Shown: in pieces, positions 1 to 64,000 of the stretch
Position numbering within the stretch: the first letter of the stretch is position 1
Layout of the letters: each line of letters opens with the position of its first letter
Source of the DNA: Halobacterium hubeiense
GTDB taxonomy: Archaea > Halobacteriota > Halobacteria > Halobacteriales > Halobacteriaceae
Length of the DNA stretch: 64,000 nucleotides
Assembly (NCBI RefSeq): GCF_001488575.1
Contig: NZ_LN831302.1
Location: 1,054,001 to 1,118,000, forward strand
Direction of reading: 5' to 3'
Made by a program: the position numbers and the translations under genes
Notes under the pieces: model-generated
The model's database searches: none
What the model was told of the DNA's origin: nothing
What the model saw: the letters and a program-made list of their open reading frames with translations, nothing else

Positions 1-36
1 GGTGTGATTCTCCGAGATAATAATCGCGGGGACATC

Positions 37-42
37 TTTATA
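37..42 (+). promoter_or_regulatory. TATA-like box before the first gene
   Basis: TTTATA lies 37-42 bases before the ATG at 79. It makes that ATG a better start than the in-frame GTG at base 4, which lies upstream of the box and would not be on the transcript. Confidence 0.45.
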
Positions 43-78
43 CGGAGTCTGGGGGACGTGCGTACGAGCCACGCGACC

Positions 79-363
79 ATGCGCCCCATCGAAGCAATCT
101 ACCTCGTCTTCAGCGCGACCCTCGCCGCCGCCGGCCTCAGCATGGTGGCGTTCGCGGTTCGCGCGTACCTCGACACCGGCCGACACTCCATGATGCACCT
201 CTCGGCCGGCTTCGCGCTGGTCGTCACCGCCGCCATCGGCACGACCGTCGTGGCGTTCGTCACCGACTTCGAGCACACCCGGACGCTGCTGACGGCGAAC
301 TACGTGCTCACGACCGGGGGGTACCTCTTCGTCATGTACAGCATCGTCACGCCCCAGCAGTGA
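79..363 (+). CDS. small three-helix membrane protein (DUF7521-like)
   Basis: A 94-residue protein with three hydrophobic segments, at about residues 4-24, 36-57 and 68-88, separated by short loops, so almost all of it sits in the membrane. The frame is open back to a GTG at base 4, but the ATG at 79 directly begins the first helix and follows a TATA-like box. Size and layout match a family of small haloarchaeal membrane proteins (I recall DUF7521) that often accompany winged-helix regulators; any regulator here would be outside the window. Function unknown. It converges with the MinD-type gene. Confidence 0.6.
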   Translation: MRPIEAIYLVFSATLAAAGLSMVAFAVRAYLDTGRHSMMHLSAGFALVVTAAIGTTVVAFVTDFEHTRTLLTANYVLTTGGYLFVMYSIVTPQQ

Positions 364-369
364 CGGCGG

Positions 370-1305
370 CTACGAGAACTTCGACTTCACGCGGTCGTAC
401 AGTTTCACGCGGCGCTTCGACGTCTCCTCGTCGGCGTCCAGCCCGGCTTCCTCGATGAGGTCTTCGAGCGGAATCTCGTAGACCGGCCCGTCGTCGTCGG
501 GCTCGGCGGCCTCCTCGGTCTCGCCCGTGTCGGGGTCCACCCACTCGAAGCCCGACGACTCCGGCTCCGTCGGTTCCATGCCGACGCTGTCCGCGAGCTT
601 CGCGGCGAGGCGGTCGTACGCGCGCGCCGCCGGGCTCTCCGGCTTCAACGAGACGACCGGCGTGCCCTTCCGCACCGCGAGCTTCACTGCGTCGTCGTGG
701 GGGACGCTGGCGGTCACCGCGTCGGTCGTCCCGAGCGCCGCCGCGATGCCCTCAACGTCGTCGAAGCCGCCGTCGCCCGTGCGCGTGAACACCGCGCCGA
801 CGACCGGCTTGTCGAGTTTCCCGACGAGCTTGCCGGTCTTCGTCGCGTCCGTCAGCGAGTTCAGCTCCGCGGTCGTCACGAGCAACACGCCGTCCGCGAC
901 GCTCATCGCCATCGCGATGTCGTAACTCAGCCCCGCGCCCGCGTCCAGCAACACGACGTCGTTGTCCTCGCGGAGGTACTCGACGACCCGGTGGAGGGAC
1001 TTGGCGTCCGCTCGCGCGAACTGGTCTAAGTCCGTCGAACCGGGGATGAGCGTGAGGCCGTTCGTCTCGTAGGTGGCGTCGGCGGGCGACGCCTCACCGC
1101 CGAGCACGTCGTGCAGCGTCACGTCCGGGTCGACGCCGAGCAGGCCGGCGAGATTCGCCATCCCGAGGTCGACGTCCACGACGGCCACGTCGAAGCCGTC
1201 GTCGGCGAGCGCCACGCCGAGGTTCGCCGTGGTCGTCGACTTCCCGACGCCACCCTTCCCGCTGGCGACGGCGAACACGTACCCGTCGCCTCCGGCCTCG
1301 TTCAT
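370..1305 (-). CDS. MinD/ParA-family ATPase at the archaellum locus
   Basis: A 311-residue P-loop ATPase. The deviant Walker A, SGKGGVGKST at residues 15-24, has the signature first lysine of the ParA/MinD class. VVDVDLGMANLAGLLG follows, and LLDAGAGLSYD is the Walker B region. After about residue 235 comes an acidic tail ending in a basic stretch (KRRVKLYDRVKSKF), a plausible membrane-contact end. MinD/ParA ATPases position cell structures; Haloferax MinD4 places archaella and chemoreceptor arrays at the poles, so the location beside arlJ suggests a similar job here. That role is inferred. It has its own TATA-like box and lies 44 bases after arlJ on the same strand. Confidence 0.8.
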   Translation of the reverse strand: MNEAGGDGYVFAVASGKGGVGKSTTTANLGVALADDGFDVAVVDVDLGMANLAGLLGVDPDVTLHDVLGGEASPADATYETNGLTLIPGSTDLDQFARADAKSLHRVVEYLREDNDVVLLDAGAGLSYDIAMAMSVADGVLLVTTAELNSLTDATKTGKLVGKLDKPVVGAVFTRTGDGGFDDVEGIAAALGTTDAVTASVPHDDAVKLAVRKGTPVVSLKPESPAARAYDRLAAKLADSVGMEPTEPESSGFEWVDPDTGETEEAAEPDDDGPVYEIPLEDLIEEAGLDADEETSKRRVKLYDRVKSKFS

Positions 1306-1328
1306 CGTGGGAGAGATAGCGGACTACG

Positions 1329-1336
1329 ATACATAA
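1329..1336 (-). promoter_or_regulatory. TATA-like box of the MinD-type gene
   Basis: TTATGTAT on the minus strand has its far edge 31 bases before the ATG at 1305. That spacing predicts a leaderless transcript and suggests the gene can be expressed apart from the arl operon. Confidence 0.45.
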
Positions 1337-1349
1337 GTGTGGCTCCCCG

Positions 1350-3089
1350 CTACACCGACAGCAGCGACTCGACGAGCCGAAGCGTCATCGAGCCGATGAT
1401 TGAGGAGATCCACGTCAACACCACGAAGTGGATGTACGCGTTCACCTTGTGGCCGCCGTCGACGACGCGAATCATCAGCGACGACAACACCGCGTTCACC
1501 AGCACGGTCACGACCAGCAGGTACTCGATGAGCTGGATGTCGTACATCGCCGTGTTGATGAGGTCGTCGACCGGCACCGCGGAGTTCGAGAAGTCGAGTC
1601 CCAGCCCGGAGATGACGTCGACGATGCCGAGCCCGATGAAGAACGCGAACGTCGCCGCCGCCGTGATGCCGTACAGCACGCCGACCATCGTCGACGCCGC
1701 CTGATTGCGGCGCTGGCGGAGCTGCTGGACCTCGCCCATGTTCCCGGAGATGAGGTCGCCGAGGTGTTTGGGGTCGCCCCCCATCTGGCGGCCGATGAGG
1801 TACATCTCGCTGAACTTCTGAATCAGGTACGAGTGGGCGTCGGCGGTGAAGTACCGCCACGCCTTCTCCGCGTTCAGCCGGAGGTTCAGCCGCTTGTAGA
1901 GGTCGTCGATGAGCTCGGTGAGCGCGCCGAAGTTCTTGTTCCGCAGCGTCTCCAGCACGCGCGTGGTCGTCGTCTGCCGGGCCGTCTCGCTGGCGCCCAG
2001 CGCGCGGATGAAGTTCGTGAACGCGTCGTCGCGGTCCTTCACGCGCTTCTCCTCGGCGCGCGCGACCAGCCCCGGAATGATGAGCGGGGTCGTCGGCACC
2101 GCCGCGTACATCGGGAGCGGCACGCTGTGGGGGTCGATGCGCGTCCACCCGAGGAACACCGCCAGCGTCGCGCCGACCAACAGCACCGACAGCCCGACGC
2201 CGAACCCGGTCGCGATGCGGAGCCGCCACTCGGCCCACGTCGTCCGGTTCTCCGGGAAGTACCACAGCGGGTCGCTGGGCGCGACCGTGTAGATGGCGTA
2301 CAGGAACCCGATCTGGATGAACGAGTACAGCACGACGACCGCCGACACCGTCATCGTCGGGTCCGTCCCCGAGAGGATGGGCAGGACGGTCGCGAACACG
2401 AGCGCGAACGTCACGGACAACACCATCGACAGGTAGAGGTCCTTCATCACCTGGAGGTTCTCCAGTTGGCCCTCGTAGACGGTCGCGTAGTTCCGGATGA
2501 TGGCGTCCTGCTCGGAGGTCAGGTACGCCTCCAGGCTCTCCCCGGAGTTGATGGTGTACGCCAGCCGGTCGAGGAAGTCAGCCACGAGGTCGCTGGGGAC
2601 GGCGTTCGCGCGCATCCGGCAGGCGTCGTCGAGGCTCTGGTTCCACGCGTCGATAAGCTGGACGATGCGCCGGGACTCCTCGGCGAGCGGCCCGTACTCG
2701 TACTCGTCGCCCATCCGCCGGAACACCTCCACGCGGTCGATGTTCGTCGTCGACAGGATGGTCATGTGCGTGACGAACAGGTGGAAGCGGTTCTCCATGC
2801 GTGTGCGGCGCTGGTCGCGCTTGATTTTCGGGTACAGCACCGCCGTCACGAGCCCGAGCGCGCCGAGCATCGGAATCGGGACGGCGACGAACATCGGCAG
2901 GTCCACGACGAAGATGGCCGCGATGGACGCCAGCAGGAACACCACCGACGGCACGATGACGACCAGCGCGTACGTGTACGCCGGCATCGACATCTGCCGG
3001 TAGGACTCGACGACGGAGTCGACGAGGTCGCCGAACTCGATGTCTTCGAGCGTGCCAGTCGGCTCGGCTTCGACGTCCTCCGCGGCCAT
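1350..3089 (-). CDS. arlJ: ArlJ (FlaJ), archaellum membrane platform protein
   Basis: A 579-residue multi-spanning protein of the FlaJ/TadC/GspF type. Hydrophobic segments lie near residues 38-85, 215-265, 290-330 and 465-560, with cytoplasmic loops between that would contact ArlI. The archaeal form is two GspF-like halves in one chain, as seen here. It is the membrane base on which the ArlI-ArlH motor works and through which processed archaellins are assembled. The start lies one base after the arlI stop, and it is the last arl gene of the operon. Confidence 0.93.
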   Translation of the reverse strand: MAAEDVEAEPTGTLEDIEFGDLVDSVVESYRQMSMPAYTYALVVIVPSVVFLLASIAAIFVVDLPMFVAVPIPMLGALGLVTAVLYPKIKRDQRRTRMENRFHLFVTHMTILSTTNIDRVEVFRRMGDEYEYGPLAEESRRIVQLIDAWNQSLDDACRMRANAVPSDLVADFLDRLAYTINSGESLEAYLTSEQDAIIRNYATVYEGQLENLQVMKDLYLSMVLSVTFALVFATVLPILSGTDPTMTVSAVVVLYSFIQIGFLYAIYTVAPSDPLWYFPENRTTWAEWRLRIATGFGVGLSVLLVGATLAVFLGWTRIDPHSVPLPMYAAVPTTPLIIPGLVARAEEKRVKDRDDAFTNFIRALGASETARQTTTTRVLETLRNKNFGALTELIDDLYKRLNLRLNAEKAWRYFTADAHSYLIQKFSEMYLIGRQMGGDPKHLGDLISGNMGEVQQLRQRRNQAASTMVGVLYGITAAATFAFFIGLGIVDVISGLGLDFSNSAVPVDDLINTAMYDIQLIEYLLVVTVLVNAVLSSLMIRVVDGGHKVNAYIHFVVLTWISSIIGSMTLRLVESLLSV

Positions 3090-3090
3090 A

Positions 3091-4980
3091 CTAGAACCCG
3101 CGCGTGATGGTGAACGGTAGGCCCTCGATGCCGTCCCGCTGGAACGACTCGATGGTCTCGTTGAACTCGTGGTACCCCGTCAGGTCCTCCTGGATGATGC
3201 GCTCGATGATGTCCGCGCGGAAGTCCAGTTCGTCGTAGATTTCGCGGGTGTCGGCGTACCCCAGGAGGGTCGCAATCTGCTCTTCGAGGACGTAGGAGTT
3301 GTTCCGGCCCTGGAAGACGATCTCGTCCTCGACGGGGTCCCAGTAGAACGCCTGCCGGGTGACGACGCCACCCATCTCCTTGGAGTACCCCTCGATCTCC
3401 TGCACGGAGGTGACGCGGCGCAGGACGTCGTCGCCCTGCTTGACGCGGTTCTGGAACAGCGCCACGTCGGCGTTGTCCATGAACGTCTCCGGGACGTTGA
3501 TGGGTTCGCCCGTGAAGCGCTGAATCATCGAGACGATGTCGCTGGCGTGGAACGTCAGCATCACGGGGTGGCCGGTCTGGGCGGCCTGGAACGCCATCCG
3601 ACCCTCCTCGCCACGCACCTCACCGACGATGATGTAGTCGGGGCGGGAACGCAGCGCGGCCGCGACGAGGTCGAACATGTCCACGTCCGCGGAGTTCTCG
3701 CCCTGCCCCTCGCGGGTGAGCAGCTGCTGCCACGTGTCGTGGGGCGGCAGCACCTCGGCGGTGTCCTCTGCGGTGTAAATCTTGGAGTCCCGAGGGATGA
3801 ACGACATGATGGCGTTCAGCGTCGTGGTCTTCCCGGACGCCGTCTCCCCGACCACGAAGACGGTCTGCTCGTTCTCCAAGCACAGCCAGAGGTACGCTGC
3901 AAGCTCCGGGGACAGCGTCCCCCAGTTCGTAATCTGGCCGACGGACAGCGGCACCTCGTCGCCCTGACGGATGGTCAGCGACGGCCCCTTCAGGGAGACG
4001 TCGTCGCTGTAGATGATGTTCACACGGGAGCCGTCCGGGAGCGTCGAGTCCACGATGGGGTCGGAGTCGGACACCGGGTCACCGATGCGCTCGCCCATGT
4101 TCCGCAGCCAGCCGTCGAACTCGTCGGGCGTCCCGAAGTCCACGGTCGTCTCCAGCATCCCGAACGTGCCGTGGTCGACGTAACAGTGGCTCGGGCCGAT
4201 GACGTGAATGTCCTCGTTGTACGGGTCGCGCATCACCGGCTCCAGCGGCCCGAACCCGACGATGTCGCGGTTCAGCTGGTAGCGGATGTTCTCGTAGGTG
4301 GACTGCGTGACCGGAATCCGGCCGAACCCGAACGCCTCCTCGAGGGCGTCACGGACCAGCGGCGCCGCCGCGCGGAACTGCCGGGCGGCCTGCTTGGGGG
4401 CGGTCGCGACGCGGCGCGCGCCCGCTCTCACCTGCTTGCCGGAGAGGTCGCCGGTGTCCATCGACATCTGGCCGCGCTCGTCGCTGACCATCCGGTCGGC
4501 GACCGACGACGCGTCGAAGTTCCGCACCAGCGTCCCGAGGTTCTGCGGGAGCGTGCGCATCCGCTGGAAGACGCCGCCCTCGTCGTCGTCGTTGATGCGG
4601 ACCGTCTCCTCTAAGAGCTCCTCGATACGGTCGTCGTACTCGGCTTCCTGCTCGGGCGCCGGCTTGTTCACGGACTTCTCCAGGATGCGCTCGCGCACCT
4701 GGTCGAAGACCGCCGCCTCCGGACCGGAGAGCTCCGGCTCGATGGTGTAGTACTTCGTGTCCTTCCCGAGGTCGCCGTAGACGTGGCAGTAAATCGGGCC
4801 GCCGACGGGGTAGAGGACGTTCGGCTTGTCCGCCTCCCACTCGTCTTCGGGCTCGTCGATGAACTCCGGGAACTCCCCCGTGAACTGCTTGAACCGCTGG
4901 AGGTACTCGCGCAGATGGGTGTTCCGACTCGCGGTCTCCCGCAGCTCGTGCCCGATCTGACGGCTCCCGTGGTCTGCCAT
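3091..4980 (-). CDS. arlI: ArlI (FlaI), archaellum assembly and rotation ATPase
   Basis: A 629-residue type II/IV secretion ATPase. The Walker A GETASGKTT is at residues 378-386, the Asp-box region YTAEDTAEV just after 400, the Walker B region DYIIVGEVRGEE near 448-459, and the His box region GHPVMLTFHASD soon after. An extra N-terminal region of about 200 residues is acidic and typical of haloarchaeal versions. It hydrolyses ATP at the cytoplasmic membrane, powering archaellin assembly and, with ArlH, filament rotation. It lies between arlH and arlJ, 15 bases after arlH and 1 base before arlJ. Confidence 0.95.
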   Translation of the reverse strand: MADHGSRQIGHELRETASRNTHLREYLQRFKQFTGEFPEFIDEPEDEWEADKPNVLYPVGGPIYCHVYGDLGKDTKYYTIEPELSGPEAAVFDQVRERILEKSVNKPAPEQEAEYDDRIEELLEETVRINDDDEGGVFQRMRTLPQNLGTLVRNFDASSVADRMVSDERGQMSMDTGDLSGKQVRAGARRVATAPKQAARQFRAAAPLVRDALEEAFGFGRIPVTQSTYENIRYQLNRDIVGFGPLEPVMRDPYNEDIHVIGPSHCYVDHGTFGMLETTVDFGTPDEFDGWLRNMGERIGDPVSDSDPIVDSTLPDGSRVNIIYSDDVSLKGPSLTIRQGDEVPLSVGQITNWGTLSPELAAYLWLCLENEQTVFVVGETASGKTTTLNAIMSFIPRDSKIYTAEDTAEVLPPHDTWQQLLTREGQGENSADVDMFDLVAAALRSRPDYIIVGEVRGEEGRMAFQAAQTGHPVMLTFHASDIVSMIQRFTGEPINVPETFMDNADVALFQNRVKQGDDVLRRVTSVQEIEGYSKEMGGVVTRQAFYWDPVEDEIVFQGRNNSYVLEEQIATLLGYADTREIYDELDFRADIIERIIQEDLTGYHEFNETIESFQRDGIEGLPFTITRGF

Positions 4981-4995
4981 GGTGGTGTGCTCGTG

Positions 4996-5754
4996 CTACG
5001 CTACGCTCCGACTCTCGATGACTATACCGGTTCCGGACCGCACGGAGTACCCGATGGTGTCACCGACCTGCTCGCCCATCCCGGCGAAGCGCCGCACCGC
5101 GATCGAACGGCGGACGTCATTGCCAACCTCCGCCATCTGTAGTTCGAAGTACACGTCCGCGATGGAGCGGAACGGACCGATCGCTTCCTCGTCTACAGTA
5201 CTGGGGTCCACGGTCAAAACGATGACCTTTCCTTTCGAGACCAAGTCCCTGAAGAAGGAAATGATTTCCAGCGCGGCCTGACGCTCGTCGTTCTGACGGA
5301 CCAGCGCCTCGAACTTCGGGTCGTTTCGGAGGATGGCGTCGAACGTGTCGATGATGACGACGTCGGCTTCCCACATCTTCTCGGCCTCCATCAGCCGCTT
5401 GAGCAGCTGCATCCGGTTGCTCTCGTCTGTGTCCCCCCGCAGCGTGCTGCCGCCGGAGTCGACGTCGGCCTGGAAGAACAGGAGGTTCTCGTTGAGGAGG
5501 TGCTCCTCGACGTCGTAGCTCAGCGAGTGCATCTGGTCGATGAACCCGCGTACGGTGAGTTCCGTCGACACCAGCGTCACGGCGTGATCCTCCTCGCAGA
5601 GCCCGTACGTGAGGCGCTGGCTCAGCGCGGACTTCCCCGCGCCGTAGTCGCCCTCCACGAGGACAATGCTGCCGCCCGGGATGCCGCCCCCGAGCTCGTT
5701 ATTCAGTCGGTCGTGTTCGTCTAGTCCGAGCGAGTAGAGGTTTCGCGTGCTCAT
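4996..5754 (-). CDS. arlH: ArlH (FlaH), KaiC-like ATP-binding motor subunit
   Basis: A 252-residue RecA/KaiC-fold protein with Walker [10 protein letters not shown] at residues 34-42 and Walker [13 protein letters not shown] in the middle. ArlH binds ATP, forms a ring on ArlI and is thought to switch the motor between assembly and rotation. The frame stays open upstream to 5868, but those residues overlap arlG and are not family-like; the ATG at 5754 overlaps the arlG stop by four bases (ATGA) and gives the expected N-terminus. Confidence 0.94.
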
Positions 5755-6209
5755 GATGTTCTGAACTCCAGCAGTTCCTCGTCGCCGTTGACCGTCACGA
5801 CGATACGGTGGTCGTCCGCGGAGAGATCGCGTTCCAGCGTCACCCGTGCGACATCGCCCGTCTGCCACTGCCCGCCACCGATGACCGTGACGTTCACGTT
5901 CGACGGCGAGACGTACCGGCCGTTCACGAGGATGTCGAACGTCCCCGGCCTCGCTGGCAGCGTCTTTGACCCCGTATTCTTCACGAGTAACGTGATGGTG
6001 TCGTCGCTGCTGTCGTAGATGGACGACGGCGACCCCGGGTCGCTGATGAGTTCGACGTCCGTCCGAATCTGTTCGCTGACGTCTACGCTCCGGTCACCGA
6101 GCGCGCCGCTCAGTCGCTGGACGCCGTTGGTCATCGTTCCCGCGACCGACGCCGCCACGAGGATGCTCGCGATGAAGATGATGAGCGTCGACGAGGAGAC
6201 GCTCGCCAT
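5751..6209 (-). CDS. arlG: ArlG (FlaG), archaellum stator-type protein
   Basis: A 152-residue protein with one N-terminal membrane helix (about residues 6-26) and an all-beta outer domain with the motif [13 protein letters not shown]. ArlG with ArlF forms the pseudoperiplasmic stator that anchors the motor to the S-layer. It starts directly after the arlF stop and overlaps arlH by four bases, implying translational coupling. Confidence 0.92.
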
Positions 6210-6653
6210 TCAGGCCACCTCCGCTGTCACCGTGACGCCGCCCGCCGTCACGACCTTCACGCGGGACCCGTTCGTACCCGCGTCGACCGTGATGTTGTAC
6301 GTCTCCCCGGGCAGCCACAGCGTCGTGTTCGTCTGTCCCTCCACGTCCCAGTCAATGTAGCTGTCCCGCGACTGGAACTCGCCGTCGACGAGGAGGTCGG
6401 TCTCCCCGATGGACAGCGACGTAGACCCTTCGTTGGTCACGTTCACGGTCACGTGCTCGCTGCCGGTGGCGTTGTACGTTGCGTTCGTGACGTTCACGGC
6501 GGTGTTGCGCTGTTCGAGCATCCGGTCGTCGTAACTGCCGTCGGCGTCCTGGACGCGCTCGTAGCCGTTGTACGCCGCCGAGTAGAGGATGCCGACGCTG
6601 ACGAACGCGGCAATGAACAGGATTGCCGCGGACCCACTAACGCTGAATCCCAT
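6210..6653 (-). CDS. arlF: ArlF (FlaF), archaellum stator-type protein
   Basis: A 147-residue protein with an N-terminal membrane helix (about residues 5-27) followed by a beta-rich outer domain (VTVNVTNEGSTSLSIGETDLLVDGEF). The domain resembles its partner ArlG; ArlF homologues bind S-layer protein and provide a fixed point for rotation. The sequons NVT, NAT and NTT make N-glycosylation possible. The start lies 17 bases inside arlCE. Confidence 0.92.
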   Translation of the reverse strand: MGFSVSGSAAILFIAAFVSVGILYSAAYNGYERVQDADGSYDDRMLEQRNTAVNVTNATYNATGSEHVTVNVTNEGSTSLSIGETDLLVDGEFQSRDSYIDWDVEGQTNTTLWLPGETYNITVDAGTNGSRVKVVTAGGVTVTAEVA

Positions 6654-8067
6654 TCCTGTGGAGGTCGTCGAAGCGGTCGACGATGGCGCGCTCGATGTTC
6701 TCGCTCGCCAGCTCGTCGATGTAGTCGAGACTCTGTAAGTGGTCGTCCATCGTGAGGTCCGTCGTCCCGAACTCCTCGCGGTAGAGGTAGTCCGAATCAG
6801 TGAGCCCCTCGAGGTAGTCGAAGAGGTGTTCCCGGACCGGCTCGCCGATCCAGCCGATGCGCTCGTAGTAGTTCAGCGTGCGCACCGTGTTCTTCGGCCC
6901 GAACTCCGAGAGCAGGTAGTCGAGCCACTCCAGCGCGACGACGTCCGCGAGGTAGCCCGTCGGCGGCTCCGAGAGATGCGGCTCGTCGCCGTTCGACGCG
7001 AACCCGAGGCCGGGTGCGGCCGGCGCCGCGCCGGCGGCTTCGTCGACGCCCGACTCCTCGGGCTCATCCTCGAACTCGAAGCCGTCCTCCGGCTTGTCGT
7101 CCGTCGCGTCTGCTGGCTCGTCCGCGGGTTCGTCGTCGGCTTCGAGGTCGGAGTCGTCGAACCCGAGTTCCGAGTCCTCGGTCTCGACGGTCGCGGTCTC
7201 GTCTGCGTCCGCCTCCACGTCCGCCGGCGGCTCCTCGCCCTCCTCGGCCCAGTCGGCGTCGCCGGACTCGTACTCCTCTTTCAGCTCGGCGAAGGAAGTG
7301 CCGTCGCCGCCGACCTCTTCGTCGCCGTCGTCCTCGCCGAACTCGTCCATCCCGTCGTCTTCCTCCTTGAACTCCCCGAACTCGTCCATCTCGTCGTCGC
7401 CCTCGTCGTCGAACTCCTCGTCGAACCCGCCGACGTCGTCGTCGAGGTCCTCCATCTCGTCGTCCATTCCCTCATCCATCTCCTCGCCCTCCTCGAAGGC
7501 GTCGTCCTCGAAGAAGTCGTCGGCGTCGGCGTCCGTGATGTCCGCGTCGAGGTCGTCGTCTGCGGCGTCGTCGCCGCCGCCCTCGTCGTCGTCGAACAGG
7601 CCGAAGCTCTCGCCACCCCCACCGCCCATCGCGTCGGCGTTGACGTCGTCGACGAACGGGTTGACCCCGCGAGTCACCATCTCGTAGATCTCCAGGAGCT
7701 TGCGGACGTTCTCCTCGACGTCCTCGACGCTCTCGCTGATCTGTTCGTTCTCGCTGCGGACGGTGTTGGCCTTCGACGCGACGTTCGACACTTCGGTTTC
7801 GAGCTCCTCGATGCGGTGTTCGAGCTCGTTGACGGACGCGTCCTGGGCGCCCGCACCACCGCCCCCGCCGCCATCCATGTCGTCGAACGAACCGAACTCG
7901 TCATCGAAGTCGTCGTCGAACTCCTCGTCATCGCCGCCGAACTCGTCGCCGCCGCCGGAGTCCCCCGACCCCTCCTCGTCGTCGTCGAGCCAACTGGCCA
8001 TCCCGACGGCCAGTGCCCCGAGCTGGACGAAGACGAGCGCAGCCGGGGTGAGGTGGATAAACTTCAT
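6637..8067 (-). CDS. arlCE: ArlCE (FlaCE), fused cytosolic switch component
   Basis: A 476-residue fusion of FlaC- and FlaE-type parts. It has a short hydrophobic N-terminus, an acidic stretch, and a predicted coiled coil at about residues 75-125 (VNELEHRIEELETEVSNVAS). A linker of about 200 residues, dominated by Asp and Glu, runs from roughly 140 to 345. The C-terminal FlaD/E domain begins near PPTGYLADVVALEWLDYLL. ArlC/D/E form the cytosolic ring that receives chemotaxis signals through CheF. It has its own TATA-like box and starts the arlCE-F-G-H-I-J unit. The extreme acidity is a halophile trait carried further than in its neighbours. Confidence 0.92.
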   Translation of the reverse strand: MKFIHLTPAALVFVQLGALAVGMASWLDDDEEGSGDSGGGDEFGGDDEEFDDDFDDEFGSFDDMDGGGGGGAGAQDASVNELEHRIEELETEVSNVASKANTVRSENEQISESVEDVEENVRKLLEIYEMVTRGVNPFVDDVNADAMGGGGGESFGLFDDDEGGGDDAADDDLDADITDADADDFFEDDAFEEGEEMDEGMDDEMEDLDDDVGGFDEEFDDEGDDEMDEFGEFKEEDDGMDEFGEDDGDEEVGGDGTSFAELKEEYESGDADWAEEGEEPPADVEADADETATVETEDSELGFDDSDLEADDEPADEPADATDDKPEDGFEFEDEPEESGVDEAAGAAPAAPGLGFASNGDEPHLSEPPTGYLADVVALEWLDYLLSEFGPKNTVRTLNYYERIGWIGEPVREHLFDYLEGLTDSDYLYREEFGTTDLTMDDHLQSLDYIDELASENIERAIVDRFDDLHRNGIQR

Positions 8068-8092
8068 TCGGAGTGATACAGGTGCTCCGGAC

Positions 8093-8100
8093 GTAATTAA
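8093..8100 (-). promoter_or_regulatory. TATA-like box of the arlCE-FGHIJ operon
   Basis: TTAATTAC on the minus strand ends 33 bases before the arlCE start codon. This is the spacing of a leaderless haloarchaeal transcript and separates arlCE onward from the htr-arlD unit, which ends 162 bases upstream. Confidence 0.5.
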
Positions 8101-8228
8101 TGTTCTCCCCCAGTTCTCAAAACGAACAATTGGTATCGCGGCGCCTGAGTCAGGCTACGACGGGGCGAGCGGAGTCGAGAGCGCGCGAGCGGACTGTACG
8201 AACGCTGAAAGGAGAGCCTACTGACCGA

Positions 8229-8699
8229 CTACTCCATCGAGGAGAGCCGCGCGATGAACACGAGACTGAGCACGTGGTCGGTCATCTCGAAGTCCGAGTG
8301 CGCCTCCTCGTCGGCCGGCCCCGCGAACCCGCGGACGTGGTCGCGCAGCTCCTCCGCGGCGTTCTCACCGACCCACCCGATGGACTCGTAGTAGTCGATG
8401 GCGTCAAGCGAGCGCTTCACGCCGCCGCGCTCCAGCAGGAACTCCAGCCACTCGAACAGCGTGATTTCGGCGGCGTACTTCCCGGGCATCGTCTCCAGGT
8501 ACGGCCGCTGGAGATTCTCCTCGCTCGCGCTCGAGTGCATGAACAACAGCTGCTTGAGCTGGCTCGACCGGATCGCCTCGTCGGCGGTCTGCTCGTGCTC
8601 GGTGAGCCGCTCTTTGAGCTCGCGGATGTTCTGGCCGTCGCTCTGTCGGGCCGCACTGCGCAACTCCTCGGGGTCGTACTCTCGTGGGTTCAGGGTCAT
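8229..8699 (-). CDS. arlD: ArlD (FlaD), short FlaD/E-domain switch protein
   Basis: A 156-residue protein. Residues 80-150 ([27 protein letters not shown], then [16 protein letters not shown]) match the C-terminal domain of the adjacent ArlCE, so the two are paralogous. The N-terminal half is helical and charged, with no membrane segment. It should sit with ArlCE in the cytosolic switch ring that CheF docks onto. Its ATG overlaps the transducer stop by four bases, so receptor and switch subunit share a transcript. Confidence 0.9.
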
Positions 8700-10594
8700 C
8701 GTTGGGTCTCCTCGGTGAGCTGCTCGTCGCTCGACGTCAACTGGTCGACGGTGTCGTCGAGGTCGCGCACGGCCTCGGACTGCTCGTCGGTCGCCTCGAC
8801 GATGCGTTGGGACGCGTCCGCAGCCTGTTCGGCCTGGCTTTGGACTTCCTCGATGGTAACAATGACGTCCTCGACGGTGTTAGCTTGTTCGTCGTTCGCG
8901 CGCGCGACCTCCGTAATTCCCGTGGCCGCCTCGTCGACCGCGTCCGCAATCTCTTCGAGCGCGGTCAGCGCGTCGTCGATTTCGTCGCCCGCGCGGTAAA
9001 TCTGCTCGTGGGACTCCTCGACGGCTAGCACCGTCTCGTTGGCCTGCTGCTGGACGTCGTCGATGCTGCCCGCGATACGCTCGGTGTGCTCGCGAGTCTC
9101 GTTGGCAAGCTGCTTGACCTCGTCGGCGACGACCTCGAACCCGCTGCCGGCCTCGCCGGCGCGCGCGGCCTCGATGTTCGCGTTCAACGCCAGCAGGTTC
9201 GTCTGGTCGGCGACCTCCGCGATGACGTCGACGACGTCCTCGATCTCATCCATCTTCTCCTCGAGCTCGGAGACGCTGTCCACGAGGTCGTCGCTGATTT
9301 CGATGACCTCGTCGGTCGCCTGACTCGCGCCCTCGCTGGCGTCCAGCCCGTTCTCCGCGGCAGTCTGGGCCTGCTCGGCGGCCGCCGCCACCTGGTCGGA
9401 GCTGGCCGCGACCTCCTGCATGCTCGCGGAGAAGTTCTGCATCTCGCTGGCGGCGTCCGACAGCATCTCGTTTTGCTCGTCGACCGTCTCCGCGATCTCG
9501 TTGGCGTCCTCGGTCGCGCGTCGAATCGACGTCGCCAGCTCCTGCGTCCGCCCGTCGACCTGTCCGACGAGGCGTTCGAACTCGTCGGCCATCCCGTTCA
9601 GGTCGTCGACGACGCCGAGCAGGCGCTCGTCGATGACGCCGTCGCGCTCGAAGGACGCGCGCTGCTCTAGGTGGCCCGCTGACAGCGCGTCGATGGTCGA
9701 ACTGAGTTCCGCAACGAGGTCCTCGACGGCTTCCGTGCGACGGACGTCCTCGGTGCGGTCTTCGACTGTCTCGACGACGGCAACCAGTTCACCGTCGTCG
9801 AATATCGGCGTCGCTGTGAACCGGATTTCGCGCTCCTTGCCGTCCGCGGTCACCATCGTACTGGAGTCCACGTAGCCGCCGTCGGTGGCGTCGGCGGGGT
9901 CGACGCCGAACTCGCGGTCCGCGGTCTCGGGCACTTCGATGACCTTGTCGGCGAGCGTCTGCACGCGACGCCCGTCAGGGTAGAACCCCTCGCTGGCGTT
10001 GCTCATGCCGATGGCCTCCTCGGCAGGACACTGCGTGAGCTCCGCGAGCGCGTCGTTCCACGCGACGACCTCCCCCTCGGCGTCCAGCATGAACACCGGC
10101 ACGCCGACGCCGTCAAGCAGCTCGTCGTCCTCCACGTTCAGTTCGTCTCCGCTCTCGCCGCCGAACGCCTCGACGCCCGCCGCGGCGTCCTCCACGACGG
10201 CGTCCAGTCCCGTCCGCAACTCGGCTTCCGCGCGATCGAGGGACTGCTCGTCGAGTCCCTCATCGCGGAGCCGGTCGAACACCGAACGCACGACGCCGTC
10301 GACGGCGGCCTCGTGTGCGGCGACGAACTCCGCGGCGTCGACGCCCGCCGCCTCGTAGGCGGGGACGTACGTCGCGGCCTCCGGGCCGGTCTCGTCGAGC
10401 AGTCCCCCGAGGTGGTCGTGGGCTTCGTCGGGGAGCCTCGGGTCGAGGCGAGCCCCCTCGACCTCGTAGCCGTCCCGCACCGCCGCCGCGTGCCTGTCCT
10501 GATCGCCGAAGGAGAACTGGCCAGTGTCGGTGCCGCCGTCCGTCGCCGGCTGCTCCGACCCCCGGCCGAGTAGTTTTCGAAGCGTACCCAGCAT
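8696..10594 (-). CDS. htr15: soluble Htr transducer (Htr15-like), methyl-accepting
   Basis: A 632-residue chemoreceptor without membrane helices. After a helical N-terminal region of about 140 residues comes a PAS domain (about 165-290: [24 protein letters not shown]), then the MCP signalling coiled coil. The hairpin tip ([22 protein letters not shown]) is where CheA and CheW bind, and Gln/Glu-rich flanks carry methylation sites. It likely senses an intracellular signal through PAS. An earlier in-frame GTG exists, but the ATG at 10594 lies 34 bases after the far edge of a clear TATA box. The name rests on its place between arlD and the archaellin genes. Confidence 0.88.
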
Positions 10595-10620
10595 TCGTGG
10601 CCGAAGACGTGCCAAGTAGC

Positions 10621-10628
10621 TATAAAAG
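10621..10628 (-). promoter_or_regulatory. TATA box of the htr-arlD operon
   Basis: CTTTTATA on the minus strand is the clearest TATA box of the motility locus. Its far edge is 34 bases before the ATG at 10594 and it rules out the longer reading of the transducer. Confidence 0.55.
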
Positions 10629-10666
10629 GTTTCCCCCACGGTTACCAATTCGTATAATCGCGCCCG

Positions 10667-10900
10667 CTACGCGTGCGTGAGAACGACTGTACGATTCGAC
10701 TCCCGAACGATGCAGACGTCCACCGACGGCCCCGCCGACAACTGACACGTCCGCCGCGTGGTCTCCATGGCTTCCGTGAACGCGTCTCCACAGACCGGAC
10801 ACGCCACGTCACCTCGGTTCTCGAAGATGCGTTCGTCGCCGGCGTCCCGCACCAGCTTCAGGCGGTGCCTGACCGCCTCGAAGTCGAGTCCTTCGCTCAT
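10667..10900 (-). CDS. small zinc-finger-like 'flagella cluster' protein
   Basis: A 77-residue protein with helical MSEGLDFEAVRHRLKLV, then CPVCGDAF and two further cysteines at RRTCQL and VDVCIV, which could form one zinc site. The frame is open further upstream, but that part covers the archaellin promoter; the ATG at 10900 gives a coherent small protein. Its place between a transducer and the archaellin genes is shared with Halobacterium, where the equivalent is annotated only as a flagellar-cluster protein. A regulatory or adaptor role is plausible but unproven. Confidence 0.65.
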   Translation of the reverse strand: MSEGLDFEAVRHRLKLVRDAGDERIFENRGDVACPVCGDAFTEAMETTRRTCQLSAGPSVDVCIVRESNRTVVLTHA

Positions 10901-10981
10901 GTGTGCGAACACGACCCCCGGCCGTTTAGCTGTTAGCGGACTGCTACTGCGTTTTTCACGGCTGATAACCGGGGGCGTACC

Positions 10982-10990
10982 TTTTAGTAT
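10982..10990 (+). promoter_or_regulatory. promoter of the archaellin operon
   Basis: TTTTAGTAT lies 66-74 bases before the first archaellin ATG, predicting a transcript start near 11010 and a 5' leader of about 45 bases. That leader stands out in a locus where most starts are leaderless. Confidence 0.45.
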
Positions 10991-11055
10991 AGGTCCGGGT
11001 TCGTTGAGGGTGAGCCCCATGTACCCGTCTCGGGAACGGGGCAGAGACAACAACA

Positions 11056-11829
11056 ATGTTCGAATTCATCAACGACGAGGAAGCCCGCGGTCAGGTGGGG
11101 ATCGGGACGCTCATCGTGTTCATCGCGATGGTCCTGGTCGCCGCCATTGCTGCTGGCGTCCTCATCAACACCGCTGGTGTTCTCCAAACGCAGGCCGAGG
11201 ACACCGGCCAAGACAGTACCGACCAGGTCGCAAACAACATCAACGTCATCGGCGCAGTCGGTGAAGTGAACGACGCCGATGCCGATAACGTCGACGTTAC
11301 CGAGACGAGTATCTACGAGATCCGCACGACGGTCCAGAAGTCGCCGGGTGCCGGTGACATTGACCTCTCGGGACTGAGCATCCAGTACGTCGGCCCGAAC
11401 GGATTCGGGAACCTCGTCCACATCAGCGAGAAGAACGACACTGCTGAGAACGGAAACGTCTCCAACGTCTACTTCGTGCAGGCTATCACCGCTGAAACCG
11501 AGGAAGACACGGTGATGACCTCCGAGAGCGACCGCTACGAGATTGTCATCCCGACCGGAACCTACTGGAACAACAGCACTGACAGTGACGTGAGCGAGAT
11601 TCAGGCTAGTTACAAGGGTGAAAAAGTCACCACAGCGACATATGGGACAGGCGCGGACATCGAGGAGAACCTTTCCAATATGGATGTCGACAACACGGAC
11701 CTCGATCTCCTCCAAGAGAGTGACCGCGTCGAGCTGACCGTCACGACTGACTCGGGTTCGCAGCGCTACGTGAATCTCCGCGTCCCGTCCTCGCTCGTCG
11801 GTGACGAGGGTGGCACGGTCACGCTGTAA
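11056..11829 (+). CDS. flgB1: archaellin 1 (major filament subunit)
   Basis: A 257-residue prearchaellin. The class III signal [12 protein letters not shown] should be cut by the prepilin peptidase after Gly12, leaving a mature N-terminus [15 protein letters not shown] that forms the filament-core helix (about residues 13-45). The outer domain is beta-rich and has five sequons (NDT, NVS, NNS, NST, NLS), consistent with the known N-glycosylation of Halobacterium archaellins. Its first 70 codons are almost identical to those of the next two genes. The flgB number is positional only. Confidence 0.93.
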
Positions 11830-11838
11830 TCCAGAATA

Positions 11839-12669
11839 ATGTTTGAATTCATCAACGACGAGGAAGCCCGCGGTCAGGTGGGGATCGGGACGCTCATCGT
11901 GTTCATCGCGATGGTCCTGGTCGCCGCGATCGCCGCTGGCGTCCTCATCAACACCGCAGGTGTCCTCCAGACTCAAGCCGAGGACACCGGCCAAGACAGT
12001 ACCGACCAAGTCGCAAACAACGTTAACATCATCGGCGCAGTCGGTGATGTTGCGAACGCGAGTGCAACTGATACTGCGATCGTCAACGCTAGCAACAATA
12101 TCTCCGACTTCAACACAGAACTTAGTGACTCGGAGGTCCACACGCTCCGCTTGACGGTCCAGAAGTCGCCGGGCGCCGGTGACATCGATCTCTCCGGGCT
12201 GAGCATCCAGTACGTCGGCGGGGATTCCTTCGCGAACCTAATCCACCATACCCAGGCGAAAGCCCCTGCGATCAACGCATCCGATAGCTTAACTGATGGT
12301 CCGTGGGTGAAGGGTGAAGGTACGTCTGCGTACTTCGTGCAAGCGATCACGGCTGACACGGAGACGGACACCGTGATGACAAGCGAGAGCGATCGCTACG
12401 AAATCGTCATCCCGCTCCAGCAGGTCTACAACTCGAGTGCCACCACCAGTTCTGATCCTGAATCAGCGGGCCAGCCTATTGAAAGCGTCGAGCCGATTAG
12501 TGACTCGGACTCGAATTACCAGGGTTACGATAACAGTGACCTTGGCCTCCTTGAGGAGAGCGAAAACGTCGAACTCACGATTACAACGGAATCCGGTTCG
12601 CAGCGGTACGCGAACCTGCAGGTTCCTGACTCCCTCATCGGTGAGGGCGGCAGCTCGGTGCAACTCTAA
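11839..12669 (+). CDS. flgB2: archaellin 2
   Basis: A 276-residue paralogue of archaellin 1 with the same signal sequence and core helix and a conserved motif [19 protein letters not shown]. The middle differs and carries sequons NAS (three times), NIS and NSS. It starts nine bases after archaellin 1 and is surely co-transcribed. The C-terminus ([15 protein letters not shown]) is nearly shared with archaellin 3, showing a conserved-variable-conserved pattern. Confidence 0.93.
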
Positions 12670-12678
12670 TCCAGAAGA

Positions 12679-13488
12679 ATGTTTGAATTCATCAACGACG
12701 AGGAAGCACGCGGTCAGGTGGGGATCGGGACGCTCATCGTGTTCATCGCGATGGTCCTGGTCGCCGCGATCGCCGCTGGCGTCCTCATCAACACCGCAGG
12801 TGTCCTCCAAACGCAGGCCGAGGACACGGGACAGGACAGTACCGACCAGGTCGCAAACAACATCAACGTCATCGGCGCGGTCGGTGACATCGCCAATACG
12901 TCCGGAACAACGCAAATCGTCGCGAACACGACTGACCAGTCTGGCCTCCAGAACTTCACGGACTTCAACAACACGACAGACGTGCCGAAAGCTCATACCA
13001 TTAAGCTCGCCGTCCAGAAGTCGCCGGGCGCCAGCGATATTGACCTCTCGGGACTGAGCATCCAGTACGTCGGCGGGGATTCCTTCGCGAACCTCGTTCA
13101 CGCATCCGAAGCGGATGCACCAGAGGTGCAGACTACTGACGACGGTACGGACCAAATTGTTGCTGATGGGAACGGTGAACCCGGTTACTTCGTCGGGAAG
13201 ATTACTGCGGAGAGCGACGACACGGTGATGACCAGCGAGAGCGACCGCTACGAAATTATCATCCCGCTCCAGCAGGCCTACAATAACTCTCACAACGATG
13301 GAGTGGGCCAGCCTGTCGACGCTGCCCTCAATGCCAGTGGGACGTACGACAACAGCCAGCTCGGCCTCCTCAGTGAGAGCGCAAACGTCGAACTCACGAT
13401 TACGACGGAATCCGGTTCGCAGCGGTACGCGAACCTGCAGGTTCCTGACTCGCTCGTCGGTGACGAGGGCAGCACGGTTCAGCTGTAA
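12679..13488 (+). CDS. flgB3: archaellin 3
   Basis: A 269-residue paralogue, third in the tandem, nine bases after archaellin 2. The N-terminal core (residues 13-45) and the [26 protein letters not shown] block are conserved; the outer domain has its own insertions and about seven sequons (for example NTS, NTT, NFT, NNS, NAS). Several archaellins per filament are normal in Halobacterium, with different subunits dominating different parts of the helix. Confidence 0.93.
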
Positions 13489-13511
13489 TCGGTTCCGCTC
13501 GACTTTCCGTT

Positions 13512-13520
13512 CCACTTTTT
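13512..13520 (+). terminator. T-run terminator after the archaellin genes
   Basis: CCACTTTTT lies 24-32 bases after the third archaellin stop. Short T-runs terminate archaeal transcripts, and no gene on the plus strand follows for 800 bases. Confidence 0.4.
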
Positions 13521-13564
13521 GCGCGCGTCAGTGACAGTCGAACAGCGACAGCAGAACGGAGAGG

Positions 13565-14230
13565 CTACTCGGAAGTGTTCGCCGGGGCGGCGGTCGTGGC
13601 GTTGTCCGCGGTCTCGTTCTCGAGCGCTTCGTCCGTGTACGAGCTGCCGAATACGGTGTTCAGCGTCTCGTTGCCGTCCCACTCGCCGCTGTTGTACTTC
13701 TCGACCCACTCGCGGCGCACGAGGTAGCCGTCGGGCTGTTCGGCGGGTTCGCTGGGGTTCTCGATGTGGGCGTGGACGACGTCGGCTTCGTCGCCGTCTT
13801 GCGCGACGTACTCGGCGTACATGCGAACCATCTGCCCGACTTCGCGGACGTGCTGGCGCTGTGGCGGGACGTCCTCGACTTCGTCCGCGCGGGTTCGGTA
13901 CGAGATTCTAACTGAGGCGTCGTCGGGGAAGTAGACGAACTCCGTGACGTCGAGGCGTCCGCTCTCCGAGCCGCTGTTCTCGAGGATGTAGTGGAGTTCC
14001 GCCAGCGACGCCGTTCCGTCCTCGTTCGGTTGTTCGGGTTCGACGGTCCGCGTCTGCTGGTTGCCGTCGTTCGAGCCACCAAGCACGGCATAACCGACGC
14101 CGAGTACCGACCCGAGACCGATGCCGGCGGCACCGACAACGACCGTCCGCCGGGAGAAGCCGAGCGTCGAGTCGTCCCCGTCGTCGCTCCCTGGGGAGTC
14201 GTTCGGCACCGAACCGTCGTCTTCACTCAT
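13565..14230 (-). CDS. exported protein with Tat-type signal, unknown function
   Basis: A 221-residue protein. After an acidic start, FSRRTVVVGAAGIGLGSVLGVGYAVL (about residues 25-50) is a twin-arginine signal or anchor helix, the common export route in haloarchaea. The rest is a soluble domain (SLAELHYILENSGSESGRLDVTEFVYFP) with a Thr/Ala-rich C-terminal end and sequons. The open frame extends much further upstream, but those residues look like a shadow and would cover the HEAT gene promoter; the ATG at 14230 gives a normal protein. It is convergent with the archaellins. I do not recognise the family. Confidence 0.65.
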   Translation of the reverse strand: MSEDDGSVPNDSPGSDDGDDSTLGFSRRTVVVGAAGIGLGSVLGVGYAVLGGSNDGNQQTRTVEPEQPNEDGTASLAELHYILENSGSESGRLDVTEFVYFPDDASVRISYRTRADEVEDVPPQRQHVREVGQMVRMYAEYVAQDGDEADVVHAHIENPSEPAEQPDGYLVRREWVEKYNSGEWDGNETLNTVFGSSYTDEALENETADNATTAAPANTSE

Positions 14231-14368
14231 GCGCCCGGGTAGGCGACTGCGGGTATATGTTCCTTGGGACAGCACTCCGCCGACCGGTCGCCGGTGACCG
14301 CGTGAGCCAGCGCACCCGACCGCGCTGGCGCCCACCAACACCGACTTATACGTTCTCACCGTACCTGT

Positions 14369-15595
14369 GTGGTAGTGCCATCGCTGTACGGGCTCGAACG
14401 CTCCGGGGACGTCGAGAAGCTCGTCGAACTGCTGCGGGAGAGCGAGAAGGAGACGGTTCGGCGACGCGCAGCCGAGATTCTCGGGAACCTCGACGAGCCG
14501 GAGTCGGAGGGGTTGGACGCGCTCGTGGAGGCAATGAGCGACGAGGACCCGACGGTCCGTGCGGCGGCTATCGACGCGCTCACGCAACAAGAGGCCGTCG
14601 AGGCCCTGATGGAGGGGCTAGGCCAGTCCGTCCCGGAGTCGGGGGCGACGTGGGCGCAGGCGGAGGCGTTCGTGGAGAGCCTGGACGCCGACACCGTGGA
14701 GCTGCGGATGGCGTCGGCGAACGTGCTGGGGTTGCTCGGCGTCGAGGACGCAGCGAAGCCGCTCGCCCAGCGACTGCAGGCCGAACAGCATCCAGAGGTG
14801 CGTGCGCGGATTGCGCGCGCGCTCGGTCGTATCGAGGACCCATCTGTCGCGGGCGTCCTCGTGGAACATCTGGAGGGGCAGCCCCTCGGCGTGCGCCGGG
14901 AGGCCGCGGAGGCGCTCGGCCGGCTGAACGGGCCGGCCGCCCTCCAAGGACTGTTGTCGGTCGTCGACGACGACAGCGAGGAGATGCGGCGGACTGCGGT
15001 GAGCTCGCTGGGGCAGTTCGAGAACGCCAAGCCCGTGGACGCGCTGGTCGAACGGCTGGGCGACGAGAGCGACCTCGTGCGGCGGGCGGCAGTCTTCTCG
15101 CTCATCGAGATTCTGTCGAATGTGCCGCCGGACCGCAGCCACGAACTCCGCGAGACCATCGTCGACCGGATGGCCGCACGCAGCGACGCCTCCATCGTGG
15201 CGTCGCTCGTGGAGATCATCGAGGAGGGCACCCAGATTCACCAGCGCCGGAACGCGGTGTGGATGCTCGGCCGCGTCGCGGGCGACAAGTCCACGAAGAT
15301 GGACGCCGTGGAGGCCCTGCGGGACGTGCTCGGCGAGGATGACGACCTCATCTCGCAGTTCGCGGCGACGGGGCTGGCGGAAATTGGCGGGCGGATGGTC
15401 GAGACCGCGCTGCTGGAGGTCATCGAGACCGACGAGTACGGCGCGGACGCAGTCGCGATGGCGGCCTTCGCGCTCGGGAAGGTCGGCGGCGAGCGCTCGC
15501 GCAAGCGACTGGAGAAACTCGTCGACGAAACCGAGAACGCGGAGGTGCGGCGGCGGGCGTTCTCCGCGATTTCGAAGCTCGGCGGCCACTCGTGA
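14369..15595 (+). CDS. HEAT/PBS-lyase repeat protein of the chemotaxis locus
   Basis: A 408-residue all-helical repeat protein made of about twelve units like EKETVRRRAAEILGNLDEPE, the PBS-lyase HEAT repeat. In Halobacterium the syntenic protein (I recall OE2401F) was found with CheF among the proteins linking the Che system to the archaellum motor, so a scaffold role is expected. The start is a GTG, with a second GTG two codons later; a TATA-like CTTATA at 14345-14350 fits a leaderless message from either. Confidence 0.85.
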   Translation: MVVPSLYGLERSGDVEKLVELLRESEKETVRRRAAEILGNLDEPESEGLDALVEAMSDEDPTVRAAAIDALTQQEAVEALMEGLGQSVPESGATWAQAEAFVESLDADTVELRMASANVLGLLGVEDAAKPLAQRLQAEQHPEVRARIARALGRIEDPSVAGVLVEHLEGQPLGVRREAAEALGRLNGPAALQGLLSVVDDDSEEMRRTAVSSLGQFENAKPVDALVERLGDESDLVRRAAVFSLIEILSNVPPDRSHELRETIVDRMAARSDASIVASLVEIIEEGTQIHQRRNAVWMLGRVAGDKSTKMDAVEALRDVLGEDDDLISQFAATGLAEIGGRMVETALLEVIETDEYGADAVAMAAFALGKVGGERSRKRLEKLVDETENAEVRRRAFSAISKLGGHS

Positions 15596-15695
15596 CGAAC
15601 GGGTGACGCGACTGGGGCGTTCCCGTGTCTCGATTTCAAATCCGAGAATCGCACGCAAAACGTTATATGCGCCAGCAGAATAAGTTCCGCAAGTA

Positions 15696-15773
15696 ATGAG
15701 TACGGACGCGTCGGGCCGGCACGCAAACGACGGGGTTGGGACGCCCGCACGTCCGCATGGGGAGGCGGAATGA
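15696..15773 (+). CDS. 25-residue upstream ORF overlapping the cheF1 start
   Basis: ATG at 15696 opens a 25-codon frame (MSTDASGRHANDGVGTPARP then HGEAE) whose TGA overlaps the cheF1 ATG in the sequence ATGA. A TATA-like TTATATG at 15663-15669 lies 27-33 bases before this ATG, so this codon, not the cheF1 ATG, would be the leaderless start of the transcript. It may be a leader that feeds ribosomes into cheF1. The peptide itself resembles nothing I know. Confidence 0.45.
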   Translation: MSTDASGRHANDGVGTPARPHGEAE

Positions 15774-16639
15774 GCGAGTCCGAGCACAAGATTGCGGACG
15801 GCGCGGGGAAGTTCCTGCAGGCAGTCAAGGACGGCCGTCGGATGAAGGACGCGGAGTGGACGAACGGCCGCATCCTCCTGTCGAACAAGCGCGTCGTCCT
15901 CGCGGGCAACGACGGGAAGCGCAGCCTCCCGCTGTCGGAGGTGTCGGGGCTCAGCGGCCGCCACGACGTCAACCAGACGGTCGCGCAGGTCAGCAACTAC
16001 GTGAGCATCCGGATGAGCTCCGAGAGCGTGGTGCTGGTCTCGATGGGGGAGAACACCGAGCAGTTCGAGACCAAGCTCTACGGCGCGCTGCTCGACCAGA
16101 CGGAGCTGCTCGTGAAACACCCCGCGGTGAAAGGCGGGGTCGTGCAGGACGAGTCCTTCCAGCGCGCGCGCATCAAGGTCGACGAGGACCAGTTGAGCGT
16201 CGCGATGCAGAGCGGGTCGTTCGTTTCCGTGGACTTAGACGACGTCGGCTCCGCGGAAGCCGCCTCGCTGGACGTGCAGGGCGAGAAGAGCCCCGTGCTG
16301 AAAGTCGAGCACACCGTCGAGGACACGAGCGTGCAGACGTACTTCTCCAGCGACTCGCACACCTGCTCGATTCTGGAGTCGCTGCTGACGAAGGAAGCCG
16401 AGAAGAGCCAGGGTGCCGTCGACCTCTCGGAGACCGAGAAGCGCGTGCTGATGGCGCTGTACTCGGGGGTGTCGTCGTTCGAGATTCCAGACTTCCTCGG
16501 GATGGACGTCGACGAGGTCGAGTCCATCTTCGAGCGCCTCATCGAGGTGGACGTCCTCGAAGAGGTGCGCAAGCGCCGCGAGGTGACGATGAAGACCCGC
16601 GGCCGGAACATCGCCAGCGAAGCAATCAACGAGGAGTAG
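15770..16639 (+). CDS. cheF1: CheF1, adaptor between CheY and the archaellum motor
   Basis: A 289-residue protein of the former DUF439 family. It pairs along its length with the protein encoded at 16683-17546: both start with a MSES-type N-terminus, contain a central KHPAVKGG / KHPARRGG motif near residue 120, and end in a winged-helix-like part (LFLGMDVDEVESIFERLIEVDVLEEV). Known work shows CheF binds phosphorylated CheY and the ArlCDE complex, giving archaea without FliM a route from signal to motor. It follows the HEAT gene and overlaps a 25-codon leader ORF by four bases. Confidence 0.88.
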   Translation: MSESEHKIADGAGKFLQAVKDGRRMKDAEWTNGRILLSNKRVVLAGNDGKRSLPLSEVSGLSGRHDVNQTVAQVSNYVSIRMSSESVVLVSMGENTEQFETKLYGALLDQTELLVKHPAVKGGVVQDESFQRARIKVDEDQLSVAMQSGSFVSVDLDDVGSAEAASLDVQGEKSPVLKVEHTVEDTSVQTYFSSDSHTCSILESLLTKEAEKSQGAVDLSETEKRVLMALYSGVSSFEIPDFLGMDVDEVESIFERLIEVDVLEEVRKRREVTMKTRGRNIASEAINEE

Positions 16640-16682
16640 CGGTCAGTTCTGCGGCGGGTCGAGTGAGCGAGTCGGGCCGGCG

Positions 16683-17546
16683 CTACATGTTGACGTCTTC
16701 GATGTGTTCGCTGACGGCGGCGCGGCCCATCGACGTGAGGTGGACGCCGTCGTCGTCGCGGACGAGGTCCTTGTCGATGAGGTCGTTGAGGAACATCGTG
16801 AGCCGGCTGGCGTCGACGCCGAGGACGGTCGCGAGATTAGCGTTCGGGCCGCTGGAGTAGATGGCGACCAGCGCCTCGATTTCCTCGCTGGTGAGTTCGA
16901 CGTCCGCCAGCTCCTGCTTGAGGTGCGTGTACCGCAGGCGGATGAACCGCCCGAGGAGGTTCATCTTCCGGCCGGAGTCCAGCGCGAGTTCGGTCGTCAC
17001 GGCGCCGGTCGCCCCCATGTGGCGCACGGAGAGCAGCGGGCGCGTGGTCCCGCCGAGTTCGCGCTCGACGCGCTCGAAGTGCGTGACCGTGGAGACGTCG
17101 ATTTCCGCGTCGGCGGCCCCGCGGAACTCGACGGTCCCGGGGGAGACGAACAGTTTCGCCGACTCGAAGGGCTGGTCGGTGACGCAGCCGCCGCGTCGCG
17201 CGGGGTGTTTGACGTGGACCTTCGAGCCGTTCAGCAGGCCCTTGAACACGAGGATGACGAACCGCTCGACAGTGTCACCGGCGCCCTCGATGACGGCGAC
17301 GTGGCGGTCGCCGTCGCGCTCGTAGGCGACGGTGACGGTGTCGTCGAAGAACTCCGCGAGGTCGCCCGGGGCGGCTTCGTGCTGGACGTCGAAGACGCCT
17401 TCGAGGGGGATGGTGACGCGGTCGCTGTCCGTGGCGAGCACGATGCGACGCTTGCTCATCACGACGCGCCCGCGCACGGGTTCGGCGTGCGTGGCCGTGT
17501 CGGGGATGAACGATGTGACGAAGTCCGCGATGGCTGATTCCGACAT
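16683..17546 (-). CDS. cheF2: CheF2, second CheF-family adaptor
   Basis: A 287-residue paralogue of CheF1 (shared KHPARRGG near residue 137, shared C-terminal winged-helix-like segment VLGVDASRLTMFLNDLIDKDLV). It is convergent with cheF1, 43 bases away, and lies 63 bases downstream of cheR on the same strand, so it could end the che operon. In Halobacterium the two CheF proteins are not fully redundant. Confidence 0.87.
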   Translation of the reverse strand: MSESAIADFVTSFIPDTATHAEPVRGRVVMSKRRIVLATDSDRVTIPLEGVFDVQHEAAPGDLAEFFDDTVTVAYERDGDRHVAVIEGAGDTVERFVILVFKGLLNGSKVHVKHPARRGGCVTDQPFESAKLFVSPGTVEFRGAADAEIDVSTVTHFERVERELGGTTRPLLSVRHMGATGAVTTELALDSGRKMNLLGRFIRLRYTHLKQELADVELTSEEIEALVAIYSSGPNANLATVLGVDASRLTMFLNDLIDKDLVRDDDGVHLTSMGRAAVSEHIEDVNM

Positions 17547-17609
17547 GACCCCCTCGTGGTTACCAGTAGTTGGTCAGTCAGGTAGAATAAGCGTTACTCC
17601 TCGCCGGAG

Positions 17610-18413
17610 TCACGCCTCGGGGAGCCGCCGGTAGATGCGGATGCGGGGGTCGGCGGCCTCGAAGCGCTCCTTGACGCCGCTGGGGAGCGTCTCCGTTTGG
17701 CCGAGCACGAGGTGGCCACCCGGGCGCAGCGAGGCGCTGACGGTGTCGAGGATGGGGCGCTTGTACTGCTTGTCGATGTAGATGCAGACGTTCCGACAGC
17801 ACACCAAGTCGAAGCCCGACTTGGGGTCGTCGGTGATGAGGTCGTGGCGCTCGAACGTCACGAGGTCCTTGACGTGGTCGGCGACGACGAACCCGCCGTC
17901 GCCGCGCTGCTCGACGTACGCCATTGGGTCGTCGAGGAAGCCCAACTGCTCGCGGATGTCCGCGGTGCGCGTGCTCTGGTAGAAGCCTTGCCGCGCGCGG
18001 TCGAGGGCGTCCTCGTCGATGTCGGTCGCGAGGATGTCCACGTCCCGCGGCGGGAGGCCGGCGTCGAGCGCGAGCATCGCCAGCGAGTACGGCTCGCGGC
18101 CGTCCGCGCACGCGGCCGACCAGATGGAGACCGACGACTGGTCGTCGGCGGTCTCCACGAGCACGTCTTCGAGCGCGGCCCACACTTTCCGGTCGCGGAA
18201 GAACTGCGTGACGTTGACGCTGAGCGTGTCCAGCAGTTCTGCGCGCTCGTCGGGGTCCTCGCGGAGCACGTCCAGGTACTCGGCGTAGGTGTCGGCGTCC
18301 CGGCGGCGCATCCGCGCGGAGACGCGGCGGTCGAGGTAGGCGTCGTCGTAGTAGCTGGTCGCGAACGTCGTCTCGCGCTCCACGAACGCTAGGAGGTCTT
18401 CGAAGTCTGTCAA
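17610..18413 (-). CDS. cheR: CheR, chemoreceptor glutamate methyltransferase
   Basis: A 267-residue protein with the CheR N-terminal helical domain (about residues 1-75) and a SAM-binding Rossmann domain ([21 protein letters not shown] near 98-118; the normal motif is GCSTGEEPYS). [14 protein letters not shown] near 200 and LVLGQTE near 240 are typical. It methylates glutamates on Htr coiled coils, opposing CheB. The start overlaps the cheD stop by four bases. Confidence 0.93.
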
Positions 18414-18886
18414 ATCACGTCCACCCCGTCCACGCGGTCTATCCGTACGTCACCGCTCGCCGGGGAAAAGGTCACCGACCGTCCCGTGCTGCCGCCGGTC
18501 TCGCTGGCGAGCAGCGGCACGTCCGCGGCCTCCAGCGCGCGCTCGGCGGCCTCGACGTTCCGGTCGCCGATGGCTTCCCCGACCGAGATGTCCAGCATCG
18601 CGGACCCGCCGACCAGTTTCGCGGCGACGTTCTCGGGGTCGGCGCCGCGGCGGTACATCGCCGCGAGCATCTCGTCGAGCCCGGAGTCGACGTACTTCGC
18701 GGGCGTCTCCGCGGGCGACGGCGCGGCGGGCAACATCGCGTGCAGCAGCCCGCCGACCGCGGCGTCGTCGTCGTAGACGGCGACCGCGACGCAGGAGCCG
18801 AGGCCGCTGGTGACGAGGGTGTCCTCGCCGTCGGTCACGCGCCAGTCGGCGACGCTCACGCGGGCCTTCCGCGGCTCGCTGCTCAC
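18410..18886 (-). CDS. cheD: CheD, chemoreceptor glutamine deamidase
   Basis: A 158-residue protein with the catalytic pattern of CheD: Cys in [13 protein letters not shown] (about residue 32) and His in GGLLHAMLP (about 49). CheD converts receptor glutamines to glutamates and interacts with CheC. The ORF overlaps cheC2 and cheR by four bases on each side, inside the tightly coupled che operon. Confidence 0.92.
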
Positions 18887-20046
18887 GCCCCGTCACCCCC
18901 GTACTCGGGCGGGAAGTCGGGGTCGGTGTCGCCCGCGGAGAGCGTCCCCGCGATTTCGGCGACCGTGTCGGCGTCCTCCGGACTGGGGAACGCGCAGACG
19001 CGACACGTGAGGTCGTCGCTGAGCGCGACCGTGGCGTCCACGACGGCCACGGTGTCGGCGTGGCGGCCGTACGCCGCGGCGACCGTGTCCAGCACCGCGC
19101 GCCCGTCGTCGTGGACGTGCGACGGCGTGGAGATGTCGATGGTGGTGTCGAGGGCGTTCGCCCAGCCGTCGAGGACGCCGCTGGCCGTGACATTCCCGAG
19201 TTCGGCGATTGCGCTCTCCGCGAGGTCGGCGTCGGGGTCCCCGCCGGGGACGAGCGCGTCCGCGACGGCGCCGGCCTCACTCTCGTCGAACAGCACCGCA
19301 AGCACCGTGCTCACGGGGCCGTCGGTCTCGAAGACCGCGCCCTCGTAGGCGGCGTCGTCGAGCAGCGACGGCACGTCCTCGACGGGCACGAAGTCGAAGT
19401 GCGACTCCACGGCGTTGGGGTCGATTCCCGTCATCGCGCCGAGGTGGTCCGCGACCGCGTCCGCACTCTGCGCGGTCAACTGCGCGTACGATGCGAGCGC
19501 GTCCGGTGAGAGGGCATCGTTGTCCCCGAGGTAGTCGACGAACTCCTCGGGCGCGGGCAGCACCGCGAACCGGCAGACGCCATCGACGCCCGCGAGGCCG
19601 ATGCGGCTTTCGAAGACGAACGCGGCGCCGTCGGCGACCGCCACGTCACCGACCAGCGACTCGTCGTCGGCGGGCTCGGGCGGCTGGATGTCGATGGTGT
19701 CGTCCGCTTCCTCCGCCCAGCCGTCCACGAACCCGCTGGTGAGGATGTTCGCGACCTCGGGGAGCGCGCCGCCGCCCATCCCGGTCTCCTCGGCGACCCG
19801 TGCGGCGAACGGCTCGTCGAAGGAGACGAGCGCGCGGCCCGCGAGCACGCCGTCGAACGGCACCGCGATGCGGGTCGACGCGTCCCCGAGGAACGCCGAC
19901 AGGCCGTCGGCGTCCACGAGCGTCGTCCGCGAGAGCTCGCAGTGCGCGGGGACGCCGGTCAGCGTTTCGAGCGCGTCGGCGGCGCGCCGGCCGCCCTCCG
20001 CGCCCGTGTGGCTGAACGACGCCAGCGAGTCGAGGTCGACGCGCAT
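18883..20046 (-). CDS. cheC2: CheC2, two-domain CheC-type protein
   Basis: A 387-residue protein with two CheC domains in one chain. Each has the E..N....G phosphatase-type helix: LPEVANILTSGFVDGWAEE (about residues 95-113) and AIAELGNVTASGVLDGWAN (about 280-298). CheC dephosphorylates CheY-P in other systems; here one or both sites could serve in binding instead. The first base of its ATG is the last base of the cheC1 stop. The number follows Halobacterium convention and is less certain than the family. Confidence 0.85.
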   Translation of the reverse strand: MRVDLDSLASFSHTGAEGGRRAADALETLTGVPAHCELSRTTLVDADGLSAFLGDASTRIAVPFDGVLAGRALVSFDEPFAARVAEETGMGGGALPEVANILTSGFVDGWAEEADDTIDIQPPEPADDESLVGDVAVADGAAFVFESRIGLAGVDGVCRFAVLPAPEEFVDYLGDNDALSPDALASYAQLTAQSADAVADHLGAMTGIDPNAVESHFDFVPVEDVPSLLDDAAYEGAVFETDGPVSTVLAVLFDESEAGAVADALVPGGDPDADLAESAIAELGNVTASGVLDGWANALDTTIDISTPSHVHDDGRAVLDTVAAAYGRHADTVAVVDATVALSDDLTCRVCAFPSPEDADTVAEIAGTLSAGDTDPDFPPEYGGDGA

Positions 20047-20633
20047 CAGATGCTGTTTATCATCGAGACGAACTCCTCGATGTCCGGGAACGAGTAAATC
20101 TTGGCCTCGATGTCCGCGTCGGGCGCCGACAGCGTGGCGTCGAACACCATCGCAATCTCGTGCTCGCCGGGGTCCACGCAGTGCGCGACGATGTCGTCGC
20201 CGGAGGCCCGGAAGAGGTTCGGCGTGGAGATGTCGATGGTGCGCCCGAGCACGTTCGCCCAGCCGTCGATGAACCCGCTGGTCATGATGTTGCCGACTTC
20301 CTGAATCGCGGAGCGCTCCATGTCGCTGTACGCGCCGCCGTCGCTGTCGATGCCGCCCATCATCGTGGAAGCGACGCGGCGCGCGCTCGCGTCGTCGAAC
20401 AGCACGAGCACGGAGCCGTAGGGCTTCTCGGTCAGCGGGACGTTGACGCCGACCTGCTTCTGGTTGCCGAGGTGGGCGCCGAGGTCCTCGACGTCGAGGA
20501 CGTTGATCTTCGTGATCTCCATCTCCGTCTCGACGCCGGTGAGCTGGCTGAGGTTGTCCGCGACCGTCGAGGCGCCCTCGCGGGCGAGTTCGTTCACCGT
20601 CTGTAACCGCCGGATGTCTATCATCGTGCTCAT
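20046..20633 (-). CDS. cheC1: CheC1, CheY-P phosphatase-type protein
   Basis: A 195-residue single-domain CheC with the helix IQEVGNIMTSGFIDGWANVLG (about residues 88-108), which carries the Glu and Asn used for CheY-P dephosphorylation, and a second related segment earlier in the fold. It would shorten the CheY signal and report to CheD. It starts two bases after cheA; a second ATG three codons in (MIDIRRL) is possible. Confidence 0.9.
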   Translation of the reverse strand: MSTMIDIRRLQTVNELAREGASTVADNLSQLTGVETEMEITKINVLDVEDLGAHLGNQKQVGVNVPLTEKPYGSVLVLFDDASARRVASTMMGGIDSDGGAYSDMERSAIQEVGNIMTSGFIDGWANVLGRTIDISTPNLFRASGDDIVAHCVDPGEHEIAMVFDATLSAPDADIEAKIYSFPDIEEFVSMINSI

Positions 20634-20635
20634 GG

Positions 20636-22684
20636 TTAGAGAGTCGACACGTCGAGGATGGTCACCACGTCGCCCTCGCCGAGGACGGCCGCGCCCGACA
20701 GGCCCGGAATCCCCGAGAGGATGCCCTCGAAGGGCTTGACGACGACCTCCTCCTGGCCGCGGACGTCGTCGCAGTGGACCGCGACCTGCCGTTCCGTGTC
20801 GCGGATGCGGACGAGCATCCCGTCGTCGTCGCGGGTGTCGCCCGGGACGTTCAGCGCGTCGCCGAGCCGCACGAGCGGGTAGACGGTCTCGTCGTACGTG
20901 ATGACTTCCTCGCCGTCGACGGTCTTCACCTGCTTCATCCGCGATATCTCGTCGACGGTCTTGATGGGGATGCCGTACTCCTCGCCGCCGCTCTCCACGA
21001 ACAGCACCTTCACGATGGCGACCGTCACCGGCAGCGTCATCGTGAACGTCGTCCCCTCGCCGGGGACGCTGGAGACCGACACCGAACCGTCGAGCCGCGA
21101 GACCGTGTCTCGGACGACGTCCATCCCGACGCCGCGCCCGGAGACATCGGTCACCTCGTCGTTCGTGGAGAACCCGGGGTGGAAGACGAGGTCCTCGACC
21201 TCCGCGTCGGTGAGCTCGTCGGCCTCCTCGCGGCTCATGATGTCCTTCTCGACGGCCTTCTCGCGGACGCGCTCGCGGTCGATGCCGCCGCCGTCGTCGC
21301 GCACCTGGATGATGACCTGGTCGCGGTTGCGCTCCGCGGACAGCGTCACCGTCCCCTCGGGGTCTTTGCCGTTCGCCTCGCGCACCTCCGGCGGCTCGAT
21401 GCCGTGGTCGACGGCGTTGCGCAGCAGGTGCATCAGCGGGTCGCTGATCTCAGTGAGGATGGTGCGGTCGAGTTCCACGTCGTCGCCCTCCACGACGAAC
21501 TCGATGTCCTTGTCCTGCTCGCGGGCGAGGTCCCGGACCAGCCGCGGGAACTTCCCGACAATCTTCTTCATCGGGACCAGCCGCATGTCCATCACGGTGT
21601 CCTGGAGGCTCCCGGAGATCTTGTCCAGCTCGTCGAGCTCGTCGTCGACCTGCCGGTCGCTGCCCTCCATCCCGCGGCGGAGCTTGATGCGCGTGGTCAC
21701 GAGCTGTTCGACGAGCCCATGGAGCTCGTCCAGCTGGTCGACGTCCACGCGCACGGACTGAATCTCGGTGTCTGTGGACGCCATCGCGGAGTCGCCGTCG
21801 TCGTCCGCTTCGTCCTCCGACTCGTCGTCGGCGTCGTCGGCGTCGTCGGCGCTGGCCGCGTCTGCGGCTTCCTCGTCGCTCTCCGCGGGTTCCGGCTCGA
21901 CGCTGTCGTCGGCGTCGTCGCCCGCTTTCTCGTCCGCCTCAGCCGCGGCGTCGTCGGTGAGCTCCGTGACCGTGGCGTCGTTCAGTTTCGGGAACGAGTG
22001 GACGGTCGCGGCGACGTCCGCGACGTCGCTGGCGACGACGAGCTCGAAGCCGTCGTCGTAGTCGCCGTCGTTGATGGCGTCCGGGCTCGGGTCCGTGCCG
22101 AGGAGGTCAAACTCCTCTTGAGCAGCCTCCAGCACGAACATTCCGTCGACGCCCTTCATCTGGGAGTCGCTCATGTCCACGTGGACGTGGAAGACGCGCC
22201 GGTCAACGTTCGCGACCGTCTCGCGGTCCACGATTGCGAACGGGTCGGCGTCGGGGGTCGAGGCGGCGTCCTCGGCGGCGTCCTCGGTCGCTTCCGCGGG
22301 CTCGTCGCCCGCTTCGTCGAGCACCGCGCGGACGGACTCGACGGTGTCCGAGACGTCGCGCTCGACCTCGCCGTTGGCCTCGATTTCGTCCAGACACGCC
22401 TCGATTTCGTCGACGCCCTCGAAGATGCGGTCCATCCGGTTGCCGGTCACTTCGAGGTCGCCCTGTCGCATCGCGTCCAGCAGGTCCTCGACCGCGTGGG
22501 CGAGGTTGCTGGCTTCCTCGAAGCCCATCGCGCCGAAGTTCCCCTTCAGCGTGTGGGCGGTCCGGAAGATGGCGTCCATCGCCTCCTCGTTGCCGGGGTC
22601 GGACTCCAGTTCCAGCAGCGCGTTGTTCAGATTCGTTACGTGTTCTTCGCCCTCGCGCACGAAGGCTTCCAAGTAGTCGTCCAT
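20636..22684 (-). CDS. cheA: CheA, chemotaxis histidine kinase
   Basis: A 682-residue kinase with all five CheA domains. P1 carries phospho-accepting His44 in TAHTLKGNFG. A P2-like domain lies near 160-245, followed by a long Asp/Glu/Ala linker (about 245-310). P3 dimerisation helices follow near 315-375. P4 has the N box (LLRNAVDHGIEP) and G boxes (DDGGGID, GRGVGMDVV), and P5 is the CheW-like domain at the C-terminus. Receptors and CheW control its autophosphorylation, and phosphate passes to CheY and CheB. It lies one base after cheB. Confidence 0.96.
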   Translation of the reverse strand: MDDYLEAFVREGEEHVTNLNNALLELESDPGNEEAMDAIFRTAHTLKGNFGAMGFEEASNLAHAVEDLLDAMRQGDLEVTGNRMDRIFEGVDEIEACLDEIEANGEVERDVSDTVESVRAVLDEAGDEPAEATEDAAEDAASTPDADPFAIVDRETVANVDRRVFHVHVDMSDSQMKGVDGMFVLEAAQEEFDLLGTDPSPDAINDGDYDDGFELVVASDVADVAATVHSFPKLNDATVTELTDDAAAEADEKAGDDADDSVEPEPAESDEEAADAASADDADDADDESEDEADDDGDSAMASTDTEIQSVRVDVDQLDELHGLVEQLVTTRIKLRRGMEGSDRQVDDELDELDKISGSLQDTVMDMRLVPMKKIVGKFPRLVRDLAREQDKDIEFVVEGDDVELDRTILTEISDPLMHLLRNAVDHGIEPPEVREANGKDPEGTVTLSAERNRDQVIIQVRDDGGGIDRERVREKAVEKDIMSREEADELTDAEVEDLVFHPGFSTNDEVTDVSGRGVGMDVVRDTVSRLDGSVSVSSVPGEGTTFTMTLPVTVAIVKVLFVESGGEEYGIPIKTVDEISRMKQVKTVDGEEVITYDETVYPLVRLGDALNVPGDTRDDDGMLVRIRDTERQVAVHCDDVRGQEEVVVKPFEGILSGIPGLSGAAVLGEGDVVTILDVSTL

Positions 22685-23731
22685 TCAGGTACTCCTCCGT
22701 ATCGAGTCGGTGATTGCTTCGGTGAGTCGGTCCGCCGGCAGCACCTCGTCCACGCAGCCGGTCTCGATGGCGCGCTCGGGGATGCCGAACACCGCGCTAG
22801 TCGCCTCGTCCTGTGCGAACGTCGAGCCGCCGGCGTCCTTGACCGCACGGATGCCGTCGGCGCCGTCCGTGCCCATCCCCGTCAGCACGACGGCGACGAG
22901 CGGGTCCATGATGTGTTCGGCCGCGGACTCCATCGTCACGTCGATGGCGGGCCGCACGCTGTGGCGGCGCTCGCTCTGGTCGAGGCGCACCCGCAGGCGG
23001 CCGTTCGAGTATCCGGACACCTGCATGTGGTAGTCGCCGCGCGCGACCAGTCCCTCGCCGCCGCTGATGCGGTCGCCGTCAGCGGCCTCCTTGATGTCGT
23101 ACTCGCTGGTCTGGTCGAGGCGGTTGGCGAACCGCGACGTGAACTGGTCGGGCATGTGCTGGACTATCAGCACCCGGAATTTCGCCTCCCCGGGGAGCGC
23201 GCTCAGAATCGACTCCACGACGTTCGGGCCGCCCGTGGACGCGCCGATGAGCAGCGTCGGGTTCTCAACGTAGTCGGCGTCGGCGGCCGGCGTACTGGTC
23301 GTCGGCGCCGACTGCTGGACGTCGTGGCCTGCGGTCGGGTCCGCGGCGGCGACGTCTTCGACGGCCGCGACCAGCTCCTCGCTGTGGCCCGAGAGCTCCG
23401 TGGAGATGGTGCCGCCGGGCTTCGCGAACGTGTCTACGGCGCCTTTCTCCATCGCTTCCAGCGTCGCGTCGGCGTCTTCGGTGGTCAGCGCGGACAGCAT
23501 CAGAATCGGCGTCGGGTGGCGCTCCGTGATGGCTTCGACCGCCTCGATGCCGTTCATCTCCGGCATCTCGACGTCCATCGTCACCACGTCCGGGTCGAGC
23601 TCCTCGACCTTCTTGACGGCCTGCTTGCCGTTGGCCGCGGTGTCGATGACCTCGACGCCGCCGTTCTCCAAGATGTCGCTGATGACCGTCCGCATGAAGT
23701 GCGAGTCGTCGACCACCAGCGCCTTCGTCAT
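22685..23731 (-). CDS. cheB: CheB, chemoreceptor methylesterase/deamidase
   Basis: A 348-residue protein with an N-terminal receiver (phospho-acceptor Asp53 in DVVTMDVEMPEMNG) and a C-terminal esterase domain with catalytic Ser165 (GASTGGP), His192 (VQHMPDQ) and Asp289 (TGMGTDGADG). It removes receptor methyl groups once phosphorylated by CheA. The frame continues upstream to 23854, but those residues overlap cheY; the ATG at 23731 overlaps the cheY stop by four bases and begins a proper receiver. Confidence 0.95.
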   Translation of the reverse strand: MTKALVVDDSHFMRTVISDILENGGVEVIDTAANGKQAVKKVEELDPDVVTMDVEMPEMNGIEAVEAITERHPTPILMLSALTTEDADATLEAMEKGAVDTFAKPGGTISTELSGHSEELVAAVEDVAAADPTAGHDVQQSAPTTSTPAADADYVENPTLLIGASTGGPNVVESILSALPGEAKFRVLIVQHMPDQFTSRFANRLDQTSEYDIKEAADGDRISGGEGLVARGDYHMQVSGYSNGRLRVRLDQSERRHSVRPAIDVTMESAAEHIMDPLVAVVLTGMGTDGADGIRAVKDAGGSTFAQDEATSAVFGIPERAIETGCVDEVLPADRLTEAITDSIRRST

Positions 23732-24090
23732 GCCGCTAAGACGTCGGAGATGGCGTCCATGACGCTGGGCTTCTGGAACGGCTTCGTGATGTAGCCGTCG
23801 GCGCCGGCCTTGACGGCCTTCTTCATCTTCTCCTCCTGCCCGATGCTCGTGCACATGATGATGTGCGCGCTCGGGTCGTGGTTCTTGATTTCTGAGGTCG
23901 CCTCGATGCCGTCGCGAATCGGCATCACGATGTCCATCATCACGAGGTCGGGGTCGTACTCCTTGTACATCTCGACGGCCTCGACCCCGTTCTCGGCCTC
24001 GTCCGCGATTTCGAACTCCTCTTCGAGAATCTCGCGGAGCAAGTTCCGCATAAACTCCGAGTCGTCCACCAGTAGGACCTGCTTCGCCAT
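23728..24090 (-). CDS. cheY: CheY, chemotaxis response regulator
   Basis: A 120-residue single receiver domain with Asp9/Asp10, phospho-acceptor Asp53 (DLVMMDIVMP), Thr81 and Lys103 (ITKPF). CheA phosphorylates it; CheF then carries the signal to ArlCE and ArlD. The ATG at 24090, rather than the longer frame, is supported by a TATA-like box 24-31 bases upstream. It heads the cheY-B-A-C1-C2-D-R run. Confidence 0.95.
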   Translation of the reverse strand: MAKQVLLVDDSEFMRNLLREILEEEFEIADEAENGVEAVEMYKEYDPDLVMMDIVMPIRDGIEATSEIKNHDPSAHIIMCTSIGQEEKMKKAVKAGADGYITKPFQKPSVMDAISDVLAA

Positions 24091-24113
24091 GCTTCCCTCG
24101 TTTGGGGAAGGGG

Positions 24114-24121
24114 CTAATAAA
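24114..24121 (-). promoter_or_regulatory. TATA-like box before cheY
   Basis: TTTATTAG on the minus strand, far edge 31 bases before the cheY ATG. It lies just downstream of cheW1 and allows the che operon to be transcribed from cheY independently. Confidence 0.5.
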
Positions 24122-24137
24122 CCCTCCTCACCGATTA

Positions 24138-24677
24138 TCAGCGCTGATTGTCGCCGTTTTCGGTGTCCGCGACCGCGTCGATGAGCTGGTCGATGTCCAG
24201 CCACAGCACGAGGTCGACGTCGGCGTCCTCGATATCGTCGTCCTCGTCCAGTTCCTCGGTGAGCTTCCGGATGACGCCCTTCACGAGGTCGCGCTCGACG
24301 GCCGCCGTCCCGATGCGGCTCACGTCGTCGCCCGTGTCGACCTGCAGCTCGGGGTAGTCCGAAACCTCCGTGACTTCCGCGACCCGTAGTCCGATCTTCT
24401 GCTTGTCGTCGGCGCGGTCGAGCACGAGGATGTTGTCGGAAGCGAGGTCGCCCTCGATGGCGAGGAACTCCCGCGGGTCCACGATGGCCGTGGTCTCCCC
24501 GCGAAGATCCATCACGCCCTCGACGGCGTCGGGGGCGCGCGGGACGCGCGTGACTTGCTTGGATTCGACGATGCTGTCGACGGCGTCGATGTCGATGGCA
24601 CAGACCTCGTTGCCGAGTTCGAACTCGACGACGTGAGCGGCCGTGTCGGCCTGCCGCTCGCCACTCTCCAGATTCAT
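24138..24677 (-). CDS. cheW1: CheW1, receptor-kinase coupling protein
   Basis: A 179-residue CheW (AAHVVEFELGNEVCAIDIDAVDSIVE, then GVMDLRGETTAIVDPREFLAI), with an acidic insertion and tail (ELDEDDDIEDADVDL) absent from bacterial CheW. It couples Htr transducers to CheA. Two adjacent ATGs at 24680 and 24677 are both compatible with the TATA-like box; I chose the second, whose box spacing (33 bases) equals that of arlCE. Confidence 0.92.
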   Translation of the reverse strand: MNLESGERQADTAAHVVEFELGNEVCAIDIDAVDSIVESKQVTRVPRAPDAVEGVMDLRGETTAIVDPREFLAIEGDLASDNILVLDRADDKQKIGLRVAEVTEVSDYPELQVDTGDDVSRIGTAAVERDLVKGVIRKLTEELDEDDDIEDADVDLVLWLDIDQLIDAVADTENGDNQR

Positions 24678-24702
24678 CATGCCCGTGAGACGGACGACCA
24701 CC

Positions 24703-24710
24703 GATAAAAC
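24703..24710 (-). promoter_or_regulatory. TATA-like box before cheW1
   Basis: GTTTTATC on the minus strand, 30-33 bases (far edge) before the paired cheW1 ATGs. It predicts leaderless transcription of cheW1. Confidence 0.5.
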
Positions 24711-24747
24711 CCTTTCGTGGCCGTTATCAGCGCGGAAAACCGGGCGA

Positions 24748-25395
24748 CTACCGGCGCTTCGGGAAGACGAGGCCGTCGTGCTCTGAGACCGTCTCCACGA
24801 GGTCCGCGATGGAGTCGTCGGGGCCGAGGTCGTGGGCTTCGAGGTACGCGACCAGCCGCGAGGTCGGGTAGCGCGCCTGTACGCTGGACTCGGAGAGCAG
24901 GATGCCCAGCGCCTCGTCCACGGGCGTGCCGGCAGCGACCTGCTGGGCGTACCAGACGAGCAGGCCGTCGAACGCCGCGCCGATGTCGTCGGTCGCGAGC
25001 TGCTGGTGGTTGACGGAGTCGCCGGACTTGGCGGCGATGCGGTAGGCGTACTCGCTGTCGTGCTCGTCGAGTTCGTCGACGAGCCACCGCTTCACGTCCC
25101 TGCCGGTAATCTCTTCGACGGCGTCCGTGTCGTCGGAGGTCGCCGACTGTTCGGGCGTTTCGTCGGCGTCCTCGATGTCTGACTGGTCGGGTTCGGTGGC
25201 GGTGTCGTCGCCGTCGCTGGTCGCGTCGTCGGTGCTGTCCCCGTTGTCGTCGGTCTCTGGGGTGTCTGGTGGACCGTCGGGGCCGATGACGTACCGATCC
25301 TCCCCAATCGAGGCGACCTCCTCGCGGGCTTCGATGTCGAGCTCGTCCGGGGAGAGGACGGTTTCGTCGGCGTCCGGGTCGCCGGATGGGGCCAT
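24748..25395 (-). CDS. conserved-type haloarchaeal protein beside cheW1 (unknown)
   Basis: A 215-residue soluble protein in three parts. The N-terminal segment has SPDELDIEAREEVASIGEDRYVIG. An Asp/Thr/Ser-rich linker runs from about 40 to 95. The C-terminal helical domain (about 98-215) includes DVKRWLVDELDEHDSEYAYRIAAKSG. The short N-terminal motif resembles a haloarchaeal family near chemotaxis genes (possibly DUF7500), but I cannot confirm that. It is transcribed toward cheW1 with 70 bases between, so an accessory chemotaxis role is possible. Confidence 0.6.
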   Translation of the reverse strand: MAPSGDPDADETVLSPDELDIEAREEVASIGEDRYVIGPDGPPDTPETDDNGDSTDDATSDGDDTATEPDQSDIEDADETPEQSATSDDTDAVEEITGRDVKRWLVDELDEHDSEYAYRIAAKSGDSVNHQQLATDDIGAAFDGLLVWYAQQVAAGTPVDEALGILLSESSVQARYPTSRLVAYLEAHDLGPDDSIADLVETVSEHDGLVFPKRR

Positions 25396-25460
25396 ACCCC
25401 GAAGTTGGCCGCGGGCGGTCTAAAGTCTATCGCGGGTTCGCATCGGGAAGACGCGCGGTC

Positions 25461-25765
25461 GGCGGCAACGCCGACCAGGAGGAACTCGCCGCGGGCAACG
25501 ACGCCGCCTACAACAACCTCGTCTACTCGACGGTGTACGAGACGACGGCGAGACCGTGCCCGCGTACGGCTGGAAGACCTGCACGTCGATGGCCGCCCCG
25601 CAGGTCGCGGGCGCGGTCGTGCTCGTGCGGTCGCAGCGCCCGGACGCCAGCGCCGAGGAGGTCGAGGCGCTCATCCAGGAGACGGCCAGCCAGCCCGAGG
25701 AGGGCGAACTGTACCACGGCGCCGGCCACCTCGACCTCGACGCGTTCGTGAAGGCCGCCGAGTAG
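25461..25765 (+). pseudogene. remnant of a secreted subtilisin-like (halolysin) protease
   Basis: Two reading frames together spell the end of an S8 protease. Frame one gives GNADQEELAAGNDAAYNNLVYSTVYET (about 25461-25542); frame two gives DGETVPAYGWKTCTSMAAPQVAGAVVLV and runs to the stop at 25765. CTSMAAPQVAG corresponds to the catalytic-serine motif GTSMAAPHVAG, with Gly changed to Cys and His to Gln. The rest of the catalytic domain is absent upstream, where cheW1-side genes begin. It is a 3' fragment with a frameshift near 25543 and cannot be active. Confidence 0.65.
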
Positions 25766-25823
25766 CCGACATCGCGCCCGAGCGCCACCTAGCTTTTTCG
25801 CGGCCCGCGTCGAACAGCCGCGC

Positions 25824-26725
25824 ATGTCGTGGGACGCGGCCGAGTCGCTAGACGAGGCGCTCGGCGAGACGAAGTCGCTGCTGGTGCCGTTCGACGCGGG
25901 CGTGTGGGCGCGCCTCGCGGTCGTCGCGATGTTCGCGGGATTGACGCCGCCCCAGACGCCGATGGTCTCCGTGGAGGTGCCGCCACAGACGGTCGTCGAG
26001 TACGGGGACGCCGTCACGCGACCCGCGTTCCTCGCGGCCGCGGTCTCCGTGCTCGCGATAGCGGTCGTCGTCGCGCTGGCGCTGGCCGTCGTCGGCTCCG
26101 TGATGGAGTTCGTGCTCGTGGACGCGCTCCGCTCCCGGAACGTCCGCGTCCTCGCGCCATTCCGCCGGCACCTCGGCGCGGGGCTGCGGCTGTTCGGCTT
26201 CCGGCTGCTCGTGCTCGCCGCTGTCGCGCTCGCGGTCGCCGGCGTCGTCGCGCCCGCGGCGCTGGCGGCGACCACGGGTGCGGTCCTCTGGCTGCTCGCG
26301 CTCGTCGTGACCGTCCCGCTGTTGCTCGTCGTCGGCGCGGGCGCGGCGCTCGTCTCGGAGTTCACGACCGCGTTCGTCGTGCCGCTGATGGCCGAACGCG
26401 GCGGCAGCGTCCTCGACGGGTGGCGGCACCTCTGGCCGACGCTGCGCGCGGAGTGGCGGAGTTCGGCGTGTACGTGCTCGTGAAAGCCGTCCTGCTGGTC
26501 GGCGCCGGCGTCGTGTTCAGTCTCGCGGGCGCGGTCGTCGCCGTGCCACTCGGCCTCGCCGTCTTCGGCGCCGCGCTCGCGCCGGTCGCGCTCGCCGCGG
26601 TCGCGGTCGCGGCGCTGGTCGGCTTCCTCCTGCTCGCCGCGGTCAGCGTCCCCGTCGTCACCGCGCTGCGCTACCACTCGCTGTCCATGCTGGCAGCGTC
26701 TGACGCCGAGTTCACGCTCCGGTGA
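25824..26725 (+). pseudogene. multi-spanning membrane protein gene, broken by one frameshift
   Basis: The first frame (25824-26483) encodes MSWDAAESLDEALGETKSLLVPFD, then several membrane helices, and ends abruptly after LRAEWRSSACTCS. Shifting by one base at about 26456-26462 restores EFGVYVLVKAVLLVGAGVVFSLAG and two more helices to the stop at 26725. One extra G would give TGG CGG GAG TTC GGC and one continuous protein of about 300 residues. The fold looks like haloarchaeal DUF4013/DUF7544-type membrane proteins. It is either a recent mutation or a sequencing error. Confidence 0.65.
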
Positions 26726-26754
26726 ACTTCTCGTCGGGACCGCGTCGACGCGCG

Positions 26755-27039
26755 CTAATCGTCGTCGCTGCGGTAGGCGTCGCCGACACGTTTGCGGATT
26801 CGGAGCACGTACAGCGTGTTCGAGTCTCGGTCGGCGCGACAGCCGAGGCGGAACGGACCGACGCGGAGCTTCTGGTGGGGTGCGCCTTGCAGTGGTTCGA
26901 GGTAGTCGAAGGGGTCACGCCACGGGTCCTCGACTACCTCGTCGAGCTTCGAAGCGATTCGCTCCTGTGCGTACGCTTCGAGGGATGCGAACTGTCAGTC
27001 GGTAGTCTCGGTGAGTTCCCAGTCCTAGTCGTCGCTCAT
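26755..27039 (-). pseudogene. RelE/ParE-type toxin with two in-frame stops
   Basis: Reading the minus strand from the ATG at 27039 gives MSDD*DWELTETTD*QFASLEAYAQERI, then SKLDEVVEDPWRDPFDYLEPL, then HQKLRVGPFRLGCRADRD, then LYVLRIRKRVGDAYRSDDD. The length (95 codons) and the KLRVG..R....D.....V..I..R pattern are those of a RelE-fold toxin. TAG at 27025-27027 and TGA at 26995-26997 both sit where tryptophan (TGG) is natural, each one G-to-A change away. Everything else is intact. The start overlaps the antitoxin stop by four bases, a classic toxin-antitoxin layout. Confidence 0.8.
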
Positions 27040-27305
27040 CCGTCGTCGAGGTCGTACTCGTCCTTGATAGCGTCACTGCTACGGGTGCGGTCTTCCTGAA
27101 TGTCAGTTTCGCCGGCGAGCATCGCCTTGAGGTCCGCGCGGTTGAAGTCGGGGTGTTTCACGGCGTCACGGAGAACGTCGCGGATGAACTCGCTGCGGCT
27201 GTTGTACCCTTCCTCTTGCCACGTCGCGTCGACGTCGTCGAGGAAGGTTTCGGTGATGCGGATGTTCACGGTTGTCTTCTCCGGGGGGTTCTCGGCTTCG
27301 GCCAT
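27036..27305 (-). CDS. ribbon-helix-helix antitoxin
   Basis: An 89-residue protein. The N-terminal KTTVNIRITETFLDDVDATWQEEGYNSRSEFIRDVLRDAV (about residues 10-49) is a ribbon-helix-helix DNA-binding fold of the CopG/ParD type. The acidic C-terminal tail would wrap the toxin. It should repress its own operon and neutralise the RelE-like product downstream; because the toxin frame is broken, it now has no partner here. Confidence 0.85.
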   Translation of the reverse strand: MAEAENPPEKTTVNIRITETFLDDVDATWQEEGYNSRSEFIRDVLRDAVKHPDFNRADLKAMLAGETDIQEDRTRSSDAIKDEYDLDDG

Positions 27306-27423
27306 TATGTGTTGAATTTGTGTACCAAAAGCACTTACAGCTATCGGTGGTCCTGGAGACAGTTCGAAGCACGAGCGACAGCAGACGCACCGAACAGCGT
27401 TCGTCGCGAGTGAGTAGGGTAAC

Positions 27424-29718
27424 TTACGTAATCGCGTCGAGCAACTCGATTGCCAACTGCTTGTCGAGCGGGTCGTTGGCGTTCCCGCACTGCGGGGACT
27501 GCACGCACGCCGGGCAGCCGTCCGCGCAGTCGCAGGCTTCCAGCATCGCGAGCGTGCGCTCGGCCAGCTCTGCCACCGAGTCGAAGCCCGCGCGCGCCAG
27601 CCCGACGCCGCCCGGGTAGCCGTCGTAGATGAAGATAGTCGGGCGGCCGGTGTGCGGGTGGACGGGCGTGGAGAGCCCGCCGATGTCCCCGCGGTCGCAG
27701 AGCAACTCCGTGGGGAACATCGAAATCATCGCGTGCTCGGCGGCGTGAATCGCGCCCGGGAGGTCGCCCGCCGCACGCAACTCGGCCTCGACGTCCGACG
27801 GCACCGTGTAGTAGAGCGCACGCGTCTCTAGCGTCTGCTCGGGGAGGTCGAGGCTCACCGTCGCCTCCGACTCGCCGCGCTTGGCGTTCCGACGCTCGTA
27901 GCCAGTCACCTGCTCGGTGAGCGTGACGTCCGCGAACCGTACGGGCACGTCCTCGCGGGCGAACGGCGCGCGCTCCTCGCGGTCCTCGCGGACCTCCATG
28001 TCCTTGTCCGTGAGCACGCGCGTGTAGTGGTCGGCGTACGTCGGCTGGAGGTCCGCCACGTCGTTGGCGAGGTCGAGGTCCACGACCTCGTAGCGCTGGC
28101 CCTGGTGGTGGTAGATGGCGCCGGGGTGGGCGTCCCGGAGCGCGTCCGAGAACTCCATCGTCGCAATCGTGTCGCCCGAAGGGTCCAGCAGTCGCACCTC
28201 GCGGTCGTCGATGGAGCGCAGGCTCATCTCGTGCTGGGGGCTGCCGTCGCCGGCGTACGTCCAGCGCGTGCCGTGCTCCGTCTCGCGGCGTTCGATCACG
28301 CCCCGGCTTTCGAGTGTTCGCACGCGCTCGGCGAACCGCGGGAAGTACCGCTCGTCCTCGGGCGAGAGCCAGTTCTCGCGGGCCGCGGACGCGACGTGCG
28401 GGTCCAGCAGGTGTTCGTTCGCGGGGTCCACGATGGCGTCCTCGGGGTCCCCGTCGAACAGCTCCTCGGGGTGGTTCATCACGTACTGGTCGAGCTGGTC
28501 CTCGCCAGCGACGAGCGCGACGGCGGCGGGGTCGGTGCCCCGACCGGCGCGGCCCGCGCGCTGGAACGTGTTCATCTGCGTGCCCGGGTAGCCGTCGAGG
28601 AGGACGGCGTCGAGGCCGCCGACGTCTACGCCGAGTTCGAGCGCGCTCGTGCTCCAGACGCCGCGGAGGCTACCGTCATGGAGGCCGGCTTCGAGGCTTC
28701 GCCGGCGGTCGTCCGTGAGTGCGGCTTGGTAGGCCGCAATCTCGCCGGCGAGGTCGTGTTCGCCGCGGTCGCGGAGGTCGTCGGCAGTGCCGGTGGCGTT
28801 GCGCTCGGCCCCCTGCCGGGAGCGCGTGAACGCCAGCGTCTGGTGGCCGCGCATCACGAGGTCGGCCATCAGGTGCCGCGTCTCGACGTGCGAGGAGCGG
28901 CGCCGGCCCTCGCCGCCGGCTTCCTCGGGCGGATTCCACAAGAGCCAGTGCCGCGGGCCGCGCTCGCTCGTGTCCTCGTCGACGAGCGCGAACCCCGACT
29001 CGGGCTTGCCGGTCACGCGGGCCGCGTGCTCGACGGGGTTGCCGATGGTCGCCGAACAACAGACGAAGTCCGGGTCGGCGTCGAATCGCTCGCAGACCCG
29101 CCGGAGTCGGCGCAGGACGTGGGCGACGTGGCCGCCGAAGACGCCGCGGTACTCGTGGACCTCGTCGAGCACCACGGTTTCCAGCCCAGAGAAGAACCAC
29201 TCCCAGAGCCGGTGGCCGTGGGGCAACAGCGCGTAGTGCAGCATCTCGGGGTTCGTCAGCAGGACCGTCGGCCGGCGGTCCCGCACGGCCTGTTTCTCCG
29301 AGCGGGAGAGTCGGCCCGTGTACGTGTCCACTTGCACGCGGCTCCCGAACCCGAGGTCGCTGGCGAGCTCGGAGAACGTCTCCTGCTGGTCGGCGACGAG
29401 CGCGTTCTGCGGCGCGACGTAGAGCGTGCGGCCGCCGTGGTCCATCGCGCGCTCGAACGCCGGCACCGTGTACGCGAGACTCTTCCCGCTCGCGGTCGGC
29501 GTCGCGACCACCACGTCGTCGCCATCCCTGACCGCGCTGATAGCGTCGGCTTGGTGCTCGTAGAGCGCGTCAATACCGCGCTCCGCGAGCGCCGATTCGA
29601 GGCGGGATTCGAGGTCGACGTCCCGCGTGCTCGCGTCGCGGCCGGGGAGCGTGCGCTCGTCGACGAGCTGGCCGTCGTAGTGCGGTCGGTCCCGGAGCCA
29701 GTCGGCGAGGTCGTCCAC
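27424..29718 (-). CDS. Hrq1-type DEAH helicase with C-terminal DUF1998 domain
   Basis: A 764-residue superfamily 2 helicase. Q-motif-like YEHQADAI near 55 is followed by motif I TPTASGKS (about 74-81), motif II DEVH (about 180), motif III CSATIGNP, and a second RecA lobe with TSALELGVDVGGLDAVL and QRAGRAGRG. The last 120 residues hold the DUF1998/MZB metal site CDCADGCPACVQSPQCGN. The family includes yeast Hrq1 and Bacillus MrfA, 3'-5' helicases in repair of crosslinks and bulky lesions. It stands alone and is divergent from the aminotransferase gene. Confidence 0.88.
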   Translation of the reverse strand: MDDLADWLRDRPHYDGQLVDERTLPGRDASTRDVDLESRLESALAERGIDALYEHQADAISAVRDGDDVVVATPTASGKSLAYTVPAFERAMDHGGRTLYVAPQNALVADQQETFSELASDLGFGSRVQVDTYTGRLSRSEKQAVRDRRPTVLLTNPEMLHYALLPHGHRLWEWFFSGLETVVLDEVHEYRGVFGGHVAHVLRRLRRVCERFDADPDFVCCSATIGNPVEHAARVTGKPESGFALVDEDTSERGPRHWLLWNPPEEAGGEGRRRSSHVETRHLMADLVMRGHQTLAFTRSRQGAERNATGTADDLRDRGEHDLAGEIAAYQAALTDDRRRSLEAGLHDGSLRGVWSTSALELGVDVGGLDAVLLDGYPGTQMNTFQRAGRAGRGTDPAAVALVAGEDQLDQYVMNHPEELFDGDPEDAIVDPANEHLLDPHVASAARENWLSPEDERYFPRFAERVRTLESRGVIERRETEHGTRWTYAGDGSPQHEMSLRSIDDREVRLLDPSGDTIATMEFSDALRDAHPGAIYHHQGQRYEVVDLDLANDVADLQPTYADHYTRVLTDKDMEVREDREERAPFAREDVPVRFADVTLTEQVTGYERRNAKRGESEATVSLDLPEQTLETRALYYTVPSDVEAELRAAGDLPGAIHAAEHAMISMFPTELLCDRGDIGGLSTPVHPHTGRPTIFIYDGYPGGVGLARAGFDSVAELAERTLAMLEACDCADGCPACVQSPQCGNANDPLDKQLAIELLDAIT

Positions 29719-29827
29719 ACCAGTAGGTCGGAACTTGGCGACTTAACGGCTTCCGGTCGTGGCACTCGCTTCGGCCGGCTGCGCCGGAGCGACAACTTCT
29801 TTCCCACCGCGGGACCGAGAACGGGAC

Positions 29828-30925
29828 ATGTTCCCGCGGCTGGAGTACCTCGAATGGATTTCCGGGCGGCCGGAGGTCGCGCTGTACGACCTCGCGTCCA
29901 GCGACCTGCGCGGTGACCGCGACCACGAGCCCGAGGCGGTCCCCGAGCCGCTGGATGGGCTCTCGGACCCGCCGAGGGGCGCGACCCTCGAAACCCAGAT
30001 TGCCGGCGAGTACGGCGTCGAACCCGAGCAGGTGCTGGTGACGCCGGGCGCGACGATGGCGAACGTCGTCGCCGCCGCGACCGCGCTCGGCCTCGGCCCC
30101 GACGAGGAGCCCGAGGAGAAACAGCGCGTACTCGTCGAGAAGCCCAGCTACGAGCCGCTCGTGAAGACGCCGGCGGCGCTCGGCGCCGAAGTCGACCGGT
30201 TCCTGCGCGGCGAGGTCTACCGGCTGGACGTCGAGCGCGCGGAGAAGGCGCTCACCGACCACACGGAACTCGTCACGGTAACCAACCGCCACAACCCCAG
30301 CGGCTCGCTGGCCGAGCGCGACACGCTCGCGGACCTTGCGACCGTCGCCAGCGACGCTGGCGCGCGCCTGCTCGTCGACGAGGTGTACGCGCCGTACGTC
30401 ACCGAGCCCCGCGACGGACCGTTCGGCGGGCCGACCGCAGCCGGGCTCGACGACACCGTGGTCACGAGTTCGCTGACGAAGTTCTTCGGGCTCGACGACC
30501 TCCGCATTGGGTGGCTGGTCGCGGACCGCGAGTTCGTCGAGCGCGCGCACTCGGTGTCGATGCACTTCCTCGGCGTCGCGGACACCAGCCGGGCGCTCGG
30601 CCGGCGCGCGCTCCACAACAAGGACCACCTCGCCGAGCGCGCGCGGACGTTGCTCGCGGAGAACACCGAGTTGTTCGAGGCGTTCCTCGCGGAGCGCGAC
30701 GATGTCGAGGGGTTCCTCGCGGAGGGGTCGACGTTCGCGTTCCTCGACCCCGACAACGTCGACGGCAACGAGCTCGCGGCCGCCGCGTGGGACGAGGGCG
30801 TCCTCGTCGTCCCCGGCCGCTTCTTCGGGGCGGACGAGCGCATTCGCGTGAGTCTCGGACGCAACCCCAGCGAGGTCGCGCCCGCGCTCGACGCGCTCGG
30901 CGCGGTCCTCGACCGCTTCGAGTAG
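29828..30925 (+). CDS. PLP-dependent aminotransferase (class I/II)
   Basis: A 365-residue fold-type I aminotransferase. TPGATMANVVAAAT (about residues 64-77) is the phosphate-binding turn, RHNPSG near 155 the substrate/PLP Asn motif, LLVDEVYAPYV near 182 holds the PLP Asp and Tyr, and TSSLTKFFGLDDLRIGW near 220 carries the Schiff-base Lys. The C-terminal small domain has RFFGADERIRVSLGR with the carboxylate-binding Arg. The substrate is not readable from sequence. The frame opens further upstream, but the ATG at 29828 starts the family-like N-terminus. Confidence 0.85.
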   Translation: MFPRLEYLEWISGRPEVALYDLASSDLRGDRDHEPEAVPEPLDGLSDPPRGATLETQIAGEYGVEPEQVLVTPGATMANVVAAATALGLGPDEEPEEKQRVLVEKPSYEPLVKTPAALGAEVDRFLRGEVYRLDVERAEKALTDHTELVTVTNRHNPSGSLAERDTLADLATVASDAGARLLVDEVYAPYVTEPRDGPFGGPTAAGLDDTVVTSSLTKFFGLDDLRIGWLVADREFVERAHSVSMHFLGVADTSRALGRRALHNKDHLAERARTLLAENTELFEAFLAERDDVEGFLAEGSTFAFLDPDNVDGNELAAAAWDEGVLVVPGRFFGADERIRVSLGRNPSEVAPALDALGAVLDRFE

Positions 30926-30960
30926 CCGCGTCGGACGCCTGTGGGACGCGAGCCTCGAAC

Positions 30961-30968
30961 ACTTATGG
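30961..30968 (+). promoter_or_regulatory. TATA-like box before the PRC-barrel gene
   Basis: ACTTATGG starts 31 bases before the ATG at 30992. It decides for that start over the two earlier in-frame ATGs at 30941 and 30965. Confidence 0.4.
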
Positions 30969-30991
30969 GGCACCGCGACAATCACCACGAC

Positions 30992-31282
30992 ATGGACTCC
31001 GAAGCAGACGAAATCACCTCGCTTGTCGGCCGCGAGGTGTACTCGAACAACGGCGTCTTCGTCGGGGAAGTCGAAGACGTCCGCCTGGACCTCGACGCGG
31101 AAGTGGTGAACGGCCTCGCGCTCAGCGAACTCAACGCCCAGCTGTTCGCGGACACCGAGACCGGGAAGAAAGGCGTCATCATCCCGTATCGGTGGGTGCG
31201 TGCAGTCGGCGACGTGGTCCTCATCAACGACGTTATCGAGCGCTACGAAAGCCCTGACGAAGATACCGAACTCGCCGTTTAG
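30992..31282 (+). CDS. PRC-barrel domain protein
   Basis: A 96-residue protein consisting of one PRC barrel: ITSLVGREVYSNNGVFVGEVEDVRLDLDAEVVNGLAL, then GVIIPYRWVRAVGDVVLIN. Such small archaeal barrels are cytosolic and thought to bind RNA or proteins; in haloarchaea some PRC-barrel proteins (CdpB) act in cell division, but nothing here links this one to division genes. Start chosen from the TATA-like box. Confidence 0.8.
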   Translation: MDSEADEITSLVGREVYSNNGVFVGEVEDVRLDLDAEVVNGLALSELNAQLFADTETGKKGVIIPYRWVRAVGDVVLINDVIERYESPDEDTELAV

Positions 31283-31365
31283 CCGTTCTAGCGACTGACT
31301 TCCGCCCGCTCGCAGAGGCGTCCTGAGGCGAACCGCGTAAGGCCCCGCATCCGTTCAGCGGAGAT

Positions 31366-32274
31366 ATGGAAGTCGTCGGCCGGTTGCTCGCGCTGCTCGT
31401 TTTGCTGCTCGTCGGGACAGGGCTGCGCGTCGCCGGCGTGCTCGACGCTACCCGCACCGAGTGGCTCAACGACGCCGCGTACTACGTCGCGCTGCCCGCG
31501 CTCGTGTTCGTGTCGACGTACGACCGCGACGTCGCCGAGCTCGTCTCTCCCGCCCTGTTCGGCGGCCTCCTGTTCGTGCTGTTCGCGACCGCCACGGTCG
31601 CGTGGGTCGTCCACCGGAATCAGGCCGAGCGCCGCCGCCGCAGCGTCGCGGTCACGCAGTCCTACCACTCGAATCTGGGCTACCTCGGGCTGCCGCTGGT
31701 CGCCGCGACGTTCAGCGACGACGTGACCGCGGTCGCGAGCGTCGTGCTCGGCGTCGTCTCGCTCGTGCAGGTGCCGCTGACGGTGTTCGTCCTCACGACC
31801 GTCAGCGACGCCGACGCCTCGCTCGCCGAGGAAGTCGCGAAACTCGGGCGCAACCCCGTGTTGCTCGCGCTGGTCGCGGGGCTGGTCGTCGGGTCTGCCG
31901 GCATCGGGCTCCCCGGCCCGGCGACTGCGGGGTTGGACCTGCTGGGGACGCTCGCGCTCCCCATTGCGTTGCTGTGCGTGGGGGCGTCGCTGGAGGTCGA
32001 CCTGCCGAACGTCGACGTCGGTGCCACGGGCGCGGTCGTCGCGCTCAAAATCGTGTTGATGCCCGCGATAGCGTGGACGACGTTCTCGCTCCTGAGCGTG
32101 GACGCCGCGACGTTTACCGCCGCCGTCGTGATGCTCGGCACGCCGACCGCGGTGTCGACGTACGTGTTCGCGAACGAACTCGGCGGCGACGAAGCGTTCG
32201 CGTCCCTGAACGTCTTCGTCACGACGCTGGCGTCGATCGGGACGCTGTTCGTCCTCATCAGAGCCGTCGGCTGA
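31366..32274 (+). CDS. AEC-family transporter
   Basis: A 302-residue membrane protein with about ten hydrophobic helices in two five-helix halves. Half one includes YVALPALVFVSTYDRDV and SNLGYLGLPLVAATF; half two includes GLPGPATAGLDLLGTLALPIALLCVGASL. These are marks of the auxin efflux carrier family, which exports organic anions in prokaryotes. The substrate cannot be told from sequence. It is convergent with the DHH gene. Confidence 0.83.
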   Translation: MEVVGRLLALLVLLLVGTGLRVAGVLDATRTEWLNDAAYYVALPALVFVSTYDRDVAELVSPALFGGLLFVLFATATVAWVVHRNQAERRRRSVAVTQSYHSNLGYLGLPLVAATFSDDVTAVASVVLGVVSLVQVPLTVFVLTTVSDADASLAEEVAKLGRNPVLLALVAGLVVGSAGIGLPGPATAGLDLLGTLALPIALLCVGASLEVDLPNVDVGATGAVVALKIVLMPAIAWTTFSLLSVDAATFTAAVVMLGTPTAVSTYVFANELGGDEAFASLNVFVTTLASIGTLFVLIRAVG

Positions 32275-32285
32275 ACGCCACAGAA

Positions 32286-33716
32286 CTAGTTGCCGTTCGA
32301 CCCGCTGGAACTCTCGGACTCGACGCCCATCGCGTCGAAGAGCTTCTGCGTGACCGCCTCCTCGGTCAGCGACAGGAGGGTCTCGCGGTTCTCCTCGGTC
32401 GCCTCGATGCCCGTGAAGATGCCGAGCGGAATCTCCGCGGACGCCTGCGTGGAGTGGCCGGCGGCCTCGCCGATGTTCTCGAAGGCGTCGCTGAGCACGC
32501 GCCCGATGTTCAGGCGGATGTCCTTCGAGCGCGCCGCCAGATAGATGGTGTCCTCGACGATGCCGAAGACGGCAGTCGTCGTGATGCCCTCCAGATTCAA
32601 CAGCTGGGAGGCGGCCTGCGCGAGCGCGTCCCGGTCGCTGATGAACCCCGCGTTCGAGACAAGGTGGCTGCCTTGGACCTCGCGGTTCGCGATGGCTTCC
32701 GCGAGCACGTCCAGCGTCTCCGGGCTCATGTTCGGCGACTCCACCTGTTCGAGGGTGTCGTGGTCCGCGAACGGGTAGAGGTACGCCGCCGCGGTGAGGT
32801 CCGCCGGCGTCGTATCCCGGCGGAAGTCCAGGGTTTCGGCGCGAATCCCGTACAACAGCGCTGTGGCGACCTCCTGGCTCACCGAGAGGTCGAACTCCTG
32901 AATGTACTTCGTGAGGATGGTGGAGGTCGCGGAGACGTTCGGGCGGATGTCCGCGAACTCCGCGTCGAACTCCTCGTCGACCTCGTAGTGGTCGAGGAAG
33001 ATGTCGACCTCGCGGTCCAGCGACACCTCTCCGGCCTTCGCCGGGTCGACGAGCGCGACCGTGTCGTAGTCGTCGATGTCGACGTCCTCGTACGGCGTCA
33101 ACTCGATGTCCAGCAGGTTCACGAACGCGCGGTTCTCCTGGTGGCCGATGTCCCCGAAGTAGAGGATGTCCGCCTCCACGCCGAGGTGGGCCGCGATGGC
33201 GTTCAGCGCGGCCGCCGCGGCGATGGAGTCCGGGTCGGGGTTGTCGTGCGTGACGATCGCCAGCCGGCCATCAGTGCCCTCGATGACATCCGCGAGCTGG
33301 CGGGCTTTGTACTCCAGTTCGCCGGACTCGAGCGCGCGCAACGCCGCGTCCGCGATGACCGACGACGGATTGATGACGACGTCCGCGCCCAGCTCTGTGA
33401 GTTCGTCGCTGGTCACGGGGTCGCTGGCGCGCACGACGACGAACTGCTCGTCGTTCCGCCCGCGGATGTTTGTCACCGCAGCTTCGTTCGCTTCGACGTC
33501 CGAGGCCATGATGAGGACGACGTCGCGGTCCGCGACCAGTCCTGCGACCTCCTCGTCGCGGATGTCCGCGACCTGCGCGTTCAAGTCCTGGTCGCGCAAC
33601 GCCTCTACGCGGGCCTCGTCACGGTCCACAATGAGGACGTCTTTACCTCGTTCGACCAACTCCTCGGCGACGGCGTGGCCGACGCTCCCGCAGCCAAGGA
33701 TGGCGTACGTGGACAT
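32286..33716 (-). CDS. TrkA-N (Rossmann) plus DHH phosphoesterase protein
   Basis: A 476-residue fusion. Residues 1-120 form an NAD-type Rossmann domain (YAILGCGSVGHAVAEEL, VLIVDRD) like TrkA-N/RCK. Residues 140-300 are a DHH domain with THDNPDPDSIAAAAALN and FLDHYE, where the usual DHH triplet reads DHY. The C-terminal DHHA1-like region ends near GEAAGHSTQASAEIPLG. DHH proteins cleave cyclic dinucleotides or short RNA, and the Rossmann part may sense a nucleotide. An ATG nine codons earlier is possible. Confidence 0.8.
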   Translation of the reverse strand: MSTYAILGCGSVGHAVAEELVERGKDVLIVDRDEARVEALRDQDLNAQVADIRDEEVAGLVADRDVVLIMASDVEANEAAVTNIRGRNDEQFVVVRASDPVTSDELTELGADVVINPSSVIADAALRALESGELEYKARQLADVIEGTDGRLAIVTHDNPDPDSIAAAAALNAIAAHLGVEADILYFGDIGHQENRAFVNLLDIELTPYEDVDIDDYDTVALVDPAKAGEVSLDREVDIFLDHYEVDEEFDAEFADIRPNVSATSTILTKYIQEFDLSVSQEVATALLYGIRAETLDFRRDTTPADLTAAAYLYPFADHDTLEQVESPNMSPETLDVLAEAIANREVQGSHLVSNAGFISDRDALAQAASQLLNLEGITTTAVFGIVEDTIYLAARSKDIRLNIGRVLSDAFENIGEAAGHSTQASAEIPLGIFTGIEATEENRETLLSLTEEAVTQKLFDAMGVESESSSGSNGN

Positions 33717-33962
33717 CGAGGAGATGGTTGCCCGGCTGCTCATGATGTCTACGGTTACCGGCGGCCGTCACTTAACCTTCCCGACCTGCCGCCAGCCCAC
33801 CGGGGATTCCGGCCGCGGAGTGGCTCACCGCCGTGTTTTCCGCGGTCGGTTTCGCGGCGCGACGCGGACCCCGGTCGACCGGTCGAATCCGGATGCAGTC
33901 GCGGGACTGTCGTCGCGAATCAGAACGTATTTGAGTCACAGCGTCGAACGATAGGATGCGTT

Positions 33963-34036
33963 GGGCCGGTAGCTCAGTTTGGCAGAGCGACGGACTCTTA
34001 ATCCGTCGGTCGCGTGTTCAAATCGCGCCCGGCCCG
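33963..34036 (+). tRNA. tRNA-Lys (anticodon CTT)
   Basis: A 74-base cloverleaf without CCA. GGGCCGG pairs with CCGGCCC (34029-34035), with discriminator G. The anticodon stem ACGGA/TCCGT encloses the loop CTCTTAA, anticodon CTT at 33997-33999. The T loop is TTCAAAT with stem GCGTG/CGCGC. Its 3' part is repeated at 40515, marking it as the integration site of the following element. A TATA-like GTATTTGA lies about 30 bases upstream. Confidence 0.95.
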
Positions 34037-34060
34037 CTTTCTCGAAGACGGATACTGAGT
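34016..34060 (+). repeat. attL: left 45-bp direct repeat of the tRNA-Lys element
   Basis: From GTTCAAATCGCG in the T loop, through the end of the tRNA and on to GATACTGAGT, these 45 bases are identical to 40515-40559. A further 27 bases or so remain similar with about five differences. The overlap with the tRNA 3' half is typical of tyrosine-integrase targets. Confidence 0.93.
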
Positions 34061-34082
34061 CAGACTGTTAGCGGCTGAACTG

Positions 34083-34553
34083 TTACTTCGTAGGGTTTCC
34101 GGCCATTAGAAGGTTCGGATACACCCACCGTTTCGACGTTAGTTCGTTTCGAGTCTGATGCGCGTGCGTGCCATCCAGCGTTTTTCCAATAGCCGAGAGT
34201 TGATTCAGTACATCTTGCCGTGTTCCACTCCATCGAGTCGTTGGTTCACGATGTTCGTGGGCTGAGGATGCGCCACTACGCTGGAAGTAGGCGAGAAGCG
34301 GGAACTTCGCCGCGAGGAGTTCGGGATGGCGTAGCGAACACGGTTTCGACCCATCCTTGGACGTGACTCCCCGGGTTTGACCGTCCAAAACCACCTTGAA
34401 TCTCTTTAATTTCTCTCGCAGGTATCTCGACGCTTTCCACGGGTTTTCGGTATCTTTTTGGCGCTGGCTCCCCTTTGTTTGAGTGAAGGCTTTTCGCGGA
34501 AGACTACATCGAGCAGTCACGACTATCGCAGTCTGTTCCACGGTTCTCCGCAT
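34083..34553 (-). CDS. doubtful 156-residue ORF next to attL
   Basis: An open frame in the 560 bases between the tRNA and the primase gene. It is basic (many Arg, Lys, His) and lacks the acidic character of haloarchaeal proteins, and I see no domain. It could be a degraded gene or a shadow of non-coding attachment-region DNA. Otherwise I see nothing in this stretch. Confidence 0.2.
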   Translation of the reverse strand: MRRTVEQTAIVVTARCSLPRKAFTQTKGSQRQKDTENPWKASRYLREKLKRFKVVLDGQTRGVTSKDGSKPCSLRHPELLAAKFPLLAYFQRSGASSAHEHREPTTRWSGTRQDVLNQLSAIGKTLDGTHAHQTRNELTSKRWVYPNLLMAGNPTK

Positions 34554-34603
34554 AGAGCGCGAGGATTGTCGTTCCGCTGAGAGTCTTCTCCATCCTTCGA
34601 CCT

Positions 34604-36250
34604 ATGAGTACAGATACATCTCCGCCGTCAACAGCGACCAGTACAGCGACAACATCCAGCAATAGTGACCTCCCGTGCGTACAGTACGGCTTTCCCGAGG
34701 GCGCGCATCGAGCGCCGAAACTCCAGACAATTTACGAGCCAATCCCCGATAACGCCGCGACCGCCAGCCCCATCTACAAAGTGCCGAGAGAACAGTACGA
34801 ACGCCAAGCCGAGTTCGAGACAGGCTACGAAGTAAAGGGAGGTTCCTCAATAGCAACCGAGATTCAGGACGAGTGTGAGGACGATGACCGCGTCCTCTAC
34901 CCCATCCACATCGAATCCGACGCATACCACGAGGAGGGGCCGGACACGCTTCTCTCGTGGTTCCGGGAGTTCGTAGAGGACTACCTCGGAGTCCCGTTCA
35001 GCACGTGTAGGTTGTACTTCTCAGGGCGACGTTCCATCCACGTTCACGTTCCTCGGTTCGTGTCCGGTGAAGCCGAACGAAAGCGGCTGAAGGAATTGGC
35101 TGAGTCGTACTGCGAGGAGGGCGGGGCAGACCTCGACTTGGGACTGTATTCGCGGAAACGCCTCTTTCGGCTTCCCGGCGTCGCACACGCGGATACCGGC
35201 ATCCCGAAGGTCGAAATCGAACCAGAGTGGGACAGAACCCGCATCTTCCGTGAGGCGAACGGAGCGAACCCAAGCACGCCTGCAACGTACGCGGATGTAC
35301 TGTGGGATGTGTTTGGACAGGAACGCCTGACAGTAGGGACAAGCGTCTTTGACGTGGACACCTCGCAGAGTCTGTTTCGGGTGCTTGACCCCGAGAAGAC
35401 GCTCTTGGAGTTCACGCGCGACGAGGCGGAGGACGAAATCGAGACTCCCCTCATCGAGCAGGTGGCGTATCCCGACGACCCTGCTGATGTTCCAGAGTGG
35501 TCGATGTACAACACGCAGGAGTTCTCCCCGTATGCCCACGCATCCGGGAATCCTCGTAGTGTCGCGGCGCTTCGCGTGAAAGGCGGGGCGTTCGCCCGAG
35601 AGGGCAAGCGTGGTGGTGCGACGATGGTGCCAGCGTACTTCTACGGTGCGGTCGGGTGTAACGGCGAGTTCACGAAAGCAGACGTTCACGCGCCGCTCCA
35701 GTTGTCGAAGAAGGATTACCGGAAGTGGGACTACGCACCGGGGGAAAAGGTCGTCATCATCGGCGGGAAAAGCGGAAGTTCCCGAATCTTCAACGTCTCG
35801 TCGTGGGATGCCACCGTGGTCGGCCACGCGCTCAGAAGCGATAAGGGCCGGCGAGATACCGCGCTCAACCATCTCTCCGAGCGGGGATACGATGTTGGAG
35901 CGTCCGGTTCTACGGTGTCCGGCTCGGAGCGTACGACCGCATCGAGGGCGGCGACTTCCGACGATAAACCACGGACAATCTGGCCTGCTCGTAAGAATCC
36001 CCAATCGAAAGCGGAAGCACTCCAGCGGAAAGCCGAACAGGATGGTATTGGTACGCTGTCACATAACGAACGAATTCGTGTTGCGTGCCGCCATCTCAGG
36101 TACGGCTGGCAACCGACGTGGGAGTGGTTCAAGGAGCAGTACGGCTCCACGTTCAAGCCAGAGGTCACGTGGCAGTTCCTCAAGGGGATAGTCGAAGAAC
36201 CCGATTTCGAGAAGTATGACGACGTAGATGTACCCCCGAAACCCACGTGA
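34604..36250 (+). CDS. primase-like (archaeo-eukaryotic type) replication protein
   Basis: A 548-residue protein. After a Thr/Ser-rich start, residues 95-240 contain elements of the AEP primase fold: an acidic strand YPIHIESDAYHEEG; RLYFSGRRSIHVHVPRFVSG, which matches the SG...H motif; and DLDLGLYSRKRLFRLPGVAH, which matches the third motif of PriS-like enzymes. The C-terminal half (KADVHAPLQLSKKDYRKW and on) has no fold I recognise and may hold a helix-turn-helix end (RVACRHLRYGWQPTWEWFKEQYG). It probably primes replication of the element. No helicase domain is visible in it. Confidence 0.6.
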   Translation: MSTDTSPPSTATSTATTSSNSDLPCVQYGFPEGAHRAPKLQTIYEPIPDNAATASPIYKVPREQYERQAEFETGYEVKGGSSIATEIQDECEDDDRVLYPIHIESDAYHEEGPDTLLSWFREFVEDYLGVPFSTCRLYFSGRRSIHVHVPRFVSGEAERKRLKELAESYCEEGGADLDLGLYSRKRLFRLPGVAHADTGIPKVEIEPEWDRTRIFREANGANPSTPATYADVLWDVFGQERLTVGTSVFDVDTSQSLFRVLDPEKTLLEFTRDEAEDEIETPLIEQVAYPDDPADVPEWSMYNTQEFSPYAHASGNPRSVAALRVKGGAFAREGKRGGATMVPAYFYGAVGCNGEFTKADVHAPLQLSKKDYRKWDYAPGEKVVIIGGKSGSSRIFNVSSWDATVVGHALRSDKGRRDTALNHLSERGYDVGASGSTVSGSERTTASRAATSDDKPRTIWPARKNPQSKAEALQRKAEQDGIGTLSHNERIRVACRHLRYGWQPTWEWFKEQYGSTFKPEVTWQFLKGIVEEPDFEKYDDVDVPPKPT

Positions 36251-36366
36251 CACCTCTGACGCTCGTGGACAACTGCATAGACGGCGTTCCCTATCCACGA
36301 GACAACCCCATCTATGAATGGTTGCACCTCTTGTTCTTTACTCCCCATACAACAACACAACACACC

Positions 36367-36438
36367 CACTAAGTTATGGTGCGAGAACGCTGTACGGCGA
36401 AGGGGTAACACTGACCATCGAGGACGCCACTTATAAAT
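36367..36438 (+). repeat. promoter-linked repeat, copy A
   Basis: CACTAAGTTATGGTG at 36367-36381 also occurs at 39294-39308. Both copies continue with a diverged but alignable stretch (GAGAA, then GGCG.AG.GGTA) and end in an AT-rich TATA-like box 64-65 bases after the first base (here TTATAAAT at 36431-36438). Equal spacing in both suggests one operator-promoter module. Copy A leads into a 51-codon ORF. Confidence 0.6.
36431..36438 (+). promoter_or_regulatory. TATA box of the 51-codon ORF
   Basis: TTATAAAT lies 40-47 bases before the ATG at 36478, predicting a short leader. Confidence 0.45.
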
Positions 36439-36477
36439 GGGGCTACAGGCTTTCCGCAACCAACTTCTCCACAGAGA

Positions 36478-36633
36478 ATGACGCAGTCCATAAACGCCAA
36501 CAACAGGCTGGTCACGCCGTCCAAACGCTCTGTGGTGATTCCCCGGTGGTACAGTATGGAAGACCGTGAGAGGAATGAGGAGCGCTACTACGACCGTCCA
36601 TACTTCCCGTTTCGTTATTCCCAACTCCCCTGA
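36478..36633 (+). CDS. 51-residue basic protein of the element (unknown)
   Basis: ATG at 36478 opens MTQSINANNRLVTPSKRSVV, then IPRWYSMEDRERNEERYYDR and PYFPFRYSQLP, ending in TGA at 36631. It is rich in Arg and Tyr, follows a good TATA box and lies in a 530-base stretch without any other credible gene; the overlapping longer frame at 36318-36569 has worse context. Function unknown. Confidence 0.45.
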   Translation: MTQSINANNRLVTPSKRSVVIPRWYSMEDRERNEERYYDRPYFPFRYSQLP

Positions 36634-36784
36634 ATTTCGCCGTCTCACGCGAGTCGTTGACGGCGGCTAATAGATAGTCAAATGATGGGTATGGGGGAGC
36701 GTAGTATCAGTCAGTCTTGAAGTGAGTTTATTGTGTGTTTCGGCGTCCCACAAAACACTTTATTGCTGGTCGGGAACTAACAGT

Positions 36785-37429
36785 ATGCGCCGTGAATTGA
36801 TGGTCGTCCTTCTCGTTCTGCTGGCTGGCTGTAGTGGGCTGAACGGAGGCGCTCCCTCCACGCAACCAACAGAGACTACGTCCGTAGTCCCAACAACTAC
36901 ATCCAGCCCGTCAAATACGACGCCGACTGGTGCGACGCCGAGTAATACCGTTATCTACACCGCGCTCTCAGACACCGAGCAACAAGCGTTCGATGCCGCC
37001 AAGCAACGAGCAACTGGGTTCGCACCCGACTCTGTCCGTGAGTCACCGTACGTCAATCGAACGTACTTCCCCACTGACGCCAAGGCGGTTTTCCAGAACC
37101 ACGAGTTCGTCCAGAAAAATGGGTCGTACTATCAACTCTCGTGGGACGCTGGGCCGACGTTAGCCACCTATGATATTCAGGTAACCGAACAACAGCCGTC
37201 GGAAAATGCGTCCGTCGTTGCTCTCGAAAATCTTTCGTCGGAGGTAAGAGAGCCAGTCCAGAAGGCAATCGAGAATGGCTCATACGATACGCCGTTCGGC
37301 AAGTGGGACTCACTCCCGGAGAGTTTGAGTAACGCTGATTTCGTCCGAGCGAACGGAACGCACTACAAACTCGATGTCATCGCGGGTGATTTCTGGGCCG
37401 ATGAAATGCGCGCAGAACCGGTCGAATAG
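36785..37429 (+). CDS. predicted lipoprotein of the element
   Basis: A 214-residue exported protein. The short basic start MRRELMVVLLVLLAGCSG has a lipobox LAGC (Cys16), so it is lipid-anchored on the outer face. A Thr/Ser/Pro-rich spacer (about 20-55) leads to a domain containing two related segments: YFPTDAKAVFQNHEFVQKNGSYYQL and LPESLSNADFVRANGTHYKLD. Both contain a NAD/NHEFV..NG..Y motif, so it may be an internal duplication. TTTATT at 36760-36765 fits a leaderless start at 36785 rather than 36722. Confidence 0.65.
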   Translation: MRRELMVVLLVLLAGCSGLNGGAPSTQPTETTSVVPTTTSSPSNTTPTGATPSNTVIYTALSDTEQQAFDAAKQRATGFAPDSVRESPYVNRTYFPTDAKAVFQNHEFVQKNGSYYQLSWDAGPTLATYDIQVTEQQPSENASVVALENLSSEVREPVQKAIENGSYDTPFGKWDSLPESLSNADFVRANGTHYKLDVIAGDFWADEMRAEPVE

Positions 37430-37584
37430 GCGGAGCGCTACTTGATAAAGACGCAGACCTACTGAACCGGCGTTTCACACCGAAATAGGTTGCCGAAAAC
37501 TCTGACTCTCAGCCAGAAATTTCGCAGACGAGGTTACTTAAATACGCGCTCGCGTGCGCTCGTTGATGTTCTAACTGGTGGGGG

Positions 37585-37836
37585 TTACTGCATCGAGTCG
37601 CTTGTCCCTTCCCCCTCGCTCGATGTGCTGGTACTCTCTGGTTCACACACTACTTCGTGGAGTTCCGCGTAGAGGTCGGGGTGGTTCTCTCGGAGTACCT
37701 CCACGTCGGTCGTGAGTTCGTTCTCAATCTTACGTCGGACTCGGGAGATGGCTTGATAGCGGAGGTCTTCATCGACGCTGTCTCCGCCCTTGATGAGTTC
37801 GCGTTCTCGGTCGGTTAGCAGGGCGCGTCTCGCCAT
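37585..37836 (-). CDS. small conserved plasmid/provirus protein (MARRALLTDRE type)
   Basis: An 83-residue protein, MARRALLTDRERELIKGGD, then DEDLRYQAISRVRRKIENEL, then TTDVEVLRENHPDLYAELHEVVC. The opening motif is common in small proteins of haloarchaeal plasmids and integrated elements. It is probably helical and DNA-binding, with a helix-turn-helix-like middle. It is divergent from the SWIM gene across a 12-bp perfect palindrome, which would fit a local regulator. Confidence 0.7.
   Translation of the reverse strand: MARRALLTDRERELIKGGDSVDEDLRYQAISRVRRKIENELTTDVEVLRENHPDLYAELHEVVCEPESTSTSSEGEGTSDSMQ
37591..37625. repeat. CATCGAG/CTCGATG hairpin, copy 1
   Basis: CATCGAG (37591-37597) and CTCGATG (37619-37625) can pair as a 7-bp stem around a pyrimidine-rich 21-base loop. 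It covers the 3' end of the small minus-strand gene. A second copy with the same arms is at 38563-38596. Confidence 0.5.
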
Positions 37837-37879
37837 ACGCCAACCTACGTGCGTGCGTCACTTAGTGGTGTCCGTATTA

Positions 37880-37891
37880 GGGAACGTTCCC
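37880..37891. promoter_or_regulatory. 12-bp perfect palindrome between divergent genes
   Basis: GGGAACGTTCCC is self-complementary and lies 44 bases before the small minus-strand gene and 118 bases before the SWIM gene, where a dimeric repressor could control both. Confidence 0.5.
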
Positions 37892-38008
37892 GTATGTGGG
37901 AAGTATTAAGTTGGTGGCGGATAGACTACTGGGTACGAAGCGTGGTGATGCCATCGCAGAATGGCCGTGTGCTGGTACACACGACCGCGCTTCGCTGGAC
38001 ACGAAGCG

Positions 38009-38542
38009 ATGAAATCTAACACCGCTACGGAAGAAAAGCGTACCGCTGTCGAACAGTTGAATTTCGGTGCGAAGACTGCGAAGCGTGTGGGATGGGAGTC
38101 CTACGAGTTCACGGTCGTCGGCCCGCATCAAGTCGAAGTCACGAACGCATCGTGGGGACACGAGAAAGCCGACCACTCCTACGTCGTCGGCATCGAGGAG
38201 CGCGACGGCGTCCCTGTCCCGACTGAATGTGGCTGTAAGGCCGACCAGTACCGCGAGGACTACGACTGCAAGCACAAGGTTGCACTCGCGTCAGTCGGCG
38301 GCCCCGTCGTTCTACAAGCCGCTGTTGAGTACGCGACCCCCACGGTGGACGCCGACGAAACCACCACGCAAACGCTGGAAGACAAACTCCGCGCTGACGG
38401 TGGTATGATTGCCGAGGAAAGACACGAGGATGGCGCGGGCGTCATCGAAGCGAAACCTGCCGAGTGTGACTGCGACGACCTCCGCGACGACTTCCCCTGC
38501 TGGCCGTGTGTGAGAACCGGACGGCGAGAACTACCCGAGTAG
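38009..38542 (+). CDS. SWIM zinc-finger protein
   Basis: A 177-residue protein with the SWIM pattern C.C...............C.H at VPTECGCKADQYREDYDCKHKVALA (about residues 70-94) and a second Cys cluster at the C-terminus (CDCDDLRDDFPCWPC). SWIM fingers bind DNA or protein partners and are frequent in haloarchaeal plasmids and proviruses. The frame opens at 37961; I prefer the ATG at 38009, where family-like sequence (EKRTAVEQLNFGAKTAKRV) begins. Confidence 0.75.
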   Translation: MKSNTATEEKRTAVEQLNFGAKTAKRVGWESYEFTVVGPHQVEVTNASWGHEKADHSYVVGIEERDGVPVPTECGCKADQYREDYDCKHKVALASVGGPVVLQAAVEYATPTVDADETTTQTLEDKLRADGGMIAEERHEDGAGVIEAKPAECDCDDLRDDFPCWPCVRTGRRELPE

Positions 38543-38562
38543 CGCCACGGAGTGAATTACTG

Positions 38563-38596
38563 CATCGAGTCCGGGTTATTCTTTCCCCGCTCGATG
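38563..38596. repeat. CATCGAG/CTCGATG hairpin, copy 2
   Basis: CATCGAG (38563-38569) and CTCGATG (38590-38596) are the same 7-bp arms as at 37591, with a 20-base loop also containing a TTCCCC-type run, preceded by the same TACTG. It follows the SWIM gene, so it could be a decayed partial copy of the earlier gene end or a shared 3' structure. Confidence 0.5.
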
Positions 38597-38715
38597 AACT
38601 GAGACCCTACGATAGGTACAGTATAGAAGTGTATCAACGGGAACTCGAAAATAGCGCTATTCTTCTCCGCCTTCCGGTGACGTTTGACGGCGATTGTTGA
38701 TGTTGCGTGGTTCGC

Positions 38716-39132
38716 TTAGTTCGTGGAGAATCTTTCGTAGACGAGTGCGAGGCCGATAGAGAGAATAGTGATTGGAACGGCGAACAGCAGGGTTAACGGT
38801 ACGGCTTCGACGACTGCTTCCCTGAGGGGGCTGGGTGCAATGTTCCCAAGTTCAACGAGTCGAATGAAAACTGCGTAGATGGGAGCGAAGACGATGAGGA
38901 AGGCGACCAGAACCCCTCGATTCTCGTGATAGTAGTATGCAGCGGCCAGTAGGAGCAACACTACAACTCCGCCTTGAGTAGTGTTCACGAGGAGGGGGAC
39001 AATATCTGTGTCATATAGGGACGAAATGTAAACTACTGAGAATACTGCTACTGAGAGGAGGACTGCTATCGCAGTTCTATCGACCTCTTGACCGAAGCAG
39101 TATTCCACAATATTTGTCTTCGACACTTTCAT
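38716..39132 (-). CDS. four-helix membrane protein of the element
   Basis: A 138-residue protein with four hydrophobic segments at about residues 20-38, 50-66, 74-92 and 110-132, and little outside the membrane. No family recognised. The longer frame to 39204 would add a Tyr/Arg-rich part with no clear purpose; the ATG at 39132 (MKVSKTNIVEY) is the better start. Confidence 0.6.
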   Translation of the reverse strand: MKVSKTNIVEYCFGQEVDRTAIAVLLSVAVFSVVYISSLYDTDIVPLLVNTTQGGVVVLLLLAAAYYYHENRGVLVAFLIVFAPIYAVFIRLVELGNIAPSPLREAVVEAVPLTLLFAVPITILSIGLALVYERFSTN

Positions 39133-39293
39133 TGACGGTAGAATGGCCGAGTAGTAGAAAACTCTTTTCCGGTAGGTCTGGTGTCCGAAACGCAATTCAC
39201 ACACCTACCTAACGGGTGTTCCATAAACGAGGATGTGAAACGAACCTATCTATAGACTCCCTTGATGACTTCTACTACACACACACACACCAA

Positions 39294-39366
39294 CACTAAG
39301 TTATGGTGTGAGAATCACGGTAAGGCGGAGTGGTAGTAACACCATCAGCGAAATCGACTATTTAAA
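39294..39366 (+). repeat. promoter-linked repeat, copy B
   Basis: This is the second copy of CACTAAGTTATGGTG (39294-39308), preceded by a CA run at 39275-39292 and followed, 65 bases after its first base, by TATTTAAA (39359-39366). No credible plus-strand gene follows, since the integrase gene lies there on the other strand. It is either an orphan promoter, an antisense promoter into the integrase, or the trace of a lost gene. Confidence 0.55.
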
Positions 39367-39400
39367 AAGATTAGCCGGGTATCCCTTCCAGCACTTCGAC

Positions 39401-40423
39401 TTAGATGTTATCGAAGTATCCTCGCCGGTTCTTCATCTCCTGTTTCTTCGTACGTTTGTCGTAGTGTTTCTTCAGCACATCCGCGCTTACATCCATCCGC
39501 TCGGATACGGCTTCAATCGGGACTTCACTCCGCCGGGCGTGCGTGATTGCTCCTTTTCGCAGAGAGTGGGACGCGTGTGAGGATGGACACTTTGAGGCCG
39601 CGTGATAGGAGTTTGCCGCGTCGCAGTCCTCGGGGTCGCGGTCGTGGGGGCAGTCAAGTCCGTACTCACAGGGACGGGTAGCGCGGTAGCAGTTACTTCG
39701 GATAGAGGTCTTCGAGATACGGCCCTGTCGCGTCGTCATTAGTGGTTTTCGACCGGTGTCGTCGGTTTTGGTAAACCGATGATGGTCGATGTAGTCCTGT
39801 ACGATTTGGTTGACCTTCGGTTTCAGGGAGACGACGCGCTGGCCTTCTTTTCCGTTCTTTAGCGGAGTTCCATCGTCCGGTCGGTGATGGACTTCAAGCG
39901 TGCGTTCGTTGTTGTCGTAGTCATCGAGGTCGATAGCACGGAGTGCACCGTTTCGCATTCCCGTGTGCCACAGTAACTCGAAGATGACGTGTTCGCGCTG
40001 AGAGTAGTTGAAGTTCCGCTGATACTCGATGATGGCCTGCGCGGTATCAGCATCCACGAAGTCGTCGTTCACGTCCTCCTTGTTCTTCATCGTCGGCGGG
40101 TCGATGTAGTCCGACAGACCGGGCTGGACGGCGTCGATGCTCTCGCAGAAGTCGATGAAGACTTTGAGCGTACTCAATTGGGTAGCCATCGTGACCTTGT
40201 TGCAGTCGCCTTTCTCCCGCCGCCACTTCTTGTACTGATGGAAGTGCCGCCCGCTGAGGTCGTTCATATTGGTCACGCCGCCCTCGGTATCGCACCATTC
40301 AACGAACGGGGAGAGTCGATACTTGTGCGCTCGATAGGTAGCGTCGGCCAGTTCGCCGCGTCGGTTTTCGAGATACCATTCCTTCGCTTCCTGCGGGTCG
40401 ATTGGCTTGAGGTCGGGTGTCAT
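39401..40423 (-). CDS. tyrosine integrase of the tRNA-Lys element
   Basis: A 340-residue tyrosine recombinase. The N-terminal SAM-like DNA-binding domain (about 1-105) precedes the catalytic domain with Arg in WHTGMRNGALRAI (about 158), HSLRKGAITHAR (the H..R pair, about 287-299) and the nucleophile Tyr in LKKHYDKR (about 323). A Cys/His-rich insert (CEYGLDCPHDRDPEDC) near 248-263 could bind zinc, common in haloarchaeal integrases. Its start is 92 bases from attR, the expected place. Confidence 0.93.
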   Translation of the reverse strand: MTPDLKPIDPQEAKEWYLENRRGELADATYRAHKYRLSPFVEWCDTEGGVTNMNDLSGRHFHQYKKWRREKGDCNKVTMATQLSTLKVFIDFCESIDAVQPGLSDYIDPPTMKNKEDVNDDFVDADTAQAIIEYQRNFNYSQREHVIFELLWHTGMRNGALRAIDLDDYDNNERTLEVHHRPDDGTPLKNGKEGQRVVSLKPKVNQIVQDYIDHHRFTKTDDTGRKPLMTTRQGRISKTSIRSNCYRATRPCEYGLDCPHDRDPEDCDAANSYHAASKCPSSHASHSLRKGAITHARRSEVPIEAVSERMDVSADVLKKHYDKRTKKQEMKNRRGYFDNI

Positions 40424-40514
40424 TAGTGGGCCTCGCGCTCAGCACACAAACAGCGACACCCCGGTATCCGTCGATTGCCGAACGCCCGCGTGCGGTGCGT
40501 AGAGGGCGTGAGGC

Positions 40515-40559
40515 GTTCAAATCGCGCCCGGCCCGCTTTCTCGAAGACGGATACTGAGT
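40515..40559 (+). repeat. attR: right 45-bp direct repeat
   Basis: Identical to 34016-34060, including the tRNA-Lys 3' half. The tRNA 5' half is missing upstream, so this is the copy left by integration. The rest of 40424-40729 holds no gene that I can support. Confidence 0.93.
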
Positions 40560-40729
40560 TAGGTTGTTAGCGGGTGAACTGTTATTTTACACCACACGAT
40601 TTCCACCTGTTCGTTACCTCCGTCCCTCGAAATAGATAGAAATCTGAAATAGTTGTTGTTTGGCTGAGCACTTGTCGAAACGACTTAAGGTAACCCGGTC
40701 CTCTAAAGAATCAGATTACGGTGCCGCAA

Positions 40730-41353
40730 ATGGACCGAGAAACCTCCCCGGTGGTCCTCGTCGTCGACGACGAGCGAGACCTCGCCGACCTGTTCACCGC
40801 GTGGCTGTCCGACGATTACACCGTCAGGACCGCGTACAGCGGGCAGGAGGCACTGGACTCGCTGGACGACGCAATCGACGTCGTGCTGTTGGACCGCCGG
40901 ATGCCGGACCTCTCCGGAGACGCCGTACTCTCGGAGGTCCGGGAGCGCGACCTCGACTGCCGGGTGGCGATGGTGACCGCCGTCGACCCCGACTTCGACA
41001 TCGTGGAGATGGGGTTCGACGCGTACCTCACTAAGCCCGTGACCAACGACGACCTCCACGACGTCGTGGAGACGCTGCTGACGCGCAAGCACCACGACAC
41101 GGCGGTCCAGCAGTACTTCCAGCTCGTGACGAAGCGCGCCGCGCTGGACGCCCAGTACGGCGACGATGCTGCTGACGACCCGCAGTACGAGGCGCTGCAG
41201 GCAGAAATCGACTCACTGGAACGCGAAGTCGAGACACTCGCCAGCGAGTTCGACGAGGACGACTTCGAGGTCGAACTCCATCGCATCGAGCAGGACGGCG
41301 TTGACGCCGGCCGCGAGGCCGACGCTGACGTCGACGGGGGAACGGACAGATGA
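40730..41353 (+). CDS. response regulator with HalX domain
   Basis: A 207-residue regulator. The receiver (about residues 8-120) has DDERD, the phospho-acceptor Asp in DVVLLDRRMPDLSG, and TKPV. The C-terminal coiled-coil HalX domain (about 125-190: AALDAQYGDDAADDPQYEAL) is special to haloarchaea. There is no DNA-binding domain, so it may act on the following ATPase or kinase. An in-frame GTG at 40721 is an alternative start; ACTTAAGG at 40682-40689 is the likely TATA box. The gene overlaps the next by four bases. Confidence 0.85.
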   Translation: MDRETSPVVLVVDDERDLADLFTAWLSDDYTVRTAYSGQEALDSLDDAIDVVLLDRRMPDLSGDAVLSEVRERDLDCRVAMVTAVDPDFDIVEMGFDAYLTKPVTNDDLHDVVETLLTRKHHDTAVQQYFQLVTKRAALDAQYGDDAADDPQYEALQAEIDSLEREVETLASEFDEDDFEVELHRIEQDGVDAGREADADVDGGTDR

Positions 41354-42812
41354 CGGGCATCGAGGGGCGCGTCTCGACTGGCATCGACGGCCTGGACGCG
41401 GTGCTGAACGGTGGGTTCGTTCCGGGGCGGGCGTACCTCGCGCGCGGCGAACCCGGCACGGGGAAGACCATCTTCGGCTACCACTACCTCTCGGCAGGCG
41501 TGGAGAACGACGAGACGGTGCTGTACGTCAACCTCGAGGAGTCCGTCGAGGACTGAAGGCGAACGCGGCTGCGGTTGGGTTCGACCTCGACAGCGTGGAG
41601 TTCCTGAGTCTCACGCCCGACAGCGAGGTGTTCACGGAGAGCCAGTCGTACAGCGTCTTCGCCGCCGACGAAGTCGAGGCGGACGCGTTCAACGAGGCCA
41701 TCGTCGAGCGCATCCAACAGCTGGACCCGGACCGCATCTTCATCGACCCCATCACGCAGCTGCGGTACCTTTCCGGGGACGACTATCAGTTCCGCAAGCA
41801 GGTGCTGGCGCTCCAGCAGTTCCTCGGCGAGCAGGACGCGACCGTCCTGTTCACCTCGCAGGCGACCCCGAGCAACCCGGACGACGACATTCAGTTCATC
41901 GCGGACGGGACGCTGGACCTCGAACGGACACACGAGACGCGCACGGTCTCCGTGCCGAAGTTCCGCGGGTCCGCGACCCAGAGCGGCGAGCACACGTTCC
42001 GCATCACCGACGACGGCGTTCGGGTGTTCCCCGAACTCCAGCCCGGCGAATTCGAGCAGGCGTTCGTCGCCGAGTCCATCTCCGCAGGCGTCCCGGAACT
42101 GGATGACCTGCTCCACGGCGGGCTCGAACGCGGCACGGTCAGCGTCCTCAGCGGGCCAAGCGGCGCTGGCAAGACCACTACCGGCACGCAGTTCATGAAG
42201 GAAGCCGCGGAGCGCGGCGAGCGCTCGGTCATTTACCTCTTCGAGGAGAGCCGGGCGACGTTCCTGAAGCGCTCGGAAGCCGTCAACATCCCCGTCGAGG
42301 AGATGGTTGAGCGCGGCACGCTCGCCATCGAGGAGATGGACCCGCTGGACTTGACGCCACAGGAGTTCGCGAGCATGGTGCGCGAGGAGGTCGAGCAGCG
42401 CGACACCGAGATCGTGATGATAGATGGCATCAAGGGGTACAAGCTCGCGCTCGCGGGCGACGACGACACGCTCGTGCGCCGGCTGCACGCGCTCGGCCGC
42501 TACCTCAAGAACATGGGCGTCACCGTCGTCTTCGTCGACGAGGTCGGCCACGTCACGGGCGACTTCCAGCCGACCGAGGTCGGCATCAGCTACCTCGCGG
42601 ACAACATCGTCTTCCTGCGCCACATCGAGGTCGGCGGGGAGCTTCAGAAGGTCATCGGCGTGCTCAAGAAGCGCACCAGCGACTTCGAGCGGACGCTGCG
42701 GCGCCTCCAGATCACCGAACACGGCATCGAGGTCGGCGAACCGCTCACGAACCTCCGCGGCCTACTGACGGGAACACCGGAGTTCGTCGACGACGGGGCG
42801 TCAAACCGGTAA
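41350..42812 (+). pseudogene. double-domain KaiC-like ATPase, split by a frameshift
   Basis: Frame one (41350-41556) gives the start of a KaiC domain, STGIDGLDAVLNGGFVPGRAYLARGEPGTGKTIFGYHYL, and stops at TGA (41554-41556) after LYVNLEESVED. The next frame continues without gap as LKANAAAVGFDLDSVEFLSL, a second KaiC domain with Walker A GPSGAGKTTTG, and ends at 42812. One extra C would read GAC CTG AAG and join them into about 487 residues. In haloarchaea such RecA-fold proteins work with two-component genes. It is truncated here unless the base is a sequencing loss. Confidence 0.8.
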
Positions 42813-42818
42813 GCACCG

Positions 42819-44270
42819 ATGTCCGAGTACGGTGACGAACGGCAGCCGGAGACGGTCTCTGCCGGCGACGAGCGGCTGTGCGTCGGCGTGGTGCTAGGAC
42901 ACGACCAGAACCGCGCGCTCCTCACGGAATGGCTCGACGATACCTACGACGTGCTCACGCCCGGGGCCGACGGCGTCACGCTGGCGGAGTTGGCGGAGCG
43001 CGCGGACCTCCTGTTGCTGGACGAGCGCGCCTACGAACGCCACGATGAGTGGGTTGCCGACTACCGCGAGCGCGGGGCGTCGCTGTTCTCGCCCGTGTTG
43101 TTGCTCGCGTCCAGCGACGAACTACGGGCCGCCGCAGACGTCTGGTCGAACGTCGACGACGTCGTCGCCGTCCCCGTCCAGAAGGCGGTGCTGCACGCTC
43201 GCATCGACGGGCTGTTGTCGCGACGCAGCCTCTCCCGGAAGCTCGCCGCCAGCGAGGACCGCTTCCGCACGCTGTTCGAGACGAGTCCCGACCCCGCGAT
43301 AGTCGTCGACGGCGACGGACTGGTCGTGGACAGCAACGTCGCGTTCCGCGACCTCGTCGGCGTCACCGAGTCGTGTCATGGGCGGTCGCTGGACGCCTTC
43401 GACGCGTTCACGCCCGAGGCCGTCGAGGCGATGTGTGCGACCGCCGACGACGACGGGGACGCGCGGTCGAGTTCGGCTGTCGTTTCCGTGCAGACGGTGA
43501 CCGAGCGCCGGCACGTAGAGTGCAACGCCGACGACCTCGCGACCGCTCCCGGGCACCGCATCCTCATCCTGCGGGACGTCACCGAGCGCGTCCACCACGA
43601 GCAGGAACTCCAGCGGCAGGTTGACCGCCTCGACGAGTTCGCGGGCGTGCTCGCCCACGAGATTCGGAACCCGCTGGGCATCGCCAGCGGGTGGCTCGAC
43701 CAGGCCAAGCGCACGGGTGACCCGGAGGCGTTCGCCCGCGTCGAGGCCGCCCACGAGCGTATGGGCGACCTCATCGGCGACCTGCTCGAACTCGCTCGAC
43801 AGGGCAGCGTCATCGGGGAGCGAACGTCGGTCCCGCTGGCTGACTTGGTCACGGACTCGTGGGCGAGCGTGACGACGAAGAACGCGACCCTCGACGTGGC
43901 TCCGGAGCTGGCCGGTCGGACGGCGACTGGCGACCCCGACCGCATCCACGAGGTGTTCGCGAACCTGTTCCGGAACGCCATCGAGCACGGCGGGCCGGAC
44001 GTCACCGTCGAAGTCGGCGTGACCGAGGACGGCCGCGGCGTCTACGTGGCCGACGACGGGGCCGGATTCGGCGGCACGGACCCCGACCAACTGTTCGAGT
44101 CCGGGTACACGACCGCCAAGAACGGCACCGGGTTCGGGCTCGCCATCGTCGAGCAGATTGCGGACGCCCACGGCTGGACGGTCACCGCGACCGACGCCGA
44201 GGGCGGCGGCGCGCGCTTCGAACCCGGGGGCGTGCTGGACGGCGACGACCCGACCGCCGAACGCGCGTAG
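42819..44270 (+). CDS. hybrid sensor histidine kinase with receiver-like and PAS domains
   Basis: A 483-residue soluble kinase. A receiver-like domain (about 20-135; LLLLDER with Asp68) is followed by PAS (about 145-260: FRTLFETSPDPAIVVDGDG), HisKA with His in GVLAHEIRNPLGIAS (about 280), and HATPase with FRNAIEHGGPDV (N box) and VADDGAGFGG / NGTGFGLAIV (G boxes). The receiver lacks a typical DD pair and may only bind. It lies six bases after the KaiC-like gene and surely belongs with the HalX regulator upstream. Confidence 0.87.
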   Translation: MSEYGDERQPETVSAGDERLCVGVVLGHDQNRALLTEWLDDTYDVLTPGADGVTLAELAERADLLLLDERAYERHDEWVADYRERGASLFSPVLLLASSDELRAAADVWSNVDDVVAVPVQKAVLHARIDGLLSRRSLSRKLAASEDRFRTLFETSPDPAIVVDGDGLVVDSNVAFRDLVGVTESCHGRSLDAFDAFTPEAVEAMCATADDDGDARSSSAVVSVQTVTERRHVECNADDLATAPGHRILILRDVTERVHHEQELQRQVDRLDEFAGVLAHEIRNPLGIASGWLDQAKRTGDPEAFARVEAAHERMGDLIGDLLELARQGSVIGERTSVPLADLVTDSWASVTTKNATLDVAPELAGRTATGDPDRIHEVFANLFRNAIEHGGPDVTVEVGVTEDGRGVYVADDGAGFGGTDPDQLFESGYTTAKNGTGFGLAIVEQIADAHGWTVTATDAEGGGARFEPGGVLDGDDPTAERA

Positions 44271-44277
44271 TTTTAAG
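44271..44277 (+). promoter_or_regulatory. TATA-like box before the USP gene
   Basis: TTTTAAG starts directly after the kinase stop and 31 bases before the ATG at 44302, which supports that start. Confidence 0.45.
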
Positions 44278-44301
44278 CCCCTGTCGGGCGTCGTGGTGAC
44301 C

Positions 44302-44721
44302 ATGTACCGCGTGCTGGTACCGGTCGACGACGATGTAGACCGAGCGCTCGCGCAGGCCCGCTACGTGGCGAACCTGCCCGACGCCGCCGAAAACGTCGAA
44401 GCTATCGTACTGTTCGTGTTCACCGGCGACGCCGAGGACCTCCCGGAGGACGTCCAGCAGTTCAAGTCCGCGAGCCGCATCCAGTCGGTGCGGCGCGCAC
44501 AGGAGTTCCTGGAGAACGCGGGCGTCGACGTCCAAGTCCGGGACGACTCCGGGGACACGGTCGACGACATCATCGCGGACGCCGACGAGTACGACGTCGA
44601 CGCCATCGTGCTCGGCGGGCGCAAGCGCTCGCCCGCGGGGAAGGCCATCTTCGGCAGCGTCACGCAGTCGGTCATCCTGAACGCCGACCGCCCGGTCGTC
44701 GTCACCGGCGAAGACGCCTGA
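44302..44721 (+). CDS. UspA-type universal stress protein
   Basis: A 139-residue single Usp domain: YRVLVPVDDDVDRALAQARY at the start, AIVLGGRKRSPAGKAIFGSVTQSVI near 108-132 with the G..G.........GS ATP-binding pattern, and VVVTGED at the end. A cytosolic dimeric nucleotide-binding protein of stress adaptation. The longer upstream frame overlaps the kinase and is rejected. Confidence 0.85.
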   Translation: MYRVLVPVDDDVDRALAQARYVANLPDAAENVEAIVLFVFTGDAEDLPEDVQQFKSASRIQSVRRAQEFLENAGVDVQVRDDSGDTVDDIIADADEYDVDAIVLGGRKRSPAGKAIFGSVTQSVILNADRPVVVTGEDA

Positions 44722-44788
44722 AACCACCCGACTGCGCGGACCCACGCGTACCGTAACAAATTTTTCCGACGCGTCGCATCCCCCGCAC

Positions 44789-44911
44789 ATGGCGTTCGAA
44801 ACGTACGAATGCCAGGCGTGTGGCGACGAGTTCAAAGCGTTCGAGGACTCCGAAGCCGCGGCGAACGGCTACTGTAGTCCGCGCTGCGAAGTCGACGGCA
44901 AAGGACTCTGA
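44789..44911 (+). CDS. 40-residue zinc-finger micro-protein
   Basis: ATG at 44789 gives MAFETYECQACGDEFKAFED, then SEAAANGYCSPRCEVDGKGL. Two Cys pairs, CQAC and CSPRC, could bind one zinc. Small zinc-finger proteins of this size are numerous in haloarchaea and several are expressed regulators. It sits alone between the USP gene and guaB. Confidence 0.7.
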   Translation: MAFETYECQACGDEFKAFEDSEAAANGYCSPRCEVDGKGL

Positions 44912-44935
44912 GCGGCCAGCGCCGCGCTGGCTACG

Positions 44936-46435
<1,500 letters not shown>

Positions 46436-46745
46436 GTAAACCGTCGCGTCGCCGGTGGCAAAAACGTTCCGAGATTGGGCGAACGTGCGCTAACCACTCC
46501 CGTAGACGGCTCGCTGTCGACACGTCCGTGCAACGGCTCCCTGCGGTGGACCCAACAAACGGCCATCAGCTGCCGGATCCATCGACGAACGATAGAATTT
46601 CCGCTCGCCGACCGGCGATTTCTCGACTATCGTCCACGCACCCCGACGGACAGTAGCTCGGTACTTAAAGACAGGTTTTGGTCCCCCATCACGTGGTGGC
46701 GTCTCTCACGCAATCTTTATGCGTGCGACCCTAATGGTTGTGCAT

Positions 46746-46946
46746 ATGGACTCCATCAGTCCCGAGGCAGTGCGTACCGCCGGCAACCACACCGTTGACT
46801 CCGCCGCACGCACATTTTTCGGTAAACTGATGGACACATTCTGGCTCGGAACGCCGGCGCTTGCGCGACACACCGCCGAACGTTCGGCGTCGCGCACGTC
46901 ACCGTATCACCGGGCCGACCAACGTCCGTCTAGGGTAGCCCCGTAG
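46746..46946 (+). CDS. 66-residue protein, unknown
   Basis: ATG at 46746 gives MDSISPEAVRTAGNHTVDSA, then ARTFFGKLMDTFWLGTPALA and a basic, Ser/Arg-rich end. It lies four bases before the next gene on the same strand and after a TATA-like TTTATG at 46714. The 310 bases between guaB and here otherwise contain only the two divergent promoters. No family recognised. Confidence 0.5.
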   Translation: MDSISPEAVRTAGNHTVDSAARTFFGKLMDTFWLGTPALARHTAERSASRTSPYHRADQRPSRVAP

Positions 46947-46949
46947 TTC

Positions 46950-47840
46950 ATGAGTAGTTCACGCCACCCCGTCGCCCTTCGCCTAGAGCAGCGTGTGGGC
47001 GGCGACACCCGGCTACTCGCGACGGTCATGCTGCTCCCGCTCGTGGACGGCATCTTCGCCGCCCTCGTGCTCGCGGGCGAACTCAATACGTACATCGGCA
47101 TCGCCCAGATCGGGCTGCTGGTCTTCGGTGGGAGCGCGACGCTCGCGGTGATCCTCGCAGAGATGGACGAGGACCCCCGCTCGCAGGCTGTTACCGTCCT
47201 CGTCGTTGGGACGCCGCTGATACTCATCGCCGCCGCCGAAGCCGCGCTGGCGCCCACCATCGCGACCGTCGTCGACATCCCGACGTTCGAACGCTTCGCC
47301 GCCATCGTCATCCTCGCCATCGCCGCGAAGACCGCCAGCTCCACCATCGGCGACTACCTCCCCTCCCCCGGTATCATCATCGGACTTGGATTCGTCGCAA
47401 GCGTCCAGCCCGCGGGCGCCCAACTCAAGTTCGCGGCCGACCCCGGGCTAATGTTGCGCGCCGCGGCTGCCGGCGGCGTCGCCGTCGGCTTCGCACTCGC
47501 GGTCGTCGCGCTCCAGCCGTACCTCCGGCAGGTCGTCGACATCGACCGCTTCCGGTTCGGGAGTGCCGTCGCGCTCGGCACGCTCGCGCTCTCCGTGTTC
47601 GGGCTCGTCCCCTCGCAGGCGCCGCTGGTCGTGTTCGCGGTCGCCGGCCTGCTCGCGTTCGACCCCGAGGAAGCCGACGTCGACACCCCGGACGTGCCCC
47701 CGGCCGTCGACGACGGCCCTGACGGCGCCGCGGCGCCGGCCGCAACGCCTGACGGCGGCAGCGACCCCGACGAGGACGACGAAGCCGCCTACGGCTACCC
47801 CGGCGAAGACGGCGCCGAAGAACGCGCCCCCTGGCTGTGA
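46950..47840 (+). CDS. haloarchaeal membrane protein (DUF5794-like)
   Basis: A 296-residue protein with about seven hydrophobic helices between residues 22 and 232 (for example LIAAAEAALAPTIATVVDIP and RFGSAVALGTLALSVFGLVP) and an acidic, proline-rich cytosolic tail (about 235-296). TASSTIGDYLPSPGIIIGLGF is a conserved-looking re-entrant region. I associate this layout with the haloarchaeal DUF5794 family; no function is known. Confidence 0.65.
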   Translation: MSSSRHPVALRLEQRVGGDTRLLATVMLLPLVDGIFAALVLAGELNTYIGIAQIGLLVFGGSATLAVILAEMDEDPRSQAVTVLVVGTPLILIAAAEAALAPTIATVVDIPTFERFAAIVILAIAAKTASSTIGDYLPSPGIIIGLGFVASVQPAGAQLKFAADPGLMLRAAAAGGVAVGFALAVVALQPYLRQVVDIDRFRFGSAVALGTLALSVFGLVPSQAPLVVFAVAGLLAFDPEEADVDTPDVPPAVDDGPDGAAAPAATPDGGSDPDEDDEAAYGYPGEDGAEERAPWL

Positions 47841-47885
47841 GTTAGCGAGGAGAAGTCTTTAGCCGCCCGCGGCCGTCCCGCCGGT

Positions 47886-48110
47886 ATGTCCGACAACCGC
47901 GTCGTCGAAGGCCGCATGGTCACCCCGAAGAAGCTCGCGGAGCTCGTGGAAGGCGAGTCTGTGATGGACGCCGAACCCATCGAGGACGCCGACCGCGACT
48001 GCCCCGAGTGCGGCGGCGACGTCATCTCCGTCGGCTACATGCCCTCCGTAACGGAGTTCGTCACCGGCTACAAGTGCCAGGACTGCGAGTGGAGCGCCCG
48101 CGAAGACTAA
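47886..48110 (+). CDS. small zinc-ribbon protein (DUF5795-like)
   Basis: A 74-residue protein with a helical first half (MVTPKKLAELVEGESVMDAE) and a zinc ribbon made by CPECGGDV and CQDCEWSARED. The single-domain arrangement fits the haloarchaeal DUF5795 group. Its stop overlaps the end of the gene on the opposite strand by four bases. Confidence 0.7.
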   Translation: MSDNRVVEGRMVTPKKLAELVEGESVMDAEPIEDADRDCPECGGDVISVGYMPSVTEFVTGYKCQDCEWSARED

Positions 48111-48313
48111 CGGCTCCAGCGCACGTCCTCTATTTCGTCGCCGCTCGCGATTACGTACCCGACCACTTCGCCGTCCCCGCAGTCCTGCACGTCCACGCGG
48201 TCGTAGGCGTCCGCGACGACCTCGCGGAGGTCCGCATCGAGTGCCTCTGCTTCCTCGACGCCGAGTCGCATCTTCCCGCCGATTTCCCGGACTACGATGG
48301 GGTACTCGGTCAT
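48107..48313 (-). CDS. 68-residue conserved-type protein, unknown
   Basis: MTEYPIVVREIGGKMRLGVE, then EAEALDADLREVVADAYDRV and DVQDCGDGEVVGYVIASGDE. An acidic protein with alpha-beta character and no recognised motif. The coding bias (GC at third positions) is like its neighbours, so it looks real. Confidence 0.6.
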   Translation of the reverse strand: MTEYPIVVREIGGKMRLGVEEAEALDADLREVVADAYDRVDVQDCGDGEVVGYVIASGDEIEDVRWSR

Positions 48314-48350
48314 GTCTCGGCGTTCGCTCTCGGCCCGGAAAGGCCAATCG

Positions 48351-48653
48351 CTACGAGCGAACCTCGTAGTGTGCGACCGTCTCCTCGTAGCGCGCGAGTA
48401 GTTCCTCCGCGCGGTCGGGCACGTGGGCGGTCTCGTGGTCCTCGCCTGCGAACGCCTCCACGCCGTCCCACGACGCGAACCGCGCGATCGTCACGAACTC
48501 CACCTCGCCGCCCGCATCGCGGCGCAACACCTCGAAACTCTCCAGGTCCGCTATCTCGTGTTTCGCGTCCGGGAACACCGTCTCGGTCACGAACGCCTCG
48601 TACTCGTCGGCGTCGGCGGGCTCGGTCCACCCGCGCCACACGCGCGCTATCAT
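48351..48653 (-). CDS. antibiotic biosynthesis monooxygenase (ABM) domain protein
   Basis: A 100-residue dimeric alpha-beta barrel domain: MIARVWRGWTEPADADEYEAFV, EIADLESFEVLRRDAGGEVEFVTIARFASWDGVEAFAG and HVPDRAEELLARYEETVAHYEV. ABM proteins include heme-degrading and quinol oxygenases as well as many uncharacterised ones. The frame opens to 48716, but the ATG at 48653 is the natural domain start. Confidence 0.75.
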   Translation of the reverse strand: MIARVWRGWTEPADADEYEAFVTETVFPDAKHEIADLESFEVLRRDAGGEVEFVTIARFASWDGVEAFAGEDHETAHVPDRAEELLARYEETVAHYEVRS

Positions 48654-48747
48654 GGTTTCAGGTACGGGCGGGTGGCCCTTGTCGGTGGTGAACTGAGACG
48701 CAGAATCGAAACGCACTTAGGACAAATCACCGTACGGAGGAACGCGA

Positions 48748-48924
48748 GGGGCTGTGGCCAAGCCAGGCATGGCGACTGACTCCAGAGGCCACGCGCCCGG
48801 GACGAAATTCCAGACTGGTATACCGAGCGGCCGACTGATCATCGGTCCGCGACGACGACCCTCTGGAGTTCCGAGGCGCACCGGAGATATCAGTCGATCG
48901 GGGGTTCAAATCCCTCCGGCCCCA
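48748..48924 (+). tRNA. tRNA-Trp (anticodon CCA) with a 103-nt intron
   Basis: GGGGCTG (48748-48754) pairs with CGGCCCC (48917-48923), discriminator A. The anticodon stem is ACTGA (48775-48779) with TCAGT (48890-48894), anticodon CCA at 48782-48784, and the T loop is TTCAAAT. Removing 48786-48888 (103 nt, between positions 37 and 38) leaves a 74-base tRNA. Haloarchaeal tRNA-Trp introns of this size carry C/D boxes that guide methylation of their own pre-tRNA; CTGA at 48835-48838 is a possible D-type box. Confidence 0.92.
48786..48888 (+). ncRNA. tRNA-Trp intron, likely C/D-box guide RNA
   Basis: The 103-nt length is the same as that of the known Haloferax volcanii tRNA-Trp intron, whose C/D boxes direct 2'-O-methylation of two bases in the pre-tRNA. 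Splicing would use a bulge-helix-bulge. I can see a CTGA box and flanking complementary GC-rich arms, but the C box is not certain by eye. Confidence 0.65.
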
Positions 48925-49008
48925 TACTGCAAAAAAGTACTTCGGAAGCTCTTGCCGGCTTCCACTTACCTCACGTAAACTCGACCAGCCCTCGGTCCGT
49001 TCTTCGAG

Positions 49009-49257
49009 GTGGTCGCCTTGACTGGCAGCCGCGAGTTCGTTCCTGCATCCCAACTACGGACTGACGGCGGCCCGCAGGTCCGCCGGCACGACTACTGGGA
49101 GACTGTCGCCGACGACGCGCCCGAAGCCGACGAGTGCCGCGTCTGCGGCGCCGACGGCCCTGACTGCCGGCGCGTCCGCCTTCCCGACCGCGACCGCGAG
49201 AAAACCGCTCTCTGCGCCGCCTGCCGCTCCCTATGGGGTGAGTCCGATGCCGAGTGA
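49009..49257 (+). CDS. small zinc-finger protein
   Basis: An 82-residue protein (GTG start) with CRVCGADGPDCRR and CAACRSLWG, four to five cysteines that could hold one zinc. It overlaps the next short gene by 11 bases and starts the run leading to the large protein at 49375. The exact start is not certain because no clear TATA box precedes it. Confidence 0.5.
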   Translation: MVALTGSREFVPASQLRTDGGPQVRRHDYWETVADDAPEADECRVCGADGPDCRRVRLPDRDREKTALCAACRSLWGESDAE

Positions 49258-49378
49258 CGGTGAGCACGACCTCTCTGGACCCGACTGCTCCAACTGCGGC
49301 TCCCCACACGCCGGCGCGATCGTCGACGGGAAAGTCCTCTGCGGGAACTGTGCTCGCGAACTGGAGGGGGCGCAGTGA
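49247..49378 (+). CDS. 43-residue zinc-ribbon protein
   Basis: ATG at 49247 gives MPSDGEHDLSGPDCSNCGSP, then HAGAIVDGKVLCGNCARELE and GAQ. CSNC and CGNC form a compact zinc ribbon. It overlaps the preceding gene, and its TGA overlaps the GTG of the next (GTGA), so the three are translationally coupled. Confidence 0.65.
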   Translation: MPSDGEHDLSGPDCSNCGSPHAGAIVDGKVLCGNCARELEGAQ

Positions 49379-51042
49379 GGACGCTCGACCTCGCTCCCCA
49401 CGAGTTCGACGCGAACCTCCACTTCGCCGAGAACGGTCTTGATCCGTGGTTCGGCGCCGACGTCCTCGTGAAGGACGCGGGTGGCAGCCGTAGCGCGGAG
49501 TTCACGCACGCGGGCGAGCAGTGGGTCGCGCGGCTGTCGTACCGTGACGAGGGCGGGCTGCTCCCGCCAACCGGCAGCGTCACCGACGGCGGCACGCACG
49601 TCGAGCACGACACGATTCGCGAATTCCAGTTCAAGATTGCCCGCCACCCCGACGAGGACCCCGTCGGCAAACAGGACTTCATCGTACACATGAGCCCGCG
49701 CTGGGGCGGCCTCCACGCCGAGAAGGACTCCGGCGAGGTCGTTGAGATTCCCGTCCCGCCAACTCTCAAGAACGACGGCCTGAACCTCCGCATCCAGGGG
49801 AGTAATATCGCGTTCACGCGGTATCTCGACCTCTTCCAGACCGCTGCTCGTGTCCTCGGGTTCAACGCGAACTACTTCCAGACGCCCGCGGCGACGAGCA
49901 ACATTCAGGACGCCGAGAAGTACGCCCGCGTGCATCGAGACGCCAGCGGCCCCGTCCACGGTCGCGACGGCCCGATAGCCTCGATGGCGCACCTCCTGGA
50001 AGACGACCGCTCCGGGTACCGCAAACTCGTCCAGAACGACGACGACGAGAAAGGCGAGAACCTGCCGGGCTACTACCACACGGTGACGTTGGACACGCAG
50101 CGGCTCGCTGAAGCGTTCCCCGGCCACCGCTACCCGAAGGAGGTCAAACACTACTACGCTCGCGAAGCCGCTCGCCTCGACACGTCGGAAGCGCTCGCGC
50201 ATCCGAAGGTCGGCGCGAGTCTTCAGCACTCGCTGCTCGACCGTGGCGAGACGATGTACTATGACGACCTCGTAGAACTGGAACGCGAGCTCGACCAGAC
50301 CGTGCTGTCTGTGCTCGCCGACGCCGGCCTCGACGTCGCCCCGGAGAATATCGGCCGGAGCCCGTACGTTGAGAATGATGCGTACTGGGAGCCGTCGACG
50401 AGTGAGCGCGGCCCCGACCCCATTCAGTTGGACCTCACCCGCATCCGGCAGGAACAGGAAAGCGTCGTTGTCCGCCACCTCACGGACGGCCTCAGTCCCG
50501 TCCAGTGGGAAGCACTGGATACGCTCGTCACGGACGGTGGGGAAGTTTCCCCACAGGACATCGCAGAGGCGAACGAGCGCCACGTCGGGAGCGTGCGGCG
50601 GGCGCTGCGCTCGATGGAAGAACTCGTCTCTAGGAAGTACGGCGAGGTTGGTCTGCGCTCGGACTACGTCGCCGAAATGATTCACGACGCCGTTCAAGAC
50701 GCGCGCGACGCGACACGCACCGCCATCGAGACCTCCGCGAAAGCCATCGAAGCCGCCGAGCGCGGCGTGTCGGACGCGATGGCCGAGTGGGTCGCGTGGT
50801 GCAACCGCTACGGCATCGATATCCGCAACCGCGCTGACGCTCTCGAGGTCGACATGGGCGAGTTCGACGCGGTCAACTACAACCACAAGGGTGTCCCGAA
50901 GATTATCTCCTCCCGCATCCGGTCCGCCTTCGAGGTGTGGACGGCGGCTGGACAAGATCCCGAGCGGTTCCGGCAGGCAATCGTGAAGTTCAGAGTCGAC
51001 GGCATCGACCACAAGCGCCGCGCGTGGAAGGCCCTCCGATAG
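49375..51042 (+). CDS. 555-residue plasmid/provirus protein, possible replication protein (DUF7845-like)
   Basis: A soluble protein with a beta-rich N-terminal half (LAPHEFDANLHFAENGLDPWFGADVLV, then FQFKIARHPDEDP and QDFIVHMSPRWGG), a central part ending in LPGYYHTVTLDTQRLAEAFPGHRYPKEVKHYYAREA, and a winged-helix-like block (about 385-430: LSPVQWEALDTLVTDGGEVSPQDIAEANERHVGSVRRALRSMEELV). Helical C-terminal segments follow. Proteins of this shape recur in haloarchaeal mobile elements next to small zinc fingers (I recall DUF7845). A replication role is inferred from context and from the structured DNA just downstream. Confidence 0.55.
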   Translation: MRTLDLAPHEFDANLHFAENGLDPWFGADVLVKDAGGSRSAEFTHAGEQWVARLSYRDEGGLLPPTGSVTDGGTHVEHDTIREFQFKIARHPDEDPVGKQDFIVHMSPRWGGLHAEKDSGEVVEIPVPPTLKNDGLNLRIQGSNIAFTRYLDLFQTAARVLGFNANYFQTPAATSNIQDAEKYARVHRDASGPVHGRDGPIASMAHLLEDDRSGYRKLVQNDDDEKGENLPGYYHTVTLDTQRLAEAFPGHRYPKEVKHYYAREAARLDTSEALAHPKVGASLQHSLLDRGETMYYDDLVELERELDQTVLSVLADAGLDVAPENIGRSPYVENDAYWEPSTSERGPDPIQLDLTRIRQEQESVVVRHLTDGLSPVQWEALDTLVTDGGEVSPQDIAEANERHVGSVRRALRSMEELVSRKYGEVGLRSDYVAEMIHDAVQDARDATRTAIETSAKAIEAAERGVSDAMAEWVAWCNRYGIDIRNRADALEVDMGEFDAVNYNHKGVPKIISSRIRSAFEVWTAAGQDPERFRQAIVKFRVDGIDHKRRAWKALR

Positions 51043-51185
51043 CGCTGCTACGAGTAGTGGCAACACCGTCTCGAAGCCGCTCTCTTGCAACCAAATTTGC
51101 CGTGAACCAGCTCGATAGTGAAATCTCAGTTGCCGTGGATACTCTTGACGCGAGCAGCCGGCGCCGTCGCCCCGACGCACCCACG

Positions 51186-51264
51186 CGGAGAACCTCACGG
51201 GGGCCGTTCGGTTCTCCGTTAGGGGTGTGGCTAAGGCCACCAATCCAAAACACTCCCCACCCCT
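51186..51264. other. structured non-coding DNA downstream of the 555-residue gene
   Basis: In this 349-base gap (51043-51391) three stems are visible. CGGAGAACC (51186-51194) pairs with GGTTCTCCG (51210-51218). GTGGC (51227-51231) pairs with GCCAC (51236-51240) around TAAG. AGGGGTG (51221-51227) could pair with CACCCCT (51258-51264). It could be a small RNA, terminator or replication origin. Confidence 0.45.
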
Positions 51265-51300
51265 CAGCACAGCGCAGCAAAGAAGACGTTACTCAACTCC

Positions 51301-51331
51301 TTGAACACCGAATCTCTGTTTTGAACACCGA
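51301..51331. repeat. two TTGAACACCGA direct repeats, 20 bp apart
   Basis: TTGAACACCGA occurs at 51301-51311 and 51321-51331, exactly 20 bases (about two helical turns) apart, 61-91 bases before the next start codon. Same-face spacing fits an operator or iteron pair. Confidence 0.5.
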
Positions 51332-51391
51332 CCCCACACCGGAGATAGTGGAATAACAAAGAGTTTCACATAACCGTCTGAAGTGTGCGGC

Positions 51392-51799
51392 ATGCCTCAG
51401 CCACTCACGAAAGACGAAGTGAAAATTTTCGAAGAAAAAGAGGAGAAGAACGAGTATTGGACTGAGTGCGAGAGCGAAGAAAAACCGTTTATTGCGGTTG
51501 TTCCAGTCGATCAAGGGTATATGGCGAAGTACGATATGTACACTATCGGTTCGGATTTATCAAATGTTGCAGCTGACGAGGCGAGAAATCTAATTGAAGA
51601 GTGGGTGGAGATATACGTCGAAGAGATTACTGACGACCAATTTAAGCGCGAAGAGATAACCCGACATGCTGGAACAACAAGTGGCGCGATTTGGCCTCTC
51701 GACAAACCAGAGGCTCGGGAAGTTGCTGCAGACCTTTCTGAGATTGTCTATGACGAATCCAACTGGGAGAGTATTGACCCCAGAGATGCTTGGGAGTAA
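51392..51799 (+). CDS. 135-residue acidic protein, unknown
   Basis: MPQPLTKDEVKIFEEKEEKN, then SEEKPFIAVVPVDQGYMAKY and later ARNLIEEWVEIYVEEITDDQ. A soluble acidic protein with mixed alpha-beta character, less GC-rich than the core genes. GTG at 51383 is an alternative start. It follows the two TTGAACACCGA repeats. No family recognised. Confidence 0.55.
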   Translation: MPQPLTKDEVKIFEEKEEKNEYWTECESEEKPFIAVVPVDQGYMAKYDMYTIGSDLSNVAADEARNLIEEWVEIYVEEITDDQFKREEITRHAGTTSGAIWPLDKPEAREVAADLSEIVYDESNWESIDPRDAWE

Positions 51800-51897
51800 G
51801 TAAGAAAGACGATATATTCGTCTGTTGTTCACCACAGTATCAGACTCGGTCATCACCTCCCCCGTGGGGTTACGCGTCCAGAGAATCGATTTCCCGA

Positions 51898-51932
51898 ATA
51901 TGCACACGAGCTCGCGAACCTCGTGTGCATAT
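51898..51932. promoter_or_regulatory. 13-bp perfect inverted repeat
   Basis: ATATGCACACGAG (51898-51910) and CTCGTGTGCATAT (51920-51932) are exact reverse complements around a 9-base spacer. It lies in the gap 51800-52064, upstream of the small gene at 52065. This is the strongest palindrome in the window. Confidence 0.6.
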
Positions 51933-51984
51933 CTCCCCGCCAATCCTCTGACCGAACACTCCTGAGCGTACGGACCTCCTCGAA

Positions 51985-51994
51985 TTTCGCGAAA
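51985..51994. promoter_or_regulatory. TTTCGCGAAA palindrome
   Basis: A 10-bp perfect palindrome 71-80 bases before the ATG at 52065 and 53 bases after the larger inverted repeat, likely another protein-binding site. Confidence 0.4.
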
Positions 51995-52064
51995 ACCCGG
52001 TGAAATCACCCCTCCAGTCACTCCAGAATAATAGGTTAAGCAGGGTCGTGTGTACGAGCCCACT

Positions 52065-52310
52065 ATGCGAATCCGTACCGACGGCGACTACGCCCACCGC
52101 CTCGACGCCATCGAATCAGCTATGGACGCGCTCGGCGAGAATACGAAAACCGCCGCGGTCATCGCCGCCTGCGAACACGCCCGACAAGACCGGAACGCGA
52201 AGCAGAAAGCGCTCGCTCATCCCGACATGACACCCGAGCTCGCCGAGGTCCTCAGCACTCCCGCGATGGGACTGCGCTACGAAATCGAGACTTCCCTCGA
52301 CGTCGACTAA
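52065..52310 (+). CDS. small DNA-binding-type protein (DUF7692-like)
   Basis: An 81-residue protein, MRIRTDGDYAHRLDAIESAM, then DALGENTKTAAVIAACEHAR. A short strand followed by two helices resembles a ribbon-helix-helix or related DNA-binding fold; similar small proteins (I recall DUF7692) are common in haloarchaeal plasmids. It follows the two palindromes and may bind them. Confidence 0.65.
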   Translation: MRIRTDGDYAHRLDAIESAMDALGENTKTAAVIAACEHARQDRNAKQKALAHPDMTPELAEVLSTPAMGLRYEIETSLDVD

Positions 52311-52353
52311 CTGAATTCGTCTCCCCCCGTCTCAAAACAAGAGCACGCTCAAC

Positions 52354-52584
52354 TTAGACAGCGGATTCTTCAGGGGAGTCCGGGACGTCGCCCCAGAGCC
52401 CGCCACCAGCATCGTCCGGAATTGTGCCGAGCGGTGTCAGCCCGGCATCTTCCGGGGTGTGGTCGTCGAAGAAGTGCTCCCACCGCGGCTCACGCGGCGA
52501 AAACTTATACCCGCACAGCGGGCACTCGACGATTCGGTTCTGAACTCGCCCGCATTCCTCGTACTCGTAGTACTCCAGGGTCAC
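52354..52584 (-). CDS. small zinc-finger protein
   Basis: A 76-residue protein: ECGRVQNRIVECPLCGYKFSPREPRWEHFFDDHTPEDAG. CPLC with two histidines (H..F.DDH) suggests a C2H2-like zinc site. Its start overlaps the stop of the following minus-strand gene (52581) by four bases. It is the last gene of a three-gene minus-strand operon. Confidence 0.6.
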   Translation of the reverse strand: MTLEYYEYEECGRVQNRIVECPLCGYKFSPREPRWEHFFDDHTPEDAGLTPLGTIPDDAGGGLWGDVPDSPEESAV

Positions 52585-53342
52585 GCCACACCACCCTCCG
52601 GCCCGCCGTCACTGTCTGAGGACACCGTAGGGAGATCGACCAACCCCGTAAACGAGCAGTCTGACTCGGGGCACTCCACACGGAGGCCGGTAACTCCCTG
52701 CACACGTGGGCCCTGAAACAGCCCGGAGGCGATGTTTCGCTCGCAGTCCGGACAGGCGACCGTCTCCAGCTCCCGGGGGCGCTGGCGACGCGCGCAGTCC
52801 CGGCATATCTGGGGACCCGGCGTAATCACTGTCCGGGAAACAAGTCGGTACTCCTCGGGGTCGACGTCACCCGGCCGGCCACCGCATGCCGGTAGAGCAT
52901 CGCCGCGAGCTGCCGGGACCGGCGCCGGCAAGTGGAACGCATCCGTGGTGCCCGCGCGTTGGACGACCACCCAGGTCGGCTCCGGGTCCAGAATCTCGAC
53001 GTGATCGACCGCGTAGACGCTATCTTCTTCCAGGCGGTTCGCGGCGTCCAGGACGTGGACGGCGGCCTCCTTGTGGCCGGGATACGAGACGAGAACGAGT
53101 GCCACCGTCGCGGCATCGGGTTCTGTCCCGCGGTGGCTCTGCATCCGCACCGCGCGTTTCTCCCGGCGGTCGGTATCGTCATCAGCGACGGAGACCTCGG
53201 CAACGTCGGTGACCAGCCACGTCCGCCCGTCGCGGTTGATTACGACGACGTCGCCCTCCCCGATTTCGCGGACTGTCTTCGCGACGTCCGCGCTGACCTG
53301 TTTCGTCGACGCGTTGTTGAGGCGGCGGGTCGGCGACATCAT
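52581..53342 (-). CDS. 253-residue protein with C-terminal zinc-ribbon clusters
   Basis: The N-terminal 130 residues form an alpha-beta domain (EIGEGDVVVINRDGRTWLVTDVAEV and VALVLVSYPGHKEAAVHVLD). The second half has CRDCARRQRP, CPDCERNIASG and CPESDCSFTG, enough for two zinc ribbons. It overlaps both neighbours by four bases. A second ATG follows at once. Such proteins are typical of haloarchaeal proviruses; no function is known. Confidence 0.6.
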   Translation of the reverse strand: MMSPTRRLNNASTKQVSADVAKTVREIGEGDVVVINRDGRTWLVTDVAEVSVADDDTDRREKRAVRMQSHRGTEPDAATVALVLVSYPGHKEAAVHVLDAANRLEEDSVYAVDHVEILDPEPTWVVVQRAGTTDAFHLPAPVPAARGDALPACGGRPGDVDPEEYRLVSRTVITPGPQICRDCARRQRPRELETVACPDCERNIASGLFQGPRVQGVTGLRVECPESDCSFTGLVDLPTVSSDSDGGPEGGVA

Positions 53343-53650
53343 GCTGATTCACCCGGGACAGCGTCCGCGTCCAGCTCCCAGAGGAGGCGAGCCGGTCCCG
53401 TCGACGGTGGCTGTTGCAGTTCGATGTCGTGGGTGGCGGCCGCCCGGTAGATCGACCGACGCGAAACACCGTGCGCAGTCGCGAGGTCCGCAGGTGTGAA
53501 GCCAGCTGCCAGCGCATCGCGCAAGTAGTCTGGGTTACGGTACCCCTCCAGAGGGAACACGTCGAGGGCGAGCGTGTCAGTAATCGCAGTCTGGAGTTCC
53601 TGAGCGGTGACCTCCTCACCGGCCGGTGACTGTGAATCTGGTTGCAACAT
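53339..53650 (-). CDS. helix-turn-helix protein
   Basis: A 103-residue protein. FPLEGYRNPDYLRDALAAGFTPADLATAHGVSRRSIYRAAATHDIEL (about residues 38-84) is a clear helix-turn-helix of the resolvase/MerR-like kind. It heads the operon that continues at 53342. The frame opens further to 53701, but the ATG at 53650 (MLQPDSQSPAGEEV) is preferred. Confidence 0.7.
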   Translation of the reverse strand: MLQPDSQSPAGEEVTAQELQTAITDTLALDVFPLEGYRNPDYLRDALAAGFTPADLATAHGVSRRSIYRAAATHDIELQQPPSTGPARLLWELDADAVPGESA

Positions 53651-53724
53651 CGGACAACCAAAGACAGGAACGCCCCTAGGAAACCCATTCCTACCATACA
53701 CCTACCAGCGCCGCCATTGAGCGT

Positions 53725-53916
53725 TCACGCGGGAGTTGAGGGAGTCGGGCGAACAATGACTTTCTTTGTGTCGCGGTCGTACTCCATCTCGACGCTATCC
53801 CCGCCGTCGACGTCCATCGCCTCGAGGACGTCCGGCGGGATGGTGACCATCTTCGAGTTGCCACTCTCGATGACCGTGCGAGACCCCACGAGAACGCGTG
53901 TCGGCCGATTGCCCAT
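53725..53916 (-). CDS. AbrB/SpoVT-type DNA-binding protein
   Basis: A 63-residue swapped-hairpin protein: RVLVGSRTVIESGNSKMVTIPPDVLEAMDVDGGDSVEMEYDRDTKKVIVRP. The pattern is that of AbrB/MazE-like regulators, which act as antitoxins or repressors. No toxin gene adjoins it. It is divergent from the zinc protein at 54026. The longer upstream reading covers the promoter region and is rejected. Confidence 0.8.
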   Translation of the reverse strand: MGNRPTRVLVGSRTVIESGNSKMVTIPPDVLEAMDVDGGDSVEMEYDRDTKKVIVRPTPSTPA

Positions 53917-54025
53917 GCGTAGAGGGGCTTGCCGACTCCTGTAAAGGGTAAGCCCGTATTGACGGTGTTTATACTCGCGTCGACCCGCCCCACCCTCGTT
54001 GATAGTGTCCGCCAATAGTTGTCAT

Positions 54026-54379
54026 ATGCCCGTGCATGTCGAGTGCGGTGCGTGTGGAACCGTCGTCAGTACAGCGTTCGGCCGTGTTTTCGGCGATGCC
54101 AGTGACACACCCCACGCCTGCCTGTCCTGTAGTACGTCATCGGCAATTCAGCACGGTGCTGCCAGCTCCCCCAGCCACGACGGCACGCCGTTAGTGCATC
54201 GCCCCGGCTACGACGACCCCCAGCCGGTCGTCACCGATAGCCCGCCGGAAGCAGCTGGCGACCCCGACCCCATCTATCTCGAAGAGGTTCGCAATCGCGA
54301 GCACGCCCGCACGAACGACACCTCCGAGGATGGATTCACGCACAGCGACGACGACTTCCAGGCACTCGTTGCCGAATAA
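54026..54379 (+). CDS. 117-residue zinc-ribbon protein, unknown
   Basis: MPVHVECGACGTVVSTAFGR, then CLSCSTSSAI: CGAC and CLSC form one zinc ribbon; the rest is acidic and looks disordered (DSPPEAAGDPDPIYLEEV). A TATA-like TTTATA at 53970-53975 precedes it. The 300 bases after it (54380-54678) hold nothing that I can support. Confidence 0.6.
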   Translation: MPVHVECGACGTVVSTAFGRVFGDASDTPHACLSCSTSSAIQHGAASSPSHDGTPLVHRPGYDDPQPVVTDSPPEAAGDPDPIYLEEVRNREHARTNDTSEDGFTHSDDDFQALVAE

Positions 54380-54678
54380 GAGCTGTTCCTCGACGCTATT
54401 TCTGGGGGAGAAGTTGGTCGCCCGGAGTGAGGAGACGAGGCTAGCTTGCGGCGAGGTTTAGCGCAGTCGTCTCGATATCCCGAACTCACTGTTTTACCCA
54501 CCTACGGCCCGGGTAGTCGGCGAATCAGCGAGTTCGTCGAAAACTGCGCCCCATACACGCGCGCGTTGATTTGCGATTCAGCCCCACCCCAGCCACCGAC
54601 CACTTCATGCGACGAGAATATGCCGCCAAACTCTCCCTCCGATAGACACTTTGCGCGACACCGAGCAGGTTTTACGAG

Positions 54679-55365
54679 ATGGACGAGGACTCCGTGACGA
54701 AACGCGAGGTCTGGGACGACTGGGTCTCGAAGTACGTCGACATTAGTGACCCAGTTCCACTGTTCGAGACGGACGACGAGGGCGTCGTCCAGGTGAAGGC
54801 CCACGGGCAGGACGACCGGCCGATTCTCGAGCGCAGTCAGGAGATGGAGGAGTTGCTCGCGACGGAAGGGCGGAAGGTCGTCGAGGACTGGCAGCACGAC
54901 GACGACACCTACGAGGGCGTCATCTACCTCATGTACACGCTCGACGGCGAGACCGTTGTCCCGCGGTACGTGGGGAAAGCGGGCAAGTACGGGCGCGACG
55001 ACGAGCGGCTGAGCGCGAACCTGAAGAACGTCCGGACGAACCGGTCGAAGTTCGCGCGCTGGGGCGACGGCTACGCCTACCACCTCGGCGAACTGAGCGC
55101 CGCTCTCCTCGACCACCACGATGACCCCAGTGTCAACCGCGACGACGACCCGCGTGGGAAGTACCAGGCGTGGGCGAACGCGCTCTTCGAGGACGACTCG
55201 CGGAGGCTACGAGAACCCGTGTACTTCTGGGCGCGAGCGTGGCGAGAAGACGACACCGGCCCGTTCTACGGTTTCGAGACCTCGCTGGACGCGCTCGAAT
55301 ACTACCTCATCGACCTCGCCTCCGACCTCCACCCCGAGCACGTGCTGAATACTGAGGGCGTGTGA
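54679..55365 (+). CDS. GIY-YIG-like nuclease domain protein
   Basis: A 228-residue acidic protein. YEGVIYLMYTLDGETVVPRYVGKAGKYG (about residues 78-105) matches the GIY-YIG pattern (first Tyr pair, then YVGK), followed by an Arg/Asn helix (SANLKNVRTNRSKFARWGDGY). GIY-YIG enzymes cut DNA in repair, restriction and homing. The last 25 codons are duplicated at 56763-56837. The catalytic Arg and Glu are not certain by eye. Confidence 0.55.
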   Translation: MDEDSVTKREVWDDWVSKYVDISDPVPLFETDDEGVVQVKAHGQDDRPILERSQEMEELLATEGRKVVEDWQHDDDTYEGVIYLMYTLDGETVVPRYVGKAGKYGRDDERLSANLKNVRTNRSKFARWGDGYAYHLGELSAALLDHHDDPSVNRDDDPRGKYQAWANALFEDDSRRLREPVYFWARAWREDDTGPFYGFETSLDALEYYLIDLASDLHPEHVLNTEGV

Positions 55366-55422
55366 GTCGCGGTTCCTATGCCGCGTAAACTGCTTCTACT
55401 CGCCTGATTCCTCGACTCGGGT

Positions 55423-56259
55423 TTAGGAGCCTGTTCTATTCTGATCTGGTACGTCCAACTCGATATGGAGATCGTTGAAGAATGCCTGTGACTTCTTGTC
55501 TGTGAACTTCACGTGCTGTCGTAGGAGAAGGAGATTCAAGAGGAGCAAGACAGCGACAATCGCGAAGACGGCAACAGAACCAACCTGAACTGAATAATAC
55601 GCGGGAACGACGAAAAGAGATAGAACAGAAACGAGCCACAAACTTCGGTAAAACGTAGTCAGCATCTCGTACTTCCGATACAGCGTGTTCCGTCCGTACA
55701 GGAAGGCTTCTCCGAAGCGACGGAGGGGCTCGATATCATCTGGTTTTCCCTCGGTCTGGGTTCCACTCATGCGCTTCTCTAACTTCGCTACGACCTCAAT
55801 CACAACCTCATCGTCTACGCTACCAGCTCGCTCAAGCCCACTATCGTCGTTATTCCCCTCGAACGCGGCTTTGATACGAGATCTGACGAATCGTACCTTA
55901 CCCTTCCCGTCAACGTCGTCGCCATAGATGACGGCCAGCACGGCGGCAATCAGTTTTGCAGGCCTCAAAAGCGAACCTATAGCGTGGAGAATCCGCCCAG
56001 CGACGTAGCCAGCGACAAGTAAGAACAGACCACTAATCGTGGTCAAATTGCCCGGGCCGAATAGAAGGACTCCTATCCCGACTGCGAACGTCCCGGGTAT
56101 GAGGTCCACCAGAACATCATACAGATTCAGGTTGCTGACTGGCACGTCGGACGATTGTGTAGGCGGGAAATCAACTTTGGCATCGGTTCGAAGATCCGCC
56201 GAAGGTCTGCCGGAGAAACTATCTAGAGCAACGAAGCGAAGAGGGCGTACAGGAATCAC
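55423..56259 (-). CDS. membrane protein, unknown
   Basis: A 278-residue protein. Two helices near 50-95 (LVDLIPGTFAVGIGVLLFG and GLFLLVAGYVAGRILHAIGS), a charged cytosolic part (about 110-200), two more helices near 205-245, then a cytosolic tail. The first 38 residues look untypical, and a GTG at 56145 (just before SNLNLYDVLVDLIPG) may be the true start. It lies inside the segment between the two copies of the GIY-YIG gene end. Confidence 0.55.
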   Translation of the reverse strand: MIPVRPLRFVALDSFSGRPSADLRTDAKVDFPPTQSSDVPVSNLNLYDVLVDLIPGTFAVGIGVLLFGPGNLTTISGLFLLVAGYVAGRILHAIGSLLRPAKLIAAVLAVIYGDDVDGKGKVRFVRSRIKAAFEGNNDDSGLERAGSVDDEVVIEVVAKLEKRMSGTQTEGKPDDIEPLRRFGEAFLYGRNTLYRKYEMLTTFYRSLWLVSVLSLFVVPAYYSVQVGSVAVFAIVAVLLLLNLLLLRQHVKFTDKKSQAFFNDLHIELDVPDQNRTGS

Positions 56260-56341
56260 CGGCCCAACGGGACACCTATGCCGAGATTGGGTTTCTCACA
56301 CGACGGCGCGTATGTCGTACTGCGAATTGACCTGGAGGTAG

Positions 56342-56349
56342 CTATAAAC
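56342..56349 (+). promoter_or_regulatory. TATA box of the 92-residue gene
   Basis: CTATAAAC starts 31 bases before the ATG at 56373, the same spacing as in the core genes. Confidence 0.5.
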
Positions 56350-56372
56350 GGGTAGGTTTTTTGACTGCAACT

Positions 56373-56651
56373 ATGGGAAGTCACCGCCAAGCCTTCGAAC
56401 GGAGTGGCGCGGTCAAAGAGTTCGTCGACGACGAAGGACGGCACTACTACGTCGTCCAGTTCGGCGACGGAAGCGGGCAAATTCTACAGAAGAAGCAGAG
56501 CGAAGAAGACAACTCAGTTGCCGAGTACGTCCCTCGCGACGAATCTACCAAGGAGTCGATGCGGATGATCGCAGCGTCTTCCGACTTCGAGGTTCGGGAA
56601 GACAGGAATACGCAGCAGAACCTCCAGAACCTCCTCGACGGCGGCTGGTAG
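56373..56651 (+). CDS. 92-residue protein, unknown
   Basis: MGSHRQAFERSGAVKEFVDD, then EGRHYYVVQFGDGSGQILQK, then a polar helical end (TQQNLQNLLDGGW). A small acidic soluble protein with a beta hairpin in its first half. A good TATA box fixes the start. No family recognised. Confidence 0.6.
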   Translation: MGSHRQAFERSGAVKEFVDDEGRHYYVVQFGDGSGQILQKKQSEEDNSVAEYVPRDESTKESMRMIAASSDFEVREDRNTQQNLQNLLDGGW

Positions 56652-56679
56652 TCAGAACGGAGTGGCGACGACGAAGTCA

Positions 56680-56837
56680 GTCTGTCACTCCTTGACTCGC
56701 GAGACGATTCTCGGCGTGAAGATGACCCCGTCCCCTTCTACGACTTCGAGACCTTACTCCAAGCGCTCGAATACTACCTCATCGACCTCGCCTCCGACCT
56801 CTACCCCGAGCACGTGCTGAATACTGAGGGCGTGTGA
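56680..56837 (+). pseudogene. 3' fragment copy of the GIY-YIG-like gene
   Basis: 56763-56837 matches 55291-55365 in 74 of 75 bases (one C/T change) up to and including the stop. Further upstream the match fades (RREDDPVPFYDFETLLQALEYY against WREDDTGPFYGFETSLDALEYY), and before about 56680 nothing aligns. There is no start codon. A remnant of a duplication or recombination. Confidence 0.85.
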
Positions 56838-56840
56838 CGG

Positions 56841-57368
56841 CTACAAAAGCAGACGCCAGAACGAACCCTGAAATTGAGGACCGAATACGAGCAGGAGAGC
56901 CCCGATTAGATGCGGCCACTCGTTCACCAATTTCCAATTATCGACCAACGCGTGGACGTAGTACAACAGGAGAGCGATGTCCAGTCCAAGGACTTGTACG
57001 CCCGGATAGCTCAAGCGCGACACGAATTCGGGAATAACGATGTCTACTGCACTCCCGACGATCAGCATCGCTCCAACAACGATAATCATCGCCCGTTCCT
57101 TGGTCTGCATCGAGCTGGCAATCTGGAAGGAGGTCGAGGTCACATTATAGAGGAAGTGTGTCACCATCGCAGCCACCAACCCTTGCAGCGATAGTGACGA
57201 AATCGTATCTACGAACGGGAGATTCACGACGTAGATCAGTAAGTCGATTAGCGGTCGAACGTCGAGGACGAACGTCACGAAAACCACGAATCCAGGAGCG
57301 AGCGTCAAGAGGTGTTCCTCGTCGATGTAACGGCTCCGTCTTGCTCTCCGGCGAATATCTGAAATCAT
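56841..57368 (-). CDS. four-helix membrane protein, unknown
   Basis: A 175-residue protein with a basic start (MISDIRRRARRSRYIDEEH) and hydrophobic segments near residues 22-50, 60-75, 92-112 and 125-170. Overall AT content is higher than in core genes. It ends four bases after the GIY-YIG fragment on the other strand. No family recognised. Confidence 0.55.
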   Translation of the reverse strand: MISDIRRRARRSRYIDEEHLLTLAPGFVVFVTFVLDVRPLIDLLIYVVNLPFVDTISSLSLQGLVAAMVTHFLYNVTSTSFQIASSMQTKERAMIIVVGAMLIVGSAVDIVIPEFVSRLSYPGVQVLGLDIALLLYYVHALVDNWKLVNEWPHLIGALLLVFGPQFQGSFWRLLL

Positions 57369-57460
57369 TCTATCCCTACGATGTGATGACCGACTTCAGC
57401 AGTTGCTTAAATCACTGACGACATAAATAGAAGCGATTGGTAAGATGAATCTCAGCCAGA

Positions 57461-58819
57461 TTAGAGTCCAGTCCTAAAGTCATCCAGAGTATCGTAGGCG
57501 AGCTGGTCCATCTCCTTAGCAGCGTGAACCCACCGCATCATATAGTCTAAATCGCGATCGTCGTTGATTTGGAAGGACTGGCTGAACGGTGTGACCGTGC
57601 TTTGGTGGTCGTCTTTCAACTCGGCGATGAGGTCGTCAAAAGATTCGGACTGGACAGTCAAGGTGTGATCCCACCGTTTCGCGAGGTAATGCTTCTGTAA
57701 GACCGTTTTGAGGTTCTCTACCGAGGAGTTATCCTCAACTTTTTCGAACGACTGAGGTTCGTCGTCATCGATGTCGTCCTCGTCTTCCTCCTCCTGAACC
57801 TTCTCTGCCATATCCTGCCAGCTATCGAATTTTCGACTGCAAACGGGGCAGTCACACAAATCGAAGTCCGTGTTGAGCCCAAGGTCGGCTGCGGAGGCAG
57901 GGTTGACGAAGTCCTTGATTGGGTCGAAGTAGTAGCGATTGGGGAAATTTCCCCCGTCCGTGGCCTTCAGTTCCTCAGTGTGCTCTTCAGCGTAGAGCGT
58001 TCCGTACGTCGTTCCTCCGAGACCGAAATACGCCAGAAGGTGAGAGAAGAAGTCTCCGTACAGGAAGTGGGGAACGATACCTCTGTCACGGATATCGTAG
58101 ACGAACTTGATCACGTTTTCATAGACGGATTGGCCAGTCTCACGCTTGTCTAGACCCTCTATGATGAGGAAACACTCCGAGACATCCAACTCGTCGACGA
58201 GGTCGATGAGATTGCTCCGCGTCCCAGCGTCGCTTATCATACTCTTCGTCGTGTAGACGCAGGGCTTGAGCGGAATCGTAGCGGCGTCTTGGGACGCATT
58301 CAGAATTGTTTTCGCGGTGGATATCTTCGATTCGTCGTCGATCTTGTTGTACCAGGGTATGATCTTCTTCGGCTCAGCAGGCGGAGAACCGATGTCGGCG
58401 AAGTTACTGAGGTCTACGTTCACAGCGTCGGTAGCGAACGTCTCCTGAAATCGGACGACAGATGCGGCGATTTCGGAGATGTCCTGCTCTGTCATCTTCT
58501 CGGGATTCGCATTCCCACGCTCCTCGAGAATCGACGAGAGGGGGTCGCCAAGATGGCGGAGATACGCCCTCGTCCAGTCGGTGATGTCCCCGTTCTCTTT
58601 CCGGAAGTTCCGACCGCGCTCGAATTCGGCTAGTCCGGGGTCGATGTAGTAATCGATGCCCTCGCTCCCCGTGATGTCGTAGATTTTCTCCTTGGTCGCG
58701 TCGCTGTTGAACGCTACCAGGTGAGGCTCGAAGAGAATCGAGTCGTAGAATTCCGGCTGAGTCTCGACAGGATGCTTGTTGTTATTGTTGTTGTAGCGAA
58801 CAGTCGTCTCAAACATCAC
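57461..58819 (-). CDS. TGT/DpdA-like base-exchange protein
   Basis: A 452-residue protein resembling the tRNA-guanine transglycosylase superfamily. Early GIDYYIDPGLAEFERGR holds an Asp-containing strand. The central ECFLIIEGLD and FLYGDFFSHLLAYFGLGGTTYGTLYAEEH look like the GG substrate region. CDCPVC (about 325-330) followed by LQKHYLAKRWDH near 385 matches the family's CxCxxC plus His zinc site, with an acidic insert between. DpdA members insert 7-deazaguanine into DNA rather than tRNA. It overlaps the nuclease gene by 11 bases. The match is by eye and remote, so the activity is unproven. Confidence 0.5.
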   Translation of the reverse strand: MMFETTVRYNNNNNKHPVETQPEFYDSILFEPHLVAFNSDATKEKIYDITGSEGIDYYIDPGLAEFERGRNFRKENGDITDWTRAYLRHLGDPLSSILEERGNANPEKMTEQDISEIAASVVRFQETFATDAVNVDLSNFADIGSPPAEPKKIIPWYNKIDDESKISTAKTILNASQDAATIPLKPCVYTTKSMISDAGTRSNLIDLVDELDVSECFLIIEGLDKRETGQSVYENVIKFVYDIRDRGIVPHFLYGDFFSHLLAYFGLGGTTYGTLYAEEHTEELKATDGGNFPNRYYFDPIKDFVNPASAADLGLNTDFDLCDCPVCSRKFDSWQDMAEKVQEEEDEDDIDDDEPQSFEKVEDNSSVENLKTVLQKHYLAKRWDHTLTVQSESFDDLIAELKDDHQSTVTPFSQSFQINDDRDLDYMMRWVHAAKEMDQLAYDTLDDFRTGL

Positions 58820-59270
58820 CTTTCACTAGCTCGATAACCTTCCCGCGCCGACATAACTGTTGGGCGGTTTTGTCCGGTGAAGAGACGATTTCTACGTCCG
58901 CGCCCACCGCGAGAAGGCCAATCGGCAGGTCCGATACACGCTCAAGGAGCCGGTCAGTCACGTCCTTCTCCCACACCGCGAGGAAGGAGAAGTCGACGTA
59001 GTCGGAGTTCCGAAGGGCCTGCTGGATGCCTTTCCCGACGTTTCGAGACTTCAGTTCGATGGCAATCGTCTCGTCGCCGTTCGCGCACAGCACGTCGATT
59101 GGGTAGGAGAAGATCGACTGCTCGGTCGCGTGGTCGATCCCGAGAGTTTCCAGGAAGTCGACGACGATTCCGAGCTGGTACTTCTCGGGAACGTACTGTT
59201 CCTCGGTTTCGTCCTGATCCGCGGTCCACCGTTCGTTGTAGTGTTTGACAATCTCAGTCTGTGACATCAC
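58809..59270 (-). CDS. PD-(D/E)XK nuclease-like protein
   Basis: A 153-residue protein with the restriction-endonuclease core: YPIDVLCANGDETIAIELKSRNVGKGIQQAL (about residues 57-87), where Asp precedes a strand with E-x-K (IELK), then a helix with Gln. A C-terminal half (FSFLAVWEKDVTDRLLERV) completes the fold. Such single-domain nucleases appear in defence loci. It overlaps the gene before it by four bases and the TGT-like gene by eleven. Confidence 0.7.
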   Translation of the reverse strand: MMSQTEIVKHYNERWTADQDETEEQYVPEKYQLGIVVDFLETLGIDHATEQSIFSYPIDVLCANGDETIAIELKSRNVGKGIQQALRNSDYVDFSFLAVWEKDVTDRLLERVSDLPIGLLAVGADVEIVSSPDKTAQQLCRRGKVIELVKGDV

Positions 59271-59776
59271 TTCGCCTCCGAGAACACGTCATCTCGAATC
59301 TCTGACTCGACTGCGAAATCTGGATACGTAGAGTACACGTATTGCAGCAACTCCGTCAGGGACATCGAATTGTACTCTGTAACCAGATTCTCTAGTTCAT
59401 CCCTGTACTCGGGCTCAAGTTGTCCCACGAGTTCGCTCGCGATCTTCTCGCCTTTCGGCGTGATGCTGAACTTCTTGTTCCCCAGGTCCGACTGGCTCTC
59501 GTCACCGAGGTGTGGCGAGTCGAGGGGCTCAGACTCGATGGCGGATAGCTGCAGTAAGAACTCAAGTTCCGAGTACACCGCCTCCGAGAACGGCCCCATC
59601 TTGTACGGCGCGAATTCGAACGCAACGTCGTCCTCGTACTCCTCGAAGAACTCCGTCTCCTGCTCGATGAGGAAGAGCAGCTTCTGGAGTTTCGTCACTC
59701 CGCGGACCTGCTCCGCGAAGTAGAACAGGATGAAGACGACATCCGTTCGTCTATCGATTTCGTCGATTCGCGCCAT
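59267..59776 (-). CDS. DUF4065/SocA-like (Panacea-type) protein
   Basis: A 169-residue helical protein with RGVTKLQKLLFLIEQE (about 29-44), FAPYKMGPFSEAVYSELEFLLQL (about 55-77) and KKFSITPKGEKIASEL (about 105-120). This order is seen in SocA/DUF4065 ('Panacea') and YwgA-like proteins, which act as antitoxins or sensors in toxin-antitoxin and phage-defence loci. It is the first gene of the three-gene operon and follows a good TATA-like box. Confidence 0.6.
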   Translation of the reverse strand: MARIDEIDRRTDVVFILFYFAEQVRGVTKLQKLLFLIEQETEFFEEYEDDVAFEFAPYKMGPFSEAVYSELEFLLQLSAIESEPLDSPHLGDESQSDLGNKKFSITPKGEKIASELVGQLEPEYRDELENLVTEYNSMSLTELLQYVYSTYPDFAVESEIRDDVFSEAK

Positions 59777-59800
59777 TCACGAACTTCCTCTCTGGCCCGG

Positions 59801-59808
59801 TATATGAA
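59801..59808 (-). promoter_or_regulatory. TATA-like box of the three-gene operon
   Basis: TTCATATA on the minus strand, far edge 32 bases before the ATG at 59776, predicts a leaderless operon transcript. Confidence 0.5.
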
Positions 59809-59844
59809 ACTACGGTGGAAGTAGGTTGTTGTTTAAATCACCCG

Positions 59845-61089
59845 TCAATCGGTACTCCTAATCGAGAGGTTTGATACCCTGCTTCGAATATCATTTAGAA
59901 GACCGGATCGAGTAGAGGGATTAATCTCCCAGTTGTACTCTCTTATCCTCCTTGCTGGATAGATGACCAGGAAAAAGATTGAGAGAAATGCTATAATCGC
60001 GAATGCGAACAGACCAATCAAAATGTACAATTGTTTCTGCTTACCGAGCCCTAATTGAACCACGTTTATAAACTGGATAAATGGAATACTAGCGATTAGC
60101 GTGACCAGAACACCTATTGATTTCGCAGACGGCTGCAAAGTATCACTACCAGAATAAAGTTGGTTAAAATCAGAGACCTTGTCGCGCATCTCCTCTCTAG
60201 CGGTTGTAGCAACCTCGGACTGATTCACATCTACTAACCCGTCTTCACTATATCTGTGAAAGTGTAGGCCCCCATCACCAAACTCACAAGAACAGACGAG
60301 CACCGCTGAACCGTCACTAGGGTGTTCCCCGACTACTTTCACAGAACTGATTTCTAAATATTCATCGACTTGAGGGAGAGAATAGCTGGGTTGTTCTGAA
60401 ACAGAGTACCCATTTTTGTCGAGATAGTTCCGAATAGAATCAACGATAGCCTCTCTGTTCGTCTCGGCAGCTGGTGACGATTCCCTACAGATTGGTAGTG
60501 AGATTGGTTTCTGCAGTCTTATCAGCTCATCCCGTGTATTTCCCCAGAATGAAGGGTCTAACAAATCCGACCACGAGAAAATATACTCCTGTGGATTTGC
60601 ATGGCTAGTGTTTACAAAACCAACAGGGAAGCGTAGCTTAGTTGTATCTGGCTCATAGCTTTCAAATCTCTTACCGTCAAAGAACACTCTAAACGTGACT
60701 TCACCCAAGCTATCCGAGTCTGCAAGCAATTTCCAATGCAGGTCGCGAACTTTTTCTACGGTGACCGAGGCAAACCAATCGCGTTCGGAGATGTTCTTAG
60801 ACCACTCTTCAATAATGGTCTCTGGGTTAAGTTTGTAGCAGATATCAACCACGTTTTGATTAGGACAAGAGCATTCATCTTCAGATGACTTACAATTTGA
60901 ACACAAACGATTTCTATACGAGATGAAAAAGTCCTTCCAATCTTGTCCGATATCGTCTGGGTCAATCCCCGCCTCGACAATGAATGAATCTATCTCTGGT
61001 TTGGTGAATTCATAATTAACAATCTCTCCATGGTCCGGAATTTGGTATAAGCAACGAGCTAAGAAGCTAATATCGTCGTCAGAGAGCAT
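59845..61089 (-). CDS. unknown protein with Cys cluster and two C-terminal membrane helices
   Basis: A 414-residue protein, last gene of the AT-rich operon. The N-terminal part has a Cys cluster (CSNCKSSEDECSCPNQ, near 60-75) likely to bind zinc. A middle soluble part runs to about 310 (FRVFFDGKRFESYEPDTTKLRFP, then AVLVCSCEFGDGGLHFHRY). Two helices near 325-375 (SIGVLVTLIASIPFIQFINVV and LYILIGLFAFAIIAFLSIFF) and a basic tail end it. It could anchor the operon's complex to the membrane. An earlier ATG at 61110 is possible. No family recognised. Confidence 0.6.
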   Translation of the reverse strand: MLSDDDISFLARCLYQIPDHGEIVNYEFTKPEIDSFIVEAGIDPDDIGQDWKDFFISYRNRLCSNCKSSEDECSCPNQNVVDICYKLNPETIIEEWSKNISERDWFASVTVEKVRDLHWKLLADSDSLGEVTFRVFFDGKRFESYEPDTTKLRFPVGFVNTSHANPQEYIFSWSDLLDPSFWGNTRDELIRLQKPISLPICRESSPAAETNREAIVDSIRNYLDKNGYSVSEQPSYSLPQVDEYLEISSVKVVGEHPSDGSAVLVCSCEFGDGGLHFHRYSEDGLVDVNQSEVATTAREEMRDKVSDFNQLYSGSDTLQPSAKSIGVLVTLIASIPFIQFINVVQLGLGKQKQLYILIGLFAFAIIAFLSIFFLVIYPARRIREYNWEINPSTRSGLLNDIRSRVSNLSIRSTD

Positions 61090-61870
61090 ATTCTCTCTCT
61101 GCAGTTTCAATTATCTCAATTGGTGAATCGTAGTCTCCACTCATTAGATAGACTAAGTGGTTCCAAAGGATATCAAAGTCAACCGAGGTCATCTCGTCGT
61201 CCCATTTTGCGTATTTTTCAAAGAACATCTTGACGCGTCCTTCAGGAGTGGGGCGACTCTGGTCCGCAGGCGGGTCTGGATACTGGCTGGAATCCAGATC
61301 CAGTTGGGAGAGTTTAATACCTATATTTGATATGAGTGACTCGAAGATTTTAATTTCCTCATCCTGATAGTCTTCCTCATCGAAGTAATTAGAAACCATA
61401 TTTTCAAATGAATCCTCTATTCGTTCTGCTACGGAGCGAGGATCCTCCATCGATCTCCCCCCGAACTCTTTGAAAACCCAATCACGGAGAAGTAGTTCAA
61501 GAGAATCCAGATATTCTCGATTGTCTAATACAGTCGTTACTGTTTCTTCAACCCAATCTAGAAGATCTGTTCCAGTAGGGACTTCGGAAGTCGAAATGTG
61601 GCCGTCTTCGTACGCCCTAATTTGCACCCGTTTATCCTTTACATCACCTGTATAAGAAACGTGGAATCGAATCTGGATGACCCTTCCACCATCCTGTGCA
61701 GGATTTAATACTTCAGATTGGTACAGGTGTTCGCCCCGATTACCTCGATACCTCGCCGTGTTTATTCGTACATCATCGAAACCCCCATAGTCAATCCCAG
61801 TATTTTGGCCATCCATCAAATTCTGGAGGAGGAGCAATTCCGAACTGCGGAAAGTTATTTCATCACTCAT
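61079..61870 (-). CDS. 263-residue protein of the AT-rich operon, unknown
   Basis: MSDEITFRSSELLLLQNLMD, then a beta-rich part (GGRVIQIRFHVSYTGDVKDKRVQIRAYE) and a helical acidic C-terminal half (ERIEDSFENMVSNYFDEEDY). Soluble, no clear motif. It overlaps the neighbours by 8 and 11 bases. Base composition is much more AT-rich than in the chromosome, pointing to transfer from a different host. Confidence 0.55.
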   Translation of the reverse strand: MSDEITFRSSELLLLQNLMDGQNTGIDYGGFDDVRINTARYRGNRGEHLYQSEVLNPAQDGGRVIQIRFHVSYTGDVKDKRVQIRAYEDGHISTSEVPTGTDLLDWVEETVTTVLDNREYLDSLELLLRDWVFKEFGGRSMEDPRSVAERIEDSFENMVSNYFDEEDYQDEEIKIFESLISNIGIKLSQLDLDSSQYPDPPADQSRPTPEGRVKMFFEKYAKWDDEMTSVDFDILWNHLVYLMSGDYDSPIEIIETAEREYAL

Positions 61871-62546
61871 CGTCCTTCCCCCATCTCTTTATTGCTGCCA
61901 GAACATCGTCCTCTACGCTTGACTTCATTTCTGAATTGGACATTGTAACAATCTCATCACCGGCGTAAACTCTTACTTCCACTCGGAGCTTGTTCTCTGT
62001 AACAATGGCCTCCATCCCTTCAACGCCTAAATCCTCGACATCGATGTAATCCCCAGATTCGTCCCTAATTTTCGTCGCATCTTCAACATCCATGTTCTCA
62101 GGATGGCCAACGACCTCAAACCGTAGATCGAGAACTTCTTCGGAATCTTTCGCCCGGACATCTTTAAGAGAAGTGGGAAGACTAAATTGGTTCTCTTCGG
62201 TTTCTTCTAGTGCTCCGTGTGCTTCATTCGCATTTTGCTTGAGGTCGCCATAGTTAATCCCATCAATTTGATAGAACTGTAGGTTGAACGAGTCTCCCTT
62301 CTCACCATATTCCTCAAATAATTCATGGATATATTCTCCGTATTGTTCATCACCCAGATCTACTCGGAGTGTTTCACAGAACGATTCCGGCTTGTTGTCG
62401 ACTAAAAAGTGGAAGTCCCTCCCCGCCTCTTCAAGCATGTCTTGAATAGTCTCGTCATCCTCTGTTCGATATGATGCAGCGGGGATTCTACTAGCCATTT
62501 GATCAACCGAAAGCTGATCTTGAAAGATGTACCTGTTCCTACTCAT
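61863..62546 (-). CDS. 227-residue protein of the AT-rich operon, unknown
   Basis: MSRNRYIFQDQLSVDQMASR, then LRVDLGDEQYGEYIHELFEE, FNLQFYQIDGINYGDLKQNA and EVLDLRFEVVGHPENMDV. An acidic alpha-beta protein without a recognised domain. The ATG at 62546 overlaps the preceding stop by eight bases; the longer frame to 62567 is less likely. Confidence 0.55.
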   Translation of the reverse strand: MSRNRYIFQDQLSVDQMASRIPAASYRTEDDETIQDMLEEAGRDFHFLVDNKPESFCETLRVDLGDEQYGEYIHELFEEYGEKGDSFNLQFYQIDGINYGDLKQNANEAHGALEETEENQFSLPTSLKDVRAKDSEEVLDLRFEVVGHPENMDVEDATKIRDESGDYIDVEDLGVEGMEAIVTENKLRVEVRVYAGDEIVTMSNSEMKSSVEDDVLAAIKRWGKDDE

Positions 62547-62892
62547 CGATATCAACCTCAAGTTCATCAGCGAAAAGCGGCGCTTCTTCGGATATCTCTC
62601 TCAGCTTTCTATAGGTTTCTTCTGTTTCATCAACAGCCCGTTTTAATTGATAGCTGGGCTCCAACAATCGTTTAAATCCGGAATCAATGTCCGTAGGTTG
62701 GACGCGAGCAGATCCCCTTTCAGCAGCGGATTGTGCAGAAAGATACCAGGCGACTTCAATCATCTTCTCCATTCGGGCTTTGAAATAGTCATCTGTACCG
62801 TCCCCCACATTTTGCTCGTGCATATCCCTCATTAAACCCCTAAGCGGGGTAACTTTGATTGGGTCGTGTTCATCAAAAGGGTCCTCAGACAT
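62539..62892 (-). CDS. 117-residue helical protein, possible histone-fold-like segment
   Basis: First gene of the AT-rich operon. MIEVAWYLSAQSAAERGSAR, then VQPTDIDSGFKRLL (about residues 45-80), has the helix-loop-helix rhythm of a histone fold, where RV.P.D. precedes the last helix. This is a weak resemblance. The rest is acidic and helical (LKRAVDETEETYRKLREISE). It would be soluble and could bind DNA or the next gene's product. Confidence 0.55.
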   Translation of the reverse strand: MSEDPFDEHDPIKVTPLRGLMRDMHEQNVGDGTDDYFKARMEKMIEVAWYLSAQSAAERGSARVQPTDIDSGFKRLLEPSYQLKRAVDETEETYRKLREISEEAPLFADELEVDIDE

Positions 62893-62916
62893 ATATCCCC
62901 ATCTGAAACTTCATTG

Positions 62917-62924
62917 TATAAAAT
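62917..62924 (-). promoter_or_regulatory. TATA box of the AT-rich four-gene operon
   Basis: ATTTTATA on the minus strand has its far edge 32 bases before the ATG at 62892, again the leaderless spacing. Confidence 0.5.
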
Positions 62925-63001
62925 CTTCTCATTAGATAGAATATCAACTGGAGCGATTAGAGAAGCCCTGGATATAGTATAGAGGCACGCCGATGAGCGT
63001 T

Positions 63002-63235
63002 CTATTTGACTCGACTTGGTCTTGGTCGCGGCTGATTCTGCGCGTCAACTTCGCCTCGAAGGTACAGCCGCCCCCACGTCGTGATCTCGTAGATGTCCTC
63101 GTGCTGCCGGTCCACGAGACCAGCATCAGCGAGCATCTGACACCGCGCCCGAATCTGTCCGCGCGAAATGTTCATCTCTTCGAAGCGGGGATGCTGGACA
63201 TACAGCTCGTATTCTGAAACCAGACTGCCGCTCAT
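63002..63235 (-). CDS. winged-helix regulator (PhiH1-repressor-like)
   Basis: A 77-residue protein. FEEMNISRGQIRARCQMLADAGLVDRQHEDIYEITTWGRLYLRGEVDA (about residues 18-65) matches the second half of the winged-helix PhiH1-repressor-like family of haloarchaeal viruses (recognition helix, then YEIT..G..YL.GE). The usual first helix is short or replaced, so it may be N-terminally truncated. It may regulate the accessory region. Confidence 0.65.
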   Translation of the reverse strand: MSGSLVSEYELYVQHPRFEEMNISRGQIRARCQMLADAGLVDRQHEDIYEITTWGRLYLRGEVDAQNQPRPRPSRVK

Positions 63236-63257
63236 AGAGAATAGAAGCGATCTCGTC

Positions 63258-63875
63258 TTACTGCGCGGCCTGACGTTTGTAGTCCCGCAGTCGCTTTTGC
63301 ACGTCTTCCATGCAGTCCTCTGGCTTGCGGTCGGAAGGCCAGCTACGGCCGTGGCCGTCCGCGAGGTTTACCCAGAACTGCCGCTCGTCGCTGTCGTAGT
63401 TCACTGACGCGATAGAGTCGAAGTAGAACTCTTCCGTCGAATCACCAATCTCTTCGTTCAGCGAGGGCATCTCGAGTTCTGCGTCGTCGTGGATGATGAG
63501 GGAGTGGTCGGTGACGACGAGCGTGTGCGTTTCGTACACCTTCGACGGCTTCCGGAGGATTTTGCTCCCGCGTTCGTAGTGCGTCCGATACGTTTCCGCG
63601 TTGTCCTCCGGACGAGTCGAGAGTGCTTCCTCGACGACGCGGTCGACTCGCTCGTGGAACCGGTTGAGGACACTCTCGTAGTTGTTGTTGACGTGACGGA
63701 CCCCACCAAAGTACCAGATGAACGGCGACGCGAAGAACGCGAGTGCCCCCAACAGGAATGGCATATCCATCCCCTGACCGATGACACCGCCAACAACGGT
63801 GATCGCTGCGATACTGACCTTTCCATTCCACCCCATAACCCACTGCGGTTTGTTGATTTGGTCCCCTACGGACAT
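63258..63875 (-). CDS. membrane protein with a PH-like domain
   Basis: A 205-residue protein. Two hydrophobic segments (about 18-35 and 38-58: VSIAAITVVGGVIGQ and FLLGALAFFASPFIWYFGG), a coiled-coil-like charged part (ESVLNRFHERVDRVVEEAL), then a beta-rich domain (THTLVVTDHSLIIHDDAELEMP, EEFYFDSIASVNYDSDERQFWVNLADG) that looks like a bacterial PH/bPH domain. GCATTAA on the minus strand (63901-63907) is the likely TATA box. Function unknown. Confidence 0.6.
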   Translation of the reverse strand: MSVGDQINKPQWVMGWNGKVSIAAITVVGGVIGQGMDMPFLLGALAFFASPFIWYFGGVRHVNNNYESVLNRFHERVDRVVEEALSTRPEDNAETYRTHYERGSKILRKPSKVYETHTLVVTDHSLIIHDDAELEMPSLNEEIGDSTEEFYFDSIASVNYDSDERQFWVNLADGHGRSWPSDRKPEDCMEDVQKRLRDYKRQAAQ

Positions 63876-63958
63876 GGCCCACGCTGGAAATTACAGGAAC
63901 TTAATGCTATCTGCTTGATTATAGACGCCGATAATTCGGTACAAGTACACGGACGAAA

Positions 63959-64000
63959 CTACGCGTCTAATTCCCCGACGTCGGGGTCTCCAGCCAGTTG
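63959..64000 (-). CDS. possible C-terminal end of a gene entering from the right
   Basis: The minus strand from the window edge reads QLAGDPDVGELDA and then TAG (63959-63961). The composition is like a haloarchaeal C-terminus, but 13 residues are too few for any call. Confidence 0.3.
   Translation of the reverse strand, partial: QLAGDPDVGELDA

Follow-up and report, generated by a model that had tools for sequence, protein, structure and literature searches.

What do three genes that follow one another without gaps on the minus strand of a Halobacterium hubeiense contig do together? The window, by which we mean the whole 64,000-nucleotide stretch of DNA that was analysed, carries such a set (hereafter the triad): its ORF listing shows a SocA-like gene, a nuclease-like gene and a gene for a 452-residue protein, here called the barrel protein, lying back to back. 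An earlier note on this DNA had read the three as a joint modification-and-cleavage system containing a TGT/DpdA-like enzyme. The features of the locus are:

59801-59808, minus strand: TATA-like TTCATATA, a weak candidate promoter that precedes the SocA ATG by 32 nt and matches an archaeal consensus at 7/8 positions
59267-59776, minus strand: gene 1, SocA/DUF4065 (Panacea)-like, 169 aa, a predicted neutraliser or switch (ORF with PF13274 and PADLOC matches)
58809-59270, minus strand: gene 2, PD-(D/E)XK nuclease-like, 153 aa, probable start at the ATG at 59267 (ORF, residues and weak Pfam matches)
59049-59096, minus strand: nuclease motif D59-x12-E72-x-K74 (DVLCANGDETIAIELK), from the alignment of the family
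57461-58819, minus strand: gene 3, barrel protein, 452 aa, probable start at the ATG at 58816, with part of a predicted TIM barrel and a TGT-like zinc motif
57839-57856, minus strand: CxCxxC motif (C322, C324, C327) of the barrel protein
57689-57691, minus strand: H377 of the barrel protein, kept by every member and putatively the fourth zinc ligand

All three ORFs are real at these coordinates, as homologues in other genera repeat their order beyond chance. The overlaps of 4 and 11 bases described in the earlier note hold with the GTG starts chosen there; with the adjacent ATGs they measure 1 and 8 bases, and orthologues favour these next-codon ATG starts (the third protein begins MFET...). 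The motifs reported there, E-x-K, CxCxxC with a His and KLQKLLFLIEQ, are all present. A single shared promoter, as proposed there, is tentative. The gapless genes and the TATA-like TTCATATA are consistent with it, but a second 7/8 TATA match lies at -61 and the upstream regions of the orthologues compared revealed no clear TATA box common to them.

Gene 1 can be placed with the SocA/Panacea family. The window copy matches PF13274 below the curated score (E=0.0076, Pfam), 13 of the 14 family members match the same model, the best with 8.6e-08, and a distant orthologue exceeds the curated cut-off, so that the SocA-like identity proposed earlier is borne out. The gene also matches the PADLOC model PDC-M19A (E=1.8e-16), and its orthologues have identities of 43-67%. 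PMC8832971 names WP_049938427.1, the SocA protein from the pNG400 triad of Haloarcula marismortui, as a plasmid-encoded Panacea (DUF4065) protein, and excerpts of that paper describe Panacea proteins as neutralising their partners through direct binding.

The PD-(D/E)XK identity of gene 2 is supported as well. All 14 members aligned, those of an archaeon of another class and of Arthrobacter among them, share D59, E72, K74 and Q84. The weak Pfam matches of gene 2 comprise UPF0102 (0.001), NERD (0.0013), MTES_1575 (0.014), NucS_C (0.027), AHJR (0.032) and Hjc (0.047), which we take to be PD-(D/E)XK-type families, in addition to LisH and DUF4864, which we do not. It is a fair prediction from the conserved residues that the gene 2 product is an active nuclease.

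The identity of the third protein is where the earlier reading fared less well. Its homologues are clear (E 1e-60 to 1e-110), and Y9, P61, P150, F258, G266, E278, R295, Y297, H377 and W430 are invariant across archaea and Arthrobacter. Searches of Pfam, NCBIfam, PHROGs, PADLOC and PDB sequences gave no significant match to the barrel protein; the Pfam families TGT (PF01702) and DpdA (PF23859) did not match it, and PF23859 was unmatched in 13 barrel members at E 0.5. Comparison with TGT by hhalign yielded a P of about 0.003, but block-shuffled alignments scored equally high. This signal consists of the CxCxxC block only, with residues 1-318 below the shuffled controls, whereas eight DpdA sequences, serving as a positive control, recover the same TGT profile at 85% probability. 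The DSGG- and FDC-type catalytic aspartate motifs of TGT, whose positions we take from general knowledge and a hand alignment, are missing from the barrel alignment; position 60 is D, E, N or Q, and E278 is the acidic residue that never varies. The assignment of the 452-residue protein to DpdA/TGT was rejected at the sequence level, since the family searches and the controlled hhalign comparison revealed nothing in common beyond the zinc-type motif.

This motif is found in most of the family. CxCxxC is present in 12 of the 13 aligned haloarchaeal barrel members and in the copy of a distant archaeon (L067); it is lost in haloarchaeal L028 and in Arthrobacter L069, both of which retain only the His. 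In the window copy, the stretch from C327 to H377 is lengthened by an acidic insertion of ~25 aa. In insertion-free copies the spacing from CxCxxC to the His is as in TGT, where the His follows about 22-28 residues on. In the two loci that lost the cysteines, an extra gene separates SocA from the nuclease and encodes a membrane protein of ~200 aa with three segments (L028:5532-6119 and L069:6914-7516); sequence similarity between the two membrane proteins was not detected.

Structure prediction gave a mixed answer. The two AlphaFold models, of the window protein and of its Natrialba orthologue, were built on four sequences and have a mean pLDDT of 48 and 47, respectively. Their central strands are more confident (core pLDDT of 75-88 for the window protein) and show the beta/alpha alternation of a TIM barrel, and judging from these models the protein probably contains one. 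Searching Foldseek with the first model returned mixed TIM barrels as best matches (dihydrouridine synthase, adenosine deaminase and HpaI aldolase), whereas the second model drew TGT chains as 8 of its top 50 matches, at E 0.1 or worse. What stands of the predicted TGT fold is a low-confidence TIM barrel and, for the second model, these TGT chains; none of the matches is significant, and Foldseek against viral models gave nothing significant for the barrel. On visual inspection, the strand order and some of the motifs (PHFLYG... to PHYLMG..., with CxCxxC and the His following in turn) look TGT-like, which we treat as a lead only.

Could the barrel protein instead be a TIM-barrel enzyme unrelated to TGT, with a convergent zinc-type motif, that makes or destroys a small molecule controlling the nuclease? 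Other TIM barrels being the best structural matches of the first model would fit such an enzyme, as would the loss of the zinc motif in two relatives. Less easily explained are the TGT-like spacing of CxCxxC and His in insertion-free copies and the second model, which in an informal comparison draws TGT chains above the expectation from similarly abundant families. We consider an unrelated enzyme unlikely and lean slightly towards kinship of the barrel with TGT.

DpdA-type chemistry of the barrel is a separate matter and is unproven. A DpdA-like transglycosylase would mark host DNA with 7-deazaguanine while the nuclease cuts unmarked DNA and SocA acts as sensor or regulator. The TGT-style CxCxxC and His of most members and the TGT chains matched by the second model are compatible with this, and the host has its own tRNA TGT, so that, as the pathway is known, a supply of preQ0 would be expected. 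However, profile similarity is confined to the zinc motif in a test that does recover DpdA, the TGT aspartate motifs are absent, the zinc cysteines are lost in L028 and Arthrobacter, and no dpdB/dpdC-type gene was found among the neighbours searched. The host's own genome contained no DpdA match. True DpdA-family genes (PF23859) are present in two other haloarchaeal genomes, away from the triad (L040 and L041).

A natural disruption in one genome, G228, bears on this model. Its barrel gene is split over two contigs into the first 103 codons and the remainder from about codon 94, and both halves abut identical 1379-bp insertion sequence copies. The SocA and nuclease genes upstream are intact, with the catalytic residues kept. 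We also considered that G228 might hold a second arrangement without SocA and nuclease and rejected this, as the identical insertion sequence copies splitting one barrel gene explain it. G228, a single case with its barrel halves on different contigs, speaks against the barrel as a protective modification enzyme and weakens the modification-and-cleavage idea: an unprotected restriction nuclease should harm its host, yet G228 keeps its nuclease gene. This favours either a barrel needed for attack and not for protection, or a nuclease held by SocA alone; only in the latter case should a restriction pair tolerate such a state. Taken with the evidence above, this makes the DpdA-like model quite improbable.

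If the barrel does not protect, how firmly is it tied to its two neighbours? Strong barrel homologues occur in 12 of 394 Halobacteriales genomes, the host's own included (~3% of haloarchaeal species). Wherever a haloarchaeal barrel gene is intact, SocA-like and nuclease-like genes precede it in the same order, as the survey proposed in the earlier note would have it, and this strict linkage supports the joint function suggested there. Named copies are those of Haloarcula sinaiiensis pHsi540, Haloarcula sp. JP-L23, Haloarcula marismortui pNG400, Halovenus aranensis and two Natrialba. A profile search uncovered a distant triad (G630, 19% identity) in an archaeon that belongs to the same phylum but a different class, and from this copy a triad with an added membrane gene was reached on the Arthrobacter plasmid pSI-1, the bacterial distribution being drawn from plasmid records only. 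Immediately upstream of the distant archaeal triad lies a BrnT-like gene (L067:1027-1320). Phages and viral contigs yielded no triad homologue.

The two partner genes are equally restricted. Among 245 genomes searched, strong nuclease and strong SocA matches fall in the same five genomes, which are the triad genomes. Triad copies of SocA score E 1e-71 or better against 1e-25 for the next relatives, and triad nucleases 1e-60 or better against 1e-10. The distances of the three proteins correlate (Mantel r 0.62-0.81, with 0 of 5000 permutations as high), as expected of a unit moving as one, a correlation in which co-evolution and shared inheritance of the locus are not separated. Members of a single taxonomic family (f3) are spread over the 40% and the 30% identity groups, a pattern suggesting that the triad has been transferred horizontally.

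The triad is mobile. Several copies reside on plasmids. Around the window copy the GC content is 44-54%, compared with about 65-70% over most of the window, and this island DNA is essentially missing from 11 congeners. A serine recombinase/resolvase gene past the window end (L139:4829-5503, corresponding to 67829-68503 in window numbering) is probably part of this low-GC island. Upstream of the triad, four packed genes on the minus strand (59845-62892; 117, 234, 263 and 421 aa) possibly form a separate operon; they have no Pfam, PADLOC or NCBIfam match above cut-off, and the cluster was rejected as a part of the triad because the other triad loci compared hold no homologue of it. Elsewhere in the window, a gene for 228 aa at 54637-55378 has a GIY-YIG-like look (GVIYLMYTL...RYVGKAG), and the segment is repeated at 93% identity on contig C2 of this genome. 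The segment 33963-40423, in which a tRNA-Lys precedes a low-GC stretch ending near an integrase-like gene (39401-40423), resembles a second integrated element.

Plasmid copies and one copy in an island would also suit an ordinary addiction-type toxin-antitoxin system, with SocA as antitoxin, either nuclease or barrel as toxin and the third protein as an accessory, which stabilises plasmids and islands instead of providing defence. The position of SocA/Panacea as first gene of the operon agrees with this, and excerpts of PMC8832971 mention Panacea loci of three genes whose accessories are nucleases or modification enzymes. Unlike the optional accessories of those excerpts, however, the third gene of the triad is constant save in the copy split by the insertion sequence, and restriction systems often adjoin the triad. 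An addiction role is in our view improbable.

The neighbouring genes support a defence-like setting. In six haloarchaeal triad loci, as a raw count, the triad has restriction-type or SIR2 neighbours. L019 has both a type I-like restriction gene and a type IV-like HNH gene, L020 an EVE-AAA ATPase, and L021 a restriction enzyme together with a C5 methylase; Eco57I-type IIG enzymes are found at L028 and L035, and a SIR2 protein at L034. At L020:8284-12970, the EVE-domain AAA_5 ATPase is followed by a 452-aa protein, an arrangement that resembles a McrBC-type module with a modified-base reader.

Such surroundings raise the possibility that the triad is itself a modification-dependent (type IV-like) module, in which a barrel that no longer exchanges bases reads modified guanine of viral DNA and guides the nuclease there. 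A barrel that lacks the TGT catalytic motifs yet keeps an invariant set of residues would be explained, no protective mark on host DNA would be needed, which fits G228, and the EVE-domain AAA ATPase adjoins one locus. Base binding by the barrel and its TGT kinship are both unproven, and we regard this model as very unlikely.

We favour the reading that the triad is a horizontally moving, Panacea-controlled nuclease-barrel effector module, and give it a probability of roughly 50%. The barrel and the PD-(D/E)XK protein, being co-translated, would most likely form one complex that attacks nucleic acid, with the nuclease as its cutter. The barrel, of TGT-like fold at best and with a divergent active site (invariant E278, R295 and H377), may recognise or alter a base and in this way select the target. 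SocA/Panacea, made first from the same transcript, would bind and silence the complex until infection disturbs the silencing, in a manner comparable to Panacea antitoxins. Panacea antitoxins usually have one toxin as partner, which counts against a gated effector with two. The likely role of such a module would be defence against viruses or plasmids. A bolder version, in which the triad is a cross-domain immune system whose divergent TGT-fold base exchanger or reader picks the nucleic acid for the PD-(D/E)XK nuclease while Panacea serves as the safety catch, is tentative and on balance rather doubtful.

Should the barrel have a TGT fold, the triad would show this fold partnered with a nuclease in a minimal set of three genes, and base-level DNA chemistry would be linked there with toxin-antitoxin control of the Panacea kind. 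Without a TGT fold, the triad is still a compact, mobile, cross-domain module whose small size eases testing.

In agreement with the earlier note, which knew of no system with exactly these parts, the triad matches no described system that we found, and the family libraries searched do not recognise the set. The literature searched, largely without subscription papers, contained no paper on the triad or on its accession numbers. Partial likenesses do exist. For the PADLOC candidate PDC-M19, the match of gene 1 spans positions 1-133 of PDC-M19A (294), its Panacea-like part only, and none of the PDC-M19 models is matched by genes 2 or 3. The PADLOC DarG model likewise weakly matches a Panacea-like stretch, and DarTG offers the analogy of a base-directed toxin held by an antitoxin; DarT and the macrodomain, however, were not found in the triad, whose partner enzymes are unrelated. 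BRC systems with TGT and GNAT (PMC12839542) resemble the triad in that a TGT-fold protein is proposed within a defence operon, but their core genes, PglZ, HerA, DUF6079 and the STAND ATPase, were unrecognised among the triad neighbours examined. With the Dpd system the triad shares a putative TGT-like protein beside a nuclease gene and the zinc-type motif, yet its barrel has no detectable similarity to DpdA and three genes stand against a large Dpd island. Panacea toxin-antitoxin systems likewise encode a SocA/Panacea protein and a potential toxin close together in one compact operon, as excerpts of PMC8832971 describe; the triad differs from them in joining Panacea to a PD-(D/E)XK protein and a barrel, a pair that these excerpts do not name, as one fixed set.
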